A DNA stretch of 64,000 bases from Anaerolineaceae bacterium (GTDB taxonomy: Bacteria; Chloroflexota; Anaerolineae; Aggregatilineales; Phototrophicaceae). The stretch covers positions 1 to 64,000 of the forward strand of contig PABP01000038.1 of NCBI GenBank assembly GCA_002699585.1, read 5' to 3'. Positions 1-64,000 of this stretch are shown piece after piece. A program made the translations under genes and the position numbers. Positions within the stretch are counted from its first letter, which is position 1. Every line of letters begins with the position of its first letter. The notes under the pieces are model-generated. The model worked only from the letters and a program-made list of their open reading frames with translations. It was not told the DNA's origin and did not search any database.

Positions 1-406
1 CTGTAACGTGATTTCTTCATGGGAAATTCTCCATTCAGTTGAGCTTACTTTACTGGAAATTTCCGCTTTTGACTGGACCACATATCGGGGAGGCTTACCC
101 AGTCAATACACCAGCCATGACTTTCTGGCACTGCTCCAGCAATATGACATTCAAGTCAGCATGAGTGGCGTGGGCAACTGTTATGACAATGCCATGATGG
201 AGAGCTTCTTTAGCTACTCTCAAAACCGAATGTGTGACTGAGCGGTTGGAAAACCGACAGCAGGCACGTCAACTGATCTTTGAATACAACGAGGTTTGGT
301 ACAATCGCTGTCGACGCCATTCGACGCTAGGCTACCTCAGTCTGGAGCAGTATGAGCAATTGGCAGCTTAGACAAATTCATTGTCCACCGAAACGGGGCA
401 AGTTCA
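1..406 (+). mobile_element. IS3-family insertion sequence remnant (right end)
   Basis: This is the 3' part of an IS3-type element running off the left edge. It holds the end of a broken orfB transposase and then an element end at about 372-406 that finishes with TTGTCCACCG...GGGGCAAGTTCA. Almost the same end occurs inverted at 37868-37905, which fixes the boundary at 406. Directly beyond 406 begins an unrelated reading frame, the C-terminal part of a LuxR/NB-ARC pseudogene on the minus strand, so the element lies inside that gene. The left end of the element is outside the window. Confidence 0.8.
95..371 (+). pseudogene. IS3-family transposase OrfB, frameshifted 3' fragment
   Basis: The reading frame shows the rve/integrase core of IS3 OrfB: SQYTSHDF, then GVGNCYDNAMMESFF. 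It then shifts by one base near 212; in the shifted frame it continues as TLKTECVTERLENRQQARQ and on to RRHSTLGYLS, ending with TAG at 369-371. The final catalytic Glu of the DDE triad is the one in MMESFF. A one-base insertion breaks the frame, and the region before about position 95 no longer resembles a transposase, so this copy is inactive. A second, more decayed copy of the same transposase lies at 37903-38145 on the minus strand. Confidence 0.85.
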
Positions 407-969
407 CTTCTGAGAAAGCCAAGCAATTGTCGGCCTGTGAATCTTCGCCGTGGAAACTGAAAGCAATGCACTCTGCAATTGCAGTGAGAATATCGTCTGA
501 ATCGATTAACGAGGCCAATTGGACAAAATAGACACCGTCTTCATGGGCCTGTGTCTGAGCCCAAGCAACCTCTATTGTGAGCTAGTCTGCCCATACCGCT
601 AGGAGCCAAGATCGTCAGCAACCATATCTTGGAGTTAGACAACAGCTTTGTTATTTGGGCTAGCTCACGGTTACATCCTACGAAAAGTGTTGTCTGTACT
701 GGAAGATTATGCCTGAGTATTGTTGTATCCCGTATATCGTCAGTTACTATGCCCATTCGTACAGCAAACTTAGCAGCTTCGTCACGACTATTTACCGCAA
801 GCTTGGCGTAGATATGTTAGTTGTACCGATGCACTATTGTCTCAGTAAGAAATAGACTGTTGGCAATTTCCTGATTGGACAAACCTTCAACCAAACAAGC
901 AAGTATTTCTCTCTCACGCTCGGTTAGTGCGTCAAGAAGCTCATCTGAGTTCGTCTCATAGTCATCCAT
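407..969 (-). pseudogene. Broken LuxR/NB-ARC transcriptional regulator, cut by IS3 remnant
   Basis: Read on the minus strand from ATG at 969, it starts with a LuxR helix-turn-helix (LTEREREILACLVEGLSNQE) and has an in-frame TAA inside the second half of the HTH. It continues with HNLPVQTTLFVG and a P-loop-like LTILAPSGMG. After the P-loop a frameshift of one or two bases leads to DGVYFVQLASLIDSDDILTA, matching the same stretch of the intact regulator at 39683-42445 (HNLPADTTPFVG, ITILAPGGMGKS, DGVFFVPLQPLSAPDQ). The remainder is missing because the IS3 remnant begins at 406. Walker A has lost its Lys (GMGRLA instead of GMGKSRLA). This is a dead paralogue of the N-terminal-HTH type of regulator in the window. 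Confidence 0.85.
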
Positions 970-1160
970 ATAACATCCAACACGCTTATCCAATTAACGA
1001 AAAGACTGTTGAAACCATGTATTTCTATCCCACGTCCAAATACGATTTTATCAATTGATGTGGTGAAATACTTGAATCGGAACTTTGCTAGATTGCGTAG
1101 AAAAGCGTGAGCGAATCTTATGGGGAGACAACCATACCTGAAATTACCAAATGATCCGGC

Positions 1161-1276
1161 ACAAACCATATACTTGATTGGCACACGTGTGTATCCAACC
1201 CTCTCTGCACCCACACCCTATAATAAAGCGATAGTGATATCAACACAGATCAGACCGAAGTATCGGACTTTTTTGT
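1161..1276 (+). repeat. Intergenic direct repeat, copy 1 (decayed terminator end)
   Basis: About 60 bp starting ACAAACCATA and running through ATCCAACCCTCTCTGCACCCA match 8062-8121 at roughly 46 of 60 positions counted by eye. Both copies are then followed by AGACCGA...TCGG and a run of T. Here the stem has a mismatch and is short (1252-1268, then T6), so it looks like a worn copy of the good terminator at 8126-8160. Otherwise nothing was recognised in the 430 bp between the dead regulator and the PASTA gene. Confidence 0.55.
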
Positions 1277-1400
1277 TATGGGACTCATTGAATAGCTTAG
1301 GTCAGGAGTCCATACTCTGGATATCGAGATTAACTTGAGAAAGACATCTTGTAAGAAACATCTTAACGAAAGAGGCTCAATCGAACATCCATTGCGTTGT

Positions 1401-2537
1401 ATGATGGAATCAATGTCGATAAAGAAATGGATGCCTGCTATGCGCCAGCCTATCTTGTGGTTCTGCGTCAGTTTTTTAATCCTGCTGTCTGCCAGCTTGG
1501 TCACTGCCCAGGACGCCATGGTCACGGTTCCTGATGTGACCGGGATGAATGTTCCCCAGGCCGCGGCGGAACTCAATCGTAGTGGTTTGAATGTCGGCAC
1601 ACAGACGCCTGCCGATAATGCAGGTAACGCCACACCGAATACGGTTGTTACGCAAGCAACAGCCCCAGGCACCAGTGTTGCTCGCGGGACGACGATTGAT
1701 CTGTCGGTTGTCCTGCCGCCGAATGCCCGCCTGATCTACGATGACAATGACATCACGTTAGTGAATATTACACCCCAGGAAATGACCATCCCTAATCTGG
1801 TCTTCTCGTCAGTCGATGGTACACCCGCGAATTATCCAGCGACAACGTTCTGGCCAGGAGCAGCTAGAGGGGGCTATTGTCTCCAACTGTGGTCCATCAG
1901 CCGAAATGAACCCAAATCACTGAATGAATGCCAGGGGATCGATGCGTGGCGCACGACAAATAATTCACAATACCACTTCTGGACACAAGCCAATGGCGTC
2001 AACCAGTTTGCTGTCCAGGAAGGCGGGATTCAGAGGGCTGTATGCCCAGCGGCGCCACCCAATTCACAAGATAGCCCAACCAGTTGTGAGTTCTATCTAG
2101 CAGGAGGTGGTCGTGGTGATGACACCACCGCCTTCGTTTACTTCGCCTATACTGAAGATGCGATTGCTTTTATCAATACGAGTCAAGACCGCTGGATGCC
2201 GACCAATGCGAACACCCTGTATAACTACAATCCAGCTATCAGCGTACCGGGTGTTTCGCTCACATTTGGCGACCCCAACCTCTTGAGAGAAGAACATCGT
2301 CAGTCGCTTGGTAATATCACCCAGCTTGCGCCTGGCCAGTGCATCATGTTTACACTTACGGGCTCATCCGTTAGTGAACCGCCTGAATCCTGTACGGTGG
2401 TTGCTCAGCGAGAGCTGGCTCCAGAAGTAGCTTTCTGGATCGCCAACTTTGAGGTTGAAAGTGTGGTCGATGGTGTTCAGCGAATATGCCCCGCACCGAC
2501 ACCGGGCAAGCTCACACGCTGCATTATCAGGCGGTAG
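1401..2537 (+). CDS. Secreted PASTA-domain protein
   Basis: 378 residues from the ATG at 1401. An upstream TTG would give a longer product, but the signal peptide fits this start: a basic stretch, then the hydrophobic segment ILWFCVSFLILLSASLVTA and AQDA as cleavage region. One PASTA domain follows (about residues 40-105: VTVPDVTGMNVPQAAAELN ... RGTTIDLSVVLP). PASTA domains are best known from penicillin-binding proteins and Ser/Thr kinases, where they bind cell-wall fragments; here there is no kinase or transpeptidase. The remaining ~270 residues hold several Cys and Trp (GGYCLQLWS, NECQGIDAW, YHFWTQ, SCEFYLAGGG) and look like an extracellular domain that I cannot name. It ends 4 bp from the convergent gene at 2542. 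Confidence 0.75.
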   Translation: MMESMSIKKWMPAMRQPILWFCVSFLILLSASLVTAQDAMVTVPDVTGMNVPQAAAELNRSGLNVGTQTPADNAGNATPNTVVTQATAPGTSVARGTTIDLSVVLPPNARLIYDDNDITLVNITPQEMTIPNLVFSSVDGTPANYPATTFWPGAARGGYCLQLWSISRNEPKSLNECQGIDAWRTTNNSQYHFWTQANGVNQFAVQEGGIQRAVCPAAPPNSQDSPTSCEFYLAGGGRGDDTTAFVYFAYTEDAIAFINTSQDRWMPTNANTLYNYNPAISVPGVSLTFGDPNLLREEHRQSLGNITQLAPGQCIMFTLTGSSVSEPPESCTVVAQRELAPEVAFWIANFEVESVVDGVQRICPAPTPGKLTRCIIRR

Positions 2538-2541
2538 TAAC

Positions 2542-4773
2542 TTATTGTCTAATTGTCAGGAGATGCAGCCAATCCGCTATTGATGCGATTGGCTGTGCTT
2601 CTCCCACTAAGGCCTTCACTGCATTCATCTCAAAAATACCAAAGTCCGTTCTGCCTGCCGCTTGCAGTGCCAGTTGCATGTCGCTAGCTACAATAGGGAG
2701 ATTCTGGCTAGCGAATGCATAACTTGTTTCGCCTGTATTTACCACCAGAATGTCATCGAACACTGCCAGAAGTGATGCAGCTAATCTGCGTGACATGATG
2801 TGATCAGGCGTCAATATCTGCGTCAGGTTGATGACCAAGACACCCTCTTCGGTCAGCCGAGATCGTATCAACTCAAAGAAGGTTGTCGTGTTCAATGCGC
2901 TTGTTTGCAGGTCGTAAATATCGGGTAGGTTCACAGCGATTAAACCATAGTTTGTGTCATCTGATGCCAAAAACGCATTGGAATCTGACACAAACACTGT
3001 ACGATTTTCAAGCGTGTCTATCAGATTGTAGGATGCAAATAGGTCACGGCTAACCGAGGCAACCATCGGGTCAGGCTCCAATGTGGTGACGTGTTGAGCG
3101 TAGTGGGCCATCATCAGTTCCATTTGCATGGACCCTGCGCCAATAACAAGTACATTCTCCGGTTGGATGATTGAAGCAGGGATGCGGCCCATCAAGATAT
3201 TTTGCCAACGGCTATTTTCGCCATCGAACGTGTTGATGCCATTTTGGAACAAGTAGCGATTACCACTGGTATCCTGAACGACATCCACCTTCTGACGCAG
3301 GCTGTAATCGCTGAAAAGGACGGTTGTGTCTACAGAAACAGTGCGAAAATGCTGAAGCCAGATGCCGGTGCTCCACTGGTTGATAGCAGGCAAAAACCAG
3401 AGCCATACCGTAACAACTAGACTGATACGCATCAGCCACGTGGTCGAAGTCCCCTTTATGAGCAACACAAACAGAACGATGACTGTATACGCCACTACCA
3501 GCGGACAGTATCCCCACCGCGTAAATAGAAACAGAAGAGCCACGCCTAAAGCCATTCCAACCATCTGAATGACAAAGGTACGGAGTCCAGTTGTGTGGAT
3601 AAGCAATGGCAACCATAGACTGTAGAAACCTGTCGTTAGTAAGAGCACAAGTCCTACGGCGATGATATTGCCAACAGGTGACATCCCCAAGTTATCAAAG
3701 GCAATAGTCATCAAGCGGAACCAGAGGGGCATTGTCAGTTGGAGAATTAGGGCAACAAGTCCGATCTGCGATGAGATCAATCGCCTGAAGCGTGCCGCGA
3801 ATAGGCTCGCAAGTATCGAGCCGACGAAGAACAATCCCACCATACTAACGATGATGAACTCAGGATAGTGAACAATAACGGTTGCCTCTCGCAGAGCGAG
3901 CCACTGAATGATGATTGCATTCGCACTGGCAATGAACAGCAGGATACGCTGAGCGTATCGATAAGCTCTTAGGCGGGCAATCTGTTGCGTAAACCAGTCC
4001 GAATTTGTTGTGGACTCTCTCGTTGTTATCGAATTAATATCGACGATCTGTTGAGCATCAACATTTGAAAAGAGTGCCTGTCCGTTTGTCCGTACTACAT
4101 AGTCAAGCAGCGCATAGATAAATAACACGATGCCGAGCATTTCCAGCAGTTCTTCGACCGTCGCTGTAGCCAGATAGCGCAAGGTATAGACGTCATTGGC
4201 AATAAACAACTCGTTGGCACTTATGCCCTCAATGAGTACGGCTCCTGCGACGTAGACGACACCTGCGCCGACGAATCCTAAGCGAGATCGAGGCGGGAGG
4301 CGCATGATGAAACCGATATAAGCGAGTGCGAAAATGAGTACCAATGGCACAAACAGAATCTGCCAACCAAAGTAGAGATAACCAGTGGTATTGAAAAGCT
4401 GGGTCAGTGGGTCTGAAGCGACTTCATGGATCACAGCCCCTTCATCGATAGATAGATAGAGAAAAATGAACGTCAGACCCAGCCAGTGCTTTCGATACGC
4501 ATCTTGCTGCTGCCATTTCATTAGCGCAATCAACATCAAGATGACTGCAGCAACAAATAGCAAAATCGTTGAAAACCACGTAGGTATGGATTGCTCAAGA
4601 TTCACACTGAAAAGATCAACCAAGCGCAACCACACTGCGTCTGAATCACGATAGTCCACTTCGACAATATAATCCGCAATCAGACTCAGTCCTGCCAGAA
4701 TAACAGCAACGGATGCGAGTATGAGAGTAAATCTACCCGGTTTGATCCTGATCTGAAGCAACATCAATGACAC
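2542..4773 (-). CDS. Polytopic membrane protein with spermidine-synthase-like domain
   Basis: 743 residues. The first ~470 contain many hydrophobic helices, for example LILASVAVILAGLSLIADY and ILLFVAAVILMLIALM. The last ~250 form a Rossmann methyltransferase/aminopropyltransferase fold with the SAM-site motif NVLVIGAGSMQ at about residue 540, an acidic residue after the next strand (TTLEPDP) and DTNYGLIAVNLPD. This membrane spermidine-synthase-like layout is known in many bacteria, and the substrate is generally unclear. The loop is GAGS rather than the GGGDG of classical SpeE, so true polyamine synthesis should not be assumed. A terminator at 4791-4823 separates it from the gene upstream on the same strand, so it probably has its own promoter. 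Confidence 0.7.
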   Translation of the reverse strand: MSLMLLQIRIKPGRFTLILASVAVILAGLSLIADYIVEVDYRDSDAVWLRLVDLFSVNLEQSIPTWFSTILLFVAAVILMLIALMKWQQQDAYRKHWLGLTFIFLYLSIDEGAVIHEVASDPLTQLFNTTGYLYFGWQILFVPLVLIFALAYIGFIMRLPPRSRLGFVGAGVVYVAGAVLIEGISANELFIANDVYTLRYLATATVEELLEMLGIVLFIYALLDYVVRTNGQALFSNVDAQQIVDINSITTRESTTNSDWFTQQIARLRAYRYAQRILLFIASANAIIIQWLALREATVIVHYPEFIIVSMVGLFFVGSILASLFAARFRRLISSQIGLVALILQLTMPLWFRLMTIAFDNLGMSPVGNIIAVGLVLLLTTGFYSLWLPLLIHTTGLRTFVIQMVGMALGVALLFLFTRWGYCPLVVAYTVIVLFVLLIKGTSTTWLMRISLVVTVWLWFLPAINQWSTGIWLQHFRTVSVDTTVLFSDYSLRQKVDVVQDTSGNRYLFQNGINTFDGENSRWQNILMGRIPASIIQPENVLVIGAGSMQMELMMAHYAQHVTTLEPDPMVASVSRDLFASYNLIDTLENRTVFVSDSNAFLASDDTNYGLIAVNLPDIYDLQTSALNTTTFFELIRSRLTEEGVLVINLTQILTPDHIMSRRLAASLLAVFDDILVVNTGETSYAFASQNLPIVASDMQLALQAAGRTDFGIFEMNAVKALVGEAQPIASIADWLHLLTIRQ

Positions 4774-4790
4774 TCTTAAATCTATAAATA

Positions 4791-4823
4791 AAAGTATCCG
4801 GGCAAGATGTACCCGGATACTTT
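4791..4823 (-). terminator. Rho-independent terminator after the DUF11 protein gene
   Basis: Perfect 12-bp stem AAAGTATCCGGG / CCCGGATACTTT with a 9-nt loop. On the minus strand it is followed by TTTTATTTAT. It lies between the stop of the DUF11 gene (4844) and the start of the membrane protein gene (4773). Confidence 0.85.
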
Positions 4824-4843
4824 GTACTAGTCAGACTACTGTC

Positions 4844-7765
4844 TTAGCTCCGACGCGATCCGCGTGAAGAACGACGTGAGCACTTTATGCGAATATTGCC
4901 ATTGCCGAAGCCCGTCAACTTACAGCCAGCAGGCACATTGGTGTAGCCACCAATGATGATGACCGTTGTCCCGCCACCTTCACAGCGAGCACGCCAACCC
5001 CAGGCAGGCGCCCATGAAGGAGGTGGGTTACTGCACGTACCTGCGTCACGCCAGACAATGCCGTTATTTACGAAGATCTCGACATCGGTGAAGATGAATA
5101 CGAGTGCAATGAGAACGCCGCCATCATCAGATCCTTCGATACGAATGATGTCACCAATCTGGATCACATTGATACGCGGATCATCCGGGTCAAGGTTAAT
5201 CGGAAAGCCAAAGATGTAGATGGTATTACCATCGATTTCATCAACCGGACCTTCGATGATAATGATGACCTCAGTGTCATCTTCCAGTAATCCACCGAAG
5301 AAGCGGGTATTGTCGCTGTCTTCTGTCGCCACGCCATTTGCAGACGCTGAGACAGTCGCCGTATCGGACTGTTGGCCTTCGACAACAATCACCGTGCCCG
5401 CAATACAAGCAAAGCTGGCACCCGGTTCCAGCGTTGCGGGGATACTGCAACCGTTGGTATTGCCGAGCGTACCTGCCAGCGTGAGACCCTGCAGCGTGAT
5501 ATTGCCTGTGTTGGTCACGATGTACTGTAACATGACCTCGATGCCAGGCTCGACCAGCAAACCGGGAGCTGCGTCAGCGTCAATCCAGGTCGCGCCACCA
5601 TTGCTGGACACATACCCCTGAACATCGACCGCTGGCCGATCCCCACCAAAGTAGTTGGCACTATCGGTATCGATGGTCGTGCCACTGCCATCACCGAACA
5701 CACCACGGGCTGTTGCGATATTGGTGTGCTGCCCTGCCTGAATCGGCATGGGGCCAACCACACACTCGAAGAAGCCGCCGACTGCCAATGTCGCTGGCAC
5801 GGTACAGGCGCTCAAGTCCAATGAATCATCGGTCAGGGTGATGCCTGACAGTTCGCTGTTGCCTTCGTTGCGAACCTGGAAGCGGAATGACACCTGCCCG
5901 TTCAAAGGAACATCCAACCCAGGAGCCGCATCCGCATCTAGCCAAGAAGCGCCACCATCAATGGAAATTGACTTTTCGACGTCTACCTGAGCAACATTAC
6001 ATGTCGGCCCAGGCACGCTGACAGCTTCGAAGCCATTACCCGCTTTGACTGCCGCCAGGATCGTTCCCAGGGCAACATTGCCCTCAAAAGTAATGGAATA
6101 GGTTCGGCTGCTGGTTGAAAGCAGCGGCAGATCCCACTTGATGCCATTGATGTCTGTCGTTGGATCAATACCGAAGGAGACCGCATCGGTCGGACTGTAG
6201 ACAGCCACCTGTAACGGCGTCGGGCAAATCGGGATTTCAAGATCGAAGTGGCTTAAGTCCGGTGGCGTGTTGTTGCCAACCACGCCATATGAGAATGTGG
6301 TCTGACCATTGGCATAAACACTACCCAGAAACGCAATTGTGAAGTTACTGGCTGTGGTCTCTTCTGTCCGGCCAAAATAGTTAGCTGAATCCGAATCGGA
6401 TACAGCGACACCATTGCTAGATGCATTGACGGTAGCCACATTGGTATGCTGATTTTCACTCGCGACCGATGGTCCTACAACACATTCGGCTGATATGCTC
6501 GGCTCCAGTTCAGTCGGAATCGCACAGGCGCTCAAGTCAAGGCTATCATCAGCGAGGACAACGCCTGTCAGCGGGACATTGCCTGTATTGGATACAACGA
6601 AACGGAAGAAGACCGAATCGCCAACCTGGGCATCGGCCCCTGGAGTTGCATCGGCATCAATCCAGCCTGCATCGCCACCGATTGAAACGTACTTTTCGAC
6701 ATCAATGGCAGGCAGTGCGCCTGTAAAGTAACTGGCGCTATCTGAGTCGCTCAAAATCTGACTGCCAAAAGCGGCGCTGATGCTGGCTGTGTTGGTGAGT
6801 TGTGATTCAGTTGCAGCAACTGGCCCAAGTACGCATTCAAAGACTGCATCGACAACCAGCTCGGCAGGAAGTGAACAAGTGGCTGTATCAACCAGGTCAT
6901 CCGTCAAGGCTAAGCTAGTCAGCGGAACATTGCCGACGTTAGCAACAACCAACCGATAAGATACCTGAGCGCCGGCTGGCACTTCAACGCCTGGTGCGCT
7001 GTCAGCATCCAACCAGGTGAAGCCAGAATCAAAAGAAATGTATTTCTCAATGTCAACTGCTGGCTGGGCGCATGATGGTCCACCAACGGGTACAGTGAAG
7101 AAACCATCACCATTTTTGACGGCAGCAGCTACTTCCCCTTCAGCGACAAAGTCCAGGAATGTAACGGAGTAGGTGCGACTTTCGTTCTCACCCAGTGGTG
7201 AATCCCATTTGATACCATCGATGCCTGTCGTCGGATCAACACCCAGTTCAACTGCATCCGCAGGCGAGAAGGCAATGAGATCCAGTGTTGGGAAGCAATG
7301 TGGAATCTCGAGATCAAAATGACTGAGTGCAGTAGGCGTTCCCTTACCTGAAACGGTGTAGGTAAAGGTCGTTTGTGTACCGTCAAAGTTGCTTCCGTTA
7401 TAGGTCACGTTGTAGTTGGCCGCAGTCAGGACATTGACCGGATCTGACGGAGGGGGTGCTTCCGTTGTGGGTGCTGGCTCCGGTGCTACCACAGGCTCTG
7501 GGAGCACCAGGATTTCGGCAGTCACGATCCCATTGTTCAGTGTTCCGCCGACCGTAATGGACATGCCAAGTTCGAGCCGTGCGACCGTATCTGGCTCAAT
7601 CTGGCTGACATCCACATTGAGGCCCGTAACCGTTATTGAGGCACCATCTATAGAGTCGACTGTGCCCGTGAAGTCTATCGGGCTTCCGGTTGACTCTTGA
7701 GCAAGACTAAGAATTGTAGTTGAGAATAAAAACAATAATGAAATAACAAGCCTGTTAAACTTCAT
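4844..7765 (-). CDS. Secreted repeat protein with DUF11-type and DUF5666-type domains
   Basis: 973 residues. The ATG at 7765 is chosen because GGGGGA precedes it and it opens a clear signal peptide (KFNRLVISLLFLFSTTILSLAQES); an in-frame GTG 15 bases upstream is less likely. Order: a DUF5666-like domain (GTVDSIDGASITVTGLNVDV), a Pro-rich linker, a domain with SHFDLEIP...DPTTGIDGIKWD, two ~115-residue DUF11-like repeats (VDIEKYISFDSG, WLDADSAPG, VANVGNVPLT, SDSDSASYF), the SHFDLEIP domain again, two more DUF11-like repeats, a final DUF5666-like domain (GPVDEIDGNTIYIFG) and a basic Arg/Ser tail. Such proteins are usually cell-surface or matrix proteins. No sortase or anchor motif was seen. The near-repeated blocks suggest internal duplication. 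Confidence 0.75.
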   Translation of the reverse strand: MKFNRLVISLLFLFSTTILSLAQESTGSPIDFTGTVDSIDGASITVTGLNVDVSQIEPDTVARLELGMSITVGGTLNNGIVTAEILVLPEPVVAPEPAPTTEAPPPSDPVNVLTAANYNVTYNGSNFDGTQTTFTYTVSGKGTPTALSHFDLEIPHCFPTLDLIAFSPADAVELGVDPTTGIDGIKWDSPLGENESRTYSVTFLDFVAEGEVAAAVKNGDGFFTVPVGGPSCAQPAVDIEKYISFDSGFTWLDADSAPGVEVPAGAQVSYRLVVANVGNVPLTSLALTDDLVDTATCSLPAELVVDAVFECVLGPVAATESQLTNTASISAAFGSQILSDSDSASYFTGALPAIDVEKYVSIGGDAGWIDADATPGADAQVGDSVFFRFVVSNTGNVPLTGVVLADDSLDLSACAIPTELEPSISAECVVGPSVASENQHTNVATVNASSNGVAVSDSDSANYFGRTEETTASNFTIAFLGSVYANGQTTFSYGVVGNNTPPDLSHFDLEIPICPTPLQVAVYSPTDAVSFGIDPTTDINGIKWDLPLLSTSSRTYSITFEGNVALGTILAAVKAGNGFEAVSVPGPTCNVAQVDVEKSISIDGGASWLDADAAPGLDVPLNGQVSFRFQVRNEGNSELSGITLTDDSLDLSACTVPATLAVGGFFECVVGPMPIQAGQHTNIATARGVFGDGSGTTIDTDSANYFGGDRPAVDVQGYVSSNGGATWIDADAAPGLLVEPGIEVMLQYIVTNTGNITLQGLTLAGTLGNTNGCSIPATLEPGASFACIAGTVIVVEGQQSDTATVSASANGVATEDSDNTRFFGGLLEDDTEVIIIIEGPVDEIDGNTIYIFGFPINLDPDDPRINVIQIGDIIRIEGSDDGGVLIALVFIFTDVEIFVNNGIVWRDAGTCSNPPPSWAPAWGWRARCEGGGTTVIIIGGYTNVPAGCKLTGFGNGNIRIKCSRRSSRGSRRS

Positions 7766-8061
7766 AAAGGCATCCCCCACAAGCTAATCGTTTTGAAGAA
7801 ACCAATACTTCGGCAAGCGTAAAGTTGGAGTTTGCACCAAACTCAAGACGCTTATACTTAGTCTCTACATTACATATATTGTAACTGAGTGCACGGCATG
7901 ATTATATAAACATGTAGTACTGGGTTGTTTGAATATGACTATAACTCAGCGATCTGAGCATCAGAGAAGGCTTAACGAAAATCGGAATAGATAGTTGAAG
8001 GAGCTGAGCGACAGCATCTAGTTTCATCAATAGAGGCTGTTAAGCAAGAAGTGGTCGGGTA

Positions 8062-8163
8062 CAAACCAGATGCCAGTATGGTACATGTGAGAATCCAATC
8101 CTCTCTGCGCCCAAACCATAATGATAAAAAGACCGAATAAAGCGAGTTATCGGTCTTTTTTGT
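8062..8163. repeat. Intergenic direct repeat, copy 2
   Basis: Partner of 1161-1276 in the same orientation: ACAAACCAGA, ATCCAATCCTCTCTGCGCCCA, then the strong hairpin. The two copies bracket the PASTA, membrane-synthase and DUF11 genes. The rest of the 537-bp gap 7766-8302 contains no recognisable gene; it should hold the promoter of the DUF11 gene. Confidence 0.55.
8126..8160. terminator. Bidirectional rho-independent terminator
   Basis: Perfect 11-bp stem AAAAAGACCGA / TCGGTCTTTTT with a 13-nt loop and a T-run on both strands. It lies downstream of the hydroxyacid dehydrogenase gene (minus strand, stop at 8303) and would end the carbohydrate-transport operon. Confidence 0.85.
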
Positions 8164-8302
8164 GCGGAAAGTTACTTTTGGAATCGAGCAAGTATGTAGA
8201 TTGGCGATATTTCGTAGCTTGACCTTTAGCTCCCAAACAGCCAGCCTTCAATGTAGGAAAATATGTCACATAGGCAGATGCTTCCAGCTACACTGACGAT
8301 CT

Positions 8303-9172
8303 TTATGAGCTGTTCTTCATCAACTCGTGCCAGAATGAGGGAGCCGGATAGATCTCTTCTTCAACGATGCGCTCACCTGCATCACAAAATTCATAAAGTG
8401 CACGCGTCAAGGGCATCTGATAGCCGTGTTTGAGGGCGTCATCGGTAAACTGCTGTAGCTGAACAAACTTAACTTGCATATTGAGAGGATCACCTTCTTC
8501 GATGGTCTTGCCAACAGAATCGAACTGCTGCCGCCAACCATCACCCCCACCGATCCCCTGCATCACTGCATTAAGGTCGATGTTCATGTGCTTTGCCCAG
8601 CCGAAGACTTCCAGGTAGATGGCATTGCTGAGGCCCATTGCCACCTGGTTGACAATCTTCACAGCTTGGCCATTACCAGCCGGACCACAATAAACAATGT
8701 GTTCGTTTTCACCAACGACCTCAAAGAGGGGCCAACACTGGCGCGCGGTTGCTTCATCGCCGCCAACAAACATACGCAGAATACCGCGCTCAGCGCCATA
8801 GTTGCCACCGCTCACAGGTACATCCAGCCGTATCGCGTCCTTTTCAGCATATGCCTGGGCCAACTCCTTGGCCTGGGAAGGTGTGATGGTACTGAACCCA
8901 ATAAAGATCTGGCCAGGACGAGCCGAGACAAGCAATTCATTTCCCAGGTTATAAGCGACATCGAATGATGGAACACTGGTCATGACGATATCTGCACCTT
9001 TGACCAGGGCGACACTAGATGGTGCGTGTTCAGCACCCTGAATGGCTTCCATTTTGGCTGGGTCGAGGTCGAAGACTGTAACCGGATAACCAGCTTCTAC
9101 TAGCAGGCGAGCCATGGGGCCCCCCATCAAGCCGAGGCCTATAAAACCGAGTTTTGGTAATTCCTGTGACAT
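8303..9172 (-). CDS. 3-hydroxyisobutyrate-dehydrogenase-family NAD(P)-dependent oxidoreductase
   Basis: 289 residues from ATG 9172, which has GAGAGAG upstream. The N-terminus is a Rossmann NAD(P) site (LGFIGLGLMGGPMARLL), followed by the family substrate motif DVPVSGGNYGAERG (about residue 120) and the catalytic region GPAGNGQAVKIVNQ with its Lys. The family oxidises beta-hydroxyacids, such as 3-hydroxyisobutyrate, tartronate semialdehyde (as reductase) or phosphogluconate-like acids. It is the last gene of the minus-strand sugar-transport operon, so a role in breaking down a sugar acid is a reasonable inference; the exact substrate cannot be read from the sequence. Confidence 0.85.
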   Translation of the reverse strand: MSQELPKLGFIGLGLMGGPMARLLVEAGYPVTVFDLDPAKMEAIQGAEHAPSSVALVKGADIVMTSVPSFDVAYNLGNELLVSARPGQIFIGFSTITPSQAKELAQAYAEKDAIRLDVPVSGGNYGAERGILRMFVGGDEATARQCWPLFEVVGENEHIVYCGPAGNGQAVKIVNQVAMGLSNAIYLEVFGWAKHMNIDLNAVMQGIGGGDGWRQQFDSVGKTIEEGDPLNMQVKFVQLQQFTDDALKHGYQMPLTRALYEFCDAGERIVEEEIYPAPSFWHELMKNSS

Positions 9173-9223
9173 TGGCAAACTCTCTCATGTAACAAACATT
9201 GAATGAAGTTTCAGAATCGCGTT

Positions 9224-10081
9224 TTAACCTTTGAACCCCGTGGTTGCGATGCCTTCTACGATATACTTTTGACCAAACACGAAGAACAATAAAATCGGTA
9301 TTTGAGCAAGTGTGGACATCGCAAATAACTGGCCGAAGGAGGATTGATCCATCGCAGAAACAAATTGGCGTAGTGCTAACGGGACAGTAAGCAATTCAGT
9401 CTTGTTCAGGTAGAGCAACTGGCTCAGGAAATCGTTCCAAGTCCAGATGAAGCTAAAGATAGCGGTTGTGATGAGCGCCGGCATACTCAGCGGGAAGATG
9501 ATGCGCCTAAAAATATCCCATTTATTAGCGCCATCCACAGCCGCAGCTTCATCCAGGTCCCTGGGGATGCCCCGTATAAATTGGACATTGAGGAAAACAA
9601 AGAACGCTTGTGTCGCCATAAAGCTGGGCACGACCAAAGGCAAAAAGGTATTAATCCAGTCCAACTCATTGAACATAATGTAGCGGGGCACAAGCGTGAC
9701 ATGAAATGGCAGCATGAGCGTCATCAACATGAGCGAGAACCAAATACGCTTGAACCGAAACTCCAGGCGGGCAAAGGCATAACCTGTCAGGGAGCTGGTC
9801 AGGACGTTGCCGATTACACTCACGATCACGATGATGAACGAGTTGATATAGAATCGTGTAAATGGCGTCTGCAAGGCCGTCCAGCCATTGACATAATTGC
9901 TGAACGTCAACTGGCTGGGGATCAAACCGGAACTTTCAAAAATCTCAGTTTCTGGCTTAAGCGAGCTACTCACCATCCACAGCAGCGGGTACAGCATGAT
10001 GACCGTTGCGAGAATGAGCATCAAGTGAATAGGCCAACGTTTGGGGATCAAACTTAAACTACGGTTACGTTGTACAGTCAT
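9224..10081 (-). CDS. ABC sugar transporter permease (MalG-like, CUT1)
   Basis: 285 residues, about six membrane helices, starting with a cytoplasmic Arg-rich stretch and HLMLILATVIMLYPLLWMV. The EAA loop that docks on the ATPase is present (DEAAAVDGANKWDIFRRIIFPLSMPAL). MalG-type permeases form a heterodimer with the MalF-type permease; that gene lies only 5 bp upstream, which suggests coupled translation. No ATPase gene is found nearby, as is common for CUT1 systems that share an MsmK/UgpC-type ATPase encoded elsewhere. Confidence 0.9.
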   Translation of the reverse strand: MTVQRNRSLSLIPKRWPIHLMLILATVIMLYPLLWMVSSSLKPETEIFESSGLIPSQLTFSNYVNGWTALQTPFTRFYINSFIIVIVSVIGNVLTSSLTGYAFARLEFRFKRIWFSLMLMTLMLPFHVTLVPRYIMFNELDWINTFLPLVVPSFMATQAFFVFLNVQFIRGIPRDLDEAAAVDGANKWDIFRRIIFPLSMPALITTAIFSFIWTWNDFLSQLLYLNKTELLTVPLALRQFVSAMDQSSFGQLFAMSTLAQIPILLFFVFGQKYIVEGIATTGFKG

Positions 10082-10086
10082 GTGCG

Positions 10087-11025
10087 CTAGTCCTCATCCC
10101 CGTAGAACACCCAGAAGCGCGACAAACCGAAGTTGAGGATGGTGAAGAAAACAATCACAATCAACATTATCCATGCCATAGCCGCCGCGTATCCCATGCG
10201 GAAGTATCTAAAGCCTTGAATATAGATATACAGCGAATAGAACAACGTTGAATCCGCCGGGGCACCCGTCCCATCACTGATAATATAAGCTGGCGTAAAT
10301 GCCTGGAACGCACTAATCATCTGCAACACAAGATTAAAGAAGAATATGGGTGTGATCAGCGGCAGCGTAATCTTGAAGAACTGCTGGACTGAGTTGGCGC
10401 CATCAATATTAGCAGCCTCGTAGAGCGATTGGGGTACCTGCTTTAGCCCCGCCAGGAAAATCACCATCGGCGAGCCAAACTGCCAGACGCGCAACACGAT
10501 CAGTGTTGATAAGGCGGTATCTGGCGAACCAATCCAACTCTGCCCTTCTATGCCGAAGATCAGCAATATCTGATTGAGCAACCCATCATTGCCGAAGACC
10601 TGTCGCCAAAGAATTGCGATGGCCACGCTGCCACCCAGGAGCGATGGCAAATAAAACAAGGCCCGATACCAAGGCAGGCCGCGAATACCGCGATTGAGGA
10701 CCAGAGCAATACCCAGGGCCACGATCAATTGCAGTGGCACACTGGTCACCACAAACGTAAACGTGACAGACATCGACTGGGCAAAGCGCGCGTCACGCGT
10801 CAACAAGCGGTTGTAATTAAATATGCCGACCCACTCTGGCATGGTCATCAGGTCATAATTTGTAAATGATAGGTAGAGTGATGCCAGAATAGGGCCAAGG
10901 GTGAAGACAACAAAACCAATCAACCATGGGAGTAAAAATATATAGCCTGTGAGATCTTGCCTGAGCGTGAATTTGCGGCCAGATTTGACAGGCTGGTCGG
11001 TTCTTGCTGTAAGCGTCGATTGCAT
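10087..11025 (-). CDS. ABC sugar transporter permease (MalF-like, CUT1)
   Basis: 312 residues. After a basic N-terminus comes TGYIFLLPWLIGFVVFTLGPILASLYLSF, the typical first helix of CUT1 MalF-type permeases, and later the EAA loop YEAANIDGANSVQQFFKITLPLITP. AAGGTAA precedes the ATG at 11025. It pairs with the permease gene just downstream and with the binding protein gene upstream. A hairpin in the 134-bp gap between this gene and the binding protein gene may lower its expression relative to the binding protein. Confidence 0.9.
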   Translation of the reverse strand: MQSTLTARTDQPVKSGRKFTLRQDLTGYIFLLPWLIGFVVFTLGPILASLYLSFTNYDLMTMPEWVGIFNYNRLLTRDARFAQSMSVTFTFVVTSVPLQLIVALGIALVLNRGIRGLPWYRALFYLPSLLGGSVAIAILWRQVFGNDGLLNQILLIFGIEGQSWIGSPDTALSTLIVLRVWQFGSPMVIFLAGLKQVPQSLYEAANIDGANSVQQFFKITLPLITPIFFFNLVLQMISAFQAFTPAYIISDGTGAPADSTLFYSLYIYIQGFRYFRMGYAAAMAWIMLIVIVFFTILNFGLSRFWVFYGDED

Positions 11026-11110
11026 GAAGATTACCTTATCGTTTGGGCGGTTGACACAAGCACCGAGCGTCCTGCTGTATGGCTACCGTGTTCTGGCCTC
11101 AAAAATAAGA

Positions 11111-11143
11111 GGATATAGCCGGGCATCAGCCACGACTATATCC
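11111..11143 (-). terminator. Intercistronic hairpin (possible attenuator) between binding protein and permease genes
   Basis: On the minus strand GGATATAG, a 17-nt loop and CTATATCC are followed by TCTTATTTTT. An 8-bp stem with a T-rich tail between binding protein and permease genes is the usual arrangement for partial termination or 3'-end protection that keeps the binding protein in excess. Confidence 0.6.
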
Positions 11144-11159
11144 TGTATGCTAAGGGATA

Positions 11160-12437
11160 CTAAGATGAGATGAAGTCGATTTCCTCGAAGAAGGCATCTA
11201 CAGCTTCTTCCAAGGTCATATTACCGAAGGTCAATTCCTGATAGAAGCGGATATAGGCATCACCCGCTTCTGTACCCCATTCTGGGCGCTGCGAACGCAG
11301 TGAAGCATAGGGGGCAATGTAGTCTTGCATCGCAAACATACGCTGGTCCGCTTCATCCATGTTTTCCGCAATGAGAACAGCATTTTCAGCATTGCCTGGA
11401 GGGCCATGTTCACCATTGTAGATAACAGCAACTTCCTCATCATTGACCATCCAGTTGATGTAGTCGATGCACTCATCCACATATTCGGTGTTGGCTGCAC
11501 AAGATAGGTATGCGCCACCAATGACATCACCGTGCTGCAATTCACCGTCTTCATTGAGTGTACGCGGGATCACAGCCAAGCCGAGCGGGTAATCCGTTGC
11601 AGCCTGGAACAGCTTATGCTGGTTACCAGACAGAATGTCCATCGCAACAACGCCATTCGCCAGCATGGAATCCGCATGGCCAACGTTCGCATATTCCTGG
11701 GTTATATCCGGCGGCGGGATCAGATTATTGGCGCGCATGTCTTCCCACATGCCCCAGTATTCCAGTAGGTCTTCACGATCAAAGGCGATACCGTCAGCAT
11801 CCATGAAGTCTTTGCCCTGCTGGCGCATGAAAGTTTCTAGTGCCTGGTCAGCAGAACCATCATCGGCAGCTGGCCAAGTACCTTCTGGCATGGTTTCACG
11901 CAGTTGACTAGCAATCTCAACATAATCTTCCCATGTCCAGGTAAAGGGATCAAATTCGATACCCGCTTCTTCCATGAACTGGGCATTATAGTGCGTACCT
12001 GGGGAGGAGGTACCGAGTGCGACCATAAAGATCTGATCGCCAACTTTACCGCTATCGAGAGTGCCTTCAGGGAAAGAACTCAAGTCGAGTTGGCCGGATT
12101 CAACATACGGCGTCAGGTCCAGTAATTGGCCACGACCCGCATATTCGTTAACGAAAGTGGGGTGCATGTGGAGGATGTCGGGCAAGTTACCCGCAGCAAC
12201 CTGTGTTGAGAGAAGTTCCCAGTATGGGCTCCAGGCGTTAAATTCGCGCTCCAGGGTCACACCTGTGAGTTCTTCGTACATATCACTAAGTTCCGCGTAC
12301 AGCTCATGACGGGGTTCATTGCCCCACCAACCCAAGCGAATGGTCGGGCCATCTTGCGCCTGGATAACTGGAACCGACAGCATCATGAGCAGTACAAAAA
12401 GTGCCACAATGCGCTTACCAAAGAGTTCCTTAAACAT
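11160..12437 (-). CDS. ABC transporter sugar-binding protein (extracellular, family 1)
   Basis: 425 residues with the SD AGGAGAT before ATG 12437. A signal peptide (RIVALFVLLMMLSVPVIQAQDGP) is followed by a family-1 solute-binding fold: TIRLGWWGNEPRHELYAELSDMYEE, PDILHMHPTFVNEYAGRGQLLDLTPY, YNAQFMEEAGI, FTWTWEDYVEIA. No lipobox Cys is present, so it may be anchored through its uncleaved signal or be free. It is the substrate-recognition part of the importer with the two permeases downstream. The isomerase gene lies about 110 bp upstream on the same strand. Confidence 0.9.
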   Translation of the reverse strand: MFKELFGKRIVALFVLLMMLSVPVIQAQDGPTIRLGWWGNEPRHELYAELSDMYEELTGVTLEREFNAWSPYWELLSTQVAAGNLPDILHMHPTFVNEYAGRGQLLDLTPYVESGQLDLSSFPEGTLDSGKVGDQIFMVALGTSSPGTHYNAQFMEEAGIEFDPFTWTWEDYVEIASQLRETMPEGTWPAADDGSADQALETFMRQQGKDFMDADGIAFDREDLLEYWGMWEDMRANNLIPPPDITQEYANVGHADSMLANGVVAMDILSGNQHKLFQAATDYPLGLAVIPRTLNEDGELQHGDVIGGAYLSCAANTEYVDECIDYINWMVNDEEVAVIYNGEHGPPGNAENAVLIAENMDEADQRMFAMQDYIAPYASLRSQRPEWGTEAGDAYIRFYQELTFGNMTLEEAVDAFFEEIDFISS

Positions 12438-12546
12438 AGATCATCTCCTAGTTCAAAATAATGTTTACCGTTTTGCCATTTTCTTATCTCTGGATGCATC
12501 ACCTCCATCTTTCTCTTCGGTGATCGAGTGGTGCTATGCGATAGCG

Positions 12547-13335
12547 TCAGGTTGTCGTCTCATAACGCTCAAACATCTTTTTTGCGACGACAAGATCCTC
12601 GAAAATCGTTTCTTTCTCCAGCGGGGATAGCTCCACAGTAATGTAGCCGCTATACCCCAGGGCGAGCATACGATCGATAACGTGGTAGTTGTCAGTTGTT
12701 CCATGACCAAAGCGCGTGAAGGACTTCTTCCCTTTTTGAAGGTTGTCTTTAACGTGAATGTGGTTGACGCGCGTCGACAAACGATCAATCAGATTGTCCA
12801 TATTGACATTGGATGCGTCAAAGTGGCCTGTATCTAGCCAAATACCGACATTGGGAGAATCTATAACAGAGAAGATTTGCTCGTAGTCTTCAATTGTTTC
12901 CAGGTTGTTACCTTCGTGATTTTCCAGGCCAAGCTCAATGCCAAGTTCCTCTGCAACCGGAGCGATTTCCTGAAGTACCTCAATGATTGCCTGTAGGCCA
13001 CCGCTGGTCCCACGAGCGTGACCTGTCGCGCCAACGCGCGTCACACCGAGTTCACGAGCGGCTTCCATAAAGCGTATTTTGTGGGCGGCATCACGCGAGC
13101 GATCCATGCCGTCAGCCCCGCCGAATGATGTGCAATGTAATGAAATCGGAACCAGGCCAGTATCTTCACAGCGCTGCTTGAGATCACGCATTTTGGCTGG
13201 AGTCACGGTCCGAGGATACCAGCAATTGAACTCGACGTATTTAAAACCAATCTGCGGCAACATGCGAAAGCTCTCCACGAAGTCGGTATCGCCGAAACCA
13301 TCACACGATAAAGTCGCGCAAGCCAAACCAATCAT
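12547..13335 (-). CDS. Sugar phosphate isomerase/epimerase (xylose-isomerase-like TIM barrel)
   Basis: 262 residues. The frame is open further upstream, but ATG 13335 is chosen because GGAG lies 6 bases before it and the protein then starts with the first barrel strand (MIGLACATLSCDGFG). Metal-site features of the AP-endonuclease-2/xylose-isomerase-like superfamily are visible: ELGLENHEG (Glu), NVGIWLDTGHFD (Asp and His), NHIHVKD (His) and ITVELSP (Glu). Members interconvert keto and aldo sugars or epimerise them. Its position next to an importer and oxidoreductases supports a catabolic role. Confidence 0.85.
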   Translation of the reverse strand: MIGLACATLSCDGFGDTDFVESFRMLPQIGFKYVEFNCWYPRTVTPAKMRDLKQRCEDTGLVPISLHCTSFGGADGMDRSRDAAHKIRFMEAARELGVTRVGATGHARGTSGGLQAIIEVLQEIAPVAEELGIELGLENHEGNNLETIEDYEQIFSVIDSPNVGIWLDTGHFDASNVNMDNLIDRLSTRVNHIHVKDNLQKGKKSFTRFGHGTTDNYHVIDRMLALGYSGYITVELSPLEKETIFEDLVVAKKMFERYETTT

Positions 13336-13711
13336 AAATTCTCCAAACAAAAAGTGATTTAATGTCGACGATGGGCGGTAAGTGATACCTATTTTTGTAG
13401 CCCAAGATTGTCTATAAGTCACTGACAGAGTCAGCATCTTCAACTTCGATTAGACTATAACCAACCCCCAAAATGACGGCATGAACAATAGGAATGATCG
13501 AAACTAGGAAGAAATACCTAACTTCTTGCAGTTCCTTTATGAATACGCTTCACTAAGTACGGCTTTGGGTAAAAGGCTCATTTTTCTGCAGATAATAACA
13601 GCTCGTCAGCCGTTTTACCCCGAAATGAATAATTTTATGTAGTAGCAATTCCCCAGATCATGCGGCATAAAGGTATGTCTGGAAACTAAAAAGTGTTTTT
13701 GCGAGATAACG
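13336..13711. promoter_or_regulatory. Divergent promoter region between isomerase and histidine kinase genes
   Basis: 376 bp without a gene. It must carry the promoter of the minus-strand import operon and that of the plus-strand histidine kinase. It is AT-rich (for example AATAATTTTATGTAG near 13628). No clear operator was recognised by eye. Confidence 0.4.
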
Positions 13712-16150
13712 ATGACTAAAGATGCGCTTTTCTTTCAGGAGACTGACAGTATGTTCCAGGCTGTGCTAGACAATATCCCCCAGATGATTTTCTGGAAGGA
13801 TAAATCCCTTGCATACATTGATTGCAATCGCAGCTTTTCAAAATTTGTCAGTCAAGATCTTCCCTCAGGTGATGCAGATACGTTTGTATTTGCTGGTAAA
13901 CGAGAGCAAGATCTCCCCTGGCCACAAGATCTCATCGCCTGCTTTACAAAACTTGATCAGAAGACGCTGGAGACAGAACAAGCCCAACGCAATCTAGAGA
14001 TCAAAACGGAGCATCAGGGTCAGCTATGTTGGTTACGCACCAGCCGCATCCCCTTACGCAATGGAGATGGTGCCGTCATTGGGCTACTGGGTGTGATCGA
14101 AAATATCACAGAACAAAAAGAATCCGAAAAAGCGCTCAAAGCATCGCAGGATATGTTGCAACTGGTCATGGACAACATTCCGCAGGCGATTTTCTGGAAG
14201 AATCGTGACTACGTCATCATGGGTGGCAATCGCAACTTCTTCAAAGATGCGGGTGACGGCACACTGGCATCCGTGATCGGCAAAACAGATTATGAGCTAT
14301 CCTATCGCGTTGAGGAAGCAGATTTTTTCCGTGAGGTAGATCGGCGCGTGATGGATAATAACCGTGCCGAATACCGGATCATCGAGCCACAGTTGCAGGC
14401 AGATGGCAAACAAGCCTGGCTGGAAACCAACAAGATCCCGCTGCATGATGCTGAGGGTCATGTGGTAGGTATCCTGGGCACCTATGAGGACATCACCGAA
14501 CGGAAAGACGCGGAAGAATCGCGGCGGCGCGAACTTGAGCAGCGCGTGGAAGAACGCACACGAGAGTTATCCGCCTCCAATGCGCAGCTCAAAAGCGAAA
14601 TTGAACGACGCGAGCGTATCGAAGAAGCGCTACGCCTGAGCGGTAAGCGTTACGCCCTGGCGACGAGTGCAGGACAGGTCTGTGTGTGGGACTGGCACAG
14701 TGAAACCGGCCAGATTTACCTGGCACCCGGTTTAAAAGACCTGTTGGGATTCGATGAGCATGAAACACCCTCGACGCTGGATGAATGGCTGTCATTGATC
14801 CACTATGATGATCGTGCAGCCTTTGCGGAAACGCTACAGGGCCATCTCGAAAGCGAAATCCCGCATTGTGAAAACAAACTGCGTATGCTGCATAAAGATG
14901 GTGACTGGCGCGTCATGCTCTCGCGCGGAACGGTCGTTCAGGATGATCCATGTGCACGCATAATGGGTTCGATTACAGACATCACCGACCTGACGAACGT
15001 CCAGCAAGCCGAGCACGAACAGCGTATGCTCGCAGAGGCGCTATGTGACAATGCAGCCTTGCTCAACAGCACCCTCAACATTGAAGAAGTACTCGATCGT
15101 ATCCTGAGTGTCATTGAACGCTCGGTGCCGCATCAGATTGCTAATATCATGCTGGTCCATAAGGGCATGGCCCGGATTGTACGCTCACAGCGCAGCGCCA
15201 ACCACAAGTCCGTGTATTCTGATTTGAAGCAATATTTCGCTGTCAGTGAGCATGCCGTTCTGCGTCAGATGCAACAAACACGGCAGCCCATGGTCCTCAG
15301 GGATATCCCGCAGAATGAACCCTACTGGGCGCTAGGTGAACATGCAGACATCCAATGCTATGTAGGGACACCCATTTGCCTTGAAGGCGAAGTCATTGGG
15401 TTCCTGAATTTGCATATCGACCAGCCCGATTTTTACAGCGAAAAACACGGAGAGCGCCTACAGGCCTTCGCAAATCAAGCGGCCAGTGCGATCCAAAATG
15501 CTCGATCCTATGAGCGCGCTCATGTCATTGCAGCACTGGAGGAACGCCAACGACTGGCCCGCGACCTGCACGATGCGGTCAGCCAGACGTTGTGGTCAGC
15601 GAACATCACGGCAGAAGTCTTACCGGGCTTATGGGAACAAGACATAGATGAAGGTCGTAAGTGCCTGGATGAACTTCATAAGTTCACTCGCGGTGCCCTA
15701 TCAGAAATGCGAGCGCTGCTGATTGAACTGCGACCATCCGGCCTGGTCGAGACACGGTTGGAGGCACTCTTACATCAGCTTACCGAATCCATGTCGAACC
15801 GAATGGGCGTACCCGTGACCTTGAAGGTCGAGGGCAACTGCCTGTTACCACCGGATACCCAGGTCGCTTTCTACCGAATTGCGCAGGAAGCCCTCAATAA
15901 TATCTGTCGGCATACCACTGCCACCTGTGCTAAGGTCACGTTGATACACCAACCGTCCTTTGCTAGCTTGATCATCACAGATAATGGCACAGGCTTCAAT
16001 CCGAGCAATGTCCCTGCACGACGACTGGGCTTGAGCATCATGCGTGAACGTGCAGCCTCAATTGGTGCGCATCTGGACATCCACAGTGAAAAAGGACATG
16101 GCACGCAGATCATGTTGGAATGGCGTAAGGAGGAATTAGCACATGCCTGA
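13712..16150 (+). CDS. PAS/GAF sensor histidine kinase (NarL/DesK-type HisKA_3)
   Basis: 812 residues, no membrane segment, so a cytoplasmic sensor. Two very similar PAS domains come first (about 12-132 with LDNIPQMIFWKDK and about 148-264 with MDNIPQAIFWKN, each ending in a PAC motif such as EDITERK). Then a short coiled coil (RELEQRVEERTRELSASNAQ), a third PAS (about 310-430), a GAF domain (about 455-605), a HisKA_3 domain with phospho-acceptor His620 in RLARDLHDAVSQTL, and an HATPase_c domain (QEALNNICRH, DNGTGF, RLGLSIMRERA). It overlaps the response regulator gene by 8 bp. Its signal is unknown. It lies inside the carbohydrate cluster and may control it. Confidence 0.92.
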   Translation: MTKDALFFQETDSMFQAVLDNIPQMIFWKDKSLAYIDCNRSFSKFVSQDLPSGDADTFVFAGKREQDLPWPQDLIACFTKLDQKTLETEQAQRNLEIKTEHQGQLCWLRTSRIPLRNGDGAVIGLLGVIENITEQKESEKALKASQDMLQLVMDNIPQAIFWKNRDYVIMGGNRNFFKDAGDGTLASVIGKTDYELSYRVEEADFFREVDRRVMDNNRAEYRIIEPQLQADGKQAWLETNKIPLHDAEGHVVGILGTYEDITERKDAEESRRRELEQRVEERTRELSASNAQLKSEIERRERIEEALRLSGKRYALATSAGQVCVWDWHSETGQIYLAPGLKDLLGFDEHETPSTLDEWLSLIHYDDRAAFAETLQGHLESEIPHCENKLRMLHKDGDWRVMLSRGTVVQDDPCARIMGSITDITDLTNVQQAEHEQRMLAEALCDNAALLNSTLNIEEVLDRILSVIERSVPHQIANIMLVHKGMARIVRSQRSANHKSVYSDLKQYFAVSEHAVLRQMQQTRQPMVLRDIPQNEPYWALGEHADIQCYVGTPICLEGEVIGFLNLHIDQPDFYSEKHGERLQAFANQAASAIQNARSYERAHVIAALEERQRLARDLHDAVSQTLWSANITAEVLPGLWEQDIDEGRKCLDELHKFTRGALSEMRALLIELRPSGLVETRLEALLHQLTESMSNRMGVPVTLKVEGNCLLPPDTQVAFYRIAQEALNNICRHTTATCAKVTLIHQPSFASLIITDNGTGFNPSNVPARRLGLSIMRERAASIGAHLDIHSEKGHGTQIMLEWRKEELAHA

Positions 16151-16778
16151 GGAAACCATTCGACTGGTAATCGTTGATGATCATGCGATGGTCCGGCGGG
16201 GCCTGGCAACCTTCCTCAAAGCGTCACCTAATCTGGAGCTGGTCGGAGAAGCTGGCAACGGTGCGGAAGCCCTGCGACTTTGCGATCAAGTACGGCCCCA
16301 TGTCGTCTTGATGGACTTAATGATGCCAGAGATGTCCGGCGTGGAAACGATAGAAGCCCTGCTCAAAGAGCATCCCGATATTAAGGTGATTGCCTTGACG
16401 AGCTTCAAAGAGGAACCACTCATCCGGGCTGCGCTGCGTGCCGGGGCGACAAGCTACCTGCTGAAGAATGTTTCCGCGGATAAATTGGCTGCGGCGATCC
16501 ACGCGACGCATTCCGGGTTACCCATTTTGTCACCAGAGTTGACCGATGTCCTCACCAGCAACGAACGCGACTACTTTTCAGAATTGACGCAGCGCGAACG
16601 CGAAGTACTCACCTATATGGTCGAGGGCATGAGCAATGAAGAAATCGCCCAGGAACTTGTGCTGAGTGCTTCAACTGTCAAGAATCACGTCAGCAGTATT
16701 CTCGCCAAGCTGGAAGTCAACAGCCGAGCGAAAGCGGCCAATCTGGCGATCAAGCACAATCTGGTAAACACGATTTAG
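16143..16778 (+). CDS. NarL/FixJ-type response regulator
   Basis: 211 residues. Receiver domain with acidic pair VDDH, phospho-acceptor Asp58 in VLMDLMMPEMSG, the Thr/Ser position LTSFKEE and Lys in YLLKN. The C-terminus is a LuxR HTH (LTQREREVLTYMVEGMSNEEIAQEL ... STVKNHVSSILAKLEV). The start overlaps the end of the kinase gene and has AGGAGG upstream, so the two are translationally coupled. Its stop overlaps that of the convergent sulfatase gene by a few bases. Confidence 0.95.
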   Translation: MPEETIRLVIVDDHAMVRRGLATFLKASPNLELVGEAGNGAEALRLCDQVRPHVVLMDLMMPEMSGVETIEALLKEHPDIKVIALTSFKEEPLIRAALRAGATSYLLKNVSADKLAAAIHATHSGLPILSPELTDVLTSNERDYFSELTQREREVLTYMVEGMSNEEIAQELVLSASTVKNHVSSILAKLEVNSRAKAANLAIKHNLVNTI

Positions 16779-18277
16779 AATTGGCTGCCTGCTAAAGGCG
16801 CCTGCGGTTTATTGCGGCGATGATGCTGCAAACGGTCATCCAAATCCGCTAACTGATCCTGGCGACCCAGAAATTCGAGGCGATGGCGCATGGCCTCAAC
16901 CGGGAAATAGCTGAACACAGGCGTTTGTGGGACAAAGGGATCAACGACTGCATCCGGCCCCATGCACCAGCTTTGCCACCAAGACATGAACAGGCTCTCT
17001 AATGCTTGAACAACCTGTGATTCGTCTGCAATGATGTTGGTCGTCTGATTGGGATCATTCTCGATGTCGAACAGGTAACGATCATCGAGCGGGCTACAAC
17101 CAGGATGATACGTCCATACTAAGGCATGCGTCCGGGTGCGGATTGCGCGCTGCAAAGAGAAGATACCGCATCCATACACTACAAATGGCCGACCTTCAAA
17201 CGGTTCACCAGATAATGCTGGCAAGAACGACTGCGCGTCCCAACGTTCCGGCTGCCCCAGCTTGAGATAATCGAACAAGGTCGCTATCAAGTCATACTGA
17301 TAGATCAAAGCATCGCTCTGATGACCCGTATCGGTCACACCGGGCATCCGCACGATTAAGGGTACATTGGTGACGCCATCGACAGCGACACCATGCTCGA
17401 AGTACATCCCCATCTGGCCAATGGCCTCACCATGATCCGCAGAGATAATAATGACCGTATCCTCATAGGCATCCGCTGCTTTTAGCGCATTGATGATTTC
17501 GCCAATCGCCCTATCCACGGCCGCAATCGATGCATCATAGGAATCCAGCATGTGCTTGAACTCATCCCGATTTGAGATGTGATCCGGCATCGCGGGAAAC
17601 GGGCTCTTATAGTCATGATGTGGCTGACGAATCATGATGTCACGGGCGGACTTGGGGCCGTAGAAATTTTCGAAGTGATCGTGGATCGTGGCCTCGTCGG
17701 GGAAGTCGGGTAGCGAACCGTCACGAACCTGAGCGAGCATATCTTCCGCAGGATGATAAGGTGTGTGGGCATCCCAGTAGTGAACATGGAGAAAGAGGTC
17801 GTCGTGATCGGCGATGTTGTTCTCTATCCAGCGAATCACGCGCGGATTGACGTCCTCGGCGTTCTCATGAGCCGAAGGCGCGGTTGGATTGTGGACCTCA
17901 CTAAAGCCAGCATTAAACCACCATGCCATATGCCTCTGTTGGAAGATCGAAAAAGTGACTGTATGATAGCCGTTTTCCTGGAAAGCACGCATGGGCATGG
18001 TGTACTCAGGATAGTAGTTGGGCATGCCCTCTTTGCCGGGGAACCGAAACTCACAACCAGGGTGCTCATGGCTGATGACGCCATTCGATATACCGGGCCG
18101 CGCAGAAAACAAGGCCGCACGCGATGGTAAGCAGGGCGCATCCGATACAAAGCAGTTATTGAACAGAGCTGACTCTGCCGCGAGCTGGTCGATATGAGGG
18201 GATGTATTGCGCGCGTAGCCATAGACACCTAGATGATCCTTACGAACGCAATCCAGGTCAAAATAAACGATGCGCAT
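16775..18277 (-). CDS. Sulfatase (formylglycine-dependent, Cys type)
   Basis: 500 residues. The alkaline-phosphatase/sulfatase superfamily is seen from the N-terminal metal site (YFDLDCVRKDHLG) and the modification motif CLPSR at residues 49-53, where Cys49 should become formylglycine. Further metal and catalytic motifs are HVHYWDAHTPYH and IIISADHGEAIGQ. No signal peptide was seen, so it appears cytoplasmic, acting on imported sulfated sugars or alkyl sulfates. AGGAAG precedes ATG 18277. It lies downstream of the Gfo/Idh/MocA gene with a 39-bp gap, so the two are probably one operon. No maturation enzyme is encoded in the window. Confidence 0.88.
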   Translation of the reverse strand: MRIVYFDLDCVRKDHLGVYGYARNTSPHIDQLAAESALFNNCFVSDAPCLPSRAALFSARPGISNGVISHEHPGCEFRFPGKEGMPNYYPEYTMPMRAFQENGYHTVTFSIFQQRHMAWWFNAGFSEVHNPTAPSAHENAEDVNPRVIRWIENNIADHDDLFLHVHYWDAHTPYHPAEDMLAQVRDGSLPDFPDEATIHDHFENFYGPKSARDIMIRQPHHDYKSPFPAMPDHISNRDEFKHMLDSYDASIAAVDRAIGEIINALKAADAYEDTVIIISADHGEAIGQMGMYFEHGVAVDGVTNVPLIVRMPGVTDTGHQSDALIYQYDLIATLFDYLKLGQPERWDAQSFLPALSGEPFEGRPFVVYGCGIFSLQRAIRTRTHALVWTYHPGCSPLDDRYLFDIENDPNQTTNIIADESQVVQALESLFMSWWQSWCMGPDAVVDPFVPQTPVFSYFPVEAMRHRLEFLGRQDQLADLDDRLQHHRRNKPQAPLAGSQF

Positions 18278-18316
18278 GGTAGCACTTCCTAGAAGGTGTA
18301 CAGGCCAGCCGCGTAC

Positions 18317-19420
18317 CTAGGATAAAGTAAACTCCGGCAGTTTAATAATCTTGCCGCCCTGCATAGCCGATTCATGCGCAAGGATACCCACACAGGTCCA
18401 GTTAGCAGATTGCTTCGCATTGGGAAAAGGATCGTTATCTTCTACAATGCTGCGGATGAATTCATTTGCCATATGTGGGTGTGAACCGCCATGCCCCGCG
18501 CCCTGAATGAATGACAGGTGCTGTTCATCCTCGCCGTAGACACCCTTCGTGGTAAAGCTCTGAATCTCTTCTGGCAGCAGATGGGCATAGTCAGGCACTG
18601 TGACGCCTTTAGGGTCTTCGCCAGTGTGGACGATCGGTTCACTATGTTCGATCAATGGCCATTCATAAGACATTTTGCTGCCATAGACATCAAAACTCTC
18701 TATGTACTGGCGGGCTGTGTTGAACAGAGACCGACTAACTTCTGCGGAAAGATCGCTATTATGCATCTTGATATGAGCTGTTTCTATTGCGAAGGGTGAA
18801 CCGTATTTTTCGATTAAGTTCTCATCGATACTGCCAGAACCAAAACAGGAGACATATTCCGCATCAGCCTGGGCCATTGCCAAACAGGGACTAACAACAT
18901 GGGTGGCATAGTGCATCGGCGGTAGGCCCTCCCAGTAACCGGGCCAGCCAGCCATCTCTTGGTGGTGGGCAGCCCGTAAAAATTGAAGTTTGCCTAGTTG
19001 ACCCGTATCGCGCAGTTCACGAACGTAGAGAAATTCCCGGCTGTAGATAACGGTTTCCATCATCATGTATTTTTTACCGGATTCTTGTTGGGCTTTGATG
19101 ATGGCCTCACACTCATCGACTGTTGTTGCCATCGGGACAGTACAGGCCGTATGTTTCCCAGCCTTCAAAGAAGCAATGCTCTGCTCTGCATGGAGATGAA
19201 TAGGCGAATTGATATGGACGGCATCAACTTGTGGGTCAGCCAACAGGTCGCCGATGTCTGTATAACGTTTTTCTACACCGAAAGCATCGCCTATCTCATT
19301 GAGTTTGCTCTCTGTGCGCTGGCATATAGCGTACATATTGGTATGGGGATGCTGCTGATAAATAGGGATGAATTCCGCGCCAAACCCCAGACCAACAATC
19401 GCAACATTTATTTTTTCCAT
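18317..19420 (-). CDS. Gfo/Idh/MocA-family oxidoreductase
   Basis: 367 residues. N-terminal NAD(P) fold (INVAIVGLGFGAEFIP), the strand DAVHINSPIHLHAEQSIASLKAGKH with the family pattern around the Lys-His, then TACTVPMATTVDEC where EKP is normally found, so this position is divergent (TVP instead of EKP). The C-terminal half is the Gfo/Idh substrate domain. The family oxidises or epimerises sugars, inositols and sugar acids. Co-transcribed with the sulfatase, it fits a pathway for a sulfated or oxidised sugar; the substrate is not readable. Confidence 0.85.
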   Translation of the reverse strand: MEKINVAIVGLGFGAEFIPIYQQHPHTNMYAICQRTESKLNEIGDAFGVEKRYTDIGDLLADPQVDAVHINSPIHLHAEQSIASLKAGKHTACTVPMATTVDECEAIIKAQQESGKKYMMMETVIYSREFLYVRELRDTGQLGKLQFLRAAHHQEMAGWPGYWEGLPPMHYATHVVSPCLAMAQADAEYVSCFGSGSIDENLIEKYGSPFAIETAHIKMHNSDLSAEVSRSLFNTARQYIESFDVYGSKMSYEWPLIEHSEPIVHTGEDPKGVTVPDYAHLLPEEIQSFTTKGVYGEDEQHLSFIQGAGHGGSHPHMANEFIRSIVEDNDPFPNAKQSANWTCVGILAHESAMQGGKIIKLPEFTLS

Positions 19421-20303
19421 AAGGGTGCTCCAAAAAAGCTTCTAAGGCATCAACTATGAAGTCAGTGGCTGCACGCATCGGATTGACATTCTTTATGTAG
19501 AGTCATCCAACACAAGACTTTACGCCGATTGATATTTTAAGCATTTGGAGCTAGCAAGCATGAATACTTGGAAGGAAAGTGACTAGGTAGAAGTACCTAT
19601 TATATGCGACCGGCCCGAAGCATCTTTCGCATGTCAAGGACGAGCCTGATCTCATGTCGTATCTGATACCTGCTCAGCCAATGCAAACAAACTTAATTTG
19701 GTCAAAAAGCTCGAATGCAGTTGCCTTGGAGGAGTTCGACGCGACACGAGGAACTACGTCGATTCGTTTGTGCAGCTATCTTTTTTTCGAAGAAGAGTAA
19801 GGATCGAAAAGCTTGCCTGACAAATTAGAATGGAGCTTTAACTTGGATAAGGGACACATACCATAACGTTTACCAACTACCATGGCTTCCCTCAATTAAC
19901 CAGCGAACTCAATAAAATCTATATTGCCTGTATTCAATATCATAGAAGCCGCATTGATTGACAAGGCGAGGACTTGTATAGCAGAGTTCGTAATAGCGAC
20001 ACTACCTACGGATTCAGACAAAGCGAGATTGATCGAGATTCATGGGGAAGATGGACCTATCGCTTCACCTGCAATCGCTAAATACAGTCAAACAATCCCT
20101 CACTACTCTGTAAAGGTGAGGGATTGCCTTTGGAAGTATCCTCTTCCCTCCTGGTTTCCCTCCCCCCCCCGGTGGGTAACGGAATGCTCGCTATCTTATA
20201 GAGTTGAAATGAGTCAGCTCTGACACTTGCAAGTCTTGGCACTCAAGCCATACATAGCACTCTTAACTTATTCATCGAAAGAGATAAAGAGAAGGGATAA
20301 ATT
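19421..20303. other. 883-bp gap without a recognised gene
   Basis: No convincing coding region. It contains the perfect hairpin at 20093-20126 and a run of ten C at 20162-20170 and its flank (CCCTCCCCCCCCCCGG). The right end should hold the promoter of the NTF2-like gene, which has the SD AGAAGGGA before its GTG start. Confidence 0.5.
20093..20126. terminator. Perfect hairpin, possible terminator without T-run
   Basis: Stem CAATCCCTCAC / GTGAGGGATTG, 11 bp perfect, 12-nt loop. Neither side has a proper T-run (CCTTTGG follows on the plus strand), so termination is uncertain. No gene ends nearby on the plus strand. Confidence 0.4.
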
Positions 20304-20786
20304 GTGCTAAAGCTCACTTCAAAACTACTCATCGTACTGGTACTCGCCTTCAGCATTGGATTCGTGATCGCCCAAGAAGAGGATATGGTAGACGAAGAAG
20401 CCATCGACGCTATCACAGCAGTGGTCGTTGATGCTTATGGGGAACATGTCAACAACCACGATGCCGCTGGCTATGTCACCATGTTCACGGAAGATGTCTT
20501 ATGGTCGCCGCCGAATGGTCCTGATCAAACAGATGCCGAAGGGATTCAGGCTGCGGTGCAGGGCTTATTTGATCGGTTCGAATTCGATGTTCAACCACAG
20601 GCTGATGAAGTTGAAATACTTGGGAATATGGCTTATGTGGTTGGTGCTGTGCACGGTGTGTTGACGCCCCGCTCTGGTGACGATCCTGTGACCATCCACT
20701 TCCGCGTCATTTGGCTGCTTGGTAATGAAGATGGTGAATGGAAAATCGCCCGGCAGATCTGGAATAACAAACCAGTAGATGCATAA
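20304..20786 (+). CDS. Secreted SnoaL/SgcJ-like (NTF2 fold) protein
   Basis: 160 residues, GTG start at 20304 supported by AGAAGGGA 8 bases upstream and by the signal peptide it opens (KLLIVLVLAFSIGFVIAQEED). The mature part is an NTF2-like cone: AITAVVVDAYGEHVNNHDAAGYVTMFTEDVLWSPPNG, IQAAVQGLFDRFEF, VHFRVIWLL and WKIARQIWN. SgcJ/EcaC and SnoaL-like members often act as hydrolases or isomerases or simply bind small molecules. The function here is unknown, but a second NTF2-like protein with a membrane leader occurs at 42535. Confidence 0.75.
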   Translation: MLKLTSKLLIVLVLAFSIGFVIAQEEDMVDEEAIDAITAVVVDAYGEHVNNHDAAGYVTMFTEDVLWSPPNGPDQTDAEGIQAAVQGLFDRFEFDVQPQADEVEILGNMAYVVGAVHGVLTPRSGDDPVTIHFRVIWLLGNEDGEWKIARQIWNNKPVDA

Positions 20787-20897
20787 GCAGGTGGCTTAGA
20801 TTGAAATGCTTGTGCAGACATGGCGTACTATGAGGTAAGTAGGTGTGGGGAAAAATTGACGCCAGTAATTGCATCTAAGTCACCAAATTACTAATCT

Positions 20898-20932
20898 ACT
20901 AGAGAGGTTAGTCAGCAATCAACCTCTCTAGT
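20898..20932. other. 12-bp inverted repeat between NTF2-like and DUF1059 genes
   Basis: ACTAGAGAGGTT / AACCTCTCTAGT with an 11-nt loop. On the plus strand A5 follows instead of T, so it is not a standard terminator. It could be an mRNA-processing or protein-binding element ahead of the DUF1059 gene, whose ATG is 40 bp further on. Confidence 0.55.
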
Positions 20933-20971
20933 AAAAACGAAATATAAATACATTAATCTAGGAGAAACACA

Positions 20972-21163
20972 ATGGCAAAAGTACTGCGTTGTAAACATAT
21001 CGGGCCTGATGCTAACTGCAAATTTGTAGCACGTGGCGAGACAGAAAAAGACATTCTTCAGCAAGTGGCTGCTCACGCTAAAGATGTCCATGGACTTGCA
21101 GAAGTTCCGCCGGAACTGGTGCAGGCGGCTCTATCCAAAATCACAGAAGAGGAAGCCTCTTAA
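20972..21163 (+). CDS. DUF1059 family small protein
   Basis: 63 residues with the SD AGGAGAAA. The sequence shows the family pattern: MAKVLRCKHIGPDANCKFVARGET with two Cys spaced seven residues apart, then LQQVAAHAKDVHGL with His residues, and a C-terminal helix. The Cys/His pattern suggests a small metal-binding or redox-related fold, but DUF1059 has no established function. It converges on the regulator gene at 21182 with an 18-bp gap. Confidence 0.85.
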   Translation: MAKVLRCKHIGPDANCKFVARGETEKDILQQVAAHAKDVHGLAEVPPELVQAALSKITEEEAS

Positions 21164-21181
21164 GTATTATTGGCTATGTCC

Positions 21182-23677
21182 TTACAATGTGAAGACCTGC
21201 TCGATAATCGTATCAATAGGCGGCAATTCAAAGGGTTCCCGGTGTGCGATGAGCGTCCCCGGGAGCTTCTCTTTCAAAGTCAATTTGATGTTTTCAATAC
21301 GATTGTCTGTTTCGACATCTTTGAAAGTTGAATAAGGTATGGAAGTCAGAAGTTTACAAGCTTTTTCATATTTTTCTTCAATAACTAACAACTCTAACAT
21401 GCTCACCAAGATTTCGACCATGAGAGGATAAGCTTCGATATTCTGAGCAGTTTGCATGGCATCACGAAAGTACTGTCGCGCAAGTTGCAGTTCTCCGAGT
21501 CGGCAAACATTGTCCCCGAGATTAATCAAAGCGGCTGTCGTACCCCAAAGATCACCAAGATTGCGACAAAGCGATAAACTCTCCTCGCAATAGTCTTTGC
21601 CTTCTTCGTATTCTCTTTGCATATAAGATGTGCGTCCCAAGTTGGTGAGAGCCGCTGCGATACCATGACGATCATGCAATTTTTCGCAGATATTGAGACT
21701 TGCTTGGTAATAATATTTTGCTTCGTCGAGTTTGCCCAAATCGTGGGCGAAAGCTCCCAGATTAACTAAAGACGTTGCGACGCCATGCTGGTCATCAAGA
21801 CGTTTTGAGATAACAAGACTACGTTTACAGGTTGCCTCAGCTTGATTCAAATCTCCGATGCGATAAAATCCCACTGATAGATTGTTCAAAGTGCTGGCTA
21901 TACTCCACTCATCTTCCAATTGCTGGAAGATGGCCAGGCCCTCTTCAATGAGTTGTACGGCTTTATTATAATCCCCTAATGAGCACGTCACATCAGCGAG
22001 GTTATTAAGAATGAACGCAACTTCATCCTTGGCTTCTGCCTTTTCGAGCACATTCAGAGCTGTTTCGAGCAGTTGTTTGGCCTGCTCATAATGCCCCAAA
22101 CGATGCACTAAGCTACCTTGCCTTGCCAAGACACGTCCGAGTAATGGTCTCTTATTACTTGTCACGCTGGTTTCTGTCAATGAGGTAATGGCGAAGCTGA
22201 ATAGCTCAATGCCTTCATTGATGCGGCTGCGCATACTAAAGAAATAATACAGACTCTTGAGATAGTCTTCAATCAGATCTATTGCTTCTTGCTTGACGGC
22301 ATGATACCAACCAGCTCGTATGTTTTCGATGTCTTGCTCGATGCTATCAAGCGCAGACAATTGTTCACGCCCTCTTAATTGCGATCTAAGACCAGATAGT
22401 TTTTCCCCAAAGTAGCCACAATGTGCTTGTTGCGTTATTTCTATGTCACCCACAGTCAAGAGCTGATGCTCGGCAAATTGACGGAGTAAGTTATGCATCC
22501 GATAGCGATGTTGCTTATCATGCCAGATTAGTGACTTACTGATAAAAGATTGTAGAATGGGGAAGCTGGCACCGGCGATCTTTTCACTGGCTTCTCGCGT
22601 ATATCCGCCACGAAAAACAGATAGCTTCATCAGAATGTTTTGCTCGGGTTCTGAAAGGCGTTGCCAGGTGTTCTGGAAGACCGCACGGATGCTTTTTTGT
22701 CGCTGTGGAATATCACGAACATTGGATGATAAAAAGTCAATGCTTCTTACAATTTCATCAGCAATTTCGCCCAATGATAAAGTGTCGACCCAAGATGCGG
22801 CTAGAATAATGCCCAAAGGCATACCACCAACCAAGCCGCATATACGCCATAGCGAATACATCTCGTGAGGATCAAATTCAAAGTCACTTTTGATGCGTCG
22901 TGCGCTTTGTAAAAACAATGACGCTGCATCAGATTCAAGAAAGGCTTCTGTAATCCGATTATCCTGAAATGTCATGCCGACAATGTTATACACCGTTTCA
23001 AACGTCAGCCGTAAACGCTCACGCGAAGTGACTATGATTTGAATGTTCGGTGCATATTCCAGTATGTCAGAAACAATTGTTGCCTTATCGAGCAGATGTT
23101 CAAAATTGTCTAGGATCAGCAGTAAGTTTTTGCTCTGTAAATATTGAAGAAGTTGTTGCTTAAGATCACGGCCATCTTGTTGAAACCGATAGTCGAGCCC
23201 TTCAGCGATGGTCGGAATAATGAACTCAACTTGGTCTTCTATTGAAGTCAAGTCGATGAAATAGATGCCATCATGAAATAGCTGGTCATTTTCTTGATTC
23301 GTGTTTGTCGCATTTGCTCCAATGTATTCTGCCAATGCGATAGCCAAACGTGACTTCCCCATTCCCCCCGGTGCAATGATTGAAATCAATCGAATATTAG
23401 GATTGTGCGCGTATGCAAATAGATCACGCAGTTCTTGTTCTCGCCCAACAAAATCATTCAACTGCGTTGGTAAGTTTTTTATTGTCCGTGTCAGCGTGTC
23501 TTCGTCACTCGATTCATCCTGCATATGTAAACCGAGTTGTCCTGCAATGACGATGGCGTGATCTCGGTCCTCAGCACCGAGCTTATTATATATCTGGCGG
23601 ATATACCATCGCACTGTACTATGAGCGATGAAAAGTTCTTCCGCTATTTCACGATTGGATAATCCCCCAGCAATCAA
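21182..23677 (-). CDS. NB-ARC/TPR LuxR-type transcriptional regulator (N-terminal HTH, damaged start)
   Basis: 831 residues in the intact frame. It begins inside a LuxR HTH (IAGGLSNREIAEELFIAHSTVRWYIRQIYNKLG), followed by an NB-ARC-type STAND ATPase with Walker A IIAPGGMGKSRLA (about 101-112) and LLLILDNFEHLL, then at least six TPR units from about residue 500 (for example EVAFILNNLADVTCSLGDYNKAVQLIEEGL). The first part of the HTH (ESLSERETEILSL) is encoded upstream in the same frame, but no ATG, GTG or TTG exists there. An ATG at 23757 with a good promoter behind it is in another frame, so a base seems to be missing. The signal is unknown. Confidence 0.8.
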   Translation of the reverse strand: MIAGGLSNREIAEELFIAHSTVRWYIRQIYNKLGAEDRDHAIVIAGQLGLHMQDESSDEDTLTRTIKNLPTQLNDFVGREQELRDLFAYAHNPNIRLISIIAPGGMGKSRLAIALAEYIGANATNTNQENDQLFHDGIYFIDLTSIEDQVEFIIPTIAEGLDYRFQQDGRDLKQQLLQYLQSKNLLLILDNFEHLLDKATIVSDILEYAPNIQIIVTSRERLRLTFETVYNIVGMTFQDNRITEAFLESDAASLFLQSARRIKSDFEFDPHEMYSLWRICGLVGGMPLGIILAASWVDTLSLGEIADEIVRSIDFLSSNVRDIPQRQKSIRAVFQNTWQRLSEPEQNILMKLSVFRGGYTREASEKIAGASFPILQSFISKSLIWHDKQHRYRMHNLLRQFAEHQLLTVGDIEITQQAHCGYFGEKLSGLRSQLRGREQLSALDSIEQDIENIRAGWYHAVKQEAIDLIEDYLKSLYYFFSMRSRINEGIELFSFAITSLTETSVTSNKRPLLGRVLARQGSLVHRLGHYEQAKQLLETALNVLEKAEAKDEVAFILNNLADVTCSLGDYNKAVQLIEEGLAIFQQLEDEWSIASTLNNLSVGFYRIGDLNQAEATCKRSLVISKRLDDQHGVATSLVNLGAFAHDLGKLDEAKYYYQASLNICEKLHDRHGIAAALTNLGRTSYMQREYEEGKDYCEESLSLCRNLGDLWGTTAALINLGDNVCRLGELQLARQYFRDAMQTAQNIEAYPLMVEILVSMLELLVIEEKYEKACKLLTSIPYSTFKDVETDNRIENIKLTLKEKLPGTLIAHREPFELPPIDTIIEQVFTL

Positions 23678-23757
23678 AGAGAGGATTTCGGTTTCACGTT
23701 CTGATAACGACTCATACGGTATTGAATTGGAAATGATGTTGTACCCCTCATACTCAT
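23678..23757 (-). pseudogene. 5' end of the NB-ARC LuxR gene, out of frame
   Basis: ATG at 23757 (and 23751) opens MSMRG. After the GGGG tract (CCCC on the plus strand at 23744-23747) the frame continues to a stop, while the frame one base away encodes YNIISNSIPYESLSERETEI and runs straight into the regulator. One extra G in the tract would join the two. It is thus a one-base deletion, a sequencing error or a switchable tract. Confidence 0.65.
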
Positions 23758-23790
23758 TTCAAATCCGTTTAAGGAGAAAATTTCCGTATG

Positions 23791-23819
23791 ATAATACTAG
23801 TCTATTATCAGCATTTCAA
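23791..23819 (-). promoter_or_regulatory. Promoter of the NB-ARC LuxR gene
   Basis: On the minus strand TTGAAA (23819-23814), 17-bp spacer, TATTAT (23796-23791). The implied start of transcription near 23784 is about 27 bases before the ATG at 23757, which supports that ATG as the ancestral start. The gap to the divergent regulator gene also has a direct repeat GGGTATCTC at 23875-23883 and 23889-23897. Confidence 0.6.
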
Positions 23820-24090
23820 ATTTATAGACATATGTAGAGATGCCAGAACTCTATGCTTCCGCATTTCTATTTTGGGGTATCTCCTTTAGGGTATCTCAGC
23901 CTACTCGATTATGATCAACAACACCTTCGAAACCAATACACTCTACCAAACTAGGGGATTGCCACCGTTTATCTGGAGTCCCCAGGTAGCCGGAATTTCA
24001 GTGAACGCCTCAGAACGTACAGGTAGTCGGAACGCTAAGTATTGGATATTCTAGCCTCATACTTCGGTCCTCTACAGATTGTTGGCAGCC

Positions 24091-26724
24091 ATGAACCTAC
24101 TATATGAAGGATTGTCACAGAGGAAACTATTCCCACCTGCTGTATCTAGCAATACGATCCTGCGTCCATCACTCCTTAAGACACTCGTTAAAACACTTGA
24201 TACGCGCCTGACGCTCGTTTCAGCGTCGACTGGGTTCGGCAAATCAACTCTGGTGAGCCAATGGTTACGGACTGTTGAGCAAGTTTCGTTTGGGTGGTAT
24301 GCACTGGATGAAGATGATAATGATCCAGTCCGATTCTTTCGCTATCTACGGGCAATCATCCAGATCGCATTTGGCTTACGGATAGATCAATCTAATATCG
24401 TTTATCCAGTCACTACAGATGTGCTCTCTGATGTACTCATCAACTTGTTAAATCAAGTTGTTCTTGATGACGATCTTTCCTATGTGATTGTTCTAGACGA
24501 TTTCCATCTGATTCATAATCATATTGTCGAAATGCTCGTCATGACGTTGCTAGAGCACATGCCAGATGCGTGCCACTTGCTCCTCATCAGCCGTGTTGAT
24601 CCGCCGATTCCCTTAGGCCGGTTGCGAGCCCAGGGCCAGCTCACTGAAATTCGGCAGCATGATTTACGATTTAGTTCAGAAGATGCAACCCAGTTTTTCA
24701 ATACTCGACTCGAGCAACCGCTATCCCTTCAACAAGTACACCATCTCCATCAGCGAACTGAAGGATGGATTGCTGGACTCCAATTGGCCGCGCTAGCCAT
24801 TGCAAATACGGGGGAGAATCGGCAGGCGTTTATCAAGGACTTCAAAGGCAATCATCACTATATCGTTGATTATCTTTATGATGAGGTTTGGAGCCACTTG
24901 GCAGCGGAGGTCCAGAATTTTCTTCTTGAAACGTGCATTCTTGATCGTTTCAATGCCAAGTTATGTAATGCTATACGGCAAAAAGCAGATAGCGCCACCT
25001 ACCTCGCATACCTTGAACAGAATAACCTGTTCGTCATTCCGCTGGACGAACAACGCGAATGGTATCGTTACCATCACCTATTTGTCGATCTACTCCGTCA
25101 GCGGCTGCCAGAAGATATGTCCGATTATCATATACGGGTTAGCGAGTGGTACTTGCAAGATGACCCTGACCTGGAAAACATCTACTCAGCGATTAAACAC
25201 GAATTTGCTGGCAAGGCCCCTGCGCGTGTCGCTGCGATACTTGAAGCATATGGCGATGCGCTGTGGGAAAGTGGCCAACACGATCACATCCGGCAATGGC
25301 TCGATAAATTGTCAGAGAGATCGCTCAAGAAGTATCCGAAGGTAAATATTCTCCGTGCCTGGTTAGATATAACAAGTGGCAACTATTCGCGCGCCCATCA
25401 TTGGCTGGCATCCATCGACGAATCCTCTATAAGCCCTGTTCTTTTGGGACAAGTTCTGGCTGTGAAAGCCTTCCTCGCCACATTTGAAGGGCGGCTTAAC
25501 GATACCATTCTGTACGCAAGCCAAGCTCTAGATTTACTCGATGGAACGAACTCTACCTGGCGTAGTACTGCCGCTATCGCTCTCGGTGATGCCCACAGCA
25601 TCATGCGCACTTTCAACAAAGCTATTCCCGCTTATCAACAAGCTATCCAGACCAGCCAGCAGTCGAACAATCCCTATTTGACATTGAATGCGGTCTTCAA
25701 ACTGGCCGGAGCTTATCGCCAGCGTGGGTTACTGCAAAAAGCACATGATATTTGTTCCAGCTATATCGATTATGCTGATGAAGTTGGACTGGCACATACT
25801 ACGCTCGCCGGTTGCTTATTGGGTATGCGCGGCGATATTCAGGGCGAATGGTTCGGGCTAGCTGCCGCACTAAACGATACGCAAAAAGCACTCGATGCCA
25901 GCGCTAACAGCTATCATATTGGCTTGCTGGGATGGATTTACCTTTTTCGCTTACGGGTCTTGCTTTCTGCGCGACAACTGGATGAATTCGATACGACATT
26001 TAGCCTGTTTAGGGAGTTAACCCAGGCAAGTGGCTTACCACCCTGGTTGACATCGCCATTTTCGGCATTACAGGGTTTGAGATGGTTGGTCGCTAATGAC
26101 ATCGCCAAGGCTCGTAACTGGGCGCTTGAACATAACTTGAACACAGAAACACCCGTTGTTCTCGCGCGTATTTTTGAGTTTACGACCTATGCGCGGTTGC
26201 TGTATGAACAGGGAGAGCTTCACGCATCGCTAGCAATGACAGATCGCATCATAAAGAGTCTGTTGGAAAGCAGTCAATTGTCACCGCTTATTGTCACCCA
26301 CATTCTACGCAGCCTGATCTATCAGGAAATGGAACAGCTTGAACCCGCTACTCAAGAGTTAACCAAAGCGCTTGATCTGGCAGAACCAGGCGGTTTGATT
26401 CTCCTGTTTATCGAAGGTGGGCAACCGCTTTACGATCTACTGAACAGACAGCCAAAAACGCCCTTTGTCAGCAAGATAAAGGCTGCTTTTGCAGCCCATA
26501 ATATTTCTCCTCATGCTGAATCTACTTTGACAGAACCACTTAGTGGGCGCGAACTCGATGTACTCAATCTCATCGCAGATGGGTTATCGAATCAGGCGAT
26601 TGCAGATTCGCTGTTTATCAGCCTGAATACCGTGCTTTACCACACCAAAAATATTTACAGCAAATTGGCCGTCCGTCGCCGCACACAAGCGGTGCAACGG
26701 GCGCGCGACCTGAATCTGCTGTAG
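24091..26724 (+). CDS. MalT-like STAND/LuxR transcriptional regulator (module A)
   Basis: 877 residues from ATG 24091 (a TTG 12 bases upstream is in frame). STAND ATPase at the N-terminus with Walker A ASTGFGKST (45-53) and Walker B-like YVIVLDDFHLIHN, then the MalT-type sequence LLLISRVDPPIPLGRLRAQGQLTEIRQ, EGWIAGLQLAALA and a long helical repeat region. It ends with a LuxR HTH (LSGRELDVLNLIADGLSNQAIADSL ... TVLYHTKNIYSKL). Such proteins oligomerise on ATP and inducer binding and activate promoters; the inducer here is unknown. It is followed after 56 bp by the small partner gene and then by an ABC-2 exporter, the likely output. Confidence 0.88.
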   Translation: MNLLYEGLSQRKLFPPAVSSNTILRPSLLKTLVKTLDTRLTLVSASTGFGKSTLVSQWLRTVEQVSFGWYALDEDDNDPVRFFRYLRAIIQIAFGLRIDQSNIVYPVTTDVLSDVLINLLNQVVLDDDLSYVIVLDDFHLIHNHIVEMLVMTLLEHMPDACHLLLISRVDPPIPLGRLRAQGQLTEIRQHDLRFSSEDATQFFNTRLEQPLSLQQVHHLHQRTEGWIAGLQLAALAIANTGENRQAFIKDFKGNHHYIVDYLYDEVWSHLAAEVQNFLLETCILDRFNAKLCNAIRQKADSATYLAYLEQNNLFVIPLDEQREWYRYHHLFVDLLRQRLPEDMSDYHIRVSEWYLQDDPDLENIYSAIKHEFAGKAPARVAAILEAYGDALWESGQHDHIRQWLDKLSERSLKKYPKVNILRAWLDITSGNYSRAHHWLASIDESSISPVLLGQVLAVKAFLATFEGRLNDTILYASQALDLLDGTNSTWRSTAAIALGDAHSIMRTFNKAIPAYQQAIQTSQQSNNPYLTLNAVFKLAGAYRQRGLLQKAHDICSSYIDYADEVGLAHTTLAGCLLGMRGDIQGEWFGLAAALNDTQKALDASANSYHIGLLGWIYLFRLRVLLSARQLDEFDTTFSLFRELTQASGLPPWLTSPFSALQGLRWLVANDIAKARNWALEHNLNTETPVVLARIFEFTTYARLLYEQGELHASLAMTDRIIKSLLESSQLSPLIVTHILRSLIYQEMEQLEPATQELTKALDLAEPGGLILLFIEGGQPLYDLLNRQPKTPFVSKIKAAFAAHNISPHAESTLTEPLSGRELDVLNLIADGLSNQAIADSLFISLNTVLYHTKNIYSKLAVRRRTQAVQRARDLNLL

Positions 26725-26780
26725 GCGAACTACAGTTTCCTGTGGGGACAGGGGTACTTCATCTGACATAGGATGAAGTC

Positions 26781-27017
26781 ATGGTAACTGAACCCGAACA
26801 ACTCCATGCCACGCAACAGAAATATGAAATCATCATTGATGGTCTGCTGGATCAACATTGGGCAACTTGGCTGCATACACTCCAGATGGATCATATTGAT
26901 GAGCACCGAACACGCCTTACTGGCTATTTGCCGGATCAAGCGGCCTTGTTCGGTGTGCTCCAGAAGCTGCACAACATGGGATTGCTGCTGGTGAGTGTTC
27001 GCCGAATCGAAGACTAG
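26781..27017 (+). CDS. Small partner protein of module A
   Basis: 78 residues, AGGATGAAG upstream of the ATG. No named family was recognised. It is clearly homologous to the products at 33181 and 57233. All three share Y-x-I-x(2)-x-G-x-L, a Trp four residues on, a central D-x(3)-T-x-L, DQ-x-AL-x-G-x-L and a C-terminal G-x(2)-L-x-SV. Here the match is YEIIIDGLLDQHWATW, DEHRTRLTGYLPDQAALFGVL and MGLLLVSV. The pattern suggests a compact alternating strand/helix fold. It has no signal peptide or membrane segment. Its constant place after a MalT-like regulator suggests it works with that regulator, for instance as ligand binder or inhibitor; this is inference. Confidence 0.75.
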   Translation: MVTEPEQLHATQQKYEIIIDGLLDQHWATWLHTLQMDHIDEHRTRLTGYLPDQAALFGVLQKLHNMGLLLVSVRRIED

Positions 27018-27034
27018 CGCGAAAGAAAAAGATC

Positions 27035-27898
27035 ATGAATGATTCATCAATCATCGCAGATCAGCTCGTGTATCGCTACAAGGAACTGACCGCCGTCGAC
27101 CACATCTCATTCGAAGTCGCACGCGGCGAAGTCTTCAGCTTCTTGGGGCCAAATGGTGCGGGTAAATCGACTACTGTAAAAATGCTAACCGGTGAGTTAC
27201 GCCCCGCACAAGGAAAAGCCACCCTGCTTGGCATTGATGTCAGCAAGCAGCCGAGCAAAGTCCATGCGCAGATAGGTGTCGCATTCGAAATTGCCAACCT
27301 ATATGAAGAAATGTCAGGCATCGAAAACCTGAACCTGTTCGCACAGCTTTTTGGCATAAAGCACTTTGATGCCAATGCGCTGTTAGCGCGTGTTGGCTTG
27401 GATGGGCGTGGCAAAGAACATGTTTCGAACTATTCCAAAGGCATGAAGCAACGCCTGATGATCGCGCGTGCATTGGTCAATAAACCGCGCATTCTATTCC
27501 TGGATGAGCCAACCGATGGGTTGGACCCGGTATCGTCAGAGACGATCAGAGGCATCATCCGCGAAGAAGCCAACAACGGCACAACCGTCTTTTTGACGAC
27601 GCACAACATGGTTGAGGCCGACAAGGTATCCAACCGTGTTGCCTTCATCAACAAAGGCAAGATAGTCGCGCTGGATACGCCGCACAAACTCAAGCAACAA
27701 TATGGCAAACGTGCTTTGAAAGTCGAGATCGAATGTCCAGATGGTACGCTGGAAAGGCATGATATCGTGCTCGACCAGACAGAAACGCCTCAGGTCATTC
27801 ATGATCTGTTTGCCAACCAGCGCGTCGTCACCGTCCACAGTGAAGAAGCCACTCTGGAAGATATTTTCATCCAATTTACGGGTAGGGGGTTAACCTGA
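27035..27898 (+). CDS. ABC-2 transporter ATP-binding protein
   Basis: 287 residues: Walker A GPNGAGKST (38-46), the signature region NYSKGMKQRLMIARAL (SKGMKQ in place of the common LSGGQ), Walker B ILFLDEPTDGLDP and the switch His in LTTHNM. A C-terminal extension of about 70 residues with LEDIFIQFTGRGLT is usual for ABC-2 drug, antibiotic or lipid exporters. The next gene starts within the stop codon (TGATG), so translation is coupled to the two permease genes. Probable target of the module A regulator. Confidence 0.92.
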   Translation: MNDSSIIADQLVYRYKELTAVDHISFEVARGEVFSFLGPNGAGKSTTVKMLTGELRPAQGKATLLGIDVSKQPSKVHAQIGVAFEIANLYEEMSGIENLNLFAQLFGIKHFDANALLARVGLDGRGKEHVSNYSKGMKQRLMIARALVNKPRILFLDEPTDGLDPVSSETIRGIIREEANNGTTVFLTTHNMVEADKVSNRVAFINKGKIVALDTPHKLKQQYGKRALKVEIECPDGTLERHDIVLDQTETPQVIHDLFANQRVVTVHSEEATLEDIFIQFTGRGLT

Positions 27899-28962
27899 TG
27901 AACATCATTCTCACACTCGTCAAAAAAGACCTGGCGCTCTTCGTTCGGAATCGGTTTTTCCTGATGATCACGATGCTAACGCTGGTGGCCTACATCCTGG
28001 TGTACTACCTGATGCCAGCCGACGCCGAACAACGCTTCAAAATAGGCATCTACCCAGCGGACATTTCATCGACCATTGAGCAAGAATTAGCTGCTCGCGA
28101 TATGGATATCACCTATTTTGATGATGAGTCAGCCCTCCTCGCGGCGGTTGAAGCCAGCACATACCGAGTGGGTATCGTGCTGCCGAGAAGTGTCGCAGAT
28201 ACCATGACAAGCGGAGCGGATACCACAGTCACGGCGTATTATCCGCCTGGTATTCCAGCGGATCTCAATCAGGCATTCAATGATTTATTGTCAATGATCT
28301 TCAACCAGATCAGCTATGCTGCCGAAGACCATCCCATCAACATCGTGCGTCACGAAGAAACGCTCGGCTATGACCTCGCAGGCAAAAGTCTCGCACCACG
28401 GGATCGCATGCTACCAATGTTCGCCGTTCTGCTGTTCATGATGGAGACGCTGGCCCTGGCTAATCTCATCGCTGAAGAAATCGAGAGAGGGACCATCCGC
28501 GCTTTGCTGATGTCGCCACTATCGCTCAATACCCTGTTTGCCAGCAAAGCGATAACGGGCATCGGCCTCGGTTTGGTACAAGCCGTTGTACTGATGCTGC
28601 TCACAGGCAAGCTCGGCATCCATCCATTTCTGATCCTGACACTGCTGTTGCTGGGTGCTTTGCTGGTGACAGGCATCAGCTTCTTGATTGCATCCGTCGC
28701 ACGCGACATGATGTCAGTAATCAGCTGGGGTTCACTGGTGATCATCGTTCTGGGCATTCCGTCCGTCAGCATTATGTTCCCTGGGACCATTTCTAACTGG
28801 GTGGAATTGATTCCATCATTCTATCTGGTTGATGGGCTACACCGTATTGTCAACTTCAGCGCCGGTTGGGCCGATATGAGCCAGCACTTACTCATTCTGT
28901 TGGTGGTTGGTATGGGAATGCTTGTCCTGGGGACAAGTGTACTGAGGAGTAAACTGAGATGA
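27898..28962 (+). CDS. ABC-2 type permease
   Basis: 354 residues. One N-terminal helix (FFLMITMLTLVAYILVYYLM), an extracellular loop of ~150 residues and then five or six helices, among them LLPMFAVLLFMMETLALANLI and IGLGLVQAVVLMLL with the family motif EEIERGTIRALLMSPLSLNTLFASK. This is the layout of ABC-2/YhgE-like exporter subunits. It overlaps the ATPase gene by one base and the second permease gene by four bases, so the three form one translation unit. Confidence 0.9.
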   Translation: MNIILTLVKKDLALFVRNRFFLMITMLTLVAYILVYYLMPADAEQRFKIGIYPADISSTIEQELAARDMDITYFDDESALLAAVEASTYRVGIVLPRSVADTMTSGADTTVTAYYPPGIPADLNQAFNDLLSMIFNQISYAAEDHPINIVRHEETLGYDLAGKSLAPRDRMLPMFAVLLFMMETLALANLIAEEIERGTIRALLMSPLSLNTLFASKAITGIGLGLVQAVVLMLLTGKLGIHPFLILTLLLLGALLVTGISFLIASVARDMMSVISWGSLVIIVLGIPSVSIMFPGTISNWVELIPSFYLVDGLHRIVNFSAGWADMSQHLLILLVVGMGMLVLGTSVLRSKLR

Positions 28963-30029
28963 ATCTACATCGCGTTGGCGTTCTACTGAAAAAAGAACTG
29001 CATCAGAGTACGCATAGCATGCTATTCATATTCGCAACTGTCATTCCAATTTTAGTATCACTGATCGTATCGTTGGTGTTTGGTCGCCTATTCGAGCCTA
29101 CACCACGCGTGGGCATCCTTGATGAGGGTGATTCGCAGATGATCGCCCTGTTCCAGGAAAGAGCCTATCTCGATACGCGTATCTATACAGATGCTGACCA
29201 ACTCAGATCCGATACTGAAAATGGCGTCGTCGAAATGGGCCTCATCGTGCCGACAGGGTTTGATGATGCTGTACGTGACAGCCAGGAAACTGATCTGACG
29301 ATCTTGTTCTGGGGAGAAGCGCCTATTACCGATCAGGGTATGCTGGTGACTTCCTTAGCATCGAATGTTGTCGAAATTGGTGCGCGAGATATCCCAGTCA
29401 CAGTAGAACCTGTTTACCTGGGAAGCGGAGAAATCACCTCCTGGTCGGAAAGACTATTGCCTTTGCTGGTTCTGATGTCGATTGTCATGGGTGGGACGCT
29501 GATACCAGCATCATCACTGGTTGACGAGAAGCAGCGGCGTACACTCAATGCATTGACGATTACGCCGACAACGCTGATAGACGTGATGGCATCCAAGTTG
29601 CTGCTTGGAATGATTATCAGCCTGGTAATGGGATTGGTTTTGCTGGTCATGAACCAGGCATTTGGAACTGAACCCTTGCTACTAATCATGGTGCTAGCCT
29701 TAGGAACTTTTGCAGCAGCAACATTCGGCATTTTGCTGGGTGCGCTCACAAAAGATATGAACACGCTGTTCGCAATCATCAAAGCGTTGGCACTGATCTT
29801 GTATGCACCTGCGATTATCGAGATTATCCCAAACCTGCCGGAGTGGCTGGCACGGATTTTCCCAACGTACTATCTAATCTCACCGATTCAGCGTATTGCC
29901 CTGGATGGGGTTGGCTTGAGTGAAATTGCAGGGGATGTCAGTATTCTGGGTGTAATCTCTATTGTCTTGATTGGATGTGTCTTGCTGGTTGTTCAGCGTC
30001 AAGATCGATTGAGACCAGCAGCACAATGA
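28959..30029 (+). CDS. ABC-2 type permease, second subunit
   Basis: 356 residues of the same type as the preceding gene: first helix TVIPILVSLIVSLVFGRLF, external loop, then a five- to six-helix core with DEKQRRTLNALTITPTTLIDVMASKLLLG. ATGA overlaps the stop of the first permease gene. With the ATPase the two form a heterodimeric exporter. The substrate is not readable. The 429-bp gap behind it holds a hairpin (30066-30098), a resolvase scar and the promoter of the next regulator. Confidence 0.9.
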   Translation: MNLHRVGVLLKKELHQSTHSMLFIFATVIPILVSLIVSLVFGRLFEPTPRVGILDEGDSQMIALFQERAYLDTRIYTDADQLRSDTENGVVEMGLIVPTGFDDAVRDSQETDLTILFWGEAPITDQGMLVTSLASNVVEIGARDIPVTVEPVYLGSGEITSWSERLLPLLVLMSIVMGGTLIPASSLVDEKQRRTLNALTITPTTLIDVMASKLLLGMIISLVMGLVLLVMNQAFGTEPLLLIMVLALGTFAAATFGILLGALTKDMNTLFAIIKALALILYAPAIIEIIPNLPEWLARIFPTYYLISPIQRIALDGVGLSEIAGDVSILGVISIVLIGCVLLVVQRQDRLRPAAQ

Positions 30030-30065
30030 ACTCTTAGATACGTAACAAACTGTGCTGAATCAAAT

Positions 30066-30098
30066 GCTGCTGCTCGTAGGAATTCTCGAAGCAGCAGC
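30066..30098 (+). terminator. Hairpin downstream of the ABC-2 operon
   Basis: GCTGCTGCT / AGCAGCAGC, 9-bp stem with a 15-nt loop, 37 bp after the permease stop. No T-run, so it may be a weak terminator or an mRNA 3'-end stabiliser. Confidence 0.4.
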
Positions 30099-30107
30099 TC
30101 CATCCTC

Positions 30108-30222
30108 CTACTTGCCACTGGATGTGGTTGTATCGATGGCTTCAGTTAGCGAGCGAAAGCCAATCTCTCGTTTTTCAAGATCTTCAATAGTTTCGATACG
30201 TTGTTTGAGAGAACGCGCAATT
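30108..30222 (-). pseudogene. Serine recombinase (Tn3-type resolvase) fragment
   Basis: On the minus strand a stretch of about 36 codons reads IARSLKQRIETIEDLEKREIG and FRSLTEAIDTTTSSGK, then TAG at 30110-30108. This is the highly conserved middle of resolvase/invertase proteins (…RSLKQLIETIEDLEKRGIGFRSLTEAIDTTT…). The catalytic Ser region and the C-terminal HTH are missing. It marks a former mobile element between modules A and B. Confidence 0.8.
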
Positions 30223-30423
30223 GGTCATTTTCGGGTTAAATAATCAGTCTCCTAAAAACCCTGTTTTATGAACGAGACTGCCGATATAGAAAGAGGTGGT
30301 TCAATGCATTTATCGGTAATTGCGAATTTTCTCGAGACTGCTCATTGGGACAAGCTGCATGCTTAGATCCATGCTTCAAACGTATAACAGAGCCGAACAA
30401 GGATTATGATCTTCGATGACTTA

Positions 30424-30452
30424 TTTTGCTACTGGCGGCGATTCGGTAGAAT
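30424..30452 (+). promoter_or_regulatory. Promoter of module B regulator; leaderless start
   Basis: TAGAAT at 30447-30452 ends six bases before the ATG at 30459, which puts transcription start at or next to the A of ATG. TTTTGC lies 17 bp upstream. There is no Shine-Dalgarno sequence. The paralogue at 54392 has the same arrangement. Confidence 0.6.
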
Positions 30453-30458
30453 AGCCCC

Positions 30459-33071
30459 ATGTCGAGTCAGATCCTTGCCACAAAACTATATATCCCCGCG
30501 TCGCGTCTGGGTTCGGTGCCGCGTCCACGCCTAACCGAGCGCCTGAACGTAAGCTTACATGGCAACTTAACGCTGATCTCTGCGCCTGCTGGATTCGGCA
30601 AAACGACCTTAATTGCGGAATGGATCAATGCCCATGAGCATCCAACGGCGTGGCTTTCCCTGGATGAAGGAGACAGTGACCCTAATCGATTCCTGATATA
30701 CATCATTGCCGCCCTGCAAAACATCGCGCCGGAATTAGGCACTGGCATCCTGAACCTGCTCCAAGCGCCGCAGCCACCAGCCATTGATACACTCCTGACA
30801 CCATTGCTCAATGAGATGGCAGCCATCCCCCATAAGGCCGTACTAGTGCTGGATGATTATCACGTCCTGGATAGCCAGGAGATTGATGCGGCGATGGCGT
30901 TCCTTATTGACAATCAACCGCCACAACTGCATCTAGTCATCACCACTCGCGAAGACCCGCCGCTGCCACTGGCACGTCTAAGGGCGCGTGGTCAGCTTAC
31001 CGAACTGCGTGCCGCTGATCTGCGCTTCAGAGCAGATGAAGCCGCCATATTTCTCAATCAGGCGATGGGACTGGCGCTCTCATCAGAGGATGTCGAGGCG
31101 CTGGAACAGCGTACCGAAGGCTGGATTGTCGGCTTACAGTTGGCTGCACTCTCCATGCAGGGGCAACAAGATACGCATCAGTTCATCCAGTCATTCACTG
31201 GCAGCCATCATTTTGTGCTGGATTACCTGATCGAAGAGGTCTTGAATCTACAACCATCGCATATTCAGGATTTTCTCCTGAAGACCTCTATTCTGGATCA
31301 CATGTGTGGCCCATTGTGTGATGCCATCTTGCAAGACGCCAGTCAGTCCGGCGCGGCGACACTCGAAAGCATCCGGCAGGCGAATTTGTTTTTAATTCCG
31401 CTGGATAATGAACGCCGATGGTATCGATATCACCATCTCTTCGGCGACTTGCTCCGAAAACGCCTGGGGCAATCGACCCAAATAGAAGTGAATATGCTGC
31501 ACAACCGTGCCAGCGCATGGTATGAAGCCAATGGTTTTGAGCTAGAGGCATTCCAACATGCCATAGCGAGCAATGATATTGAACGTGCCGAGCGACTGAT
31601 CGAAAGCCAAGGCACACCGCTGTACCTTCGTGGTATCGTGAAGCCAATATTATATTGGCTTGAATCTCTCCCCCATCACATTTTGGATGCTCACCCTTCG
31701 TTGTGGATAGCTTACGCATCAACGCTATTGTTGGCTGGTCAACATACCTCTGTTGAGCAAAAACTTAATGAAGCTGAAAATGCACTGCAAAATGTCGGAC
31801 TAGATGACACAGTACAAGACATCATGGGGCGTATCGCCTCAATGCGAGCAACCTTGGCAGTTATTCAAAATGATGCAGAAGCCATGATTTCTCATTCGAA
31901 TGATGCCTTGGCGCGTTTACATCCTGAAAACTTACCGAGTCGTATCGCAGCACAGTGGACGCTGGGATATGCCTATCAATTGCAAGGCAATCATCGGCTG
32001 GCTCGTAATGCTTACAAAGAAGTTCTCCAGTTCAGTGAGTCTGGCGAAAAATCTTTCTATTTCATTGTTGCGACAATCAGCCTTGGGCAGTTACAAGAAT
32101 TGGATAATCAGCTTCATCAAGCAAGCGAGAGTTATCTGAGCGCAATAGCGTTGTCTAGCGAACCCTCTCACCCAATTGCGTCTGAAGCATTTCTTGGATT
32201 GGCACGCATAAACTATCAATGGAATGATTTAGAGTCGGCTCAAGAATATGGGCAACAATGTCATGAACTCCTGCAGCGGATGGAACATACCGACACAACA
32301 GCCTCTTACAAAATTTTCCTTGCTTACTTGCACCTGTCTAAAAGCGACTTCACGAGTGCAAGTGACGACTTGGATGAGGCTGAAGCCTTTGTTCGTCAGA
32401 ATAATTTCATGTTTCGAATGCCCGATATTGTCGAAGCTCAGGTGCGTGTCTTGATCCATCGGGGTGATTTAACGACAGCCCTGCAATTGGCTGAAACCCA
32501 CAATCTATCAATCAGCCAAGCTAGAATATATCTTGCTCAAGAGAACGCTTCCAGAGCATTGCAAATACTTGTCCCCTTCATTCAAGAAGCCAAGGAAAGG
32601 GAATTGCAGAATGAAGTGCTCAAGGGATTGGTATTGCAGGCCGTTGTTTACAAGGCTCTGAATCAACAAGATACCGCGTTGGAAGTCCTGGATGAATCAC
32701 TGGCATTAGCCAAGCATGGAGGATTCATTCGCATCTTTGTTGACGAAGGCATGCTCATGAAAGAGCTGCTATCCGAAGCGGTTGCTCAGAAAATGTCTCC
32801 GACCTATTCACAGAAGCTACTGATGGCGTTCGAAAGTAATTCGGGTGCAGAACCATCGCTTGCGTCACAAGCATTGATTGATCCGTTGAGTGAACGCGAA
32901 TTAGAAGTCCTGCGTCTGGTTGCCGAGGGTCTCTCTAATCGTGAGGTCAGCAAGCGCCTGTTTGTCGCCTTAGATACCGTCAAGGGACACAATCGGAACA
33001 TCTACCAGAAACTCCAGGTCAAAAGACGCACAGAGGCGGTCGCCCGTGCCCGCGAACTGGGTCTCATCTAG
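30459..33071 (+). CDS. MalT-like STAND/LuxR transcriptional regulator (module B)
   Basis: 870 residues. Starts ILATKLYIPASRLGSVPRPRL, Walker A APAGFGKTT (42-50), Walker B-like VLVLDDYHVL, LVITTREDPPLPLARLRARGQLTELRAADLRF, EGWIVGLQLAALSMQG, then TPR-like helical repeats and a C-terminal LuxR HTH (LSERELEVLRLVAEGLSNREVSKRL ... DTVKGHNRNIYQKLQV). The N-terminal 330 residues closely match the module C regulator at 54392, with the sensor part more diverged, as expected for paralogues with different inducers. It is followed after 109 bp by the small partner gene and then a quinone-oxidoreductase-like gene. Confidence 0.92.
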   Translation: MSSQILATKLYIPASRLGSVPRPRLTERLNVSLHGNLTLISAPAGFGKTTLIAEWINAHEHPTAWLSLDEGDSDPNRFLIYIIAALQNIAPELGTGILNLLQAPQPPAIDTLLTPLLNEMAAIPHKAVLVLDDYHVLDSQEIDAAMAFLIDNQPPQLHLVITTREDPPLPLARLRARGQLTELRAADLRFRADEAAIFLNQAMGLALSSEDVEALEQRTEGWIVGLQLAALSMQGQQDTHQFIQSFTGSHHFVLDYLIEEVLNLQPSHIQDFLLKTSILDHMCGPLCDAILQDASQSGAATLESIRQANLFLIPLDNERRWYRYHHLFGDLLRKRLGQSTQIEVNMLHNRASAWYEANGFELEAFQHAIASNDIERAERLIESQGTPLYLRGIVKPILYWLESLPHHILDAHPSLWIAYASTLLLAGQHTSVEQKLNEAENALQNVGLDDTVQDIMGRIASMRATLAVIQNDAEAMISHSNDALARLHPENLPSRIAAQWTLGYAYQLQGNHRLARNAYKEVLQFSESGEKSFYFIVATISLGQLQELDNQLHQASESYLSAIALSSEPSHPIASEAFLGLARINYQWNDLESAQEYGQQCHELLQRMEHTDTTASYKIFLAYLHLSKSDFTSASDDLDEAEAFVRQNNFMFRMPDIVEAQVRVLIHRGDLTTALQLAETHNLSISQARIYLAQENASRALQILVPFIQEAKERELQNEVLKGLVLQAVVYKALNQQDTALEVLDESLALAKHGGFIRIFVDEGMLMKELLSEAVAQKMSPTYSQKLLMAFESNSGAEPSLASQALIDPLSERELEVLRLVAEGLSNREVSKRLFVALDTVKGHNRNIYQKLQVKRRTEAVARARELGLI

Positions 33072-33180
33072 CTTCCTCTACTCCAAGAACAACACCCCTA
33101 ACAACACTTTGGTGTCATCACAGCAGCACCGCCCTGCATATATCCTGGTTGCATATTGATCAAGCAAGCAGGCAAGCGCG

Positions 33181-33420
33181 ATGGCAAACACGCAAAACCA
33201 AGCACAACCGACGCAGTACCACATCCGACTTCAGGGATATCTGGATAGTGAATGGGTCGATTGGTTCGGTGGCGTAACGATCACATTGTTGGATGACGGC
33301 ACAACGCTCCTGATATGCCAGATCGTCGACCAATCAGCGCTGCACGGTTTGCTACGCCAGATACGCGACCTGGGTCTACGCTTGATCTCCGTCAATTCTG
33401 TTCACGATAGCCAGCTATAA
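33181..33420 (+). CDS. Small partner protein of module B
   Basis: 79 residues. Same unnamed family as the products at 26781 and 57233: YHIRLQGYLDSEWVDWF, ITLLDDGTTLL, VDQSALHGLLRQIRD, LGLRLISVNSV. It is closest to the module C copy, sharing DDG-x-TLL and ALHGLLR-x-IRD. No signal peptide. It lies between the regulator and an oxidoreductase gene 48 bp downstream on the same strand. Confidence 0.75.
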   Translation: MANTQNQAQPTQYHIRLQGYLDSEWVDWFGGVTITLLDDGTTLLICQIVDQSALHGLLRQIRDLGLRLISVNSVHDSQL

Positions 33421-33468
33421 GTTGCTCAATAAGCGATCAATCATATCGAATCAAGAGGAGATGTACCC

Positions 33469-34407
33469 ATGAAAGCCATTATCTGTACGAAATATGGTCC
33501 TGCGGATAACCTCGAACTGCAAGAGGTGCCGAAACCTACGCCGAAGGACAACGAAGTTCTGATTAAGATGCACGCGACCTCCGTGACCGCCAGTGATGTC
33601 CTCATGCGGGCGCTGGATGCAAATCTGATGTTCAAGATCATCATTCAGATGGCGATGGGCTTTGGCAAGCCGCGTAACCCGATTCTAGGCATGGTCGGGG
33701 CGGGAGTAGTGGAGTCCGTCGGCAAGGACGTAACCGGCTTCAAGCCGGGTGATGACGTGTTCGCCTATGGTTCGATGTCGATATCAAAGATTCGATGGGG
33801 TTTCTATGGTGAGTATATGTGCTTGCCCGAGGACTGGAATATTGCGATCAAGCCGGAAAACCTCTCCTTTGAGGAAGTAACCGCTATTCCGTACGGTGCG
33901 CTACTGGCGATGCACGTCATGGAAAAAGCGACTGTCCAGCCGGGGCAAAAGGTGTTGGTCTATGGCGCGTCTGGCAGCATTGGCACGATGGCGATTCAGC
34001 TTGCCAAGCACGCCGGAGCCGAAGTGACCGCCGTATGCAGCAGTCGCAACTTCGACATGGTGACATCACTTGGCGCGGACAAGGTGATTGACTACACCCG
34101 CGACGATGCCGTCGTTCAATTGGAGCATTACGATTGGGTGCTAGATACGGTTGGCGATAACAAAACATCACCTCTGAAAGAAGCTAGCAAAACTGCCCTG
34201 ACAGCTAATGGACAATATCTCTCAGTAGATAAAGGCACCCCAACAACCAGCCGCGACAAATTCTTACGGGTAAAAGAACTGGCAAAGCAGGGCGTCCTGA
34301 AGCCGATTATTGACCGCTGCTATTCACTTGAGGAGATGGTCGAGGCCCATAAGTATGTCGAGACTGGGCACAAGCGTGGCAATGTAATCGTGACCATCGG
34401 TACATAG
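33469..34407 (+). CDS. Zinc-independent medium-chain dehydrogenase (quinone-oxidoreductase-like)
   Basis: 312 residues with an SD (AGAGGAGATG). N-terminal GroES-like domain (MKAIICTKYGPADNLELQEVPKP), then the NADPH-binding VLVYGASGSIGTMAIQLAKHAGAEVTAVCSSRN and GADKVIDYTRDD. The Cys and His ligands of the catalytic zinc in alcohol dehydrogenases are not visible, so it resembles NADPH:quinone oxidoreductases or enone reductases. It lies right after module B and is probably its output. The stop is followed by a hairpin at about 34446-34486. Confidence 0.88.
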   Translation: MKAIICTKYGPADNLELQEVPKPTPKDNEVLIKMHATSVTASDVLMRALDANLMFKIIIQMAMGFGKPRNPILGMVGAGVVESVGKDVTGFKPGDDVFAYGSMSISKIRWGFYGEYMCLPEDWNIAIKPENLSFEEVTAIPYGALLAMHVMEKATVQPGQKVLVYGASGSIGTMAIQLAKHAGAEVTAVCSSRNFDMVTSLGADKVIDYTRDDAVVQLEHYDWVLDTVGDNKTSPLKEASKTALTANGQYLSVDKGTPTTSRDKFLRVKELAKQGVLKPIIDRCYSLEEMVEAHKYVETGHKRGNVIVTIGT

Positions 34408-34445
34408 CCCAATAGCACTGTCTGAACAATCCAAGTTCCACAGAC

Positions 34446-34486
34446 ATCCCCTGAAACTCTAGTCTACGAGATCAGAGTCAGGGGGC
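34446..34486 (+). terminator. Imperfect hairpin after the dehydrogenase gene
   Basis: TCCCCTGA ... TCAGGGGG with an inner CTCT/AGAG pairing. A T-run is lacking (CATCTTAG follows), so this is a tentative terminator. Confidence 0.4.
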
Positions 34487-34569
34487 ATCTTAGCAGCCGA
34501 TGGCATAGATTAATCGGCACTGTCGGCTAACATGGCAACGTTAATACAAACTGGTGAAGGTGAAAGACA

Positions 34570-35129
34570 ATGACGAAGGAAAGATTTTTGACAGTACGTT
34601 GGAACAACATATTGTCAGCGGGGCTAGGAATCCCCACCTTAATGTATGTCATCCTCGCATTCTCAACATCATTTTGGTTGGAAAGAGAGGGTTTGATTGG
34701 CCTAGCAATTTTCGGTGCGCTTTTCTGAATAATCATTGAGCTTCATACAGCAACGCGGTTCGCGTGGCTTCAGAAAAACTCAGCTAACTATGTATCAGCT
34801 AAACAGAGATATGCTCACCCACTTGCTTTAATCAGGTTGGCCTACAATGCAGTCTTCTGGATATTCCTGCTTCCGTTTCTCACGACTGTTGACTATGGCA
34901 TCGGATTTGTGGCCTTTACCATTGTAATTTTTGTTCGACTGGCACTGAGCTTCTACACAAACAATTTCGCCAACCTAACTCCTGAGCAATTTGACGGGTA
35001 TCCATTTAGGATTTGATTAAGTTGGTCATTGCTATCGCAGAAATCGCCTTCCCACTGTGGCTGCTGGTCAAAGTCGTGAATAGAAAAGATATAAAGAACG
35101 TCCTATCGAGAGTGCGTAATGTCAACTAA
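34570..35129 (+). pseudogene. Broken small membrane protein gene
   Basis: ATG at 34570 with GAAGGTGA upstream opens MTKERFLTVRWNNILSAGLG and a hydrophobic segment. The frame meets a TGA at 34726-34728 and then continues in frame as IIIELHTATRFAWLQKN ... YNAVFWIFLLPFLTTVDYGIGF and a further hydrophobic segment, stopping at 35014-35016. A neighbouring frame from 35013 encodes LIKLVIAIAEIAFPLWLLVKVVN and ends at 35127-35129, which looks like the last helix. One stop plus one frameshift thus break a protein of about 186 residues with four or so membrane helices. The family was not recognised. Confidence 0.65.
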
Positions 35130-35184
35130 CTACAACAATCTGTTTCGCAACACCTACATCCTAAATGTAAATGTTCCCAAATAA

Positions 35185-35443
35185 CAACGAAGGAAAATCC
35201 AATGATTAAACAGAATCGTATGATCGGTGCCGCAGCAGGTTTAGCCCTAGGCATTGGGCTGGGTGTTGCTCTGAGCAATATCTTACTTGGCATCGGTCTC
35301 GGCATTGCATTTGGCGCAGCTTTCAGCCAAATCGGTACTAAACCACGTATCTGAAGCGTGTGCCAATGGCATATCGCTGCAACACAAAGTTTATAGACAG
35401 TCACAACTCACAATGGCAACAAAGGAAAATCCAATGATTAAAC
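35185..35443 (+). repeat. Duplicated translation-initiation region (35185-35211 and 35417-35443)
   Basis: The 27-bp stretch that contains AAGGAAAATCCAATGATTAAAC occurs twice with one mismatch, each time with the ATG of a different gene: the small membrane peptide and the serine hydrolase. Beyond ATGATTAAAC the sequences diverge. Confidence 0.8.
35202..35354 (+). CDS. Small glycine-rich membrane peptide
   Basis: 50 residues with the SD AAGGAAAA. MIKQNRMIGAAAG is followed by LALGIGLGVALSNILLGIGLG and IAFGAAF, one or two hydrophobic helices with GxxxG-like spacing, then a short polar tail (SQIGTKPRI). Similar glycine-zipper peptides are common as unnamed small membrane proteins. Its whole initiation region (27 bp) is repeated almost exactly before the serine hydrolase gene downstream. 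Confidence 0.6.
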   Translation: MIKQNRMIGAAAGLALGIGLGVALSNILLGIGLGIAFGAAFSQIGTKPRI

Positions 35444-36576
35444 GACTTATCTTGTGCCTGACCTTACTGATGCTACCCGGCGTAATCGCCACCGCCCAGG
35501 ACGACTCCCAAGCCTTTCCGCCGGAAGTGGTCACCGAGATACAAGCTGAAATGGACAATCTGACCGAAGGCGGACTCCCGCCTGGTATGGTCGTATGGAT
35601 CGACGCGCCAGGGTACCGATTCGAGGGAGCAAGTGGTTCGGCAGATCTCATGAATGACATCCCGATGTCGCCAGAAGGCGCGTTCCGGATCGGCAGCATT
35701 ACCAAGATGTTCACCGCGACGGTGGTCATCCAACTTGCCGAGGACGGCCTGCTGACCCTGGACGATCCGCTGGCACAATGGCTGCCAGATGTCGCCGACC
35801 AACTCCCCTATGGCGACCAGATCACCCTGCGCCACCTGCTGACACACACATCGGGTGTGTTTAGTGTCGTCGAACACGAGGCGTACTGGGCTGACATCTT
35901 CACAAAAGCGGTCATCGATGAGGAGTCAGGGATGGTGACGTTGGCCTGTGTGCAACAAGACCCTTACGACACGCTCGCCAGTTACGTCTATGGCAAAGAT
36001 GCCTACTTCGCGCCAGGGGAAGGCTGGTACTACAGCAACACCAACTACACGCTGCTCGGTATGGTGATCGAAGAAGCGGCGGCTATGCCGCTGGCCCAAG
36101 CGTATCGTACGTACATCTACGAACCGCTCGGCATGGAATCAACCTTCCTGGATTGCTACGAAGACGCGCTGACGGATGTGGTACGCGGTTATACCGGATT
36201 CGGGGATACCATGAGTGACGTCACTGAACTGCATGAATCCGTCGGTTGGTCGGCAGGCGGCCTGGTCTCGACTGCATCGGACCTGATCACCTTTGCGCGT
36301 GGTTTGTTCGGTGGGGCGCTGTTCGACGATCCAGAGTCGCTGGTTGCTATGACGACTCCTGCTCCTGGCAGTTCTTACGGTATGGGTATCTCGGTCCAGT
36401 CAATGTATTTGGGGCACGCAGGCTATATTGCCGGATTTAGAACAGTACTCAATTATGCACCGGAGTTCGATACAGTCGTGGTGATGCTCTACAATAACGA
36501 TGCTGCCGATCCTGAACAGAGTTTGGCCGATGTAATGAATCCGGCGTTGTCGTCGCTGAGTGCCGAAGCAGACTAA
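35434..36576 (+). CDS. Secreted serine hydrolase, class C beta-lactamase family
   Basis: 380 residues. The frame is open upstream, but ATG 35434 has AAAGGAAAA before it and begins a signal peptide (IKRLILCLTLLMLPGVIATAQDD). Active-site motifs: S88-I-T-K91 in FRIGSITKMFT, Y-S-N in WYYSNTNYTLLG and H-A-G in LGHAGYIAGFR. This family includes DD-peptidases, esterases and beta-lactamases, and these motifs do not separate them. It is followed after about 127 bp by a second gene of the same family. Confidence 0.9.
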   Translation: MIKRLILCLTLLMLPGVIATAQDDSQAFPPEVVTEIQAEMDNLTEGGLPPGMVVWIDAPGYRFEGASGSADLMNDIPMSPEGAFRIGSITKMFTATVVIQLAEDGLLTLDDPLAQWLPDVADQLPYGDQITLRHLLTHTSGVFSVVEHEAYWADIFTKAVIDEESGMVTLACVQQDPYDTLASYVYGKDAYFAPGEGWYYSNTNYTLLGMVIEEAAAMPLAQAYRTYIYEPLGMESTFLDCYEDALTDVVRGYTGFGDTMSDVTELHESVGWSAGGLVSTASDLITFARGLFGGALFDDPESLVAMTTPAPGSSYGMGISVQSMYLGHAGYIAGFRTVLNYAPEFDTVVVMLYNNDAADPEQSLADVMNPALSSLSAEAD

Positions 36577-36703
36577 ATAGCCCTTTCTAAAAGTGATTCC
36601 GAGGTGTGGTCATCATGTTCATGCCTCGGAAACGACAAAAGTCACAAACAGATAAATGTCTCGCACGTTCAACTGCAGCCACTGGATAGTGAAGAGAAAA
36701 GTC

Positions 36704-37753
36704 ATGCAGAAACTAAACAAGACCCGTACCGTTCGCATTCTACGTATTGTCATGCCCATCTTAGGGATCATCACCGCCGTGATATTTGTGCCCTGGGACG
36801 CCGTGTTCGCCTGGGTAGCCCCCTTACCCGCAACTGTTGAGGAAGAACTGGATCAAGCGGTGGATCGTGGCTTTGATGGGGCCATCGTCTATGTCGATCA
36901 AGCAGGTGAAGAAGCGTTTTACGCGGCGGGTTGGAAGAATCGAGCGGCGCAGATACCAGCCGATCCACAAGCTTTGTTCAAGATTGCCAGTATCAGCAAG
37001 TTATATATTGCGACTGCGACCGCCAAACTGGTCAATGAAGGTCGCTTATCGCTAGATGATACATTGGCCGATTACTTGCCGGAATTGGTGGGCCGTATTG
37101 AAAATGCCGATCAGATTACGCTGCGAATGATGGTGCAACATCGCAGTGGCATCCCCAATTTCACGGACAATCCCGATTACCCCTGGTTCGAAACGCTGCC
37201 GAACCGTGATGCCTATCTGGCGTATGCATTAGATCAGCCTGCGGTGTTTGCACCCGACAGCGACTACCGCTATTCCAACACGAATTATCATTTGATTGGT
37301 GCTATTCTCGACAAGGTACTGGGCTACAGCCACCATCAATACATCAAGGACGAAGTTCTGGAGCCGCTTGGGCTGACCGATACTTACAGTTTGCTCAGTG
37401 AGGTCGATTCCCTGGAGCGCGTCAGCAGCGGCTATCATTATGAAGTCGAACCGGACCTAAAGGAACTCGATCATACTAGCCCAGGTGGCTCGATGATCGC
37501 TACAGCCCAGGACGTGGGCATCTTCTTGAAAGCGCTCAACGATGGCTCGTTGCTCAATGAGGATGAACAGGCGATTTATTCCTCAATTTATGAATATGAA
37601 CATACGGGCTGGGTACCCGGCTACCAGAGTATCGCGCGTTACTACCCCGACACAGATACCGTTGTGGTTCTGTTCGTGAACTCGACGGGTGGCGATACCG
37701 AGGCGACCATACATATCATATATGACCGTATTGTCCGCATCATGGGTGGCTAA
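36704..37753 (+). CDS. Membrane-anchored serine hydrolase, class C beta-lactamase family
   Basis: 349 residues from ATG 36704 (GAAGAGAAA upstream; a longer frame starts at 36656 without an SD). A single N-terminal helix (LRIVMPILGIITAVIFVPW) probably anchors it outside the membrane. Motifs: S96-I-S-K99 in FKIASISKLYIATA, Y-S-N in YRYSNTNYHLIG and H-T-G in EHTGWVPGYQS. It is a tandem neighbour of the preceding hydrolase but well diverged. A hairpin (ACTAGGAC/GTCCTAGT, 37808-37840) follows 55 bp after the stop. Confidence 0.9.
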   Translation: MQKLNKTRTVRILRIVMPILGIITAVIFVPWDAVFAWVAPLPATVEEELDQAVDRGFDGAIVYVDQAGEEAFYAAGWKNRAAQIPADPQALFKIASISKLYIATATAKLVNEGRLSLDDTLADYLPELVGRIENADQITLRMMVQHRSGIPNFTDNPDYPWFETLPNRDAYLAYALDQPAVFAPDSDYRYSNTNYHLIGAILDKVLGYSHHQYIKDEVLEPLGLTDTYSLLSEVDSLERVSSGYHYEVEPDLKELDHTSPGGSMIATAQDVGIFLKALNDGSLLNEDEQAIYSSIYEYEHTGWVPGYQSIARYYPDTDTVVVLFVNSTGGDTEATIHIIYDRIVRIMGG

Positions 37754-37807
37754 TGTTGCGTGTGATTTGATGTGTGATTGACTTTGGGCTGGCAATCTAA
37801 CTTTTCA

Positions 37808-37840
37808 ACTAGGACAGTCACAACTTGGACTAGTCCTAGT
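37808..37840 (+). terminator. Hairpin after the second serine hydrolase gene
   Basis: 8-bp stem ACTAGGAC / GTCCTAGT with a 17-nt loop, then CATTGTTCCC. Weak T-content, so moderate confidence. Confidence 0.45.
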
Positions 37841-37867
37841 CATTGTTCCCATTTTGGCGAAGGTATA

Positions 37868-38145
37868 TGAACTGGCCCCGTTTCAGTGGACAATGAATTT
37901 GTCTAAGCTGCCAATTCCTCATAATGGTCAGGTCTGAGATAGTTCAGTGCTAACAGGCGTCGGCAGCGATTGTACTAAACCTCGATGTATTCAAAGATAA
38001 CTTGTCGTGCTTGCTGTCGAGATTCAACCTGTTCGGTGACACATTCGGTTCTGAGGGTAGCAAAGAAGCTCTCCATCATGGCATTGTCGTAGAGCAATTA
38101 CCCACGCCACTCATTCTGACCTTAATATTGTGCCGCCTCACAAGG
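37868..38145 (-). pseudogene. IS3-family remnant, second copy (OrfB 3' end and element end)
   Basis: Inverted relative of the copy at the left edge. On the minus strand it reads DNAMMESFFATLRTECVTEQ, then QQARQVIFEYIEV, a stop codon in place of the next Trp, YNRCRRLLALNYL and the final TAG at 37905-37903, followed by an element end with CCACTGAAACGGGGCCAGTTCA finishing at 37868. There is at least one further stop near GVG. The upstream half of the element is missing, so the piece is not mobile. Confidence 0.85.
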
Positions 38146-38481
38146 TAAGGAAGTCATGCCTATTATATTGGCTGCCATGTTCCCATCATCCCGAAGACGC
38201 TTATCAGGTTGCTTAGGATAATGGCAATGGGTTGCGACACGTTTGTGACACAGGTTAATGTTACGCAACCGATGTTGAACCTGAATGGCATGTATACATT
38301 GATCAGGCTTCCGCAGCAGGTTTTACAAAGATACGCATATGGCTTTGCGGCGGGCGTAGTAAAGTGCATGCGCTATTTAATCCAGAGCGGATGACACTCG
38401 ATTTGCCATATAGGCAAGAGGTAGATTGTCGGATGATGTCTTTGGTAGAATCATTTGAGGTTGTTGAGATGGAGGAACGAT
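38146..38481. other. Gap between IS3 remnant and SDR gene
   Basis: About 336 bp with no gene recognised. The last 45 bp hold TAGAAT (38446-38451), a possible -10 box for the SDR gene, and its SD GGAGG. Confidence 0.4.
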
Positions 38482-39324
38482 ATGGGTAAGCGAAAGATAT
38501 TGGTTACAGGTGCACTGGGGAAGATTGCGGGACAAGTCTTACCAGCATTACAGGAACACTATGAAGTAACACAAACGGATATCCGCACTCAAAATCGAAA
38601 CGGGGAAGTTGTACCCGAAATACACGTTGCTGACTTGACGGACGATAACCGAGATGCTTACCGTGATCTATTTGCGAATCAAGAGGTCGTTGTCCACTTT
38701 GGCTTTGTACGGTCGGTAGAGGAGACACCTGAGGCAAGATTTCGATCCGAATTTGCCAACGTACGTATGGCCTACAATGTCTACAAAACCGCCCTGGAAG
38801 AAGGCGTAAAGCGCGTGGTTGTTGCTAGCTCCAACCACGCTGCCGATTACTATGAGTCGTTGATACTAGATGGCAAGATGGATTTTGTTGACCCAAACCA
38901 ACGAGCTTTGTCCGACAACTATTATGGTTGGGCGAAGGAAGTCTATGAACATCTGGGGTTTGTCTTTGCAACGGGGAATGCGGAAGAGCGAATGTTAGAA
39001 AATGTTCAAATCCGCATAGGTGGTCCGCGAGAAACGGATGTCGCGCGCTGTGAATTAGGTGATCTGCGGTGTATGCGTCGTGCTCTAGCCGTTTACATAA
39101 GTGACCGAGACATGCAACAGTTGTTCATCAAGAGCATCGAGACTGATAATATTCGTGATGAACAGGGCGTGCCTTTCCAAATATTTTATGGGATCAGTGA
39201 CAATCCTCATGCTTTTTGGAGCATTGCAAACGCACGTAAAATCATCGGATATAAGCCACAAGACAACAGCGAGCGGCGCTTTGCGGATTTGATTCAGAAA
39301 CACCTAACAGCAGCTCAAGAATAG
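38482..39324 (+). CDS. NAD-dependent epimerase/dehydratase (uronate-dehydrogenase-like SDR)
   Basis: 280 residues. ATG 38482 is chosen because GGAGG lies just upstream and the Rossmann strand follows at once (KRKILVTGALGKIAGQVLPAL). The SDR active site is visible: VVASSNHAADYYE and YYGWAKE (Tyr-x-x-x-Lys). The SSNH and YYGWAK pattern is typical of the uronate dehydrogenase-like branch of extended SDRs, which oxidises uronic acids; an NAD-dependent sugar epimerase is the alternative. It stands alone between two IS3 scars. Confidence 0.8.
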   Translation: MGKRKILVTGALGKIAGQVLPALQEHYEVTQTDIRTQNRNGEVVPEIHVADLTDDNRDAYRDLFANQEVVVHFGFVRSVEETPEARFRSEFANVRMAYNVYKTALEEGVKRVVVASSNHAADYYESLILDGKMDFVDPNQRALSDNYYGWAKEVYEHLGFVFATGNAEERMLENVQIRIGGPRETDVARCELGDLRCMRRALAVYISDRDMQQLFIKSIETDNIRDEQGVPFQIFYGISDNPHAFWSIANARKIIGYKPQDNSERRFADLIQKHLTAAQE

Positions 39325-39372
39325 CAACGTCAATTTATCACTCTAAGCACTTACCGATGATGATGGGTTAAT

Positions 39373-39516
39373 TGACCTGCCCTCCAAGGACTGATCCAGA
39401 AAGCTTTTTAGGATCGGAGGACGAAGGAGGCAGGAAAGCTGTCACAGAAGCACTACAAAACAGAAGAAATAATCCACAAATTGCGTGAAGAAGCGCTTCT
39501 AGTAAGACAAGGATAA
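39373..39516 (+). pseudogene. IS3-family remnant (left end and OrfA start)
   Basis: An element end starting TGACCTGCCCTCCAAGGAC at 39373 resembles IS3 (IS407-type) left ends. At 39439-39516 lies LSQKHYKTEEIIHKLREEAL followed by LVRQG and a TAA, which matches the beginning of IS3 OrfA (HTH_Tnp_1: ...KRYKPEEIVAKLRE...). The start codon has become CTG. Nothing of the rest of the element remains here. Orientation is opposite to the remnant at 37868. Confidence 0.7.
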
Positions 39517-39621
39517 AGAAATTTTCCAAATAGATGTGAGAGTCTTAGATCAAATCATCGTCTTGCAAGACGAGAGTTCGCCAAGCCTCTCCAATACTTG
39601 ATATGCTGATACACGGTAACT

Positions 39622-39650
39622 TTGAACATTTATCTACATGTGTCTATAAT
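39622..39650 (+). promoter_or_regulatory. Sigma-70-like promoter of the NB-ARC LuxR gene
   Basis: TTGAAC (39622-39627), 17-bp spacer, TATAAT (39645-39650), a near-consensus promoter. Transcription should start near 39657, about 26 bases before the ATG at 39683. Confidence 0.75.
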
Positions 39651-39682
39651 ATTAAGTGTCGGGGGATTTGAGGGCAACACAA

Positions 39683-42445
39683 ATGTCGACAGCAGACGCT
39701 GGATATACTGGGGCTAGGAGGCTTGCGTCTCTCACTGAACGTGAAAATGAGATCCTTGCTTGCTTGGCTCAAGGCATGACCAACCTCGAAATCGGTGAGG
39801 CACTTCATCTAGCTGTCACAACGGTCAAATGGTACACGCGGCAGATCTATAACAAGCTTGGTGTGAATAGTCGGCGTGAAGCCGCAATCTTTGCGCAGGA
39901 CAACGGTCTTTTCAGTGTCAGTATTACCCATACACCCGATATCAAGCACAATCTTCCAGCTGACACGACGCCTTTTGTGGGCCGGCATCACGAAATTGAA
40001 TCAATCTCTGGCTTAATCAAAAATCAGAATCATCGCCTCATAACAATTCTAGCACCGGGTGGCATGGGAAAATCGAGACTAGCGATTCAGGCCGCTCGGC
40101 AGCAGCTGGATAACTTCGCAGACGGCGTATTCTTCGTGCCTCTACAGCCTTTGAGTGCGCCAGATCAAATCGTGATCGCTATCGGTGATAGTATTGGCTT
40201 TGTTTTTTTACCGGATGCCCGTACACCAGAGCGACAACTGCTCGACTTTCTGGCTGATAAGGTCATGCTGCTGGTGCTCGATAATTACGAGCACCTTTTG
40301 GCAGGAACCCACCATATAACTGACATCTTGTTACATGCGTCAGCTGTCAGGATTCTAGTAACATCTCGTGAAAAACTGAATTTGACCAGTGAGACCATCA
40401 TCCATCTACAGGGACTCACCTATGATCGAGATGGTGCCCAGTCAGACGCAGCCGACTTATTTGTAGATACAGTTAAGCGACTCACACCCTCATACAAGGA
40501 TAGTAGCGACCATCAAGCGATAATTGACCACATTTGCCAACTGACAGAAGGCATGCCGCTTGCTTTGCTCCTGGCTGCGGCCTGGTCAGACACCTTGACT
40601 CTCGCACAGATCGCAGGGGAAATCGAAAGAAGTATTGGATTCCTTGAACAAGAAAAAAGCGATCTGCCCCAGCGCCATCGTGGCATTCGAGCTGTGTTTG
40701 AGCCTACCTGGGAACGGCTCACCGAATCTGAGCAACTCATGTTAGCGAAGTTCTCGATATTCGCTGGTGGCTGCACCTATGATGCGGCACAACAAATTAC
40801 AGGCGCTACGCCATCTATTCTTCAGAGCCTAGTGAACAAAGCGCTCATCATTCACTCGACAGAGGGGCGCTATGAGATGCATGAACTCCTGCGTCAATAT
40901 GCTGAAGAAAAACTGCATCTGCTTTACGACAATGAAAAAACAGAGCAGTTACATGCTGAATACTATTCACAGGCCGTGGCAGACTACGATAAAGGTGATT
41001 ATGGCCGCGGTAATCACGATCTAATCGCACCCGAATTAGATAATATTCGTAAAATGTGGTCACAGCTTGTCCAAACTCAACAGTGGGACCGCATAAAATC
41101 TTGTTGCTTTGGGATGCGCTGGATTTATGAGTTTTTTGCCCTATATCACGAAGCTGTTCAATGGTACGAAGCTGCCATTAAAGGCCTTGAAGAAGCAGGT
41201 CTTCTTCAACATCGCCGTGACGTATATGGATGCTTGTTGGCTGGCTATGCATTTTGTTTAGGGGATTCGGGCCACCCGAATTCTCTGAGCGTCTGCGAGC
41301 TTGCTCTCGATACACTATACGCGTGTGAACTCGATGCTATGACAGCTTACGCACTCGCAGTCGCACATGTACGCTACATCAATCTTCCCGTCCAAAACGA
41401 TAGGCCTCGGCGACAGTGGATACCTCTCTTCGAGAAAGTGTATTCGGTAAGCGAGCAAGCTGGCGACTACACCACAATGGGAAGCGCCCTCATACTCCGC
41501 GCCATTGATGAACTTGAAGTGAATGGCGATGTCAACACGTTCAATGACCTCGCCCATCGGGCATTGACCATTGCAACGGCTCATGAGGACTACGGCACCG
41601 CGGGGTGGGCATATGGGTTATTATCCAGCGGCTATTTTCATAATTGTCAATACGAAAATGCGCTGGATACTCGCATCGAACAAGTGCGCATGCAGACTGA
41701 AGTGGGATATAAGAACTGGGTAAACGATTCTATGTCGGCTGTCGGCTGGTATGCGCTCATCTTGGGACAATACGACATTGCCTTCGATTATGTTAAGCAA
41801 GCTATAGAACATGACAGAAAGTATTATTTACCTCACAATGAAGTTCAACATTTGATGCAATTGTGTGAGATGTATCTGTATATGGGTGAAAGCAACACTT
41901 GTTTAGATACCATGGCAGAGGTCGAACGTAAGCTTAGTAAGCTGTCGCAGCACTGGCAGTATGACATTCTTGTTCTTCAGAAGCAGTATGCTCAAGCTAT
42001 GATCGACCAATATCTTGGACATCACGATGCCGTTGAGAAGCAATGTTCATCAATACTTGGCAATCCCAAAACCTTGAGCACTCACTGGGGTATCCACTAC
42101 CGTCCCCTTTTTGAGCGAGTCCTTGGCGAATCACTTATTGCCCAGGATTGTCCCGAAGAAGCCTTTTCAAACCTGATATCTGCCCTCAAAAACATGGATG
42201 CGCATCATACTTCTCAAAAGCTGCACACACTGGTTAAACTCGCGCTAGCCTGTGAACCAGAATTGGAAACACAAATTCTCTTTATGTGCAGCGAACACCC
42301 CGGTACGTTCCATGCACATCGCGAGGAAGCATTGCAGCGACTCAGTCAATTAGCCACAACTATGAACATAGACGCATTTGAAACCGGCTCAAAACTGGGT
42401 CGTCATCGGAGCCTAGACGATACCATTGCACTTATTATCAGCTGA
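39683..42445 (+). CDS. NB-ARC LuxR-type transcriptional regulator (N-terminal HTH)
   Basis: 920 residues from ATG 39683 (GAGGG upstream); a GTG at 39656 sits at the predicted transcription start and is an alternative. N-terminal LuxR HTH (LTERENEILACLAQGMTNLEIGEAL ... TTVKWYTRQIYNKLGV), linker, STAND ATPase with Walker A ILAPGGMGKSRLA (about 120-132), VMLLVLDNYEHLL and ILVTSREKLNL, winged-helix region (FEPTWERLTESEQLMLAKFSIF), then long helical repeats. The pseudogene at 407-969 is a paralogue. The next two genes carry a shared promoter design and are candidate targets. Confidence 0.88.
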   Translation: MSTADAGYTGARRLASLTERENEILACLAQGMTNLEIGEALHLAVTTVKWYTRQIYNKLGVNSRREAAIFAQDNGLFSVSITHTPDIKHNLPADTTPFVGRHHEIESISGLIKNQNHRLITILAPGGMGKSRLAIQAARQQLDNFADGVFFVPLQPLSAPDQIVIAIGDSIGFVFLPDARTPERQLLDFLADKVMLLVLDNYEHLLAGTHHITDILLHASAVRILVTSREKLNLTSETIIHLQGLTYDRDGAQSDAADLFVDTVKRLTPSYKDSSDHQAIIDHICQLTEGMPLALLLAAAWSDTLTLAQIAGEIERSIGFLEQEKSDLPQRHRGIRAVFEPTWERLTESEQLMLAKFSIFAGGCTYDAAQQITGATPSILQSLVNKALIIHSTEGRYEMHELLRQYAEEKLHLLYDNEKTEQLHAEYYSQAVADYDKGDYGRGNHDLIAPELDNIRKMWSQLVQTQQWDRIKSCCFGMRWIYEFFALYHEAVQWYEAAIKGLEEAGLLQHRRDVYGCLLAGYAFCLGDSGHPNSLSVCELALDTLYACELDAMTAYALAVAHVRYINLPVQNDRPRRQWIPLFEKVYSVSEQAGDYTTMGSALILRAIDELEVNGDVNTFNDLAHRALTIATAHEDYGTAGWAYGLLSSGYFHNCQYENALDTRIEQVRMQTEVGYKNWVNDSMSAVGWYALILGQYDIAFDYVKQAIEHDRKYYLPHNEVQHLMQLCEMYLYMGESNTCLDTMAEVERKLSKLSQHWQYDILVLQKQYAQAMIDQYLGHHDAVEKQCSSILGNPKTLSTHWGIHYRPLFERVLGESLIAQDCPEEAFSNLISALKNMDAHHTSQKLHTLVKLALACEPELETQILFMCSEHPGTFHAHREEALQRLSQLATTMNIDAFETGSKLGRHRSLDDTIALIIS

Positions 42446-42457
42446 GCCTGCCCATTC

Positions 42458-42503
42458 CCCTCCTTTTAGGATGGTGACTGACAACCACAACACTCCCTAA
42501 GCT
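42458..42503 (+). promoter_or_regulatory. Promoter with adjacent palindrome, upstream of SnoaL-like gene
   Basis: CCCTCC-TTTT-AGGATGG (42458-42474), immediately TGACTG (-35, 42475-42480), 17-bp spacer, TAAGCT (-10, 42498-42503). The same elements with the same spacing occur at 43343-43388, while the spacer sequences differ. The palindrome abutting the -35 box is placed like an activator site. Confidence 0.7.
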
Positions 42504-42534
42504 ATAGGTGTCGCAAATAGCTAGGAGAACCGAC

Positions 42535-43110
42535 ATGTCATTCCCTTATTATTTGGCCATTCTGATAGCATTCGTCGCCAGTGTGGTCCCTGGCGGGCTT
42601 ATTTTGCAAACCGGAGAAGAGGATATGTCCCAAGAAGAACTTCATATCGCTAAGATTGAAAAGTGGATTAATGACGCTGTCCTCGGAGAAGACCCGTCAA
42701 TAGATTTTGCCCTTGAAGTCCTCGCTGACCCATTTATGCAGCATACAGAGGGCGACGATTTCACATATATTCACGCAGCGGGACCCATTCAATATTTCCG
42801 CAACATTCGATTCTATCTCGATGATGTCGATGTTGAAATTCGGCATATCGTTGCTCAAGATGACATGCTCGTCTGGCACTATACGATAAGAGGGATCTGG
42901 GCAAAACCCTTTTATGCAGCATCCGGCGTCGTTGAACCGACAAACGAGGAAGTGATCATTGAGCATATTCATATCACTCGTATGGAAGATGGGAAGATTG
43001 CTGAAGCATGGTTTTACTCTCGCGACAGACGGCAGTCAACCGAGCAACGATTGTTGCAGAGGCCAGTGACGAGTAGAGATCATCTTCTAACTCACTCGGC
43101 AGCGTACTAA
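42535..43110 (+). CDS. SnoaL-like (ester-cyclase type NTF2 fold) protein with hydrophobic leader
   Basis: 191 residues from ATG 42535 (AGGAGAA upstream). A hydrophobic N-terminal segment (YYLAILIAFVASVVPGGLIL) is followed by an NTF2-like domain: IEKWINDAVLGEDPSIDFALEVLADPFMQH, GPIQYFRNIRFYLDDVDVEIRHIVAQDDMLVWHYTIRG, EEVIIEHIHITRMEDGKIAEAWFY. This is the pattern of SnoaL/ester-cyclase-like proteins. It probably acts outside or at the membrane; the substrate is unknown. A strong terminator follows, so it is monocistronic. Confidence 0.8.
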   Translation: MSFPYYLAILIAFVASVVPGGLILQTGEEDMSQEELHIAKIEKWINDAVLGEDPSIDFALEVLADPFMQHTEGDDFTYIHAAGPIQYFRNIRFYLDDVDVEIRHIVAQDDMLVWHYTIRGIWAKPFYAASGVVEPTNEEVIIEHIHITRMEDGKIAEAWFYSRDRRQSTEQRLLQRPVTSRDHLLTHSAAY

Positions 43111-43161
43111 GGTTTAGGAATCTTCTGAGTGAGACGATTCCTACAAACAGATAGTTACAGA

Positions 43162-43192
43162 TAAGCGACGATTAGCTGAATCGTCGCTTTTA
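43162..43192 (+). terminator. Rho-independent terminator after SnoaL-like gene
   Basis: AAGCGACGATT / AATCGTCGCTT, 11-bp perfect stem, 5-nt loop, then TTATG. A smaller hairpin AGGAATC/GATTCCT lies just before it (43115-43141). Confidence 0.85.
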
Positions 43193-43342
43193 TGCATGGT
43201 CTTACCTCCTTGTTTCTACGCTGATCCTTGAATTAATCGACAGAACTATACGGTCGGTCTTGCAAGACACGAACTCCAATGAGCAATTTCACACTGGCAA
43301 GCAGATAAAAACCTCACTAGCAGACCATACCCTCACGCTTTT

Positions 43343-43388
43343 CCCTCCTTTTGGGAGGGTGACTGGCGACATTTCCACACCCTAAGCT
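43343..43388 (+). promoter_or_regulatory. Promoter with adjacent palindrome, upstream of haloperoxidase gene
   Basis: CCCTCC-TTTT-GGGAGGG (43343-43359), TGACTG (43360-43365), 17-bp spacer, TAAGCT (43383-43388). Twin of 42458-42503. Here the palindrome is perfect. Confidence 0.7.
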
Positions 43389-43421
43389 GAGGACGCCGCA
43401 AATTATTATGAGGGAGATTAA

Positions 43422-44807
43422 ATGTTCTTGAAACGTCGTTGGATATTCTTGATGGGCCTGCTTGCGATCTGTTTGTTTTCGCTGTCAGGTGTTTTCGCAC
43501 AATCCGATATGGACATGCTTGAGCCGGATGCCGGTAGCTGGCCGACGTTTATGATCGAGTCGGTCGATTCGTATCGTCTGGATGCGCCGGGTGACGATGC
43601 CGCTGAAATCGACGAGCTGAAAGCCATGCTGGACATGGTCGATGACGATATGCGCGCTCAAGTTCAGTACTGGACAGTAGGTGCGCCCGGTTATCGCTGG
43701 AATGAGTTTGCCAAAGACCAGATGTTTTTTGGTGGCGTGCCACATCCACCGGCGACACGCATTCTGGCAATCTTGAACTCGGCCATTTACGATGCCACCA
43801 TCGCTGCCTGGGATTCAAAATACGCTTATAACCGATCACGGCCAAGCGATGTCGATAGTTCCATCGAGCCACTGGTCGATGTTCCGCATAGCCCATCGTA
43901 CCCATCCGAAGATGCGGTCGCTGCAGGCGCTGCATCGGAAGTATTGGCGCACATCTTCGCACCACGAGCAGATTACTACCGTGCTCAAGCCGAATCTGCC
44001 GCGGATGCACTCAAGCATACAGGTATTTACTATCCCAGCGATGTGGATGCTGGCATGGAGTTGGGTCGGTCGGTTGCGGCAGAGATCATTGACTGGATTG
44101 ATAACAGTGTCTTCGATACGAGTACCGTAGAATCGATTGATGGTGGTGAGGGCAGGTGGAATGCTACCAACCCGATTCTGCCCAATATGGCCACCTGGAG
44201 TACCATTTCACTGCCGTCTGCCGATGCTTTCCGTCCTGATCCGCCCTTTGAATATGGGTCAGACGAATTGGAAGCCGAAATGCAGGAATTGCGCGACATC
44301 GAACGCACAACTGCCCAGATATTCCAGGCACGCTATTGGGAATATGGTGCCGGTGGCCCCAACGCTTATCATCACTGGATCAATCTCTTCAATCAGCTCG
44401 TGTATGAGTACGACCTTCAGGACAATGCACCGCGCGTCGCGCTCGCAAATGCGGCTTACGCTGTAGCTCAATATGATTCTCTGGTAGCAACCTGGGATGC
44501 CAAATATCACTATCTCGGAATTCGGCCCTTCCAATATGACCCAGAGTTTGTCGCATTATTCCCAGCACCCAATCATCCGAGTTATCCAGCAGCACATTCC
44601 GTTGGAACGACCGCAACGCTAGCGACGATGGCCGCATTCTTCCCAGCTGAAACCGACGAGTTGCTGAATCTAGCCGATACGGTTGGCTTATCTCGCATAT
44701 GGGCTGGCATTCATTTCCGCAGTGATATTGAGGTGGGGAACGACATGGGGAAAGCCATCTCAGACAGTATATTAGAACCCTTCGCAGACATTATCGCTGA
44801 CTTCTAG
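43422..44807 (+). CDS. Secreted vanadium-haloperoxidase/PAP2-superfamily protein
   Basis: 461 residues, SD AGGGAG, signal peptide (RRWIFLMGLLAICLFSLSGVFAQS). The C-terminal half has the vanadate/phosphate site: KYHYLGIRP (K-x6-RP, about 358), NHPSYPAAHS (about 387) and SRIWAGIHFRSD (about 424-435, S-R-x5-H-x3-D). An earlier segment (KYAYNRSRP, about 133, and SPSYPSEDAVAAGA, about 160) is a degenerate repeat of the same motifs without the His. The family includes haloperoxidases and acid phosphatases; these cannot be told apart from sequence alone. Its promoter matches that of the gene before it. Confidence 0.85.
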   Translation: MFLKRRWIFLMGLLAICLFSLSGVFAQSDMDMLEPDAGSWPTFMIESVDSYRLDAPGDDAAEIDELKAMLDMVDDDMRAQVQYWTVGAPGYRWNEFAKDQMFFGGVPHPPATRILAILNSAIYDATIAAWDSKYAYNRSRPSDVDSSIEPLVDVPHSPSYPSEDAVAAGAASEVLAHIFAPRADYYRAQAESAADALKHTGIYYPSDVDAGMELGRSVAAEIIDWIDNSVFDTSTVESIDGGEGRWNATNPILPNMATWSTISLPSADAFRPDPPFEYGSDELEAEMQELRDIERTTAQIFQARYWEYGAGGPNAYHHWINLFNQLVYEYDLQDNAPRVALANAAYAVAQYDSLVATWDAKYHYLGIRPFQYDPEFVALFPAPNHPSYPAAHSVGTTATLATMAAFFPAETDELLNLADTVGLSRIWAGIHFRSDIEVGNDMGKAISDSILEPFADIIADF

Positions 44808-44858
44808 GCAATCCCCCTTGTGACGTGACATTGTTGCCCTTCGTTACGTCCTCCTGGC

Positions 44859-44892
44859 AAAGGACATCCAAGTTCGGGTGTCCTTTCGTTTT
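44859..44892 (+). terminator. Rho-independent terminator after haloperoxidase gene
   Basis: AAAGGACA / TGTCCTTT, 8-bp stem, 12-nt loop, followed by CGTTTT, 52 bp after the stop. Confidence 0.8.
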
Positions 44893-44910
44893 GCAAGCCC
44901 GTTGTGTTGG

Positions 44911-44942
44911 ACCTCAGGTATGCTGAACCTCAGGTATGCTGA
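44911..44942. repeat. Perfect 16-bp tandem duplication
   Basis: ACCTCAGGTATGCTGA occurs twice in a row (44911-44926 and 44927-44942) in the 579-bp gap between the haloperoxidase and ferritin-like genes. The rest of that gap has another imperfect terminator-like hairpin near 45077-45116 and no gene. Confidence 0.9.
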
Positions 44943-45334
44943 ATGCCAAATACAAAACGCTACCACTGCAACAGCAGCTCATCGTTCAGGGTCTGCATAG
45001 CAAGATATATACCTTAATTGGAAGCATAGGGCTCTAGTGCTAATATGGGGTATCCCTTTGTTTTGGCTAGCTGCCCAAAACGCAAAGCGTCCGGCGGAGT
45101 CGGGCGTCTTTGTTTTACCTACAAGTCACCCACCCTACCCTGTTATGAAGTTAGCGTTCAGCGAGTCTGATCACATCTCAAGTTGAAGTCTATAATCTCG
45201 AATTGAGGCCAGAACCGTCTCGGCCTCAGCGAAATTGTCAGCCGGCTGCAGGTTGTCTTTGGGCAAGAGCTACGGAAAGATCATACAGGTCAAGTTCTCG
45301 TGGCCAGGAAAATATATGCGACATGCTATTACAA

Positions 45335-45377
45335 AATAGAGGAACAGCTTGATTCACTCAAGTTTTGCTCCTCTATT
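45335..45377 (-). terminator. Terminator of the ferritin-like gene
   Basis: On the minus strand AATAGAGGA pairs with TCCTCTATT and inner bases ACTTGA with TCAAGC partly, followed by TTTGTAAT. It lies 10 bp after the stop at 45387. Confidence 0.7.
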
Positions 45378-45386
45378 AATTCAACC

Positions 45387-45812
45387 TTATAGCGGCCAGT
45401 CACGCAGCATACGCTCAGTTTCTTCAGAATGGCCACTTTCGTCACGCACCATATCTTCCAACTGCACTGCCAGTCCTTTATCACCAAATGCTTCAGCCTC
45501 TTTCGCCCGTTGAGCGTAGTCTTTTGAGGCCTGCAACTCGGCGGTCAATACTGCTTCCAACATTTCTTGATTAGTCTTCGCAACTGGCACTGGGCGTGGT
45601 TGGGTGGTGGGTTCGCCGCCAAGTGCGACTATCTTGTTGGCAAGAAACTGGGCATGGAGCTGCTCATCAGCTACCTCGGTGAGGAAGAACTGTGATAGTT
45701 GTGGTCGATAGGGACCCGTCGCTTTGGCAGCATAAGTCAGGTACTGAATGATTGCACTCAGCTCACCCGACAAGTCCTCATTCAGATGATCGATCATCGT
45801 TTGCTTGTCCAT
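45387..45812 (-). CDS. Ferritin-like (bacterioferritin/Dps-related) protein
   Basis: 141 residues, SD AGGAGAT before ATG 45812. A four-helix bundle with iron ligands: HLNEDLSGELSAIIQYLTYA (Glu), FLTEVADEQLHAQFLANKI (E-x-x-H), AELQASKDYAQRAKEAEAFGD (Glu) and LEDMVRDESGHSEETERML (E-x-x-H). This is the ligand set of diiron ferritin-like proteins, so iron storage, ferroxidase or peroxide protection is likely. Its promoter has a Crp/Fnr-type operator equal in design to that of the ferredoxin operon across the regulator gene, so the Crp/Fnr protein encoded next door probably controls it. Confidence 0.88.
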   Translation of the reverse strand: MDKQTMIDHLNEDLSGELSAIIQYLTYAAKATGPYRPQLSQFFLTEVADEQLHAQFLANKIVALGGEPTTQPRPVPVAKTNQEMLEAVLTAELQASKDYAQRAKEAEAFGDKGLAVQLEDMVRDESGHSEETERMLRDWPL

Positions 45813-45895
45813 TGGGTATCTCCTCGTTTTGTTTAGTTGTTGATAATTTGCTCACGCTTTTGTAAGTGCTATACGAAATTGCCTGAATTCAAAAA

Positions 45896-45938
45896 AGTAT
45901 ATCACCTCAGCGACGCACATTCTTTGACTTTTGTCGAG
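45896..45938 (-). promoter_or_regulatory. Class II-like Crp/Fnr promoter of the ferritin-like gene
   Basis: On the minus strand CTCGACAAAAGTCAAA (45938-45923), 21 bp, TATACT (45901-45896). The predicted transcription start near 45889 places the operator centre at about -41.5. It is the twin of 46735-46777. Confidence 0.75.
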
Positions 45939-45949
45939 TTTGCGGACGT

Positions 45950-46633
45950 CTACTTATCAAGCTCCGCTTTCGTCTTCAAGCCTTTGTAATCAAGGATGTG
46001 GATCTGGTGTCGCTCAACCTGGATCAAGTTTTCCTTTGACAGGCTGCGCAAGGCTCGGTTAAGCACATCTGGGACGGTTCCAAGCCGATTTGCTAGCTCA
46101 GCCTGGGTTGCCCATCGAGGACGTTGCAAGTGCCCAGCACTGGATTGTTCAATCAAGTATCGAGCCAGGCGTGCTTCAATTGTGCGCAACGAAAGGTCTT
46201 CTACTATGGCAATCAACTGCTGGACGCGACCAGCCAGGCGCTGAATAACCACGCGTGCTAGTTCCGGGTAGTCATCCAACAGCTTCAATATACGATTTTT
46301 CTGGATGCCCCACACTATTATTGGCTCAAGCGCAATGACTGTCGCGGGGCTGGTCGATTCGACAAAAACACCAATCGCATTGAACACTTCGCCTGGTCCA
46401 ATAAAATGCAACACTTGCTCACGCCCATCAGGTGACATTTTGACCGCTTTTAACCAGCCTTGCTGGACAATATAAAGCGCAACTTCCTGTTCACCCTCCA
46501 GGAAAACCACCTGGCCCGCATCATATTCCTGACGGACGGCCTGTCTGGCGATCGTCTTCACCAGATCGACATCGACACCCGTGAAGTAGGGAACCATCGT
46601 TAAGGCTCGGATTGCCTCATCGCTCACATTCAC
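45950..46633 (-). CDS. Crp/Fnr-family transcriptional regulator without Cys
   Basis: 227 residues. cAMP-binding-like beta barrel (YDAGQVVFLEGEQEVALYIVQQGWLKAVKMSPDGREQVLHFIGPGEVFNAIG), dimer helix (ILKLLDDYPELARVVIQRLAGRVQQLIAIVEDLSLRTIEARLARYLIEQ) and HTH (TQAELANRLGTVPDVLNRALRSLSKENLIQV). There is no Cys in the protein, so it cannot carry an FNR-type iron-sulfur cluster; it could sense NO or redox state through heme, as DNR-type proteins do, or bind another ligand. It lies between the ferritin-like gene and the ferredoxin operon, and both of these carry matching operators. Confidence 0.9.
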   Translation of the reverse strand: MNVSDEAIRALTMVPYFTGVDVDLVKTIARQAVRQEYDAGQVVFLEGEQEVALYIVQQGWLKAVKMSPDGREQVLHFIGPGEVFNAIGVFVESTSPATVIALEPIIVWGIQKNRILKLLDDYPELARVVIQRLAGRVQQLIAIVEDLSLRTIEARLARYLIEQSSAGHLQRPRWATQAELANRLGTVPDVLNRALRSLSKENLIQVERHQIHILDYKGLKTKAELDK

Positions 46634-46734
46634 TTTCTTCCTATTTCTGTACCGAACTACCGGGACAAATGATCAGTTCATGCTGCCTATTGTCCCCTGT
46701 CCAGACAAGACCAGCAAGGTTCACGCGATTCAAA

Positions 46735-46777
46735 TTCGACAAAAGTCGAAGACAGTTTCCCTTCCAAAGCTTATGCT
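46735..46777 (+). promoter_or_regulatory. Class II-like Crp/Fnr promoter of the ferredoxin operon
   Basis: TTCGACAAAAGTCGAA (46735-46750; 6-bp perfect arms, 4-bp spacer), 21 bp, TATGCT (46772-46777). Transcription should start near 46784, placing the operator at about -41.5, 21 bases before the ATG at 46805. It lies in the divergent gap to the Crp/Fnr gene and might also act on that gene. Confidence 0.8.
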
Positions 46778-46804
46778 GAGAACAGCAAAAAAAGGTAGAC
46801 AGAC

Positions 46805-47044
46805 ATGAAGCAACCCATTCAAGTTGAGCGACCCGTTCCTATCATTGATGCTGCGCGTTGTACCGACTGTGGGCTTTGTGTGCGCGTCTGCTCTACTCAG
46901 GCCTTGATGTTGAAGGATGGCCTTGCTGTGGTCGCAAATTCTGAAACCTGTGCTTATACCGGCGATTGCGAGCGCATTTGTCCCGAACACGCCATAAGCC
47001 GTCTATTTCAGATCATATCCAGCCCCAACGAGGAAACCAAATGA
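46805..47044 (+). CDS. Ferredoxin-type iron-sulfur protein
   Basis: 79 residues. First cluster motif C19-x2-C22-x2-C25-x3-C29 (CTDCGLCVRVCSTQAL) with no Pro after the fourth Cys. Second motif C49-x5-C55-x3-C59-P (CAYTGDCERICPEHAI), where the spacing differs from the usual C-x2-C-x2-C and offers three Cys close together, so the second site may hold a 3Fe-4S or an atypical 4Fe-4S cluster. It is the first gene of an operon with a cupin, a DUF2892 membrane protein and a polytopic membrane protein. It probably passes electrons to or from an unseen partner. Confidence 0.88.
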   Translation: MKQPIQVERPVPIIDAARCTDCGLCVRVCSTQALMLKDGLAVVANSETCAYTGDCERICPEHAISRLFQIISSPNEETK

Positions 47045-47349
47045 AATCCATATTCTATCCAAACTGGCAAGAGAAGGTCGTTTTTTCGACCGAAGGCCCC
47101 CAGCCGCAGATACTAGTGGAGAACGAAAAACTCAAAGTCATCATTGCAGGTCTCGAAGCGGGTCAGAAGATTCCGTCCCATCCTGAAGCGCTGGCAGTGT
47201 ATCACTTCCTGGAAGGGACTGGGTGGATGACTGTCGATGATGAACAGCATCTCGTTTCTTCAGGAGCCATCGTTATCACACCAGCAGGCGCTAAACGCGG
47301 GATAGAAGCTGAAACCCGTTTGGTTTTCGTTGCTACCCGTATTGACTGA
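47041..47349 (+). CDS. Cupin-domain protein
   Basis: 102 residues. ATG overlaps the ferredoxin stop (ATGA), so it is coupled; the frame is open further upstream but without support. Single conserved barrel: LKVIIAGLEAGQKIPSHPEALAVYHFLEGTGWMTVDDEQHLVSSGAIVITPAGAKRGIEAETRLVFVATRID. The usual cupin motif 1 (G-x5-H-x-H) is reduced to one His, so metal binding may be weak or different. Small cupins of this kind often occur with Crp/Fnr-regulated redox genes. Function unknown. Confidence 0.8.
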   Translation: MKSIFYPNWQEKVVFSTEGPQPQILVENEKLKVIIAGLEAGQKIPSHPEALAVYHFLEGTGWMTVDDEQHLVSSGAIVITPAGAKRGIEAETRLVFVATRID

Positions 47350-47376
47350 ATCGAGTGTATCACCAGGAGCAATGAC

Positions 47377-47622
47377 ATGCCATTCATCACATTTATGACC
47401 AGTAACCGGGGGCGAATGATGCGCGTTATTGCGGGTCTCGTTCTGATGTCAGTGGGCTTACTCGTCGTCAAGGAGACGCTGGGAATGCTACTGGCGCTCA
47501 TCGCGCTGGTGCCGATAGCTGGCGGCCTATTCGACTTCTGCCTGGTCGGTATCCTGATGGGATACCCATTCCGCGGGGCACAAGCCCGTGAACAGATCGC
47601 TCAGGAACAATACAAACCATAA
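47377..47622 (+). CDS. DUF2892-like small membrane protein
   Basis: 81 residues. MPFITFMTSNRGRMMRVIAG, then a helix hairpin (LVLMSVGLLVVKETLGMLLAL and IALVPIAGGLFDFCLVGILMG). This is the typical DUF2892 pattern: N-terminal RGRMMRVIAG-like stretch, two helices, then a Pro-Leu/Phe-x-G and a Cys-x(2-3)-G-like motif (here FCLVGILMGYPF). DUF2892 is often fused to or beside rhodanese-like sulfur-transfer proteins, but its role is not established. It lies in the operon regulated by the Crp/Fnr-type promoter. Confidence 0.75.
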   Translation: MPFITFMTSNRGRMMRVIAGLVLMSVGLLVVKETLGMLLALIALVPIAGGLFDFCLVGILMGYPFRGAQAREQIAQEQYKP

Positions 47623-47681
47623 GACCTGTCCGGCGACTTACCTGCTTCAACGCAAGCACAAACATCAAGAGGAGGAAACGC

Positions 47682-48914
47682 ATGTCCAATCCCTATTTTC
47701 TTGTAACCTTTCTATATGTCATGCTGGCAGTGCTGGGTGCACTGGATGCTTCGCTGATTAACTTTGAATTCCTGCCTTTTTTCGCTGGATTTCGCTGGAT
47801 GCGGGTACACTTCATCACGCTGGGTGCGCTAACAGAGATCGTTTTTGGCATCTTACCCATCTTGGTCGCTGCTCGAGCGGGGCTGCCCCGTCCTAAAATC
47901 CGCTGGGATATCTGGCTGACACTCAACCTGGGGCTGCTCATCTTGCTGTTGGGTATCCCAATGATCAACGCTGTCTTGATCACCACCGGTGGCACGCTGA
48001 TCTTCACCGCCGCGGTCCTGCTCATGATCCAATTAGGGAGATTGCGTAATTCACGTACTGAGACACAACCACCGGCAGGTCGAAAGTTCTACATTGTGGG
48101 CTTAGCCTATCTGCTGTTAGGCATCCTCGTTGGTACTGGCTTGTGGCAGGGTTGGAGCGTCTGGCTACAAATCAAAGTACCCCTTGAGGTCCACATCCAT
48201 GCCAACAACTGGGGCTTTATGTCACTGGTGTTTGCGGGTCTGCTTGTAGATCTGTATCCAGGCTTCACTGGTCGGTCATTGGCCTGGCCGCACTCGGTTA
48301 CACCGATTTTCTGGATGATGACTCTGGGTGCGCTGGGGCTTGTGCTGGGGCCGTGGTTCCAATCGAACCTATTCTCGGTGCCAGGTTTGATCTTACACCT
48401 GAGCGCGACGATCTGGCTGCTGTTGAATATTATTAAGCCACTCGTTGGTGATCGCAAGATGTGGACACCGGGTATGCTGCATCTTATCACGTCCTACGTA
48501 TGGATTCTCGCCCCAGTCCTGGTAGCGCCACTCATCATCTTGGGATTACCAGGGTTTCCGGGCGCTGGCATTGAGCAGAACGCGCCACAGGCCCTGATAT
48601 ACGGCTGGGTACTTCAGTTCGGGTACGCAATCATCCCTCTACTGTTTCGGCGCATCTTTCAGCCAGGGTCGTCGCAGAGGCTTGGCGGTAACTGGTTCAG
48701 CCTGATTGCCGTGCATATCGGCGGAATATTTTTATGGGTAGGCATTTTCCTCAATGAGTCTCAAGCGTTCTTGCATGGTGTAGCTTACGGTTTATGGTTT
48801 GCCTCAATGCTACCGATTGCTTATGAATTGTGGGGAATCGTCCACGGTGAGATAAGTCACTTACAGAACCAGGAATTGGCACCTACTGTAACGGAGATTG
48901 GTGACTCAGGTTAG
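47682..48914 (+). CDS. Polytopic membrane protein, NnrS-like or heme-copper-oxidase-subunit-I-like
   Basis: 410 residues with SD AGAGGAGGA and about 12 hydrophobic helices. His residues in or at helices could ligate heme: RVHFITLGALTEIVFG, EVHIHANNWGFMSLVFAG, LILHLSATIWLLL, MLHLITSYVWILAP and AVHIGGIFLWVGIF. The pattern resembles NnrS and the NorB/CcoN-like membrane family, which act in nitric oxide or oxygen metabolism. The position after a Crp/Fnr-type promoter fits an NO- or oxygen-related role. Which family it belongs to cannot be settled by eye. Confidence 0.6.
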   Translation: MSNPYFLVTFLYVMLAVLGALDASLINFEFLPFFAGFRWMRVHFITLGALTEIVFGILPILVAARAGLPRPKIRWDIWLTLNLGLLILLLGIPMINAVLITTGGTLIFTAAVLLMIQLGRLRNSRTETQPPAGRKFYIVGLAYLLLGILVGTGLWQGWSVWLQIKVPLEVHIHANNWGFMSLVFAGLLVDLYPGFTGRSLAWPHSVTPIFWMMTLGALGLVLGPWFQSNLFSVPGLILHLSATIWLLLNIIKPLVGDRKMWTPGMLHLITSYVWILAPVLVAPLIILGLPGFPGAGIEQNAPQALIYGWVLQFGYAIIPLLFRRIFQPGSSQRLGGNWFSLIAVHIGGIFLWVGIFLNESQAFLHGVAYGLWFASMLPIAYELWGIVHGEISHLQNQELAPTVTEIGDSG

Positions 48915-49269
48915 GACTTTATTTGCTAACCGTCGCAATTGGGAGTGTTACTTGCTTGAGGTGGGCAGGCCAAAACAACAGCATGAAATGTGAAAAGCTA
49001 TTCAAAAGAAATGTATTCGCGATTTCCATAATTGGTCAAGTGATATTAAATCAGTGAGAAGCACTGGTCGTGTTTCAAGCGACTAAAGTTGGTGATATGC
49101 GCGATGGGTTGGTGATATGTTGAATGTTAACCCAATTGACTTTCATCCATGTGACGCTAAAATGCCCCACTATACATTTCCGGACGGCGAACTATTCGTT
49201 GCCTTCGGCATCTCATTCTGCCCTCCAGTCAAGCCGGAGGGCATTCTTCACCTCGAAACGCTCTTGAGA
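48915..49269. other. Gap with hairpin between convergent operons
   Basis: 355 bp. Contains an inverted repeat GCCCTCC / GGAGGGC (49220-49242) without a T-run, possibly a terminator for either side, and a short direct repeat GGTGATATG around 49090-49120. No gene was recognised. Confidence 0.4.
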
Positions 49270-50214
49270 TTAGGTGGCATCCTGCTGTTCCAGCCATTTT
49301 AAAATAGCCCGATTTGTTTCTTCCGGCTTTTCTTGCTGGATCGAATGACCGCAATCCAAATTGACCACTTCCACATTGGGCACGAATTCTTTCAGATTTG
49401 CAGACTGCGGAATCATATCTCGGTCACCATAGATCATGAGTGCAGGCTGTTCAATGATTGGGTTCACGTCGGCTAGTAGGTGCCAGTTGCGGTCAAGGTT
49501 CCTGTACCAATTGATGCTGCCAGCAAACCCTGTTGATTCGAAGGCGGAGACAAAAACGGCCAGCTCGCTATCGCTCATGATAGGCTCACCGAGCGGTTCT
49601 TCTGCTTTGGCAAGATTGATCATCACCATACCCGGCTCAGGCTCTTTGAGGGGTACGTTCTTCCGGAACATATTGCGAAGAAATTGCGATGTGTTTTCAT
49701 TCAATATGGCATCTGCGACACCGGGCTGTCGATTGAAGTGGACAAAGTAGTTGTCAGCACCAAAAAATTCTTCCATCATCTCAATCCAGGGCCTTTCTCC
49801 GCGTGCTTGGTAAGGCATAGCTAGGGCTATCACGCCATTTACCCGGTTGGGATGCAATAAGGTCAGTCTCCACACGACATTTGCCCCCCAATCGTGACCA
49901 ACAAAGGTGGCATCTTCGTATCCGTAGTGATCGAGAAGTGCGACGAGATCACCTGTCAAGTGCTCAATGCCATAGTCAGTTACTTCGGTCGGACGGGATG
50001 AGTTGCCATAACCTCGCTGGTTTGGGACGATCACGTGGTAGCCCGCTTCAACGAGAGCAGGCACCTGATAACGCCACGAAAAGGCATGCTCGGGCCAACC
50101 GTGGCAGAGGACAATCGGCTTGCCTACATTGTGTTGACCTGCTTCAAAAACTTCAAGCTCCACGCCATTGACCGAAATAAGGATGGGCTTGGGAAAATCA
50201 GTTAGATTGAACAT
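49270..50214 (-). CDS. Epoxide hydrolase-type alpha/beta hydrolase
   Basis: 314 residues. Oxyanion motif HGWPE (38-42), nucleophile Asp98 in FVGHDWGANV, the acid Asp in LMIYGDRDMI and the catalytic His in LDCGHSIQQEKPEE. The HGWPE and GHDWGA pair is the mark of soluble epoxide hydrolases; haloacetate dehalogenases share the fold but use other surrounding residues. It is transcribed divergently from a WYL-domain regulator 106 bp away, which is likely to control it. Confidence 0.9.
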   Translation of the reverse strand: MFNLTDFPKPILISVNGVELEVFEAGQHNVGKPIVLCHGWPEHAFSWRYQVPALVEAGYHVIVPNQRGYGNSSRPTEVTDYGIEHLTGDLVALLDHYGYEDATFVGHDWGANVVWRLTLLHPNRVNGVIALAMPYQARGERPWIEMMEEFFGADNYFVHFNRQPGVADAILNENTSQFLRNMFRKNVPLKEPEPGMVMINLAKAEEPLGEPIMSDSELAVFVSAFESTGFAGSINWYRNLDRNWHLLADVNPIIEQPALMIYGDRDMIPQSANLKEFVPNVEVVNLDCGHSIQQEKPEETNRAILKWLEQQDAT

Positions 50215-50320
50215 TGTGTCTCCTATGTTTTGTCAAGTTGTGAGGAAATCTATCGCTACCTCATACTCTGATTATCTGGCACAATTAGGACAGGCTTCGC
50301 CCTAAACAAAAGGAGCATTG

Positions 50321-51292
50321 ATGTATTCACCAACAACACGTCTATTGGCCGTTCTAGCACTTTTACAAACTCATCAGCGAATGCCTGGTGCAGAGATCGC
50401 ACGACGTTTGGAAGTCGATGTTCGTACAGTACGCCGCTATATCATGTCTCTACAGGATATGGGAGTACCGGTGGAAGGAGAGCGAGGGCCATATGGAGCC
50501 TATTCTCTGGGACGTGGCTCCAAAATGCCTCCGCTGATGTTCACCAATGAGGAAGCCGTAGCATTGGTACTGGGCTTGAACGTCATTCGCGAATTTCAGT
50601 TCCCAGTGAATATCGCAGCTATCGAAGGTGCTGTTGCCAAAACCGAGCGGGTTCTACCTGAATCACTGCTACAACAGGTGCGTGCATTACAATCCTCTAT
50701 CATATTCAACGTGAGTAATTACAGGGGCACTTCTCCACCATTGTGCGACAACAATACGCTGATTATCCTCAGCACAGCGGCGCAGGAGCGACATAGTGTG
50801 GAATTCCTTTATCACTCGTGGCAGGATGAGGTGACAGAGCGCCACTTTGATCCGTATGGTGTTATCTACAACGAAGGTTATTGGTATACAGCCGGATACT
50901 GTCACCTACGACAGGATTTACGTACATTTCGACTCGACCGAATCCAATCCATTTCTGCGCAAGAGGAAACTTTTGATGATCCGGGTTCAGTCGATCTGCT
51001 AGGCTATGTGCTGAATGCTTTTGCCAATGTGCCTGGTCGTTATCAGGTTGAAGTCTTGCTCAAGACAACAATGGACATAGCTCGAGCATATATTCCTACC
51101 TATCTCGGGACTCTGGAGACATGCACCGAGGGCATTATCATGCGACGTGCCGCAACCAATCTGGAGTGGGTGGCGATGTTACTGCTGTCCTTCGACTTTC
51201 CAGTCGAGATTAGACAGCCTAGCGAGCTACGCTCCACCCTAAGAAGCATAGTCGACAGGGCAAATCGTATCGCTGGTGTTCAATCTGGCTAA
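50321..51292 (+). CDS. WYL-domain transcriptional regulator (YafY-like)
   Basis: 323 residues from ATG 50321 with the SD AAAAGGAG. N-terminal HTH_11 (TTRLLAVLALLQTHQRMPGAEIARRLEVDVRTVRRYIMSLQDMGVPVEGERGPYGAY) followed by a WYL domain (HSVEFLYHSWQDEVTERHFDPYGVIYNEGYWYTAGYCHLRQDLRTFRLDRIQSI) and a C-terminal WCX extension. WYL proteins bind small ligands or nucleic acid ends and repress or activate nearby genes. The divergent epoxide hydrolase is the probable target. Confidence 0.92.
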   Translation: MYSPTTRLLAVLALLQTHQRMPGAEIARRLEVDVRTVRRYIMSLQDMGVPVEGERGPYGAYSLGRGSKMPPLMFTNEEAVALVLGLNVIREFQFPVNIAAIEGAVAKTERVLPESLLQQVRALQSSIIFNVSNYRGTSPPLCDNNTLIILSTAAQERHSVEFLYHSWQDEVTERHFDPYGVIYNEGYWYTAGYCHLRQDLRTFRLDRIQSISAQEETFDDPGSVDLLGYVLNAFANVPGRYQVEVLLKTTMDIARAYIPTYLGTLETCTEGIIMRRAATNLEWVAMLLLSFDFPVEIRQPSELRSTLRSIVDRANRIAGVQSG

Positions 51293-51455
51293 ATTGCTGC
51301 GACCCAATCTCAGCCAACGGCTGCCCAAAAGCCCATAAAGAGGTCTTTATGAAATTTTGTTTTTGAATGCAATGCTCAACTTACTTTCTTCATGCCCGGT
51401 AACTCATTTAAGGTCAGACACCTCATTTTCACTACATTTAAGCCCCGATTCATGA

Positions 51456-51489
51456 AACAATCGACAAGCAAGCTTGCTTGTCGATTGTT
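51456..51489. other. 34-bp perfect palindrome
   Basis: AACAATCGACAAGCAAG and its exact reverse complement meet with no spacer, centred at 51472/51473. It lies 67 bp before the IS1182-like fragment and after the WYL gene. Without loop or T-run it is no typical terminator; it may be an element end, a binding site or a cruciform. Confidence 0.85.
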
Positions 51490-51555
51490 GCCGAACGCTA
51501 GATCATAATCACCACACTCGATTCCCTTCCCTGCTCGAATGAAACCAGGTGATGT

Positions 51556-51804
51556 ATGAGGCTCCATCCACAACCCATTCCGCCAGTTCCAGATGAAACG
51601 GCTCGTCTCGCTTACATCGCGTTTCAAGGTGGCAATCGATATATACAACTGCGTGATCGTTTGGGTGCGATCTTCCATGATAAAGACTTCTCTGATCTGT
51701 ACCCCAATGTCGGCGACAAAGTCTATGCGATTGATCGTCACGAAGTACTGGACATGATGCAGCGCTACGAAGCGCCACCAGTTGTAAACGAGACAGTGAA
51801 ATAA
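51556..51804 (+). pseudogene. IS1182-type transposase N-terminal fragment
   Basis: 82 residues. MRLHPQPIPPVPDETARLAY, then GGNRYIQLRDRLGAIF and DKDFSDLYPNVGDK match the conserved beginning of IS1182-like transposases (…PQPIPPVPEETARVARAAFP…LRDELG…DEDFADLFP…). After about residue 52 the similarity is lost (VYAIDRHEVLDMM...) and the frame stops, while full-length proteins have ~450 residues or more. It is a remnant; the tail may come from fused flanking sequence. An inverted repeat AACCAGTCA/TGACTGGTT (51803-51854) follows. Confidence 0.75.
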
Positions 51805-51854
51805 CCAGTCAAAGTGATCAAACCGGCCAAACCAATCAGGGGGGCTGACTGGTT
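51803..51854. terminator. Inverted repeat between transposase fragment and serine hydrolase
   Basis: AACCAGTCA / TGACTGGTT, 9-bp stem with a 34-nt loop. It may serve as terminator of the minus-strand serine hydrolase, but there is no clear T-run. Confidence 0.35.
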
Positions 51855-51899
51855 GACTAGATTAATCGGTTTTCCTGAAAACAAAGTATCGCATGAGTT

Positions 51900-52937
51900 T
51901 TATGTTGTTGCTGCCGCCGCTACCTTCAGCATGAAGTTGAAAGGGCGCGACGGTTTTTCGAACTGGTTAAATGTCCCAGCCATATACAGCTTGTCGCGTG
52001 GAGCATAAAAGGCGAACGAGCCAGTTGACCCAGAGTGCCCGATCAGTTCCGGCGTGTCACGAAATAGTGTCATCCAGCGTGGCAGCTTAAAGCGCATCAG
52101 CCCATAGCCGTACTGCATGGGGAAGAACAGCGCATTCCACTGCTGCATATGGGCCAGATGCCTACTGTCGAACAGTTCCCCATCGAAATAGCCACCCAAG
52201 AAGCGCAGGCTATCCGCCAGTGTAGAGACAACGCCACCTGCACCACGCTCGGAGGTCAAAGCCATTGGTAGGTCCAAGCGCAAATCCTTGAAATACAGCG
52301 GCAGCGGGTTTGGGTTACCGTGCGGTTGATTGCGGTCGAACAAATAGGTATCAGCCAGACCCAATTTGTCGAAAATCCGCGCCTGGAAAACCTCGGCCAA
52401 GGAACGTCCAGTAACGGCTTCGATGATCGCGCCTAGTAGTTGGTAGTTGGTGTCGGAATAGTGCGATTTGCCGCTATTGGGCGCGGCTACTGGGGACATC
52501 TTGCGGATGATGGCGACCACATCCTCTACACTATAGTTGGTATCACGGTTCTGCTTAAAATCCTCGTCCAAATTTCCCTCGAAGTAATCCGCCAGACCAG
52601 ACGTCTGGTGCACCAACTGGTAGACCTTCAACTGATGACTGTAATCTGTGCCCTTGTAGACATGTATGCCATTCAGCAGATTGCCCGGCAGATAATCTAT
52701 AATTGGTGCATCCAGATCGAGCCGCTCCTCATCCAACAATTGCATGATCACTGTCGCCGTAAACATCTTTGTAACGCTGGCGATGAAATAGGGACTATCC
52801 GGTGTCGCCTCGCCTGCCGCGCCCTGGAAGTTCACCTGTCCGTCGGCAGATTGCACGCCGAGAAAAACGCCGTGTGTGTTGGCCTTTTGGCTCTCTTTGT
52901 CAATAATTGCCTGTAACTTCTGAGCAGTGTCGTTCAT
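51900..52937 (-). CDS. Serine hydrolase, class C beta-lactamase family (cytoplasmic type)
   Basis: 345 residues from ATG 52937, which has AGGAGAG upstream. Motifs: S54-V-T-K57 in FIASVTKMFTATV, Y-S-D in SHYSDTNYQLLGAIIEA (Asp where Asn is common) and H-S-G in LIGHSGSTGSFAFYAP. No signal peptide, unlike the hydrolases at 35434 and 36704, so it may act inside the cell or leave by another route. It is followed on the same strand, 91 bp upstream, by an S33-type hydrolase gene. Confidence 0.88.
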   Translation of the reverse strand: MNDTAQKLQAIIDKESQKANTHGVFLGVQSADGQVNFQGAAGEATPDSPYFIASVTKMFTATVIMQLLDEERLDLDAPIIDYLPGNLLNGIHVYKGTDYSHQLKVYQLVHQTSGLADYFEGNLDEDFKQNRDTNYSVEDVVAIIRKMSPVAAPNSGKSHYSDTNYQLLGAIIEAVTGRSLAEVFQARIFDKLGLADTYLFDRNQPHGNPNPLPLYFKDLRLDLPMALTSERGAGGVVSTLADSLRFLGGYFDGELFDSRHLAHMQQWNALFFPMQYGYGLMRFKLPRWMTLFRDTPELIGHSGSTGSFAFYAPRDKLYMAGTFNQFEKPSRPFNFMLKVAAAATT

Positions 52938-53028
52938 GATCGTCTCTCCTAAATGAGTCAAACTTACAGATCAGGGCGAAGTGACTTCGCGCATGTCATG
53001 CCACCCGTTAAAATGTGTTGCTGTCCGT

Positions 53029-54066
53029 TTACTGCGCGAGTCCGGTTATCGGTTCAACTGTGTTCAGCCATGTCTTTACAGCATCGACAAAGGCCACACT
53101 GTAGCGGATGCTGCCATGATTTTCGCCGGAAACGATTCGAAGTTCGCTATTGGGCGCGATATCATCCAACATGGCCGGGAAAGCATCGGCCATCATGGTT
53201 TCATCTTCGCGTCCAACAATGACCAATAACGGTTGGTCAATTGCTTCAAACGCGGCACGATAATCTGATGGCGTGGAGTTCATCATGGCGCTGTAGCTGT
53301 AGGTATTCACGAACGGATCAGGCAGATTGAAGAACATTACTGGCTGTTCACTGAAGGCGCGGATGCCAAGTTGCTCATACATCGCAAGTCCAATGATACG
53401 CGGAATGTGGAGGCTGAAGAACGGCTCCACGCCGGGGGGCGGTTCAGGCGCTTCGCCTGCGTTGGCGGTGGGCGCATCTTGGCCAAGGTTCGGAGCAAGC
53501 AACACATATCCATCGACCGTTTCGTTATTCTGTGCCGCATGACGAAGCGCAATTGCGCCGCCCATCGAATAGCCAAGCACAATCAGGTCGTGATCTGGAT
53601 GCATTGTGCGGATAGCGGTAATCGTATCTGCCAAGTCATCTTCATACTGACCAACGTAATCCACAGATCCCCTTACCCCACCGGACTCCCCATGTCCGCG
53701 CAAATCCAGCGCATAGATCGAAGCGTTCGTCGCATCGCGGATCATACCAGCAGGCTCGTTGAATAAGCGGCTATTGCCTGTGACGCCATGCAGCATCAAG
53801 ATGATTTGTTGCGATTCGCCTGGGAAGTAACGTGCAGCAAGGATTGTGCCATCACGCATGGTGAATTGTGCTTGTTCAGACTCATAAACTGCTTCAATGC
53901 GGATACCACTTGCGACCAGATCAGCATCAGAGGCTGTTTGACCGATTGCCGACAGTGGCACCTGAGGCCAGAAAATCATTGCAGGGACGATCACGGCGTA
54001 TATTAGCAAAATCACCCCCATGCCGATCAAGATAGTGCGTCGATAGCGCTTCATAATGGAAAACAT
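53029..54066 (-). CDS. Membrane-anchored alpha/beta hydrolase (lysophospholipase/S33-like)
   Basis: 345 residues. One N-terminal helix (TILIGMGVILLIYAVIVPAMIFW) anchors it. Alpha/beta fold with LMLHGVTGNSRLF (oxyanion), ALDLRGHGESGG and the nucleophile elbow G165-Y-S167-M-G, then LLVIVGREDETMM (acid) and SGENHGSI (His). The D-x-RGHG-x-S-x-G motif marks serine aminopeptidase S33 or monoglyceride-lipase-like enzymes. The substrate is not readable. It is divergent from the module C regulator, 325 bp away. Confidence 0.88.
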   Translation of the reverse strand: MFSIMKRYRRTILIGMGVILLIYAVIVPAMIFWPQVPLSAIGQTASDADLVASGIRIEAVYESEQAQFTMRDGTILAARYFPGESQQIILMLHGVTGNSRLFNEPAGMIRDATNASIYALDLRGHGESGGVRGSVDYVGQYEDDLADTITAIRTMHPDHDLIVLGYSMGGAIALRHAAQNNETVDGYVLLAPNLGQDAPTANAGEAPEPPPGVEPFFSLHIPRIIGLAMYEQLGIRAFSEQPVMFFNLPDPFVNTYSYSAMMNSTPSDYRAAFEAIDQPLLVIVGREDETMMADAFPAMLDDIAPNSELRIVSGENHGSIRYSVAFVDAVKTWLNTVEPITGLAQ

Positions 54067-54356
54067 CAGCCCTCCCCTTTAACCTACCGTATTTCTCAAT
54101 AGTGTATTGGGATTGCGGTACGGTTGTGACGGTCCAAAAGTATGGTTGGCAGTACTGTTTGCAACCGAACACAGGCTTTGACTCGCTTATACAGTCTCTA
54201 AACTGTGCTCTCATTGGTAAGTGCTCTAAGGGTAGGACATTGCAGGCAATCTGTCGGTCTACTAAAGTTCTATTCGAGGGTGAAGTTTGAGGGGGTAACC
54301 TTGGCCTTCTGTCAAAGCGGTTGACTGCCAATCCAACTGTACCGTACCTGTTGTTT

Positions 54357-54385
54357 GTTGTCTCAGGTCACCGATCCGGTAGAAT
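54357..54385 (+). promoter_or_regulatory. Promoter of module C regulator; leaderless start
   Basis: TAGAAT at 54380-54385 ends six bases before ATG 54392, exactly as in module B. TTGTCT lies 16 bp upstream. CGAT(T/C)CGGTAGAATA is shared by both. There is no Shine-Dalgarno sequence. Confidence 0.6.
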
Positions 54386-54391
54386 ATCTCT

Positions 54392-57091
54392 ATGTCGACA
54401 CAAATTCTTGCCACAAAACTTTATATTCCCGTGCCACGTCCTGGCTCGGTGGTGCGTTCCCGACTGATAGACCGATTGAATATGGGTTTACACGGGAAAT
54501 TGGCACTCATTTCCGCGCCTGCTGGATTTGGTAAAACGACGCTGGTAACAGAGTGGATAGCCAGTGACGAACGTAAGACGGCCTGGCTGTCGCTGGACGA
54601 CAGTGACAGCGACCCGGTGCGCTTCATGACGCACTTCATCGCTGCACTGCAAACCATTAAGCCACTCATTGGCACAGAGCTTATAGAACAACTCTACTCA
54701 CCACAACCGCCATCCATCAACTCGCTGATGACGCCGCTGCTAAATGAACTGGCGATGATACCGCATGAGTTTGTACTGGTTTTGGACGACTATCATGTTC
54801 TTGATAACACGGAGATCGACTCGGCGTTGACATTTCTGATTGACAACCAACCTCAACAGATGTATCTCGTCATCACGACCCGTGAAGACCCACGTTTGCC
54901 TTTAGCACGTTTACGGGTTCGAGGACAGTTGAGTGAGTTCCGCGCGGCTGATCTGCGTTTCACATCAGATGAAGCGGCAGCGTTTCTCAATAGAGCGATG
55001 GGACTATCGCTTTCGCCGGAGGATGTCGCTGCTCTCGAAAAGCGCACTGAAGGTTGGATCGCTGGTTTACAACTTGCAGCGATTTCCATGCAGGGGCAAA
55101 CAAACCCCCATCAGTTTGTAGAATCATTCACTGGCAGTCACCGGTTTATCGTGGATTACCTGATTGAAGAAGTGTTAAACCATCAACCGGACGCTGTGCG
55201 GAAATTTCTGTTCCAAACGTCGATATTGGACCGAATGAGTGCCCCACTATGTGACGCAATAACGGGCCGGAGTGATGGACATGCCATGCTGGAACAGTTA
55301 GAGCGCGCCAACATGCTCATTGTGCCATTGGACGATCAGCGGCAGTGGTATCGCTATCATCACCTCTTTGCTGATGTATTGAAGACACACGCCCGCAAGG
55401 ATTATTCTGAGGAGATATTCCTCTGGTTCAGTCGCGCCAGCCAATGGCATGAAGAAAATGGCTTGCGCTCAGATGCGGTCCAGTATGCGCTGGCAGCCAA
55501 TGACTTTGAGCAAGCCGCAAACTTGATTGAGTTATCCTGGCCTTTTATCGCACAGAATATCCGGCCTCCTGAATTTCTTAGATGGGTAGAGAAGTTGTCT
55601 GATGAAATTGTGGAGGCACGTCCAGTGCTGCTAGCGGCATATGCGTGGGCATTGCTCGACACAAGAAATCTGGATGCGGCAGATCTTTATCTGAAGAAGG
55701 TCGAAAACTGGCTGAAAATCATGGATGTTCAAGCCCATCATGAGGCGATCATTGTCAATAAAGTACAGTTCAAATTGCTTGCCGGTACAACTGCGGCAGC
55801 TCGCACCTACTTAGCGCTAACACGTCAGGACAACAAACAGACCATCTATCATGCACAACGGGCATTGACCCTGTTGGCGCACGATCAACATTACTGGATC
55901 GGTCTGACATCGCTCTTTTTAGGACTGGCACAATGGGCAGATAGCGATCTCGATGATGCGTATGATGCCGTAACAGATAGCATAGAGCATTTTCAGGCCA
56001 TAGATAATCTCTATTTCCAGGTATACGGAACCGTTGTGCTTGCAGAAATTCATGTGCTACAAGGCAAGTTACGTCAGGCACATGACCGCTATCATGCTGC
56101 ACGCCAACTGGCACAATCTGCCGCTAGTCATACCATTCCGATGAGCATCAGCTTTTACGTGGGGTTGGGCGCACTGTATCTTGAGTGGAATGATCTTGAG
56201 GCGGCAGAACAACACATCCATACTGGCACGAAAGCGTTGTCGAGGTCACTCATCGGCTTTGATGCATATCGCTTAAGCATTGTGCTGGCGCAGGTTCGTC
56301 TTGCGGCAGGCCAGCATGACGATGCAATGTCTTTATTGGCAGAGGCAGCAGAAGATTTCAAGCCCGGGGCAGCCCCGAATATATCCCCGCCTGAGTCACT
56401 GAAAGCAAGATTTTTGTTGAAACAGGGACGGCTAGATGCAGTGCTGGATTGGATACAGAAACAGGGATTATCCACCAAAGATGTTCTGCATTTCTCCGAC
56501 GAGTTTGACCACATCACATTGGCACGGGTCAAACTGGCGCAATACCAACAACAACCGAATGAACACGGGCTTGAGCATTTGCTAGACTTCCTCGAACGAC
56601 TGCGACAAACCGCCAGTGATGGCGGCAGAGCCGGGCGCGTGCTTGAAATCCTGATCTTACAGGCATTGGCTTATGCAGCAAAAGACGACACTGATTCGGC
56701 ACTTGAACACCTCAACCGTGCCCTGGCAATAGCCGAAGCGGAGGGGTACATCCGCATTTTCGTCGATGAAGGCGAAACGATGCAAACGCTGCTTGCCCGT
56801 TGTCTATTGCATGGTAAACACGTCGCTTACGTCAAAAAACTGCTTGATCATTTGCAACCGCATAGCGATAACCAGTCCCCCAATCAACTTCTGATTGAAC
56901 CCCTGAGCGAGCGCGAACTCGATGTTTTGAACCTGATGGCAAATGGTCATACCAACCAGGCTATCGCAGATGAACTTTTCATTGCACTCAGTACTGTGAA
57001 GAAGCACATCAACAACATTTACGGCAAGCTGAATGTCCCCAATAGGACGCAGGCTATCAACCGCGCCCGTGATCTCGGCATCCTGAGTTAG
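54392..57091 (+). CDS. MalT-like STAND/LuxR transcriptional regulator (module C)
   Basis: 899 residues. N-terminus ILATKLYIPVPRPGSVVRSRL, Walker A APAGFGKTT (42-50), VLVLDDYHVLDN, LVITTREDPRLPLARLRVRGQLSEFRAADLRF and EGWIAGLQLAAISMQG closely match the module B protein. The middle TPR-like sensor region diverges. A C-terminal LuxR HTH follows (LSERELDVLNLMANGHTNQAIADEL ... STVKKHINNIYGKLNV). Followed after 141 bp by the small partner gene and then by a long operon running to the window edge. Confidence 0.92.
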   Translation: MSTQILATKLYIPVPRPGSVVRSRLIDRLNMGLHGKLALISAPAGFGKTTLVTEWIASDERKTAWLSLDDSDSDPVRFMTHFIAALQTIKPLIGTELIEQLYSPQPPSINSLMTPLLNELAMIPHEFVLVLDDYHVLDNTEIDSALTFLIDNQPQQMYLVITTREDPRLPLARLRVRGQLSEFRAADLRFTSDEAAAFLNRAMGLSLSPEDVAALEKRTEGWIAGLQLAAISMQGQTNPHQFVESFTGSHRFIVDYLIEEVLNHQPDAVRKFLFQTSILDRMSAPLCDAITGRSDGHAMLEQLERANMLIVPLDDQRQWYRYHHLFADVLKTHARKDYSEEIFLWFSRASQWHEENGLRSDAVQYALAANDFEQAANLIELSWPFIAQNIRPPEFLRWVEKLSDEIVEARPVLLAAYAWALLDTRNLDAADLYLKKVENWLKIMDVQAHHEAIIVNKVQFKLLAGTTAAARTYLALTRQDNKQTIYHAQRALTLLAHDQHYWIGLTSLFLGLAQWADSDLDDAYDAVTDSIEHFQAIDNLYFQVYGTVVLAEIHVLQGKLRQAHDRYHAARQLAQSAASHTIPMSISFYVGLGALYLEWNDLEAAEQHIHTGTKALSRSLIGFDAYRLSIVLAQVRLAAGQHDDAMSLLAEAAEDFKPGAAPNISPPESLKARFLLKQGRLDAVLDWIQKQGLSTKDVLHFSDEFDHITLARVKLAQYQQQPNEHGLEHLLDFLERLRQTASDGGRAGRVLEILILQALAYAAKDDTDSALEHLNRALAIAEAEGYIRIFVDEGETMQTLLARCLLHGKHVAYVKKLLDHLQPHSDNQSPNQLLIEPLSERELDVLNLMANGHTNQAIADELFIALSTVKKHINNIYGKLNVPNRTQAINRARDLGILS

Positions 57092-57232
57092 AACAGGCTC
57101 CATCCACAATACTCCCCCCAATAGAACCTTCGGTTGCCTACAAGCCAACCCCAATCCCATAGACTGATGAACGTAATTGACTGGTGCGCGTCTGGATAGG
57201 CGGCTCCGCAACGGAAAGTCAGGTCTCAGGGT

Positions 57233-57472
57233 ATGTCAGATCAGCACGACAACACAACGTCAGCCCCGATCTATCAGATCAGGATTGAGGGACATCTCGG
57301 TGAACACTGGGTAGATGTGTTTGACGGTCTGGACATCACCTTGATGGATGATGGCAACACACTGCTGCGTGGGCCTGTTGTCGATCAAGCCGCATTACAT
57401 GGCCTGCTACGACGCATCCGTGACTCCGGCATGACACTGATTTCTGTCACACGCCTGTCTGGTCATCAATAA
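57233..57472 (+). CDS. Small partner protein of module C
   Basis: 79 residues, third member of the family at 26781 and 33181: YQIRIEGHLGEHWVDVF, ITLMDDGNTLLRG, VVDQAALHGLLRRIRD, SGMTLISVTRL. Compared with module B, DDG-x-TLL, VDQ-x-ALHGLLR-x-IRD and LISV are identical; the module A copy is the most diverged. No signal or membrane segment. It lies 37 bp before a membrane protein gene. Confidence 0.75.
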   Translation: MSDQHDNTTSAPIYQIRIEGHLGEHWVDVFDGLDITLMDDGNTLLRGPVVDQAALHGLLRRIRDSGMTLISVTRLSGHQ

Positions 57473-57509
57473 CGAAGGTAAGTCATCAAATGTCGGGATG
57501 GAGGATGGC

Positions 57510-58565
57510 ATGGTAGCACGACGTATTTTGTCAGGAAAACTATCGACTGGTCGTACCCATCGAGCAAGTCTATTCGACTCAGTACTGAATGGGGTACAGC
57601 AATTACCACTTTCCGTCTGGGTAATTTATCCGGTGGCGCTGGGTCTGCTGATTGTGGCTTTCAACGCACTGGCATGGGTCGCGGGGTTAACGCCTGTGGG
57701 CACCTTTGATCTATATCGCTCATCAATCCCTTGCTATCCCATTGGCTCAATGATGTTAATCGAATATCTGAATCGGGTCGCCCGGCGGGCTTTCGCGTCA
57801 TTTCGGCCAGCATTGACGATCAGTGACCATGAGTATCTGTACCTTGAGTATCAGCTTATCACCATGCCACGACGAGGCGTACACATTACGTTACTTCTCT
57901 CACTCGGGTTAGTCACTGTCTACATCATCAACACGCCTTACATCCACGCCTTGTTTCAAACATCGCACCTCATCGCCATCATCGAATGTGTGTTTTATGT
58001 CTTTGCGTTTGCTGTTATGGCAATCTACTTCTACCACATCTTGTGGCAGCTACGGATGGTAAGTGGCATTCACGCAATGCTGACACACGTTGACCTATTC
58101 AATCGTGAATCTCTGTACGCCTTCTCTCAGCTATCGTCCCATGCGGGCATTAGCCTGCTGTTGATGACCTTCTTCGGTATTGTCACAGACCCGGCGACAT
58201 TCTCAAATATTGCCCTGATCAATGTGACCGTCATCGCGTTTGTTCTGGCAATTTTGAGCTTCGTCTTGCCATTGCAGGGAATTTATCGCCACATCATCGC
58301 TGAGAAACGCCGCTTAACACAGGCTATAGATGCGGACATCGGCACACTCATTCAGCAAGTCTACTCCAACAGTGACACCCCGGTGTCCGCCAATGTCATG
58401 CAACAAACCATCAAGTTAAACAGTCTGGCAACGATACGCAAAACGGTCGAAGACATCCCGACACTGCCTCTGCAAAGGGGAACACTCATCAGCTTTGTTT
58501 CCGTGTTCATCCTGACTTTTGTGGGGCGCATTGCGGTGGCTGCCATTGCCGCGCTGATCGTTTGA
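57510..58565 (+). CDS. Polytopic membrane protein of unknown function
   Basis: 351 residues from ATG 57510 (GGAGG 7 bases upstream; ATG 57498 lacks an SD). About six helices, for example LPLSVWVIYPVALGLLIVAF, HITLLLSLGLVTVYIINTPY, LIAIIECVFYVFAFAVMAIYF and LISFVSVFILTFVGRIAVAA, with a polar stretch after the third. No family was recognised. The clustering of helices in two groups with a long soluble piece between (residues 250-330) suggests a sensor or carrier rather than a channel, but that is a guess. First gene after the module C small protein. Confidence 0.6.
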   Translation: MVARRILSGKLSTGRTHRASLFDSVLNGVQQLPLSVWVIYPVALGLLIVAFNALAWVAGLTPVGTFDLYRSSIPCYPIGSMMLIEYLNRVARRAFASFRPALTISDHEYLYLEYQLITMPRRGVHITLLLSLGLVTVYIINTPYIHALFQTSHLIAIIECVFYVFAFAVMAIYFYHILWQLRMVSGIHAMLTHVDLFNRESLYAFSQLSSHAGISLLLMTFFGIVTDPATFSNIALINVTVIAFVLAILSFVLPLQGIYRHIIAEKRRLTQAIDADIGTLIQQVYSNSDTPVSANVMQQTIKLNSLATIRKTVEDIPTLPLQRGTLISFVSVFILTFVGRIAVAAIAALIV

Positions 58566-58654
58566 GCCAACTGTCCACACGCCAGAATGCACACATCGAT
58601 CAACTTTTTGTCACATTATATCGTCCCGATCACAAGACATGAGGAGAATTCATC

Positions 58655-59218
58655 ATGACCCTACTCGTAACCTATGCCAGTCGCAGCGGATCGACCGCCG
58701 AAATCGCTGAGGCAATCGCGGAGACCCTTACAAAACGGGGACTCTCGGTTGATGTCCAACCGATGACGCAAGTGACAGATGTCGCACCTTATCAGGCAGT
58801 CGTCGCGGGTAGCGCGGTGCGTCAGCAGGAATGGTTGCCCGAAGCGATGCAATTCCTGGATGCACATCAACACGAACTCGCGCATAAGCCGGTAGCAATA
58901 TTTGAGGTCTGCATGGCATTGGCAACCAAAAATCCCACACGCTATCAGAGTGGATTGCGTGCGGCATCGAGTTGGATGGCTCCGGCACGCCAAATTGTTA
59001 ATCCGATTAGCGAAGGCTACTTCGCCGGTGTGCTTGAACTGAAGAAGATCAAAGAACTGCGCTTTCGGATTGCCCTGAGCCTGATGGTACGGATTGGTCT
59101 ATTTCCTGAAGGGGACCACCGCGACTGGGACGCAATCCATAACTGGGCGGAGACACTGCCGACCCTGCTCATCGCTGAGACAGCGACCACGCTGCCCGAT
59201 GCGGTTCCCTTTGCGTAG
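58655..59218 (+). CDS. Flavodoxin-domain protein
   Basis: 187 residues, SD GAGGAG. FMN-binding loop TYASRSGSTAEIAEAIAETL at the N-terminus and VVAGSAVRQQEWLPEAMQFL (second loop), in the style of HemG/flavodoxin_5 proteins (menaquinone-dependent protoporphyrinogen oxidase or unassigned flavodoxins). The C-terminal part has DHRDWDAIHNWAETL. It is part of the operon downstream of module C; a redox role next to a second export system is all that can be said. Confidence 0.85.
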   Translation: MTLLVTYASRSGSTAEIAEAIAETLTKRGLSVDVQPMTQVTDVAPYQAVVAGSAVRQQEWLPEAMQFLDAHQHELAHKPVAIFEVCMALATKNPTRYQSGLRAASSWMAPARQIVNPISEGYFAGVLELKKIKELRFRIALSLMVRIGLFPEGDHRDWDAIHNWAETLPTLLIAETATTLPDAVPFA

Positions 59219-59302
59219 ATAGCAACAGTTCATTGAGAACGTCATGGGCGATGGGTCGCCCTCTCTATTGCAGAACGAGATATTGAGAAAGAGGAGAGCA
59301 TC

Positions 59303-60340
59303 ATGTTACAGAAGTCCGTGAAATCTACAGGCTGCCTGGTAAGAATTGGGCAGATTGCAGTCAGCATCCTTGTTCTGGTCGCATTGGGCCTATTTATCGG
59401 TGCGTCTTCCCAACAATCGGCAGCGGCACGTGACCGCGAGACGTATGTATCAAGCAACAACCTCGTCACGGTCGATGGCGTTGAGATGCATATCCGGTGC
59501 GAGGGGACGGGAAACCCGACTGTCGTATTTGAATCTGGCGCGGGGACACCCTATCTGAACTGGCGGGAAATTCAGGAAGCAATCTCACAGGATGTTCGGA
59601 CATGTGTCTATGACCGCCAGAATATCGGTTGGAGTGCGTACACAGGCGAGACGCCGAATGCTGTTGCACGAACCCTGCACACGCTGCTGGAGAACGCTGG
59701 AGAATCAGCCCCGTATGTTCTGGTGGGTCATTCGCTGGGTGGTGTCTATGTCCGTCAGTATGCCGCCACATACCCGGATGATGTCGTCGGGATGGTACTT
59801 ATCGACTCGTCTCATGAGCAACAACAAGTGCGCTTGCCGCAGGCATATACAACCTGGGCAGCAGGTGCCCAACAGCCCACTCTGGACATCTGTCGCCTAT
59901 TGGCACCAACAGGCATTCTACGCATCTTGAATATGGGTGCACAAAGCACGCAGTTCGCAGAGGGCACACCAGTCTATGAAGAAGAAATTGCGATATTCAA
60001 TCAATCGCACTTCTGTGCGGGTGTTGGTGCAGACCTGGCGGGCATTGAGAGTCTGAACGCCTCAACGGCTCCTGCCGCGCTGGGGGATTTGCCACTGGTT
60101 GTGCTGACGGCGGACGTTAGGCAGGCGGACAACCCAGAAGCATTCCCAGCAGATTTCTCGTTGGAGATGTTGCAGCAGGCGGATCGTGTGTGGCTCGAAT
60201 TGCAGGAGGAACTGGCTGGACTATCGACCAATAGTGATTGGATCGTCGTAGAGGATGCCACGCACTACATTCACTTGGACCAGCCTCAGGTCGTCATCGC
60301 TGCTATACGGGATATCCTAACGCAAGTCACTGTTCGCTAA
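59303..60340 (+). CDS. Secreted or anchored alpha/beta hydrolase
   Basis: 345 residues, SD AGAGGAG. N-terminal helix (QIAVSILVLVALGLFIGAS), then VDGVEMHIRCEGTGNPTVVFESGAGTP, VYDRQNIGWSAYTG, nucleophile elbow G142-H-S144-L-G in YVLVGHSLGGVYVRQYA, LVVLTADVRQADNPE and the catalytic His in VVEDATHYIHLDQPQVV. This is a non-specific alpha/beta hydrolase of the proline-iminopeptidase/lipase-like type. It lies in the module C operon. Confidence 0.88.
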   Translation: MLQKSVKSTGCLVRIGQIAVSILVLVALGLFIGASSQQSAAARDRETYVSSNNLVTVDGVEMHIRCEGTGNPTVVFESGAGTPYLNWREIQEAISQDVRTCVYDRQNIGWSAYTGETPNAVARTLHTLLENAGESAPYVLVGHSLGGVYVRQYAATYPDDVVGMVLIDSSHEQQQVRLPQAYTTWAAGAQQPTLDICRLLAPTGILRILNMGAQSTQFAEGTPVYEEEIAIFNQSHFCAGVGADLAGIESLNASTAPAALGDLPLVVLTADVRQADNPEAFPADFSLEMLQQADRVWLELQEELAGLSTNSDWIVVEDATHYIHLDQPQVVIAAIRDILTQVTVR

Positions 60341-60373
60341 ACGTCTATCAATCACAGAAACGGAGCAAGCATC

Positions 60374-60874
60374 ATGATCGAAACTATCTTTCTCATCGTA
60401 GTCGTCGTCGCAACCCTGCTGGTTGCACTCGTTGCTGGATTTCTCTTCGCCTTTGCTGTTGTCGCCATGCCGGGACTAAAGCAGCTGAATGACGGTGAAT
60501 TCATCCGCGCCTTTCAGCGAATAGATGGCGTCATCCAGAACAATCACCCACTTTTCATGCTCGTCTGGATGGGGTCGGTATTGTTCCTTATCGCGGCAGC
60601 AATCATCAGTTTCACACAATTGGAATCGCTGCCACGCAATTTTCTACTGGCGGCAACCGTGCTCTACATCATGGGTGTGCAAGCACCGACCATTGTAATC
60701 AACGTTCCGCGCAATAATGCCATCCAGAATGTGAATGTCGACACAGTTAATGCGACAGCACTGCATCAGGCTCGTATCGCGTTTGAGGATGGGTGGAATC
60801 GATCCAATCAATTCCGTACTGTGATGGCAATCGCCGTGACAGCCATCCTACTCAGCCTGATTCTCTGGTTGTGA
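60374..60874 (+). CDS. DUF1772 (anthrone-oxygenase-like) membrane protein
   Basis: 166 residues. IFLIVVVVATLLVALVAGFLFAFAVVAMPGLKQL with the family start (GFLFAFAVVAMPGL...D), then a helix, VQAPTIVINVPRNNAIQNV and a final helix (TVMAIAVTAILLSLILWL). This pattern fits DUF1772, which includes fungal anthrone oxygenases; in bacteria the activity is not established. Co-directional in the module C operon. Confidence 0.82.
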   Translation: MIETIFLIVVVVATLLVALVAGFLFAFAVVAMPGLKQLNDGEFIRAFQRIDGVIQNNHPLFMLVWMGSVLFLIAAAIISFTQLESLPRNFLLAATVLYIMGVQAPTIVINVPRNNAIQNVNVDTVNATALHQARIAFEDGWNRSNQFRTVMAIAVTAILLSLILWL

Positions 60875-60939
60875 GCACCAACGCCAGCGCAATCATCTAG
60901 TCTGAATACACAATCATATTGGGAAATGAAAGGTTCACT

Positions 60940-61863
60940 ATGGATATGGCAGTAGAGATTCAGTATCTCAACAAATCATATGGCAAGATGCCGGTTCTAA
61001 AAGATCTCAGCTTCTCAATCCGCAAAGGGGAAATCTTCGGATTGCTTGGACCAAACGGGGCAGGGAAAACGACAACGCTGAACATAATTGAAGGCCTTAA
61101 GCCCCCTGATAGTGGCACAGTAAATGTTCTGGGAATGGACATTATAGCGGATGCACGCAAGGTTAAATCCCGTATTGGGGTGCAGTTGCAAGCAACGAGC
61201 CTGATGCCCGATTTAACCGTTGTCGAACAGGTCATGCTATTCGGATGGCTCTATGACATACCGACCAATCGTAAGCAAGCGATGAGCTTGTTAGACCGTT
61301 TCAACCTGACAGCTAAGGCAAATGACCTACCTGATAATCTCAGCGGTGGACAGAAGCAACGTTTGGCCCTCGCAATTGCGCTGGTAAATGATCCTGAAAT
61401 TCTCTTCCTGGATGAACCAACGACAGGACTTGACCCACAGTCACGCCGCAATCTCTGGGATGTGGTACGAGAACTCCGTGACGAAGGCCGCACCATCGTT
61501 TTGACCACGCATTACATGGAAGAAGCGGAAACTCTAGCGCATCGCGTCGGTATCATCGACGCTGGACAACTGCTAGCACTCGACACACCGGGTGAATTGA
61601 TCGCACAGCTAGATGCAGTAGCTTCAATCACAATTTCCGATGCATTTCGTCAGACTGATCTAAAGAATCTGCCAGCCGTCGAGCATGTACGGGTGGAGGG
61701 AGGCATGACAACGTTATTCACGGATGATGTCCAGACAACGAACAATGCCCTCATGCACCTAGCACAACAGATGCAGATTGTATTGCGCGATCTAAGAATC
61801 CAGCAACCGACACTCGAAGATGTTTTTATCCAACTAACTGGACGCTCGTTGCGTGAAGCATAA
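60940..61863 (+). CDS. ABC-2 transporter ATP-binding protein
   Basis: 307 residues from ATG 60940 (GAAAGG upstream). Walker A GPNGAGKTT (37-45), signature NLSGGQKQRLALAIAL, Walker B ILFLDEPTTGLDP, switch His in LTTHYMEEAE, C-terminal LEDVFIQLTGRSLRE typical of ABC-2 drug or daunorubicin-type exporters. It is not close to the module A ATPase outside the motifs. The permease gene follows after 48 bp. Confidence 0.92.
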   Translation: MDMAVEIQYLNKSYGKMPVLKDLSFSIRKGEIFGLLGPNGAGKTTTLNIIEGLKPPDSGTVNVLGMDIIADARKVKSRIGVQLQATSLMPDLTVVEQVMLFGWLYDIPTNRKQAMSLLDRFNLTAKANDLPDNLSGGQKQRLALAIALVNDPEILFLDEPTTGLDPQSRRNLWDVVRELRDEGRTIVLTTHYMEEAETLAHRVGIIDAGQLLALDTPGELIAQLDAVASITISDAFRQTDLKNLPAVEHVRVEGGMTTLFTDDVQTTNNALMHLAQQMQIVLRDLRIQQPTLEDVFIQLTGRSLREA

Positions 61864-61911
61864 CAGGCAATATCGCTCAATTGTAACATCATACAGATAA
61901 GGGAATATCCA

Positions 61912-62649
61912 ATGATGACACAGACAATTTCAGCATTTTCAATACGCCCGATGTTGGCATTTGTAGTGGCTCAACTCACGGGTCAGCTACGTAACTGGCG
62001 CACCAGTGCAACCACACTTTTTGCACCATTGATGTTACTCTTCGTTTTCACAGTAGTAGGCGAGGACGGTGAGGGGGCAGCACTTGTTCCTTTTGTAGTC
62101 GGATTCACGGTCATGTTCAGTGGGCAGACAATGGCACAAATCCTAATCACATGGCGCAATAATCGTATATTCACCCGTTTATCTGCCACGCCTACGCCGA
62201 CCAGCCATCTGATTGTCGGCACAGTCATCACGCAACTGTTGCTTTTTCTGGTACAAGCCTTGCTCGTGATGCTTGCCAGTCTTGTGCTTCATGATCTCTC
62301 TTTTGATGTGCTTGATCTGATGGCGATTATGGGCGTAATTCTTGTTGGTACCACCCCCTTCCTGAGTTATGGCGCACTTGTTGCCGCTTTCGTCAACAAA
62401 ACTGAAACCGCAGGGATTGTCTATACGTTCACACTCATACCGATGGTTTTTCTCGGCGGAAGCTTGTTTACCATTCCAGGACTCGGTGAATTCGGACGTT
62501 ACCTTCCCACCAATTTGCTCACAGATTTGATACGCCCGTATTTTGGATTTGGTGAGCCGGATGCCATCCCGTTCAGTGTGGTCTTACTCCTGGCCTATTC
62601 GGTGGTTATCACTGGACTTGCGACAATATTTTTCAAAACAGACCGTTAA
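61912..62649 (+). CDS. ABC-2 type permease (partner of preceding ATPase)
   Basis: 245 residues, six helices typical of the short ABC-2 permeases: TSATTLFAPLMLLFVFTVVG, LVPFVVGFTVMFSGQTMAQILITWR, VITQLLLFLVQALLVMLASLV and a C-terminal IPFSVVLLLAYSVVITGLATI. The NNRIFTRLSATPTPTSHLI loop is the usual coupling region. Unlike module A there is only one permease, so it likely forms a homodimer. Confidence 0.9.
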   Translation: MMTQTISAFSIRPMLAFVVAQLTGQLRNWRTSATTLFAPLMLLFVFTVVGEDGEGAALVPFVVGFTVMFSGQTMAQILITWRNNRIFTRLSATPTPTSHLIVGTVITQLLLFLVQALLVMLASLVLHDLSFDVLDLMAIMGVILVGTTPFLSYGALVAAFVNKTETAGIVYTFTLIPMVFLGGSLFTIPGLGEFGRYLPTNLLTDLIRPYFGFGEPDAIPFSVVLLLAYSVVITGLATIFFKTDR

Positions 62650-62790
62650 GTATCTATCTATAAAATCCGCACTTGGGATAGATCTTAAATAGCCAGATGA
62701 GCGAATATCGTGTCACAGGACTTTTGCACCAGCGCATACCCATTTCAACAATCACACATTAACTAACACATCCTAAAACGAGGAAAACTA

Positions 62791-64000
62791 TGAAAACTCA
62801 ATTTCGACTACTAATTGCTATCAGCGTCCTGCTGGCACTACCGTTATTGTGGTCTGCTTCAGGTAATGCACAGGATGTATCGTCAACCTTCACTGACCTG
62901 AACGGACGTTACACGTTTGCCATGCCAGCAGATTGGATTGATGAAAGCACAACGGATTTTAATGTGTTCCGCAATGAGGAAAATATCTATATCTATCTTG
63001 TCGCTGTTTCGGCGGGAAATGTGGATGAGGGCATTGATGCCGCGCTGAACATCACACACCCGGAACTAAACTCTGAACCGGTACAAACGACCACAGCGAA
63101 CGCACCGAACGGTACATGGACGCAAAAGGTTTACATATCAGAAGATGCTTCTATGACTGTTGCAGTGGGTCAGCTTGTTGATGATGCGGCTTATGTGCTC
63201 ATCCTACAAGCCCCTGATGAGGCGTCCGTACAAGCGGCCAGCGATGATTTCACCAGCACATTGCTCAGCTTCACCATTGGCACAACGCTTGATCTAACGA
63301 ATGTACGGTCGCAGCCGATCACACCGGATATGCTAGCTGACCTTGAAAACTACGTTGAAAGCATCAGCACGTTTTATGAGGTGCCGGGTGCAGCCGTCGC
63401 CATCGTGCAAGGTGGAGAAATCATCTATTCACAGGGGTTTGGTGTGGTAGAAACGGGCACAGAACAGGCTGTCACCACTGATACGCTGTTCATGATTGGT
63501 TCAATTGGCAAATCAATGACGACGATGATGATGGGGTCACTGGTAGACGACGGGATTCTGAGTTGGGATACTCCTGCACGTGCTGTCTTCCCGAATTTCA
63601 GCTTATCCAATGAGGACACGGCAGATCAAATCCGCATCCGTGACTTCGTGAATAATATGAGTGGTGTATCAACATATAATGTGCCGCGATATCTCGTCAA
63701 TCAGACACCTGAACAGGTCATTGAATCGCTGGCAACAGTCCCCATGATTGCGCTCCCAGGAGAAGCCTACAGCTACAGCAATCTGATGTTTGCCGTTGGC
63801 GGATATGCCGCTGCTCGCACGGTTGCCGATAGTGATGGCACTGATCTTCACGGCGCGTATACCACACTGATGCAGAAACGCATCTTCGACCCAATTGGGA
63901 TGTCGAACACGACCTTCGATTTTGATGCTGCTATCAGCGACGAAAATCACGCATTACCTCACACATTTGATGTTGTTGCGCGCAATCTCGACGTGATCCC
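62791..64000 (+). CDS. Serine hydrolase, class C beta-lactamase family, with N-terminal domain (cut by window edge)
   Basis: Open from ATG 62791 (SD GAGGAAAA) to the edge, at least 403 codons; the 3' end is outside. Signal peptide (FRLLIAISVLLALPLLWSASGNAQD). Residues ~33-165 form a separate domain (FTDLNGRYTFAMPADWIDE ... DDAAYVLILQAP) that resembles PsbP/DUF1795-like folds. Then the hydrolase domain with S238-I-G-K241 in FMIGSIGKSMTTM and Y-S-N in AYSYSNLMFAVGG. It is the fourth such hydrolase in the window and the last visible gene downstream of module C. Confidence 0.88.

Follow-up and report, generated by a model that had tools for sequence, protein, structure and literature searches.

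The regulator encoded at 39683 of the window, the 64,000-nucleotide stretch of Anaerolineaceae bacterium DNA analysed here (assembly GCA_002699585.1, contig PABP01000038.1, positions 1 to 64,000), is probably a one-component STAND switch whose N-terminal helix-turn-helix (HTH) would bind a palindrome located at about -52 to -36 of two neighbouring promoters and recruit polymerase to both of them. The layout of the sites, their restriction to two genes in their own genome, the reappearance of that layout in further genera and families and the parallel variation of operators and regulators are observations; binding and activation are proposed from comparison of sequences. The features are collected in Table 1.

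Table 1. Position of the regulator, its putative targets, the promoter elements and the sibling system in the window
Feature	Position	Strand	Description
Regulator	39683..42445	+	920 aa; N-terminal LuxR/GerE HTH (residues 16-71), STAND NTPase of the NB-ARC type, TPR match towards the C-terminus
Operator 1	42458..42474	+	CCCTCCTTTTAGGATGG; 17-bp imperfect palindrome, same layout in relatives
-35 region, abutting operator 1	42475..42480	+	TGACTG; GTGACT in sigma-70 register
-10 region, SnoaL-like gene	42498..42503	+	TAAGCT; composite match
Leader block, promoter 1	42512..42518	+	CGCAAAT; common to both promoters
Target 1, SnoaL-like protein	42535..43110	+	191 aa; PF07366 E 2.8e-10; hydrophobic N-terminus by eye
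Probable intrinsic terminator after SnoaL-like gene	43163..43193	+	11-bp stem, short T-rich tail; -16.4 kcal/mol, z -4.2
Operator 2	43343..43359	+	CCCTCCTTTTGGGAGGG; 17-bp imperfect palindrome
-35 region, abutting operator 2	43360..43365	+	TGACTG
-10 region, haloperoxidase-like gene	43383..43388	+	TAAGCT; composite match
Leader block, promoter 2	43397..43403	+	CGCAAAT; common to both promoters
Target 2, PAP2/vanadium-haloperoxidase-like protein	43422..44807	+	461 aa; PF01569 E 6.6e-15; signal-like N-terminus by eye
Sibling switch	20158..20204	+	CCCTCCCCCCCCCGGTGGG, TAACGG, N16, TAGAGT; 13/16 in 17-bp register
DUF4440/SnoaL-like protein behind sibling switch	20304..20786	+	signal-like N-terminus
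Sibling regulator	21182..23758	-	N-terminal LuxR HTH, NB-ARC-type part; 38% identical

The composite sites at 42458-42503 and 43343-43388 share one design, CCCTCC-N5-GGA(T/G)GG joined without a gap to TGACTG-N17-TAAGCT, and the original prediction that the same palindrome, boxes and 17-bp spacing precede both genes proved exact at both sites. The start codons of the SnoaL-like and haloperoxidase-like genes lie 32 and 34 bases beyond the ends of the -10 boxes, respectively, each with a Shine-Dalgarno-like sequence. In a sigma-70 register the -35 element would be GTGACT followed by an 18-bp spacer, placing the operator at the position given above. The boxes had also been described as poor, in agreement with the finding that both core promoters stay below 9 of the 12 sigma-70 consensus positions; at both promoters the operator abuts the -35 element and the core elements are weak, as in class II promoters.

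The two sites are identical at 45 of 61 positions, distributed as 15/17 in the operator, 6/6 in TGACTG, 9/17 in the spacer, 6/6 in TAAGCT and 9/15 in the leader, and the flanks outside this stretch fall to 10-45% identity in 20-base steps. Spacer identity is near the level expected from composition (P 0.11) and leader identity is above it (P 0.005) because the CGCAAAT block stands at a fixed distance after the -10 box, an element that adds to the earlier description of these promoters. It had been argued that the likeness reflects selection and not recent duplication. This is reasonable in view of the spacer, and a duplication in recent time appears an unlikely origin; the part that needs amending concerns older events, since, in view of the leader identity, a promoter of 60 bp may have been duplicated long ago and then maintained by selection.

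The element is rare. The number of sites expected by chance in the window was 0.00 (100 shuffles), and in the organism's own genome (42 contigs, 6,701,443 bases, 96% complete) the operator plus TGACTG was matched twice with up to 3 mismatches, the reversed control giving 0. When up to 2 mismatches were allowed, the full 46-bp composite was matched 5 times in the same genome and once in the control; the two exact composites are those of the window and the other three carry 2 mismatches. Among 98 related genomes, the operator of the window with up to 2 mismatches had one extra match, in G033. A scan of 154 genomes for the exact pattern gave one extra match, in G011, against 4 in the controls; its surroundings look coding by eye and it was taken as chance. 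In the comparison genome of the same genus (G059) neither the motif nor the SnoaL-like and haloperoxidase-like genes are present, and the listed match to the regulator contains internal stops.

The HTH of the regulator (PF00196, E 1.4e-17) is N-terminal, not C-terminal. Its NB-ARC match (E 0.00091, 19 bits) is under the curated cut-off of 23.5, but the P-loop residues G127, G129 and K130 are invariant across 15 aligned regulators, and TPR_12 is matched at residues 642-712 (E 1.9e-7). Its Pfam matches include no SARP/BTAD family and no acyl-homoserine-lactone domain. In its own genome 40 places match the regulator, most of them by the LuxR HTH alone, and the first 85 kb of the window's contig (C7) look dense in LuxR-HTH genes, with matches near 586, 16575, 21749, 26536, 32874, 39683, 56897, 67241 and 81082. 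A different palindrome, CGTCTTGCAAGACG, is present upstream of the regulator at 39559-39572, with a second copy carrying 1 mismatch at 31325-31338, and was seen by eye in three further stretches of the own genome (L094, L095, L096).

With respect to the putative targets, relatives of the SnoaL-like protein outside its own genome are only distant (22-33% identity, 61 genomes), and 7 haloperoxidase relatives at least 43% identical were detected in other genomes. Among the six haloperoxidase relatives with upstream DNA (L021-L025, L027), inspection by eye revealed the layout only at L024 (G016), where a homologue 45% identical is preceded by the same promoter layout and accompanied by a divergent regulator. 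Upstream of the homologues at L022 and L025 (G051 and G013) there is the apparent end of a C-terminal LuxR HTH gene, together with AATAAACCC/AATAAAC repeats common to both, a context suggestive of a different class of regulator acting on this target. On G000 contig C18 (17983-18282; L047, L050) there is a piece of 100 residues that matches the haloperoxidase-like protein at its C-terminal end with 91% identity, perhaps left over from a second copy of recent origin.

The layout was searched for beside related regulators with a rule of 16 fixed positions (CCCTCC, GG, GG, TGA, TAnnnT) and a spacer of 16-18 bp. The regulator loci comprised all 34 new family matches starting in the HTH (33 stretches) plus the stretches collected earlier, with 7 stretches of 20 kb as controls. 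A scan of contigs with the single regulator as query confirmed no relative, and an alignment was used in its place. Sites of at least 14/16 numbered 11 in 510 kb of regulator loci, 2 of them the window's own, and 0 in 289 kb of control loci, and among the divergent 350-bp segments of 38 N-terminal-HTH regulators 15 contained a site scoring at least 12/16 (1.3 expected), 7 one of at least 13/16 (0.27 expected) and 4 one of at least 14/16 (0.10 expected), both counts being partly circular because the rule was written after several of the scored loci had been seen. None of 1000 permuted patterns matched the result for the 38 segments. The 15 positive loci include two near-identical pairs (L145/L147 and L148/L154); a kinase fusion (L149), a locus in which no HTH was found (L095) and a broken copy (L096) had been left out before the count. 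The regulator at 39683 had been put forward as the obvious candidate to act on these promoters, a proposal strengthened by this recurrence beside related N-terminal-HTH STAND proteins. For 23 of the 38 regulators the divergent segment has no site of at least 12/16; some of these have one elsewhere nearby (the window's own regulator, L130, L137, L141 and L152) and for the others none was found.

This separation of loci depends on the bases of the arms: a scan blind to them, with any 6-bp arms followed by TGAC-like and TAnnnT-like boxes, gave 61 matches in 510 kb of regulator loci vs 29 in 264 kb of controls, that is, no separation, and was discarded. A test for an HTH near the N-terminus was passed by 4 loci that entered the count of 38 regulators and later by 6 that were counted under the fixed rule; 13 loci on contigs already examined were left out before these two counts and before a scan of 25 loci presumed to be of the N-terminal-HTH type from the position of the match (some are C-terminal). 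That scan covered 288 kb and yielded 3 sites scoring at least 14/16, of which one (L191) lies inside the regulator gene, and 40 other STAND loci gave 0 sites in 407 kb.

Once the rule was fixed, the six further regulators showed a site of at least 12/16 in 3 cases (0.21 expected), reaching 13/16 in 1 and 14/16 in none. Seven loci from across the class, among the matches listed, contained a site of at least 14/16 in 3 cases (0.019 expected), namely G413, G244 and G356, which represent two further families of this class; no site of 12/16 was present at G437, G477, G057 and G059. All seven were counted, including L286, which looks SARP-type, and L289, a broken copy; L284 shares its contig with L184, scanned earlier under the fixed rule. 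Starting from the motif, with up to 1 mismatch in 98 genomes of the family, 18 matches were obtained (2 of them the window's) against 5 for reversed controls. An N-terminal-HTH STAND gene is found beside or within about 4 kb of 10 of the 18: the window's two, G005, G006, two in G007, G008, G032 and two in G038; 7 of these 10 belong to loci that had shaped the rule and, apart from the window's 2, only G007:C706 is new. Sites in G016 (L306, with its 5' end overlapped by an opposite-strand open frame) and G062 (L307) precede target-like genes with no such regulator in the flank examined, and no N-terminal-HTH STAND regulator was found in the flank examined of the G045 site (L308). Five more matches lie inside open frames of 642-2049 bases, a number equal to that of the controls. 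The proximity of the composite motif to orthologues of the 39683 regulator, the check proposed with the original prediction, was therefore positive in the regulator-first, fixed-rule (3/7 and 3/6) and motif-first (10/18) searches.

The features of the element were summarized in a hand-picked set of 27 sites, from which near-identical and weaker sites were excluded and in which L137 and L152 appear twice each. TGAC predominates in the -35 region, the -10 region has TA in 27/27 and the final T in 26/27, and the spacer measures 16-17 bp in 25/27 under a rule that permitted 16-18 only; palindromicity averages 5.2 of 7 pairs vs 3.1 in shuffles. Some neighbourhoods contain several copies: L137 has three, and L152 and the window have two each. 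A second class of operator, approximately AGGTGACAACCTGA, with the palindrome centred on the -35 element, was seen in the divergent intergenic regions of L138, L142, L145, L147, L148 and L154, which adjoin N-terminal-HTH STAND regulators; the first genes of L138 and L154 are weak DUF2917 matches. On contig C15 of G000 (L099, from 4672 onwards), TACCCCCCTGGTGGTA-TGACAG-N16-TAAACT stands behind a C-terminal-HTH LuxR gene and before an acyltransferase gene, and the layout may therefore extend to C-terminal-HTH regulators. In a metagenome-assembled genome titled Rhodothermia (L196), TCCACCCTTTCGGGTGG-TGACAC-N17-TATTCT, scoring 14/16, precedes a SnoaL gene, an occurrence that may reflect transfer or wrong binning.

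Operators and regulators vary together. In 22 regulator-operator pairs, operator distance correlated with the distance between recognition helices (r 0.49, P 0.0001) and with that between NB-ARC parts (r 0.42, P 0.0001); each correlation persisted when the other was allowed for (HTH given NB-ARC, r 0.24, P 0.002; NB-ARC given HTH, r 0.24, P 0.002), so that some of the co-variation reflects shared descent and some remains for the HTH, in a test limited by the choice of all operators by one rule. By eye, regulators of the TTVKWYxRQI type are accompanied by CCCTCC palindromes, those of the GTVKWYNTQI type by AGGTGACAACCTGA and the sibling type STVRWYIRQI by CCCTCC-C(n)-GGTGGG; at L131, L135 and L140, with helices close to the TTVKWYxRQI and GTVKWYNTQI types, no site was found. 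Some paralogues in the own genome seem to possess related but different operators near them.

One such system is contained in the window itself, where the sibling regulator is the probable owner of the switch at 20158. Sites similar to this switch were detected in G038 (L137) and G062 (L307), and in G062 a protein that by eye resembles the 20304 product is encoded behind the similar switch. A small gene near 20972, in the same sibling system, reads like DUF1059.

Among the genes located behind the sites, the putative targets recur across loci: SnoaL-like (the window, G006 with two in a row, G007 and L196), haloperoxidase-like (the window and G016) and TPR proteins (G032, with look-alikes in G005, G007 and G016). 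FAD/BBE oxidases (G038, L187), weak DUF2917 matches (L138, L154, L152) and DUF1059, SCO4226-like, DinB/MDMPI-like and PETase-like hydrolase proteins were also found in this position, as well as, by eye, a lipoprotein-like SnoaL-type protein at G413 and a DinB-type protein at G356. The genes behind the sites of L097, L137:932 and L177 have no family match.

The mechanism proposed for the 39683 regulator begins with its N-terminal LuxR-type HTH, which, as a dimer or larger assembly, would bind CCCTCC-N5-GGA(T/G)GG. Ligand binding by the TPR part would open the NTPase and allow the regulator to multimerise, and the multimer, seated on the operator beside the -35 element, would recruit RNA polymerase with sigma-70 to a promoter of insufficient strength by itself, in a class II type of activation. 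The arms of the operator read outward as GGAGGG and GGA(T/G)GG, and the simplest model would have a dimer on these two outward-facing half-sites in contact with the sigma-70 polymerase. The expected outcome is a regulon private to this regulator and made up of the SnoaL-like and the haloperoxidase-like gene, each with its own transcript and each probably encoding an exported protein.

Other explanations were weighed against activation. A dimer that touches the -35 element can also block polymerase, and a repressor of the LAL type is known (SCO6993; PMC9628970); nevertheless, that the regulator binds the palindrome and represses, or keeps the promoter poised until its ligand comes, is unlikely considering that the operator lies upstream of TGAC and not over the spacer or the -10 region, that neither core promoter reaches 9 of the 12 sigma-70 consensus positions and that the spacers of the hand-picked sites keep to 16-17 bp in nearly all cases (within the 16-18 bp that the rule permitted). 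We give somewhat less credit to the idea that the palindrome is owned by another factor, either another LuxR-HTH protein or a global one, with the STAND regulator as a bystander. The abundance of HTH matches in the own genome, the three sites in other genomes without a STAND regulator in the flank examined and the tracking of the NB-ARC part by operator similarity would fit this idea, but a global factor would have many sites and the own genome has two, more than half of the motif-first matches are beside or near an N-terminal-HTH STAND gene, and the HTH still tracks the operator after allowing for NB-ARC.

It is very improbable that a promoter stretch of about 60 bp was simply copied between the two genes and is too young to have diverged, in which case the match would be uninformative on regulation: the leader block is common to both copies as well, but the spacers are alike only to the level of composition next to a nearly identical operator and boxes, and the layout extends to further genera and families. 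An ancient copy that selection then preserved is possible and compatible with binding by the regulator. Hardly credible, finally, is that the palindrome functions in RNA, as a hairpin or as a terminator for the gene before it. Site 2 can fold (-13.1 kcal/mol, z -2.0) and site 1 (-7.6 kcal/mol) begins 12 bases past the regulator's stop codon; against this, neither palindrome was called in a terminator scan, no T run follows either of them on either strand, and the common genome-wide hairpin that the original prediction had named as its possible refutation was not encountered, with two copies in the own genome and few elsewhere, so the terminator reading was dropped. Another stem, stronger than the palindromes, lies after the SnoaL-like gene; it is absent from the list of the consensus terminator scan and, if it does terminate transcription, two promoters would be needed, one per gene, and the double occurrence of the element would be accounted for.

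If activation by the 39683 regulator is correct, regulators located beside a matching palindrome could be paired with their operator and targets from sequence, their ligands could be sought with simple reporters, and matched helices and operators could serve to work out a recognition code for HTH domains of the LuxR type; for the organism itself, it would imply a common trigger for SnoaL-like and haloperoxidase-like proteins. This class of sensors is little studied and its pairing with an operator would make it easier to test. A broader proposal, on which we are evenly divided, is that the N-terminal-HTH STAND-LuxR proteins of Anaerolineae constitute many parallel, insulated switches, each paralogue with a private outward-facing palindrome of MalT-like half-sites abutting the -35 element of a small number of genes whose products are exported, and with operator and recognition helix diverging together, so that a protein-DNA recognition code could be read from genomes and many orthogonal ligand sensors could be paired with promoters ahead of experimental work.

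No paper joining LuxR, NB-ARC and Chloroflexi was found, and in the broader literature, among the matches listed, no title or abstract dealt with such operators. The closest parallel is with MalT, which forms multimers once its ligand is bound, occupies its boxes and recruits polymerase (PMC4381067). Both proteins combine a STAND NTPase, a TPR-like sensor and a LuxR-type HTH; the HTH of the regulator and the C-terminal HTH of Escherichia coli MalT are identical at 24 of 61 residues (39%), and the right half-site GGA(T/G)GG resembles the MalT box, GGA[TG]GA (PMC9628970). Unlike MalT, with its C-terminal HTH and the three separate GGA[TG]GA boxes of the malP upstream region, the regulator described here has an N-terminal HTH, one tight outward-facing palindrome abutting the -35 element and a regulon of two neighbouring genes.

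The lux box is located beside the -35 element. The LuxR-type HTH and the inverted-repeat site are shared with LuxR, whose lux box is a 20-bp inverted repeat (PMC9628970); in contrast to LuxR, the acyl-homoserine-lactone domain is missing from the Pfam matches of the regulator and the operator sequence differs. LAL regulators carry the HTH at the C-terminus (PMC9628970), and in a census of actinobacterial LuxR proteins, as excerpted, domain combinations are named with the LuxR domain last, apart from that of LuxR with a cold-shock domain (PMC3466318). With its HTH at the N-terminus, the regulator is thus classified as a new variant of STAND-LuxR regulation and not as a member of the LAL family. 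Like the Streptomyces LAL protein SCO6993, which binds short inverted repeats, it is a large ATP-binding LuxR regulator, but SCO6993 has a C-terminal HTH and represses, and its authors, in the excerpt of their paper, could give no consensus (PMC9628970), whereas here a consensus holds across genera. The fusion of an N-terminal DNA-binding domain to a LAL-like half recalls the SARP-LAL protein PimR (PMC3367932); in PimR, however, this domain belongs to the SARP type and its sites consist of heptameric direct repeats (PMC5930380), whereas the regulator of the window combines a GerE-type domain with an inverted repeat.
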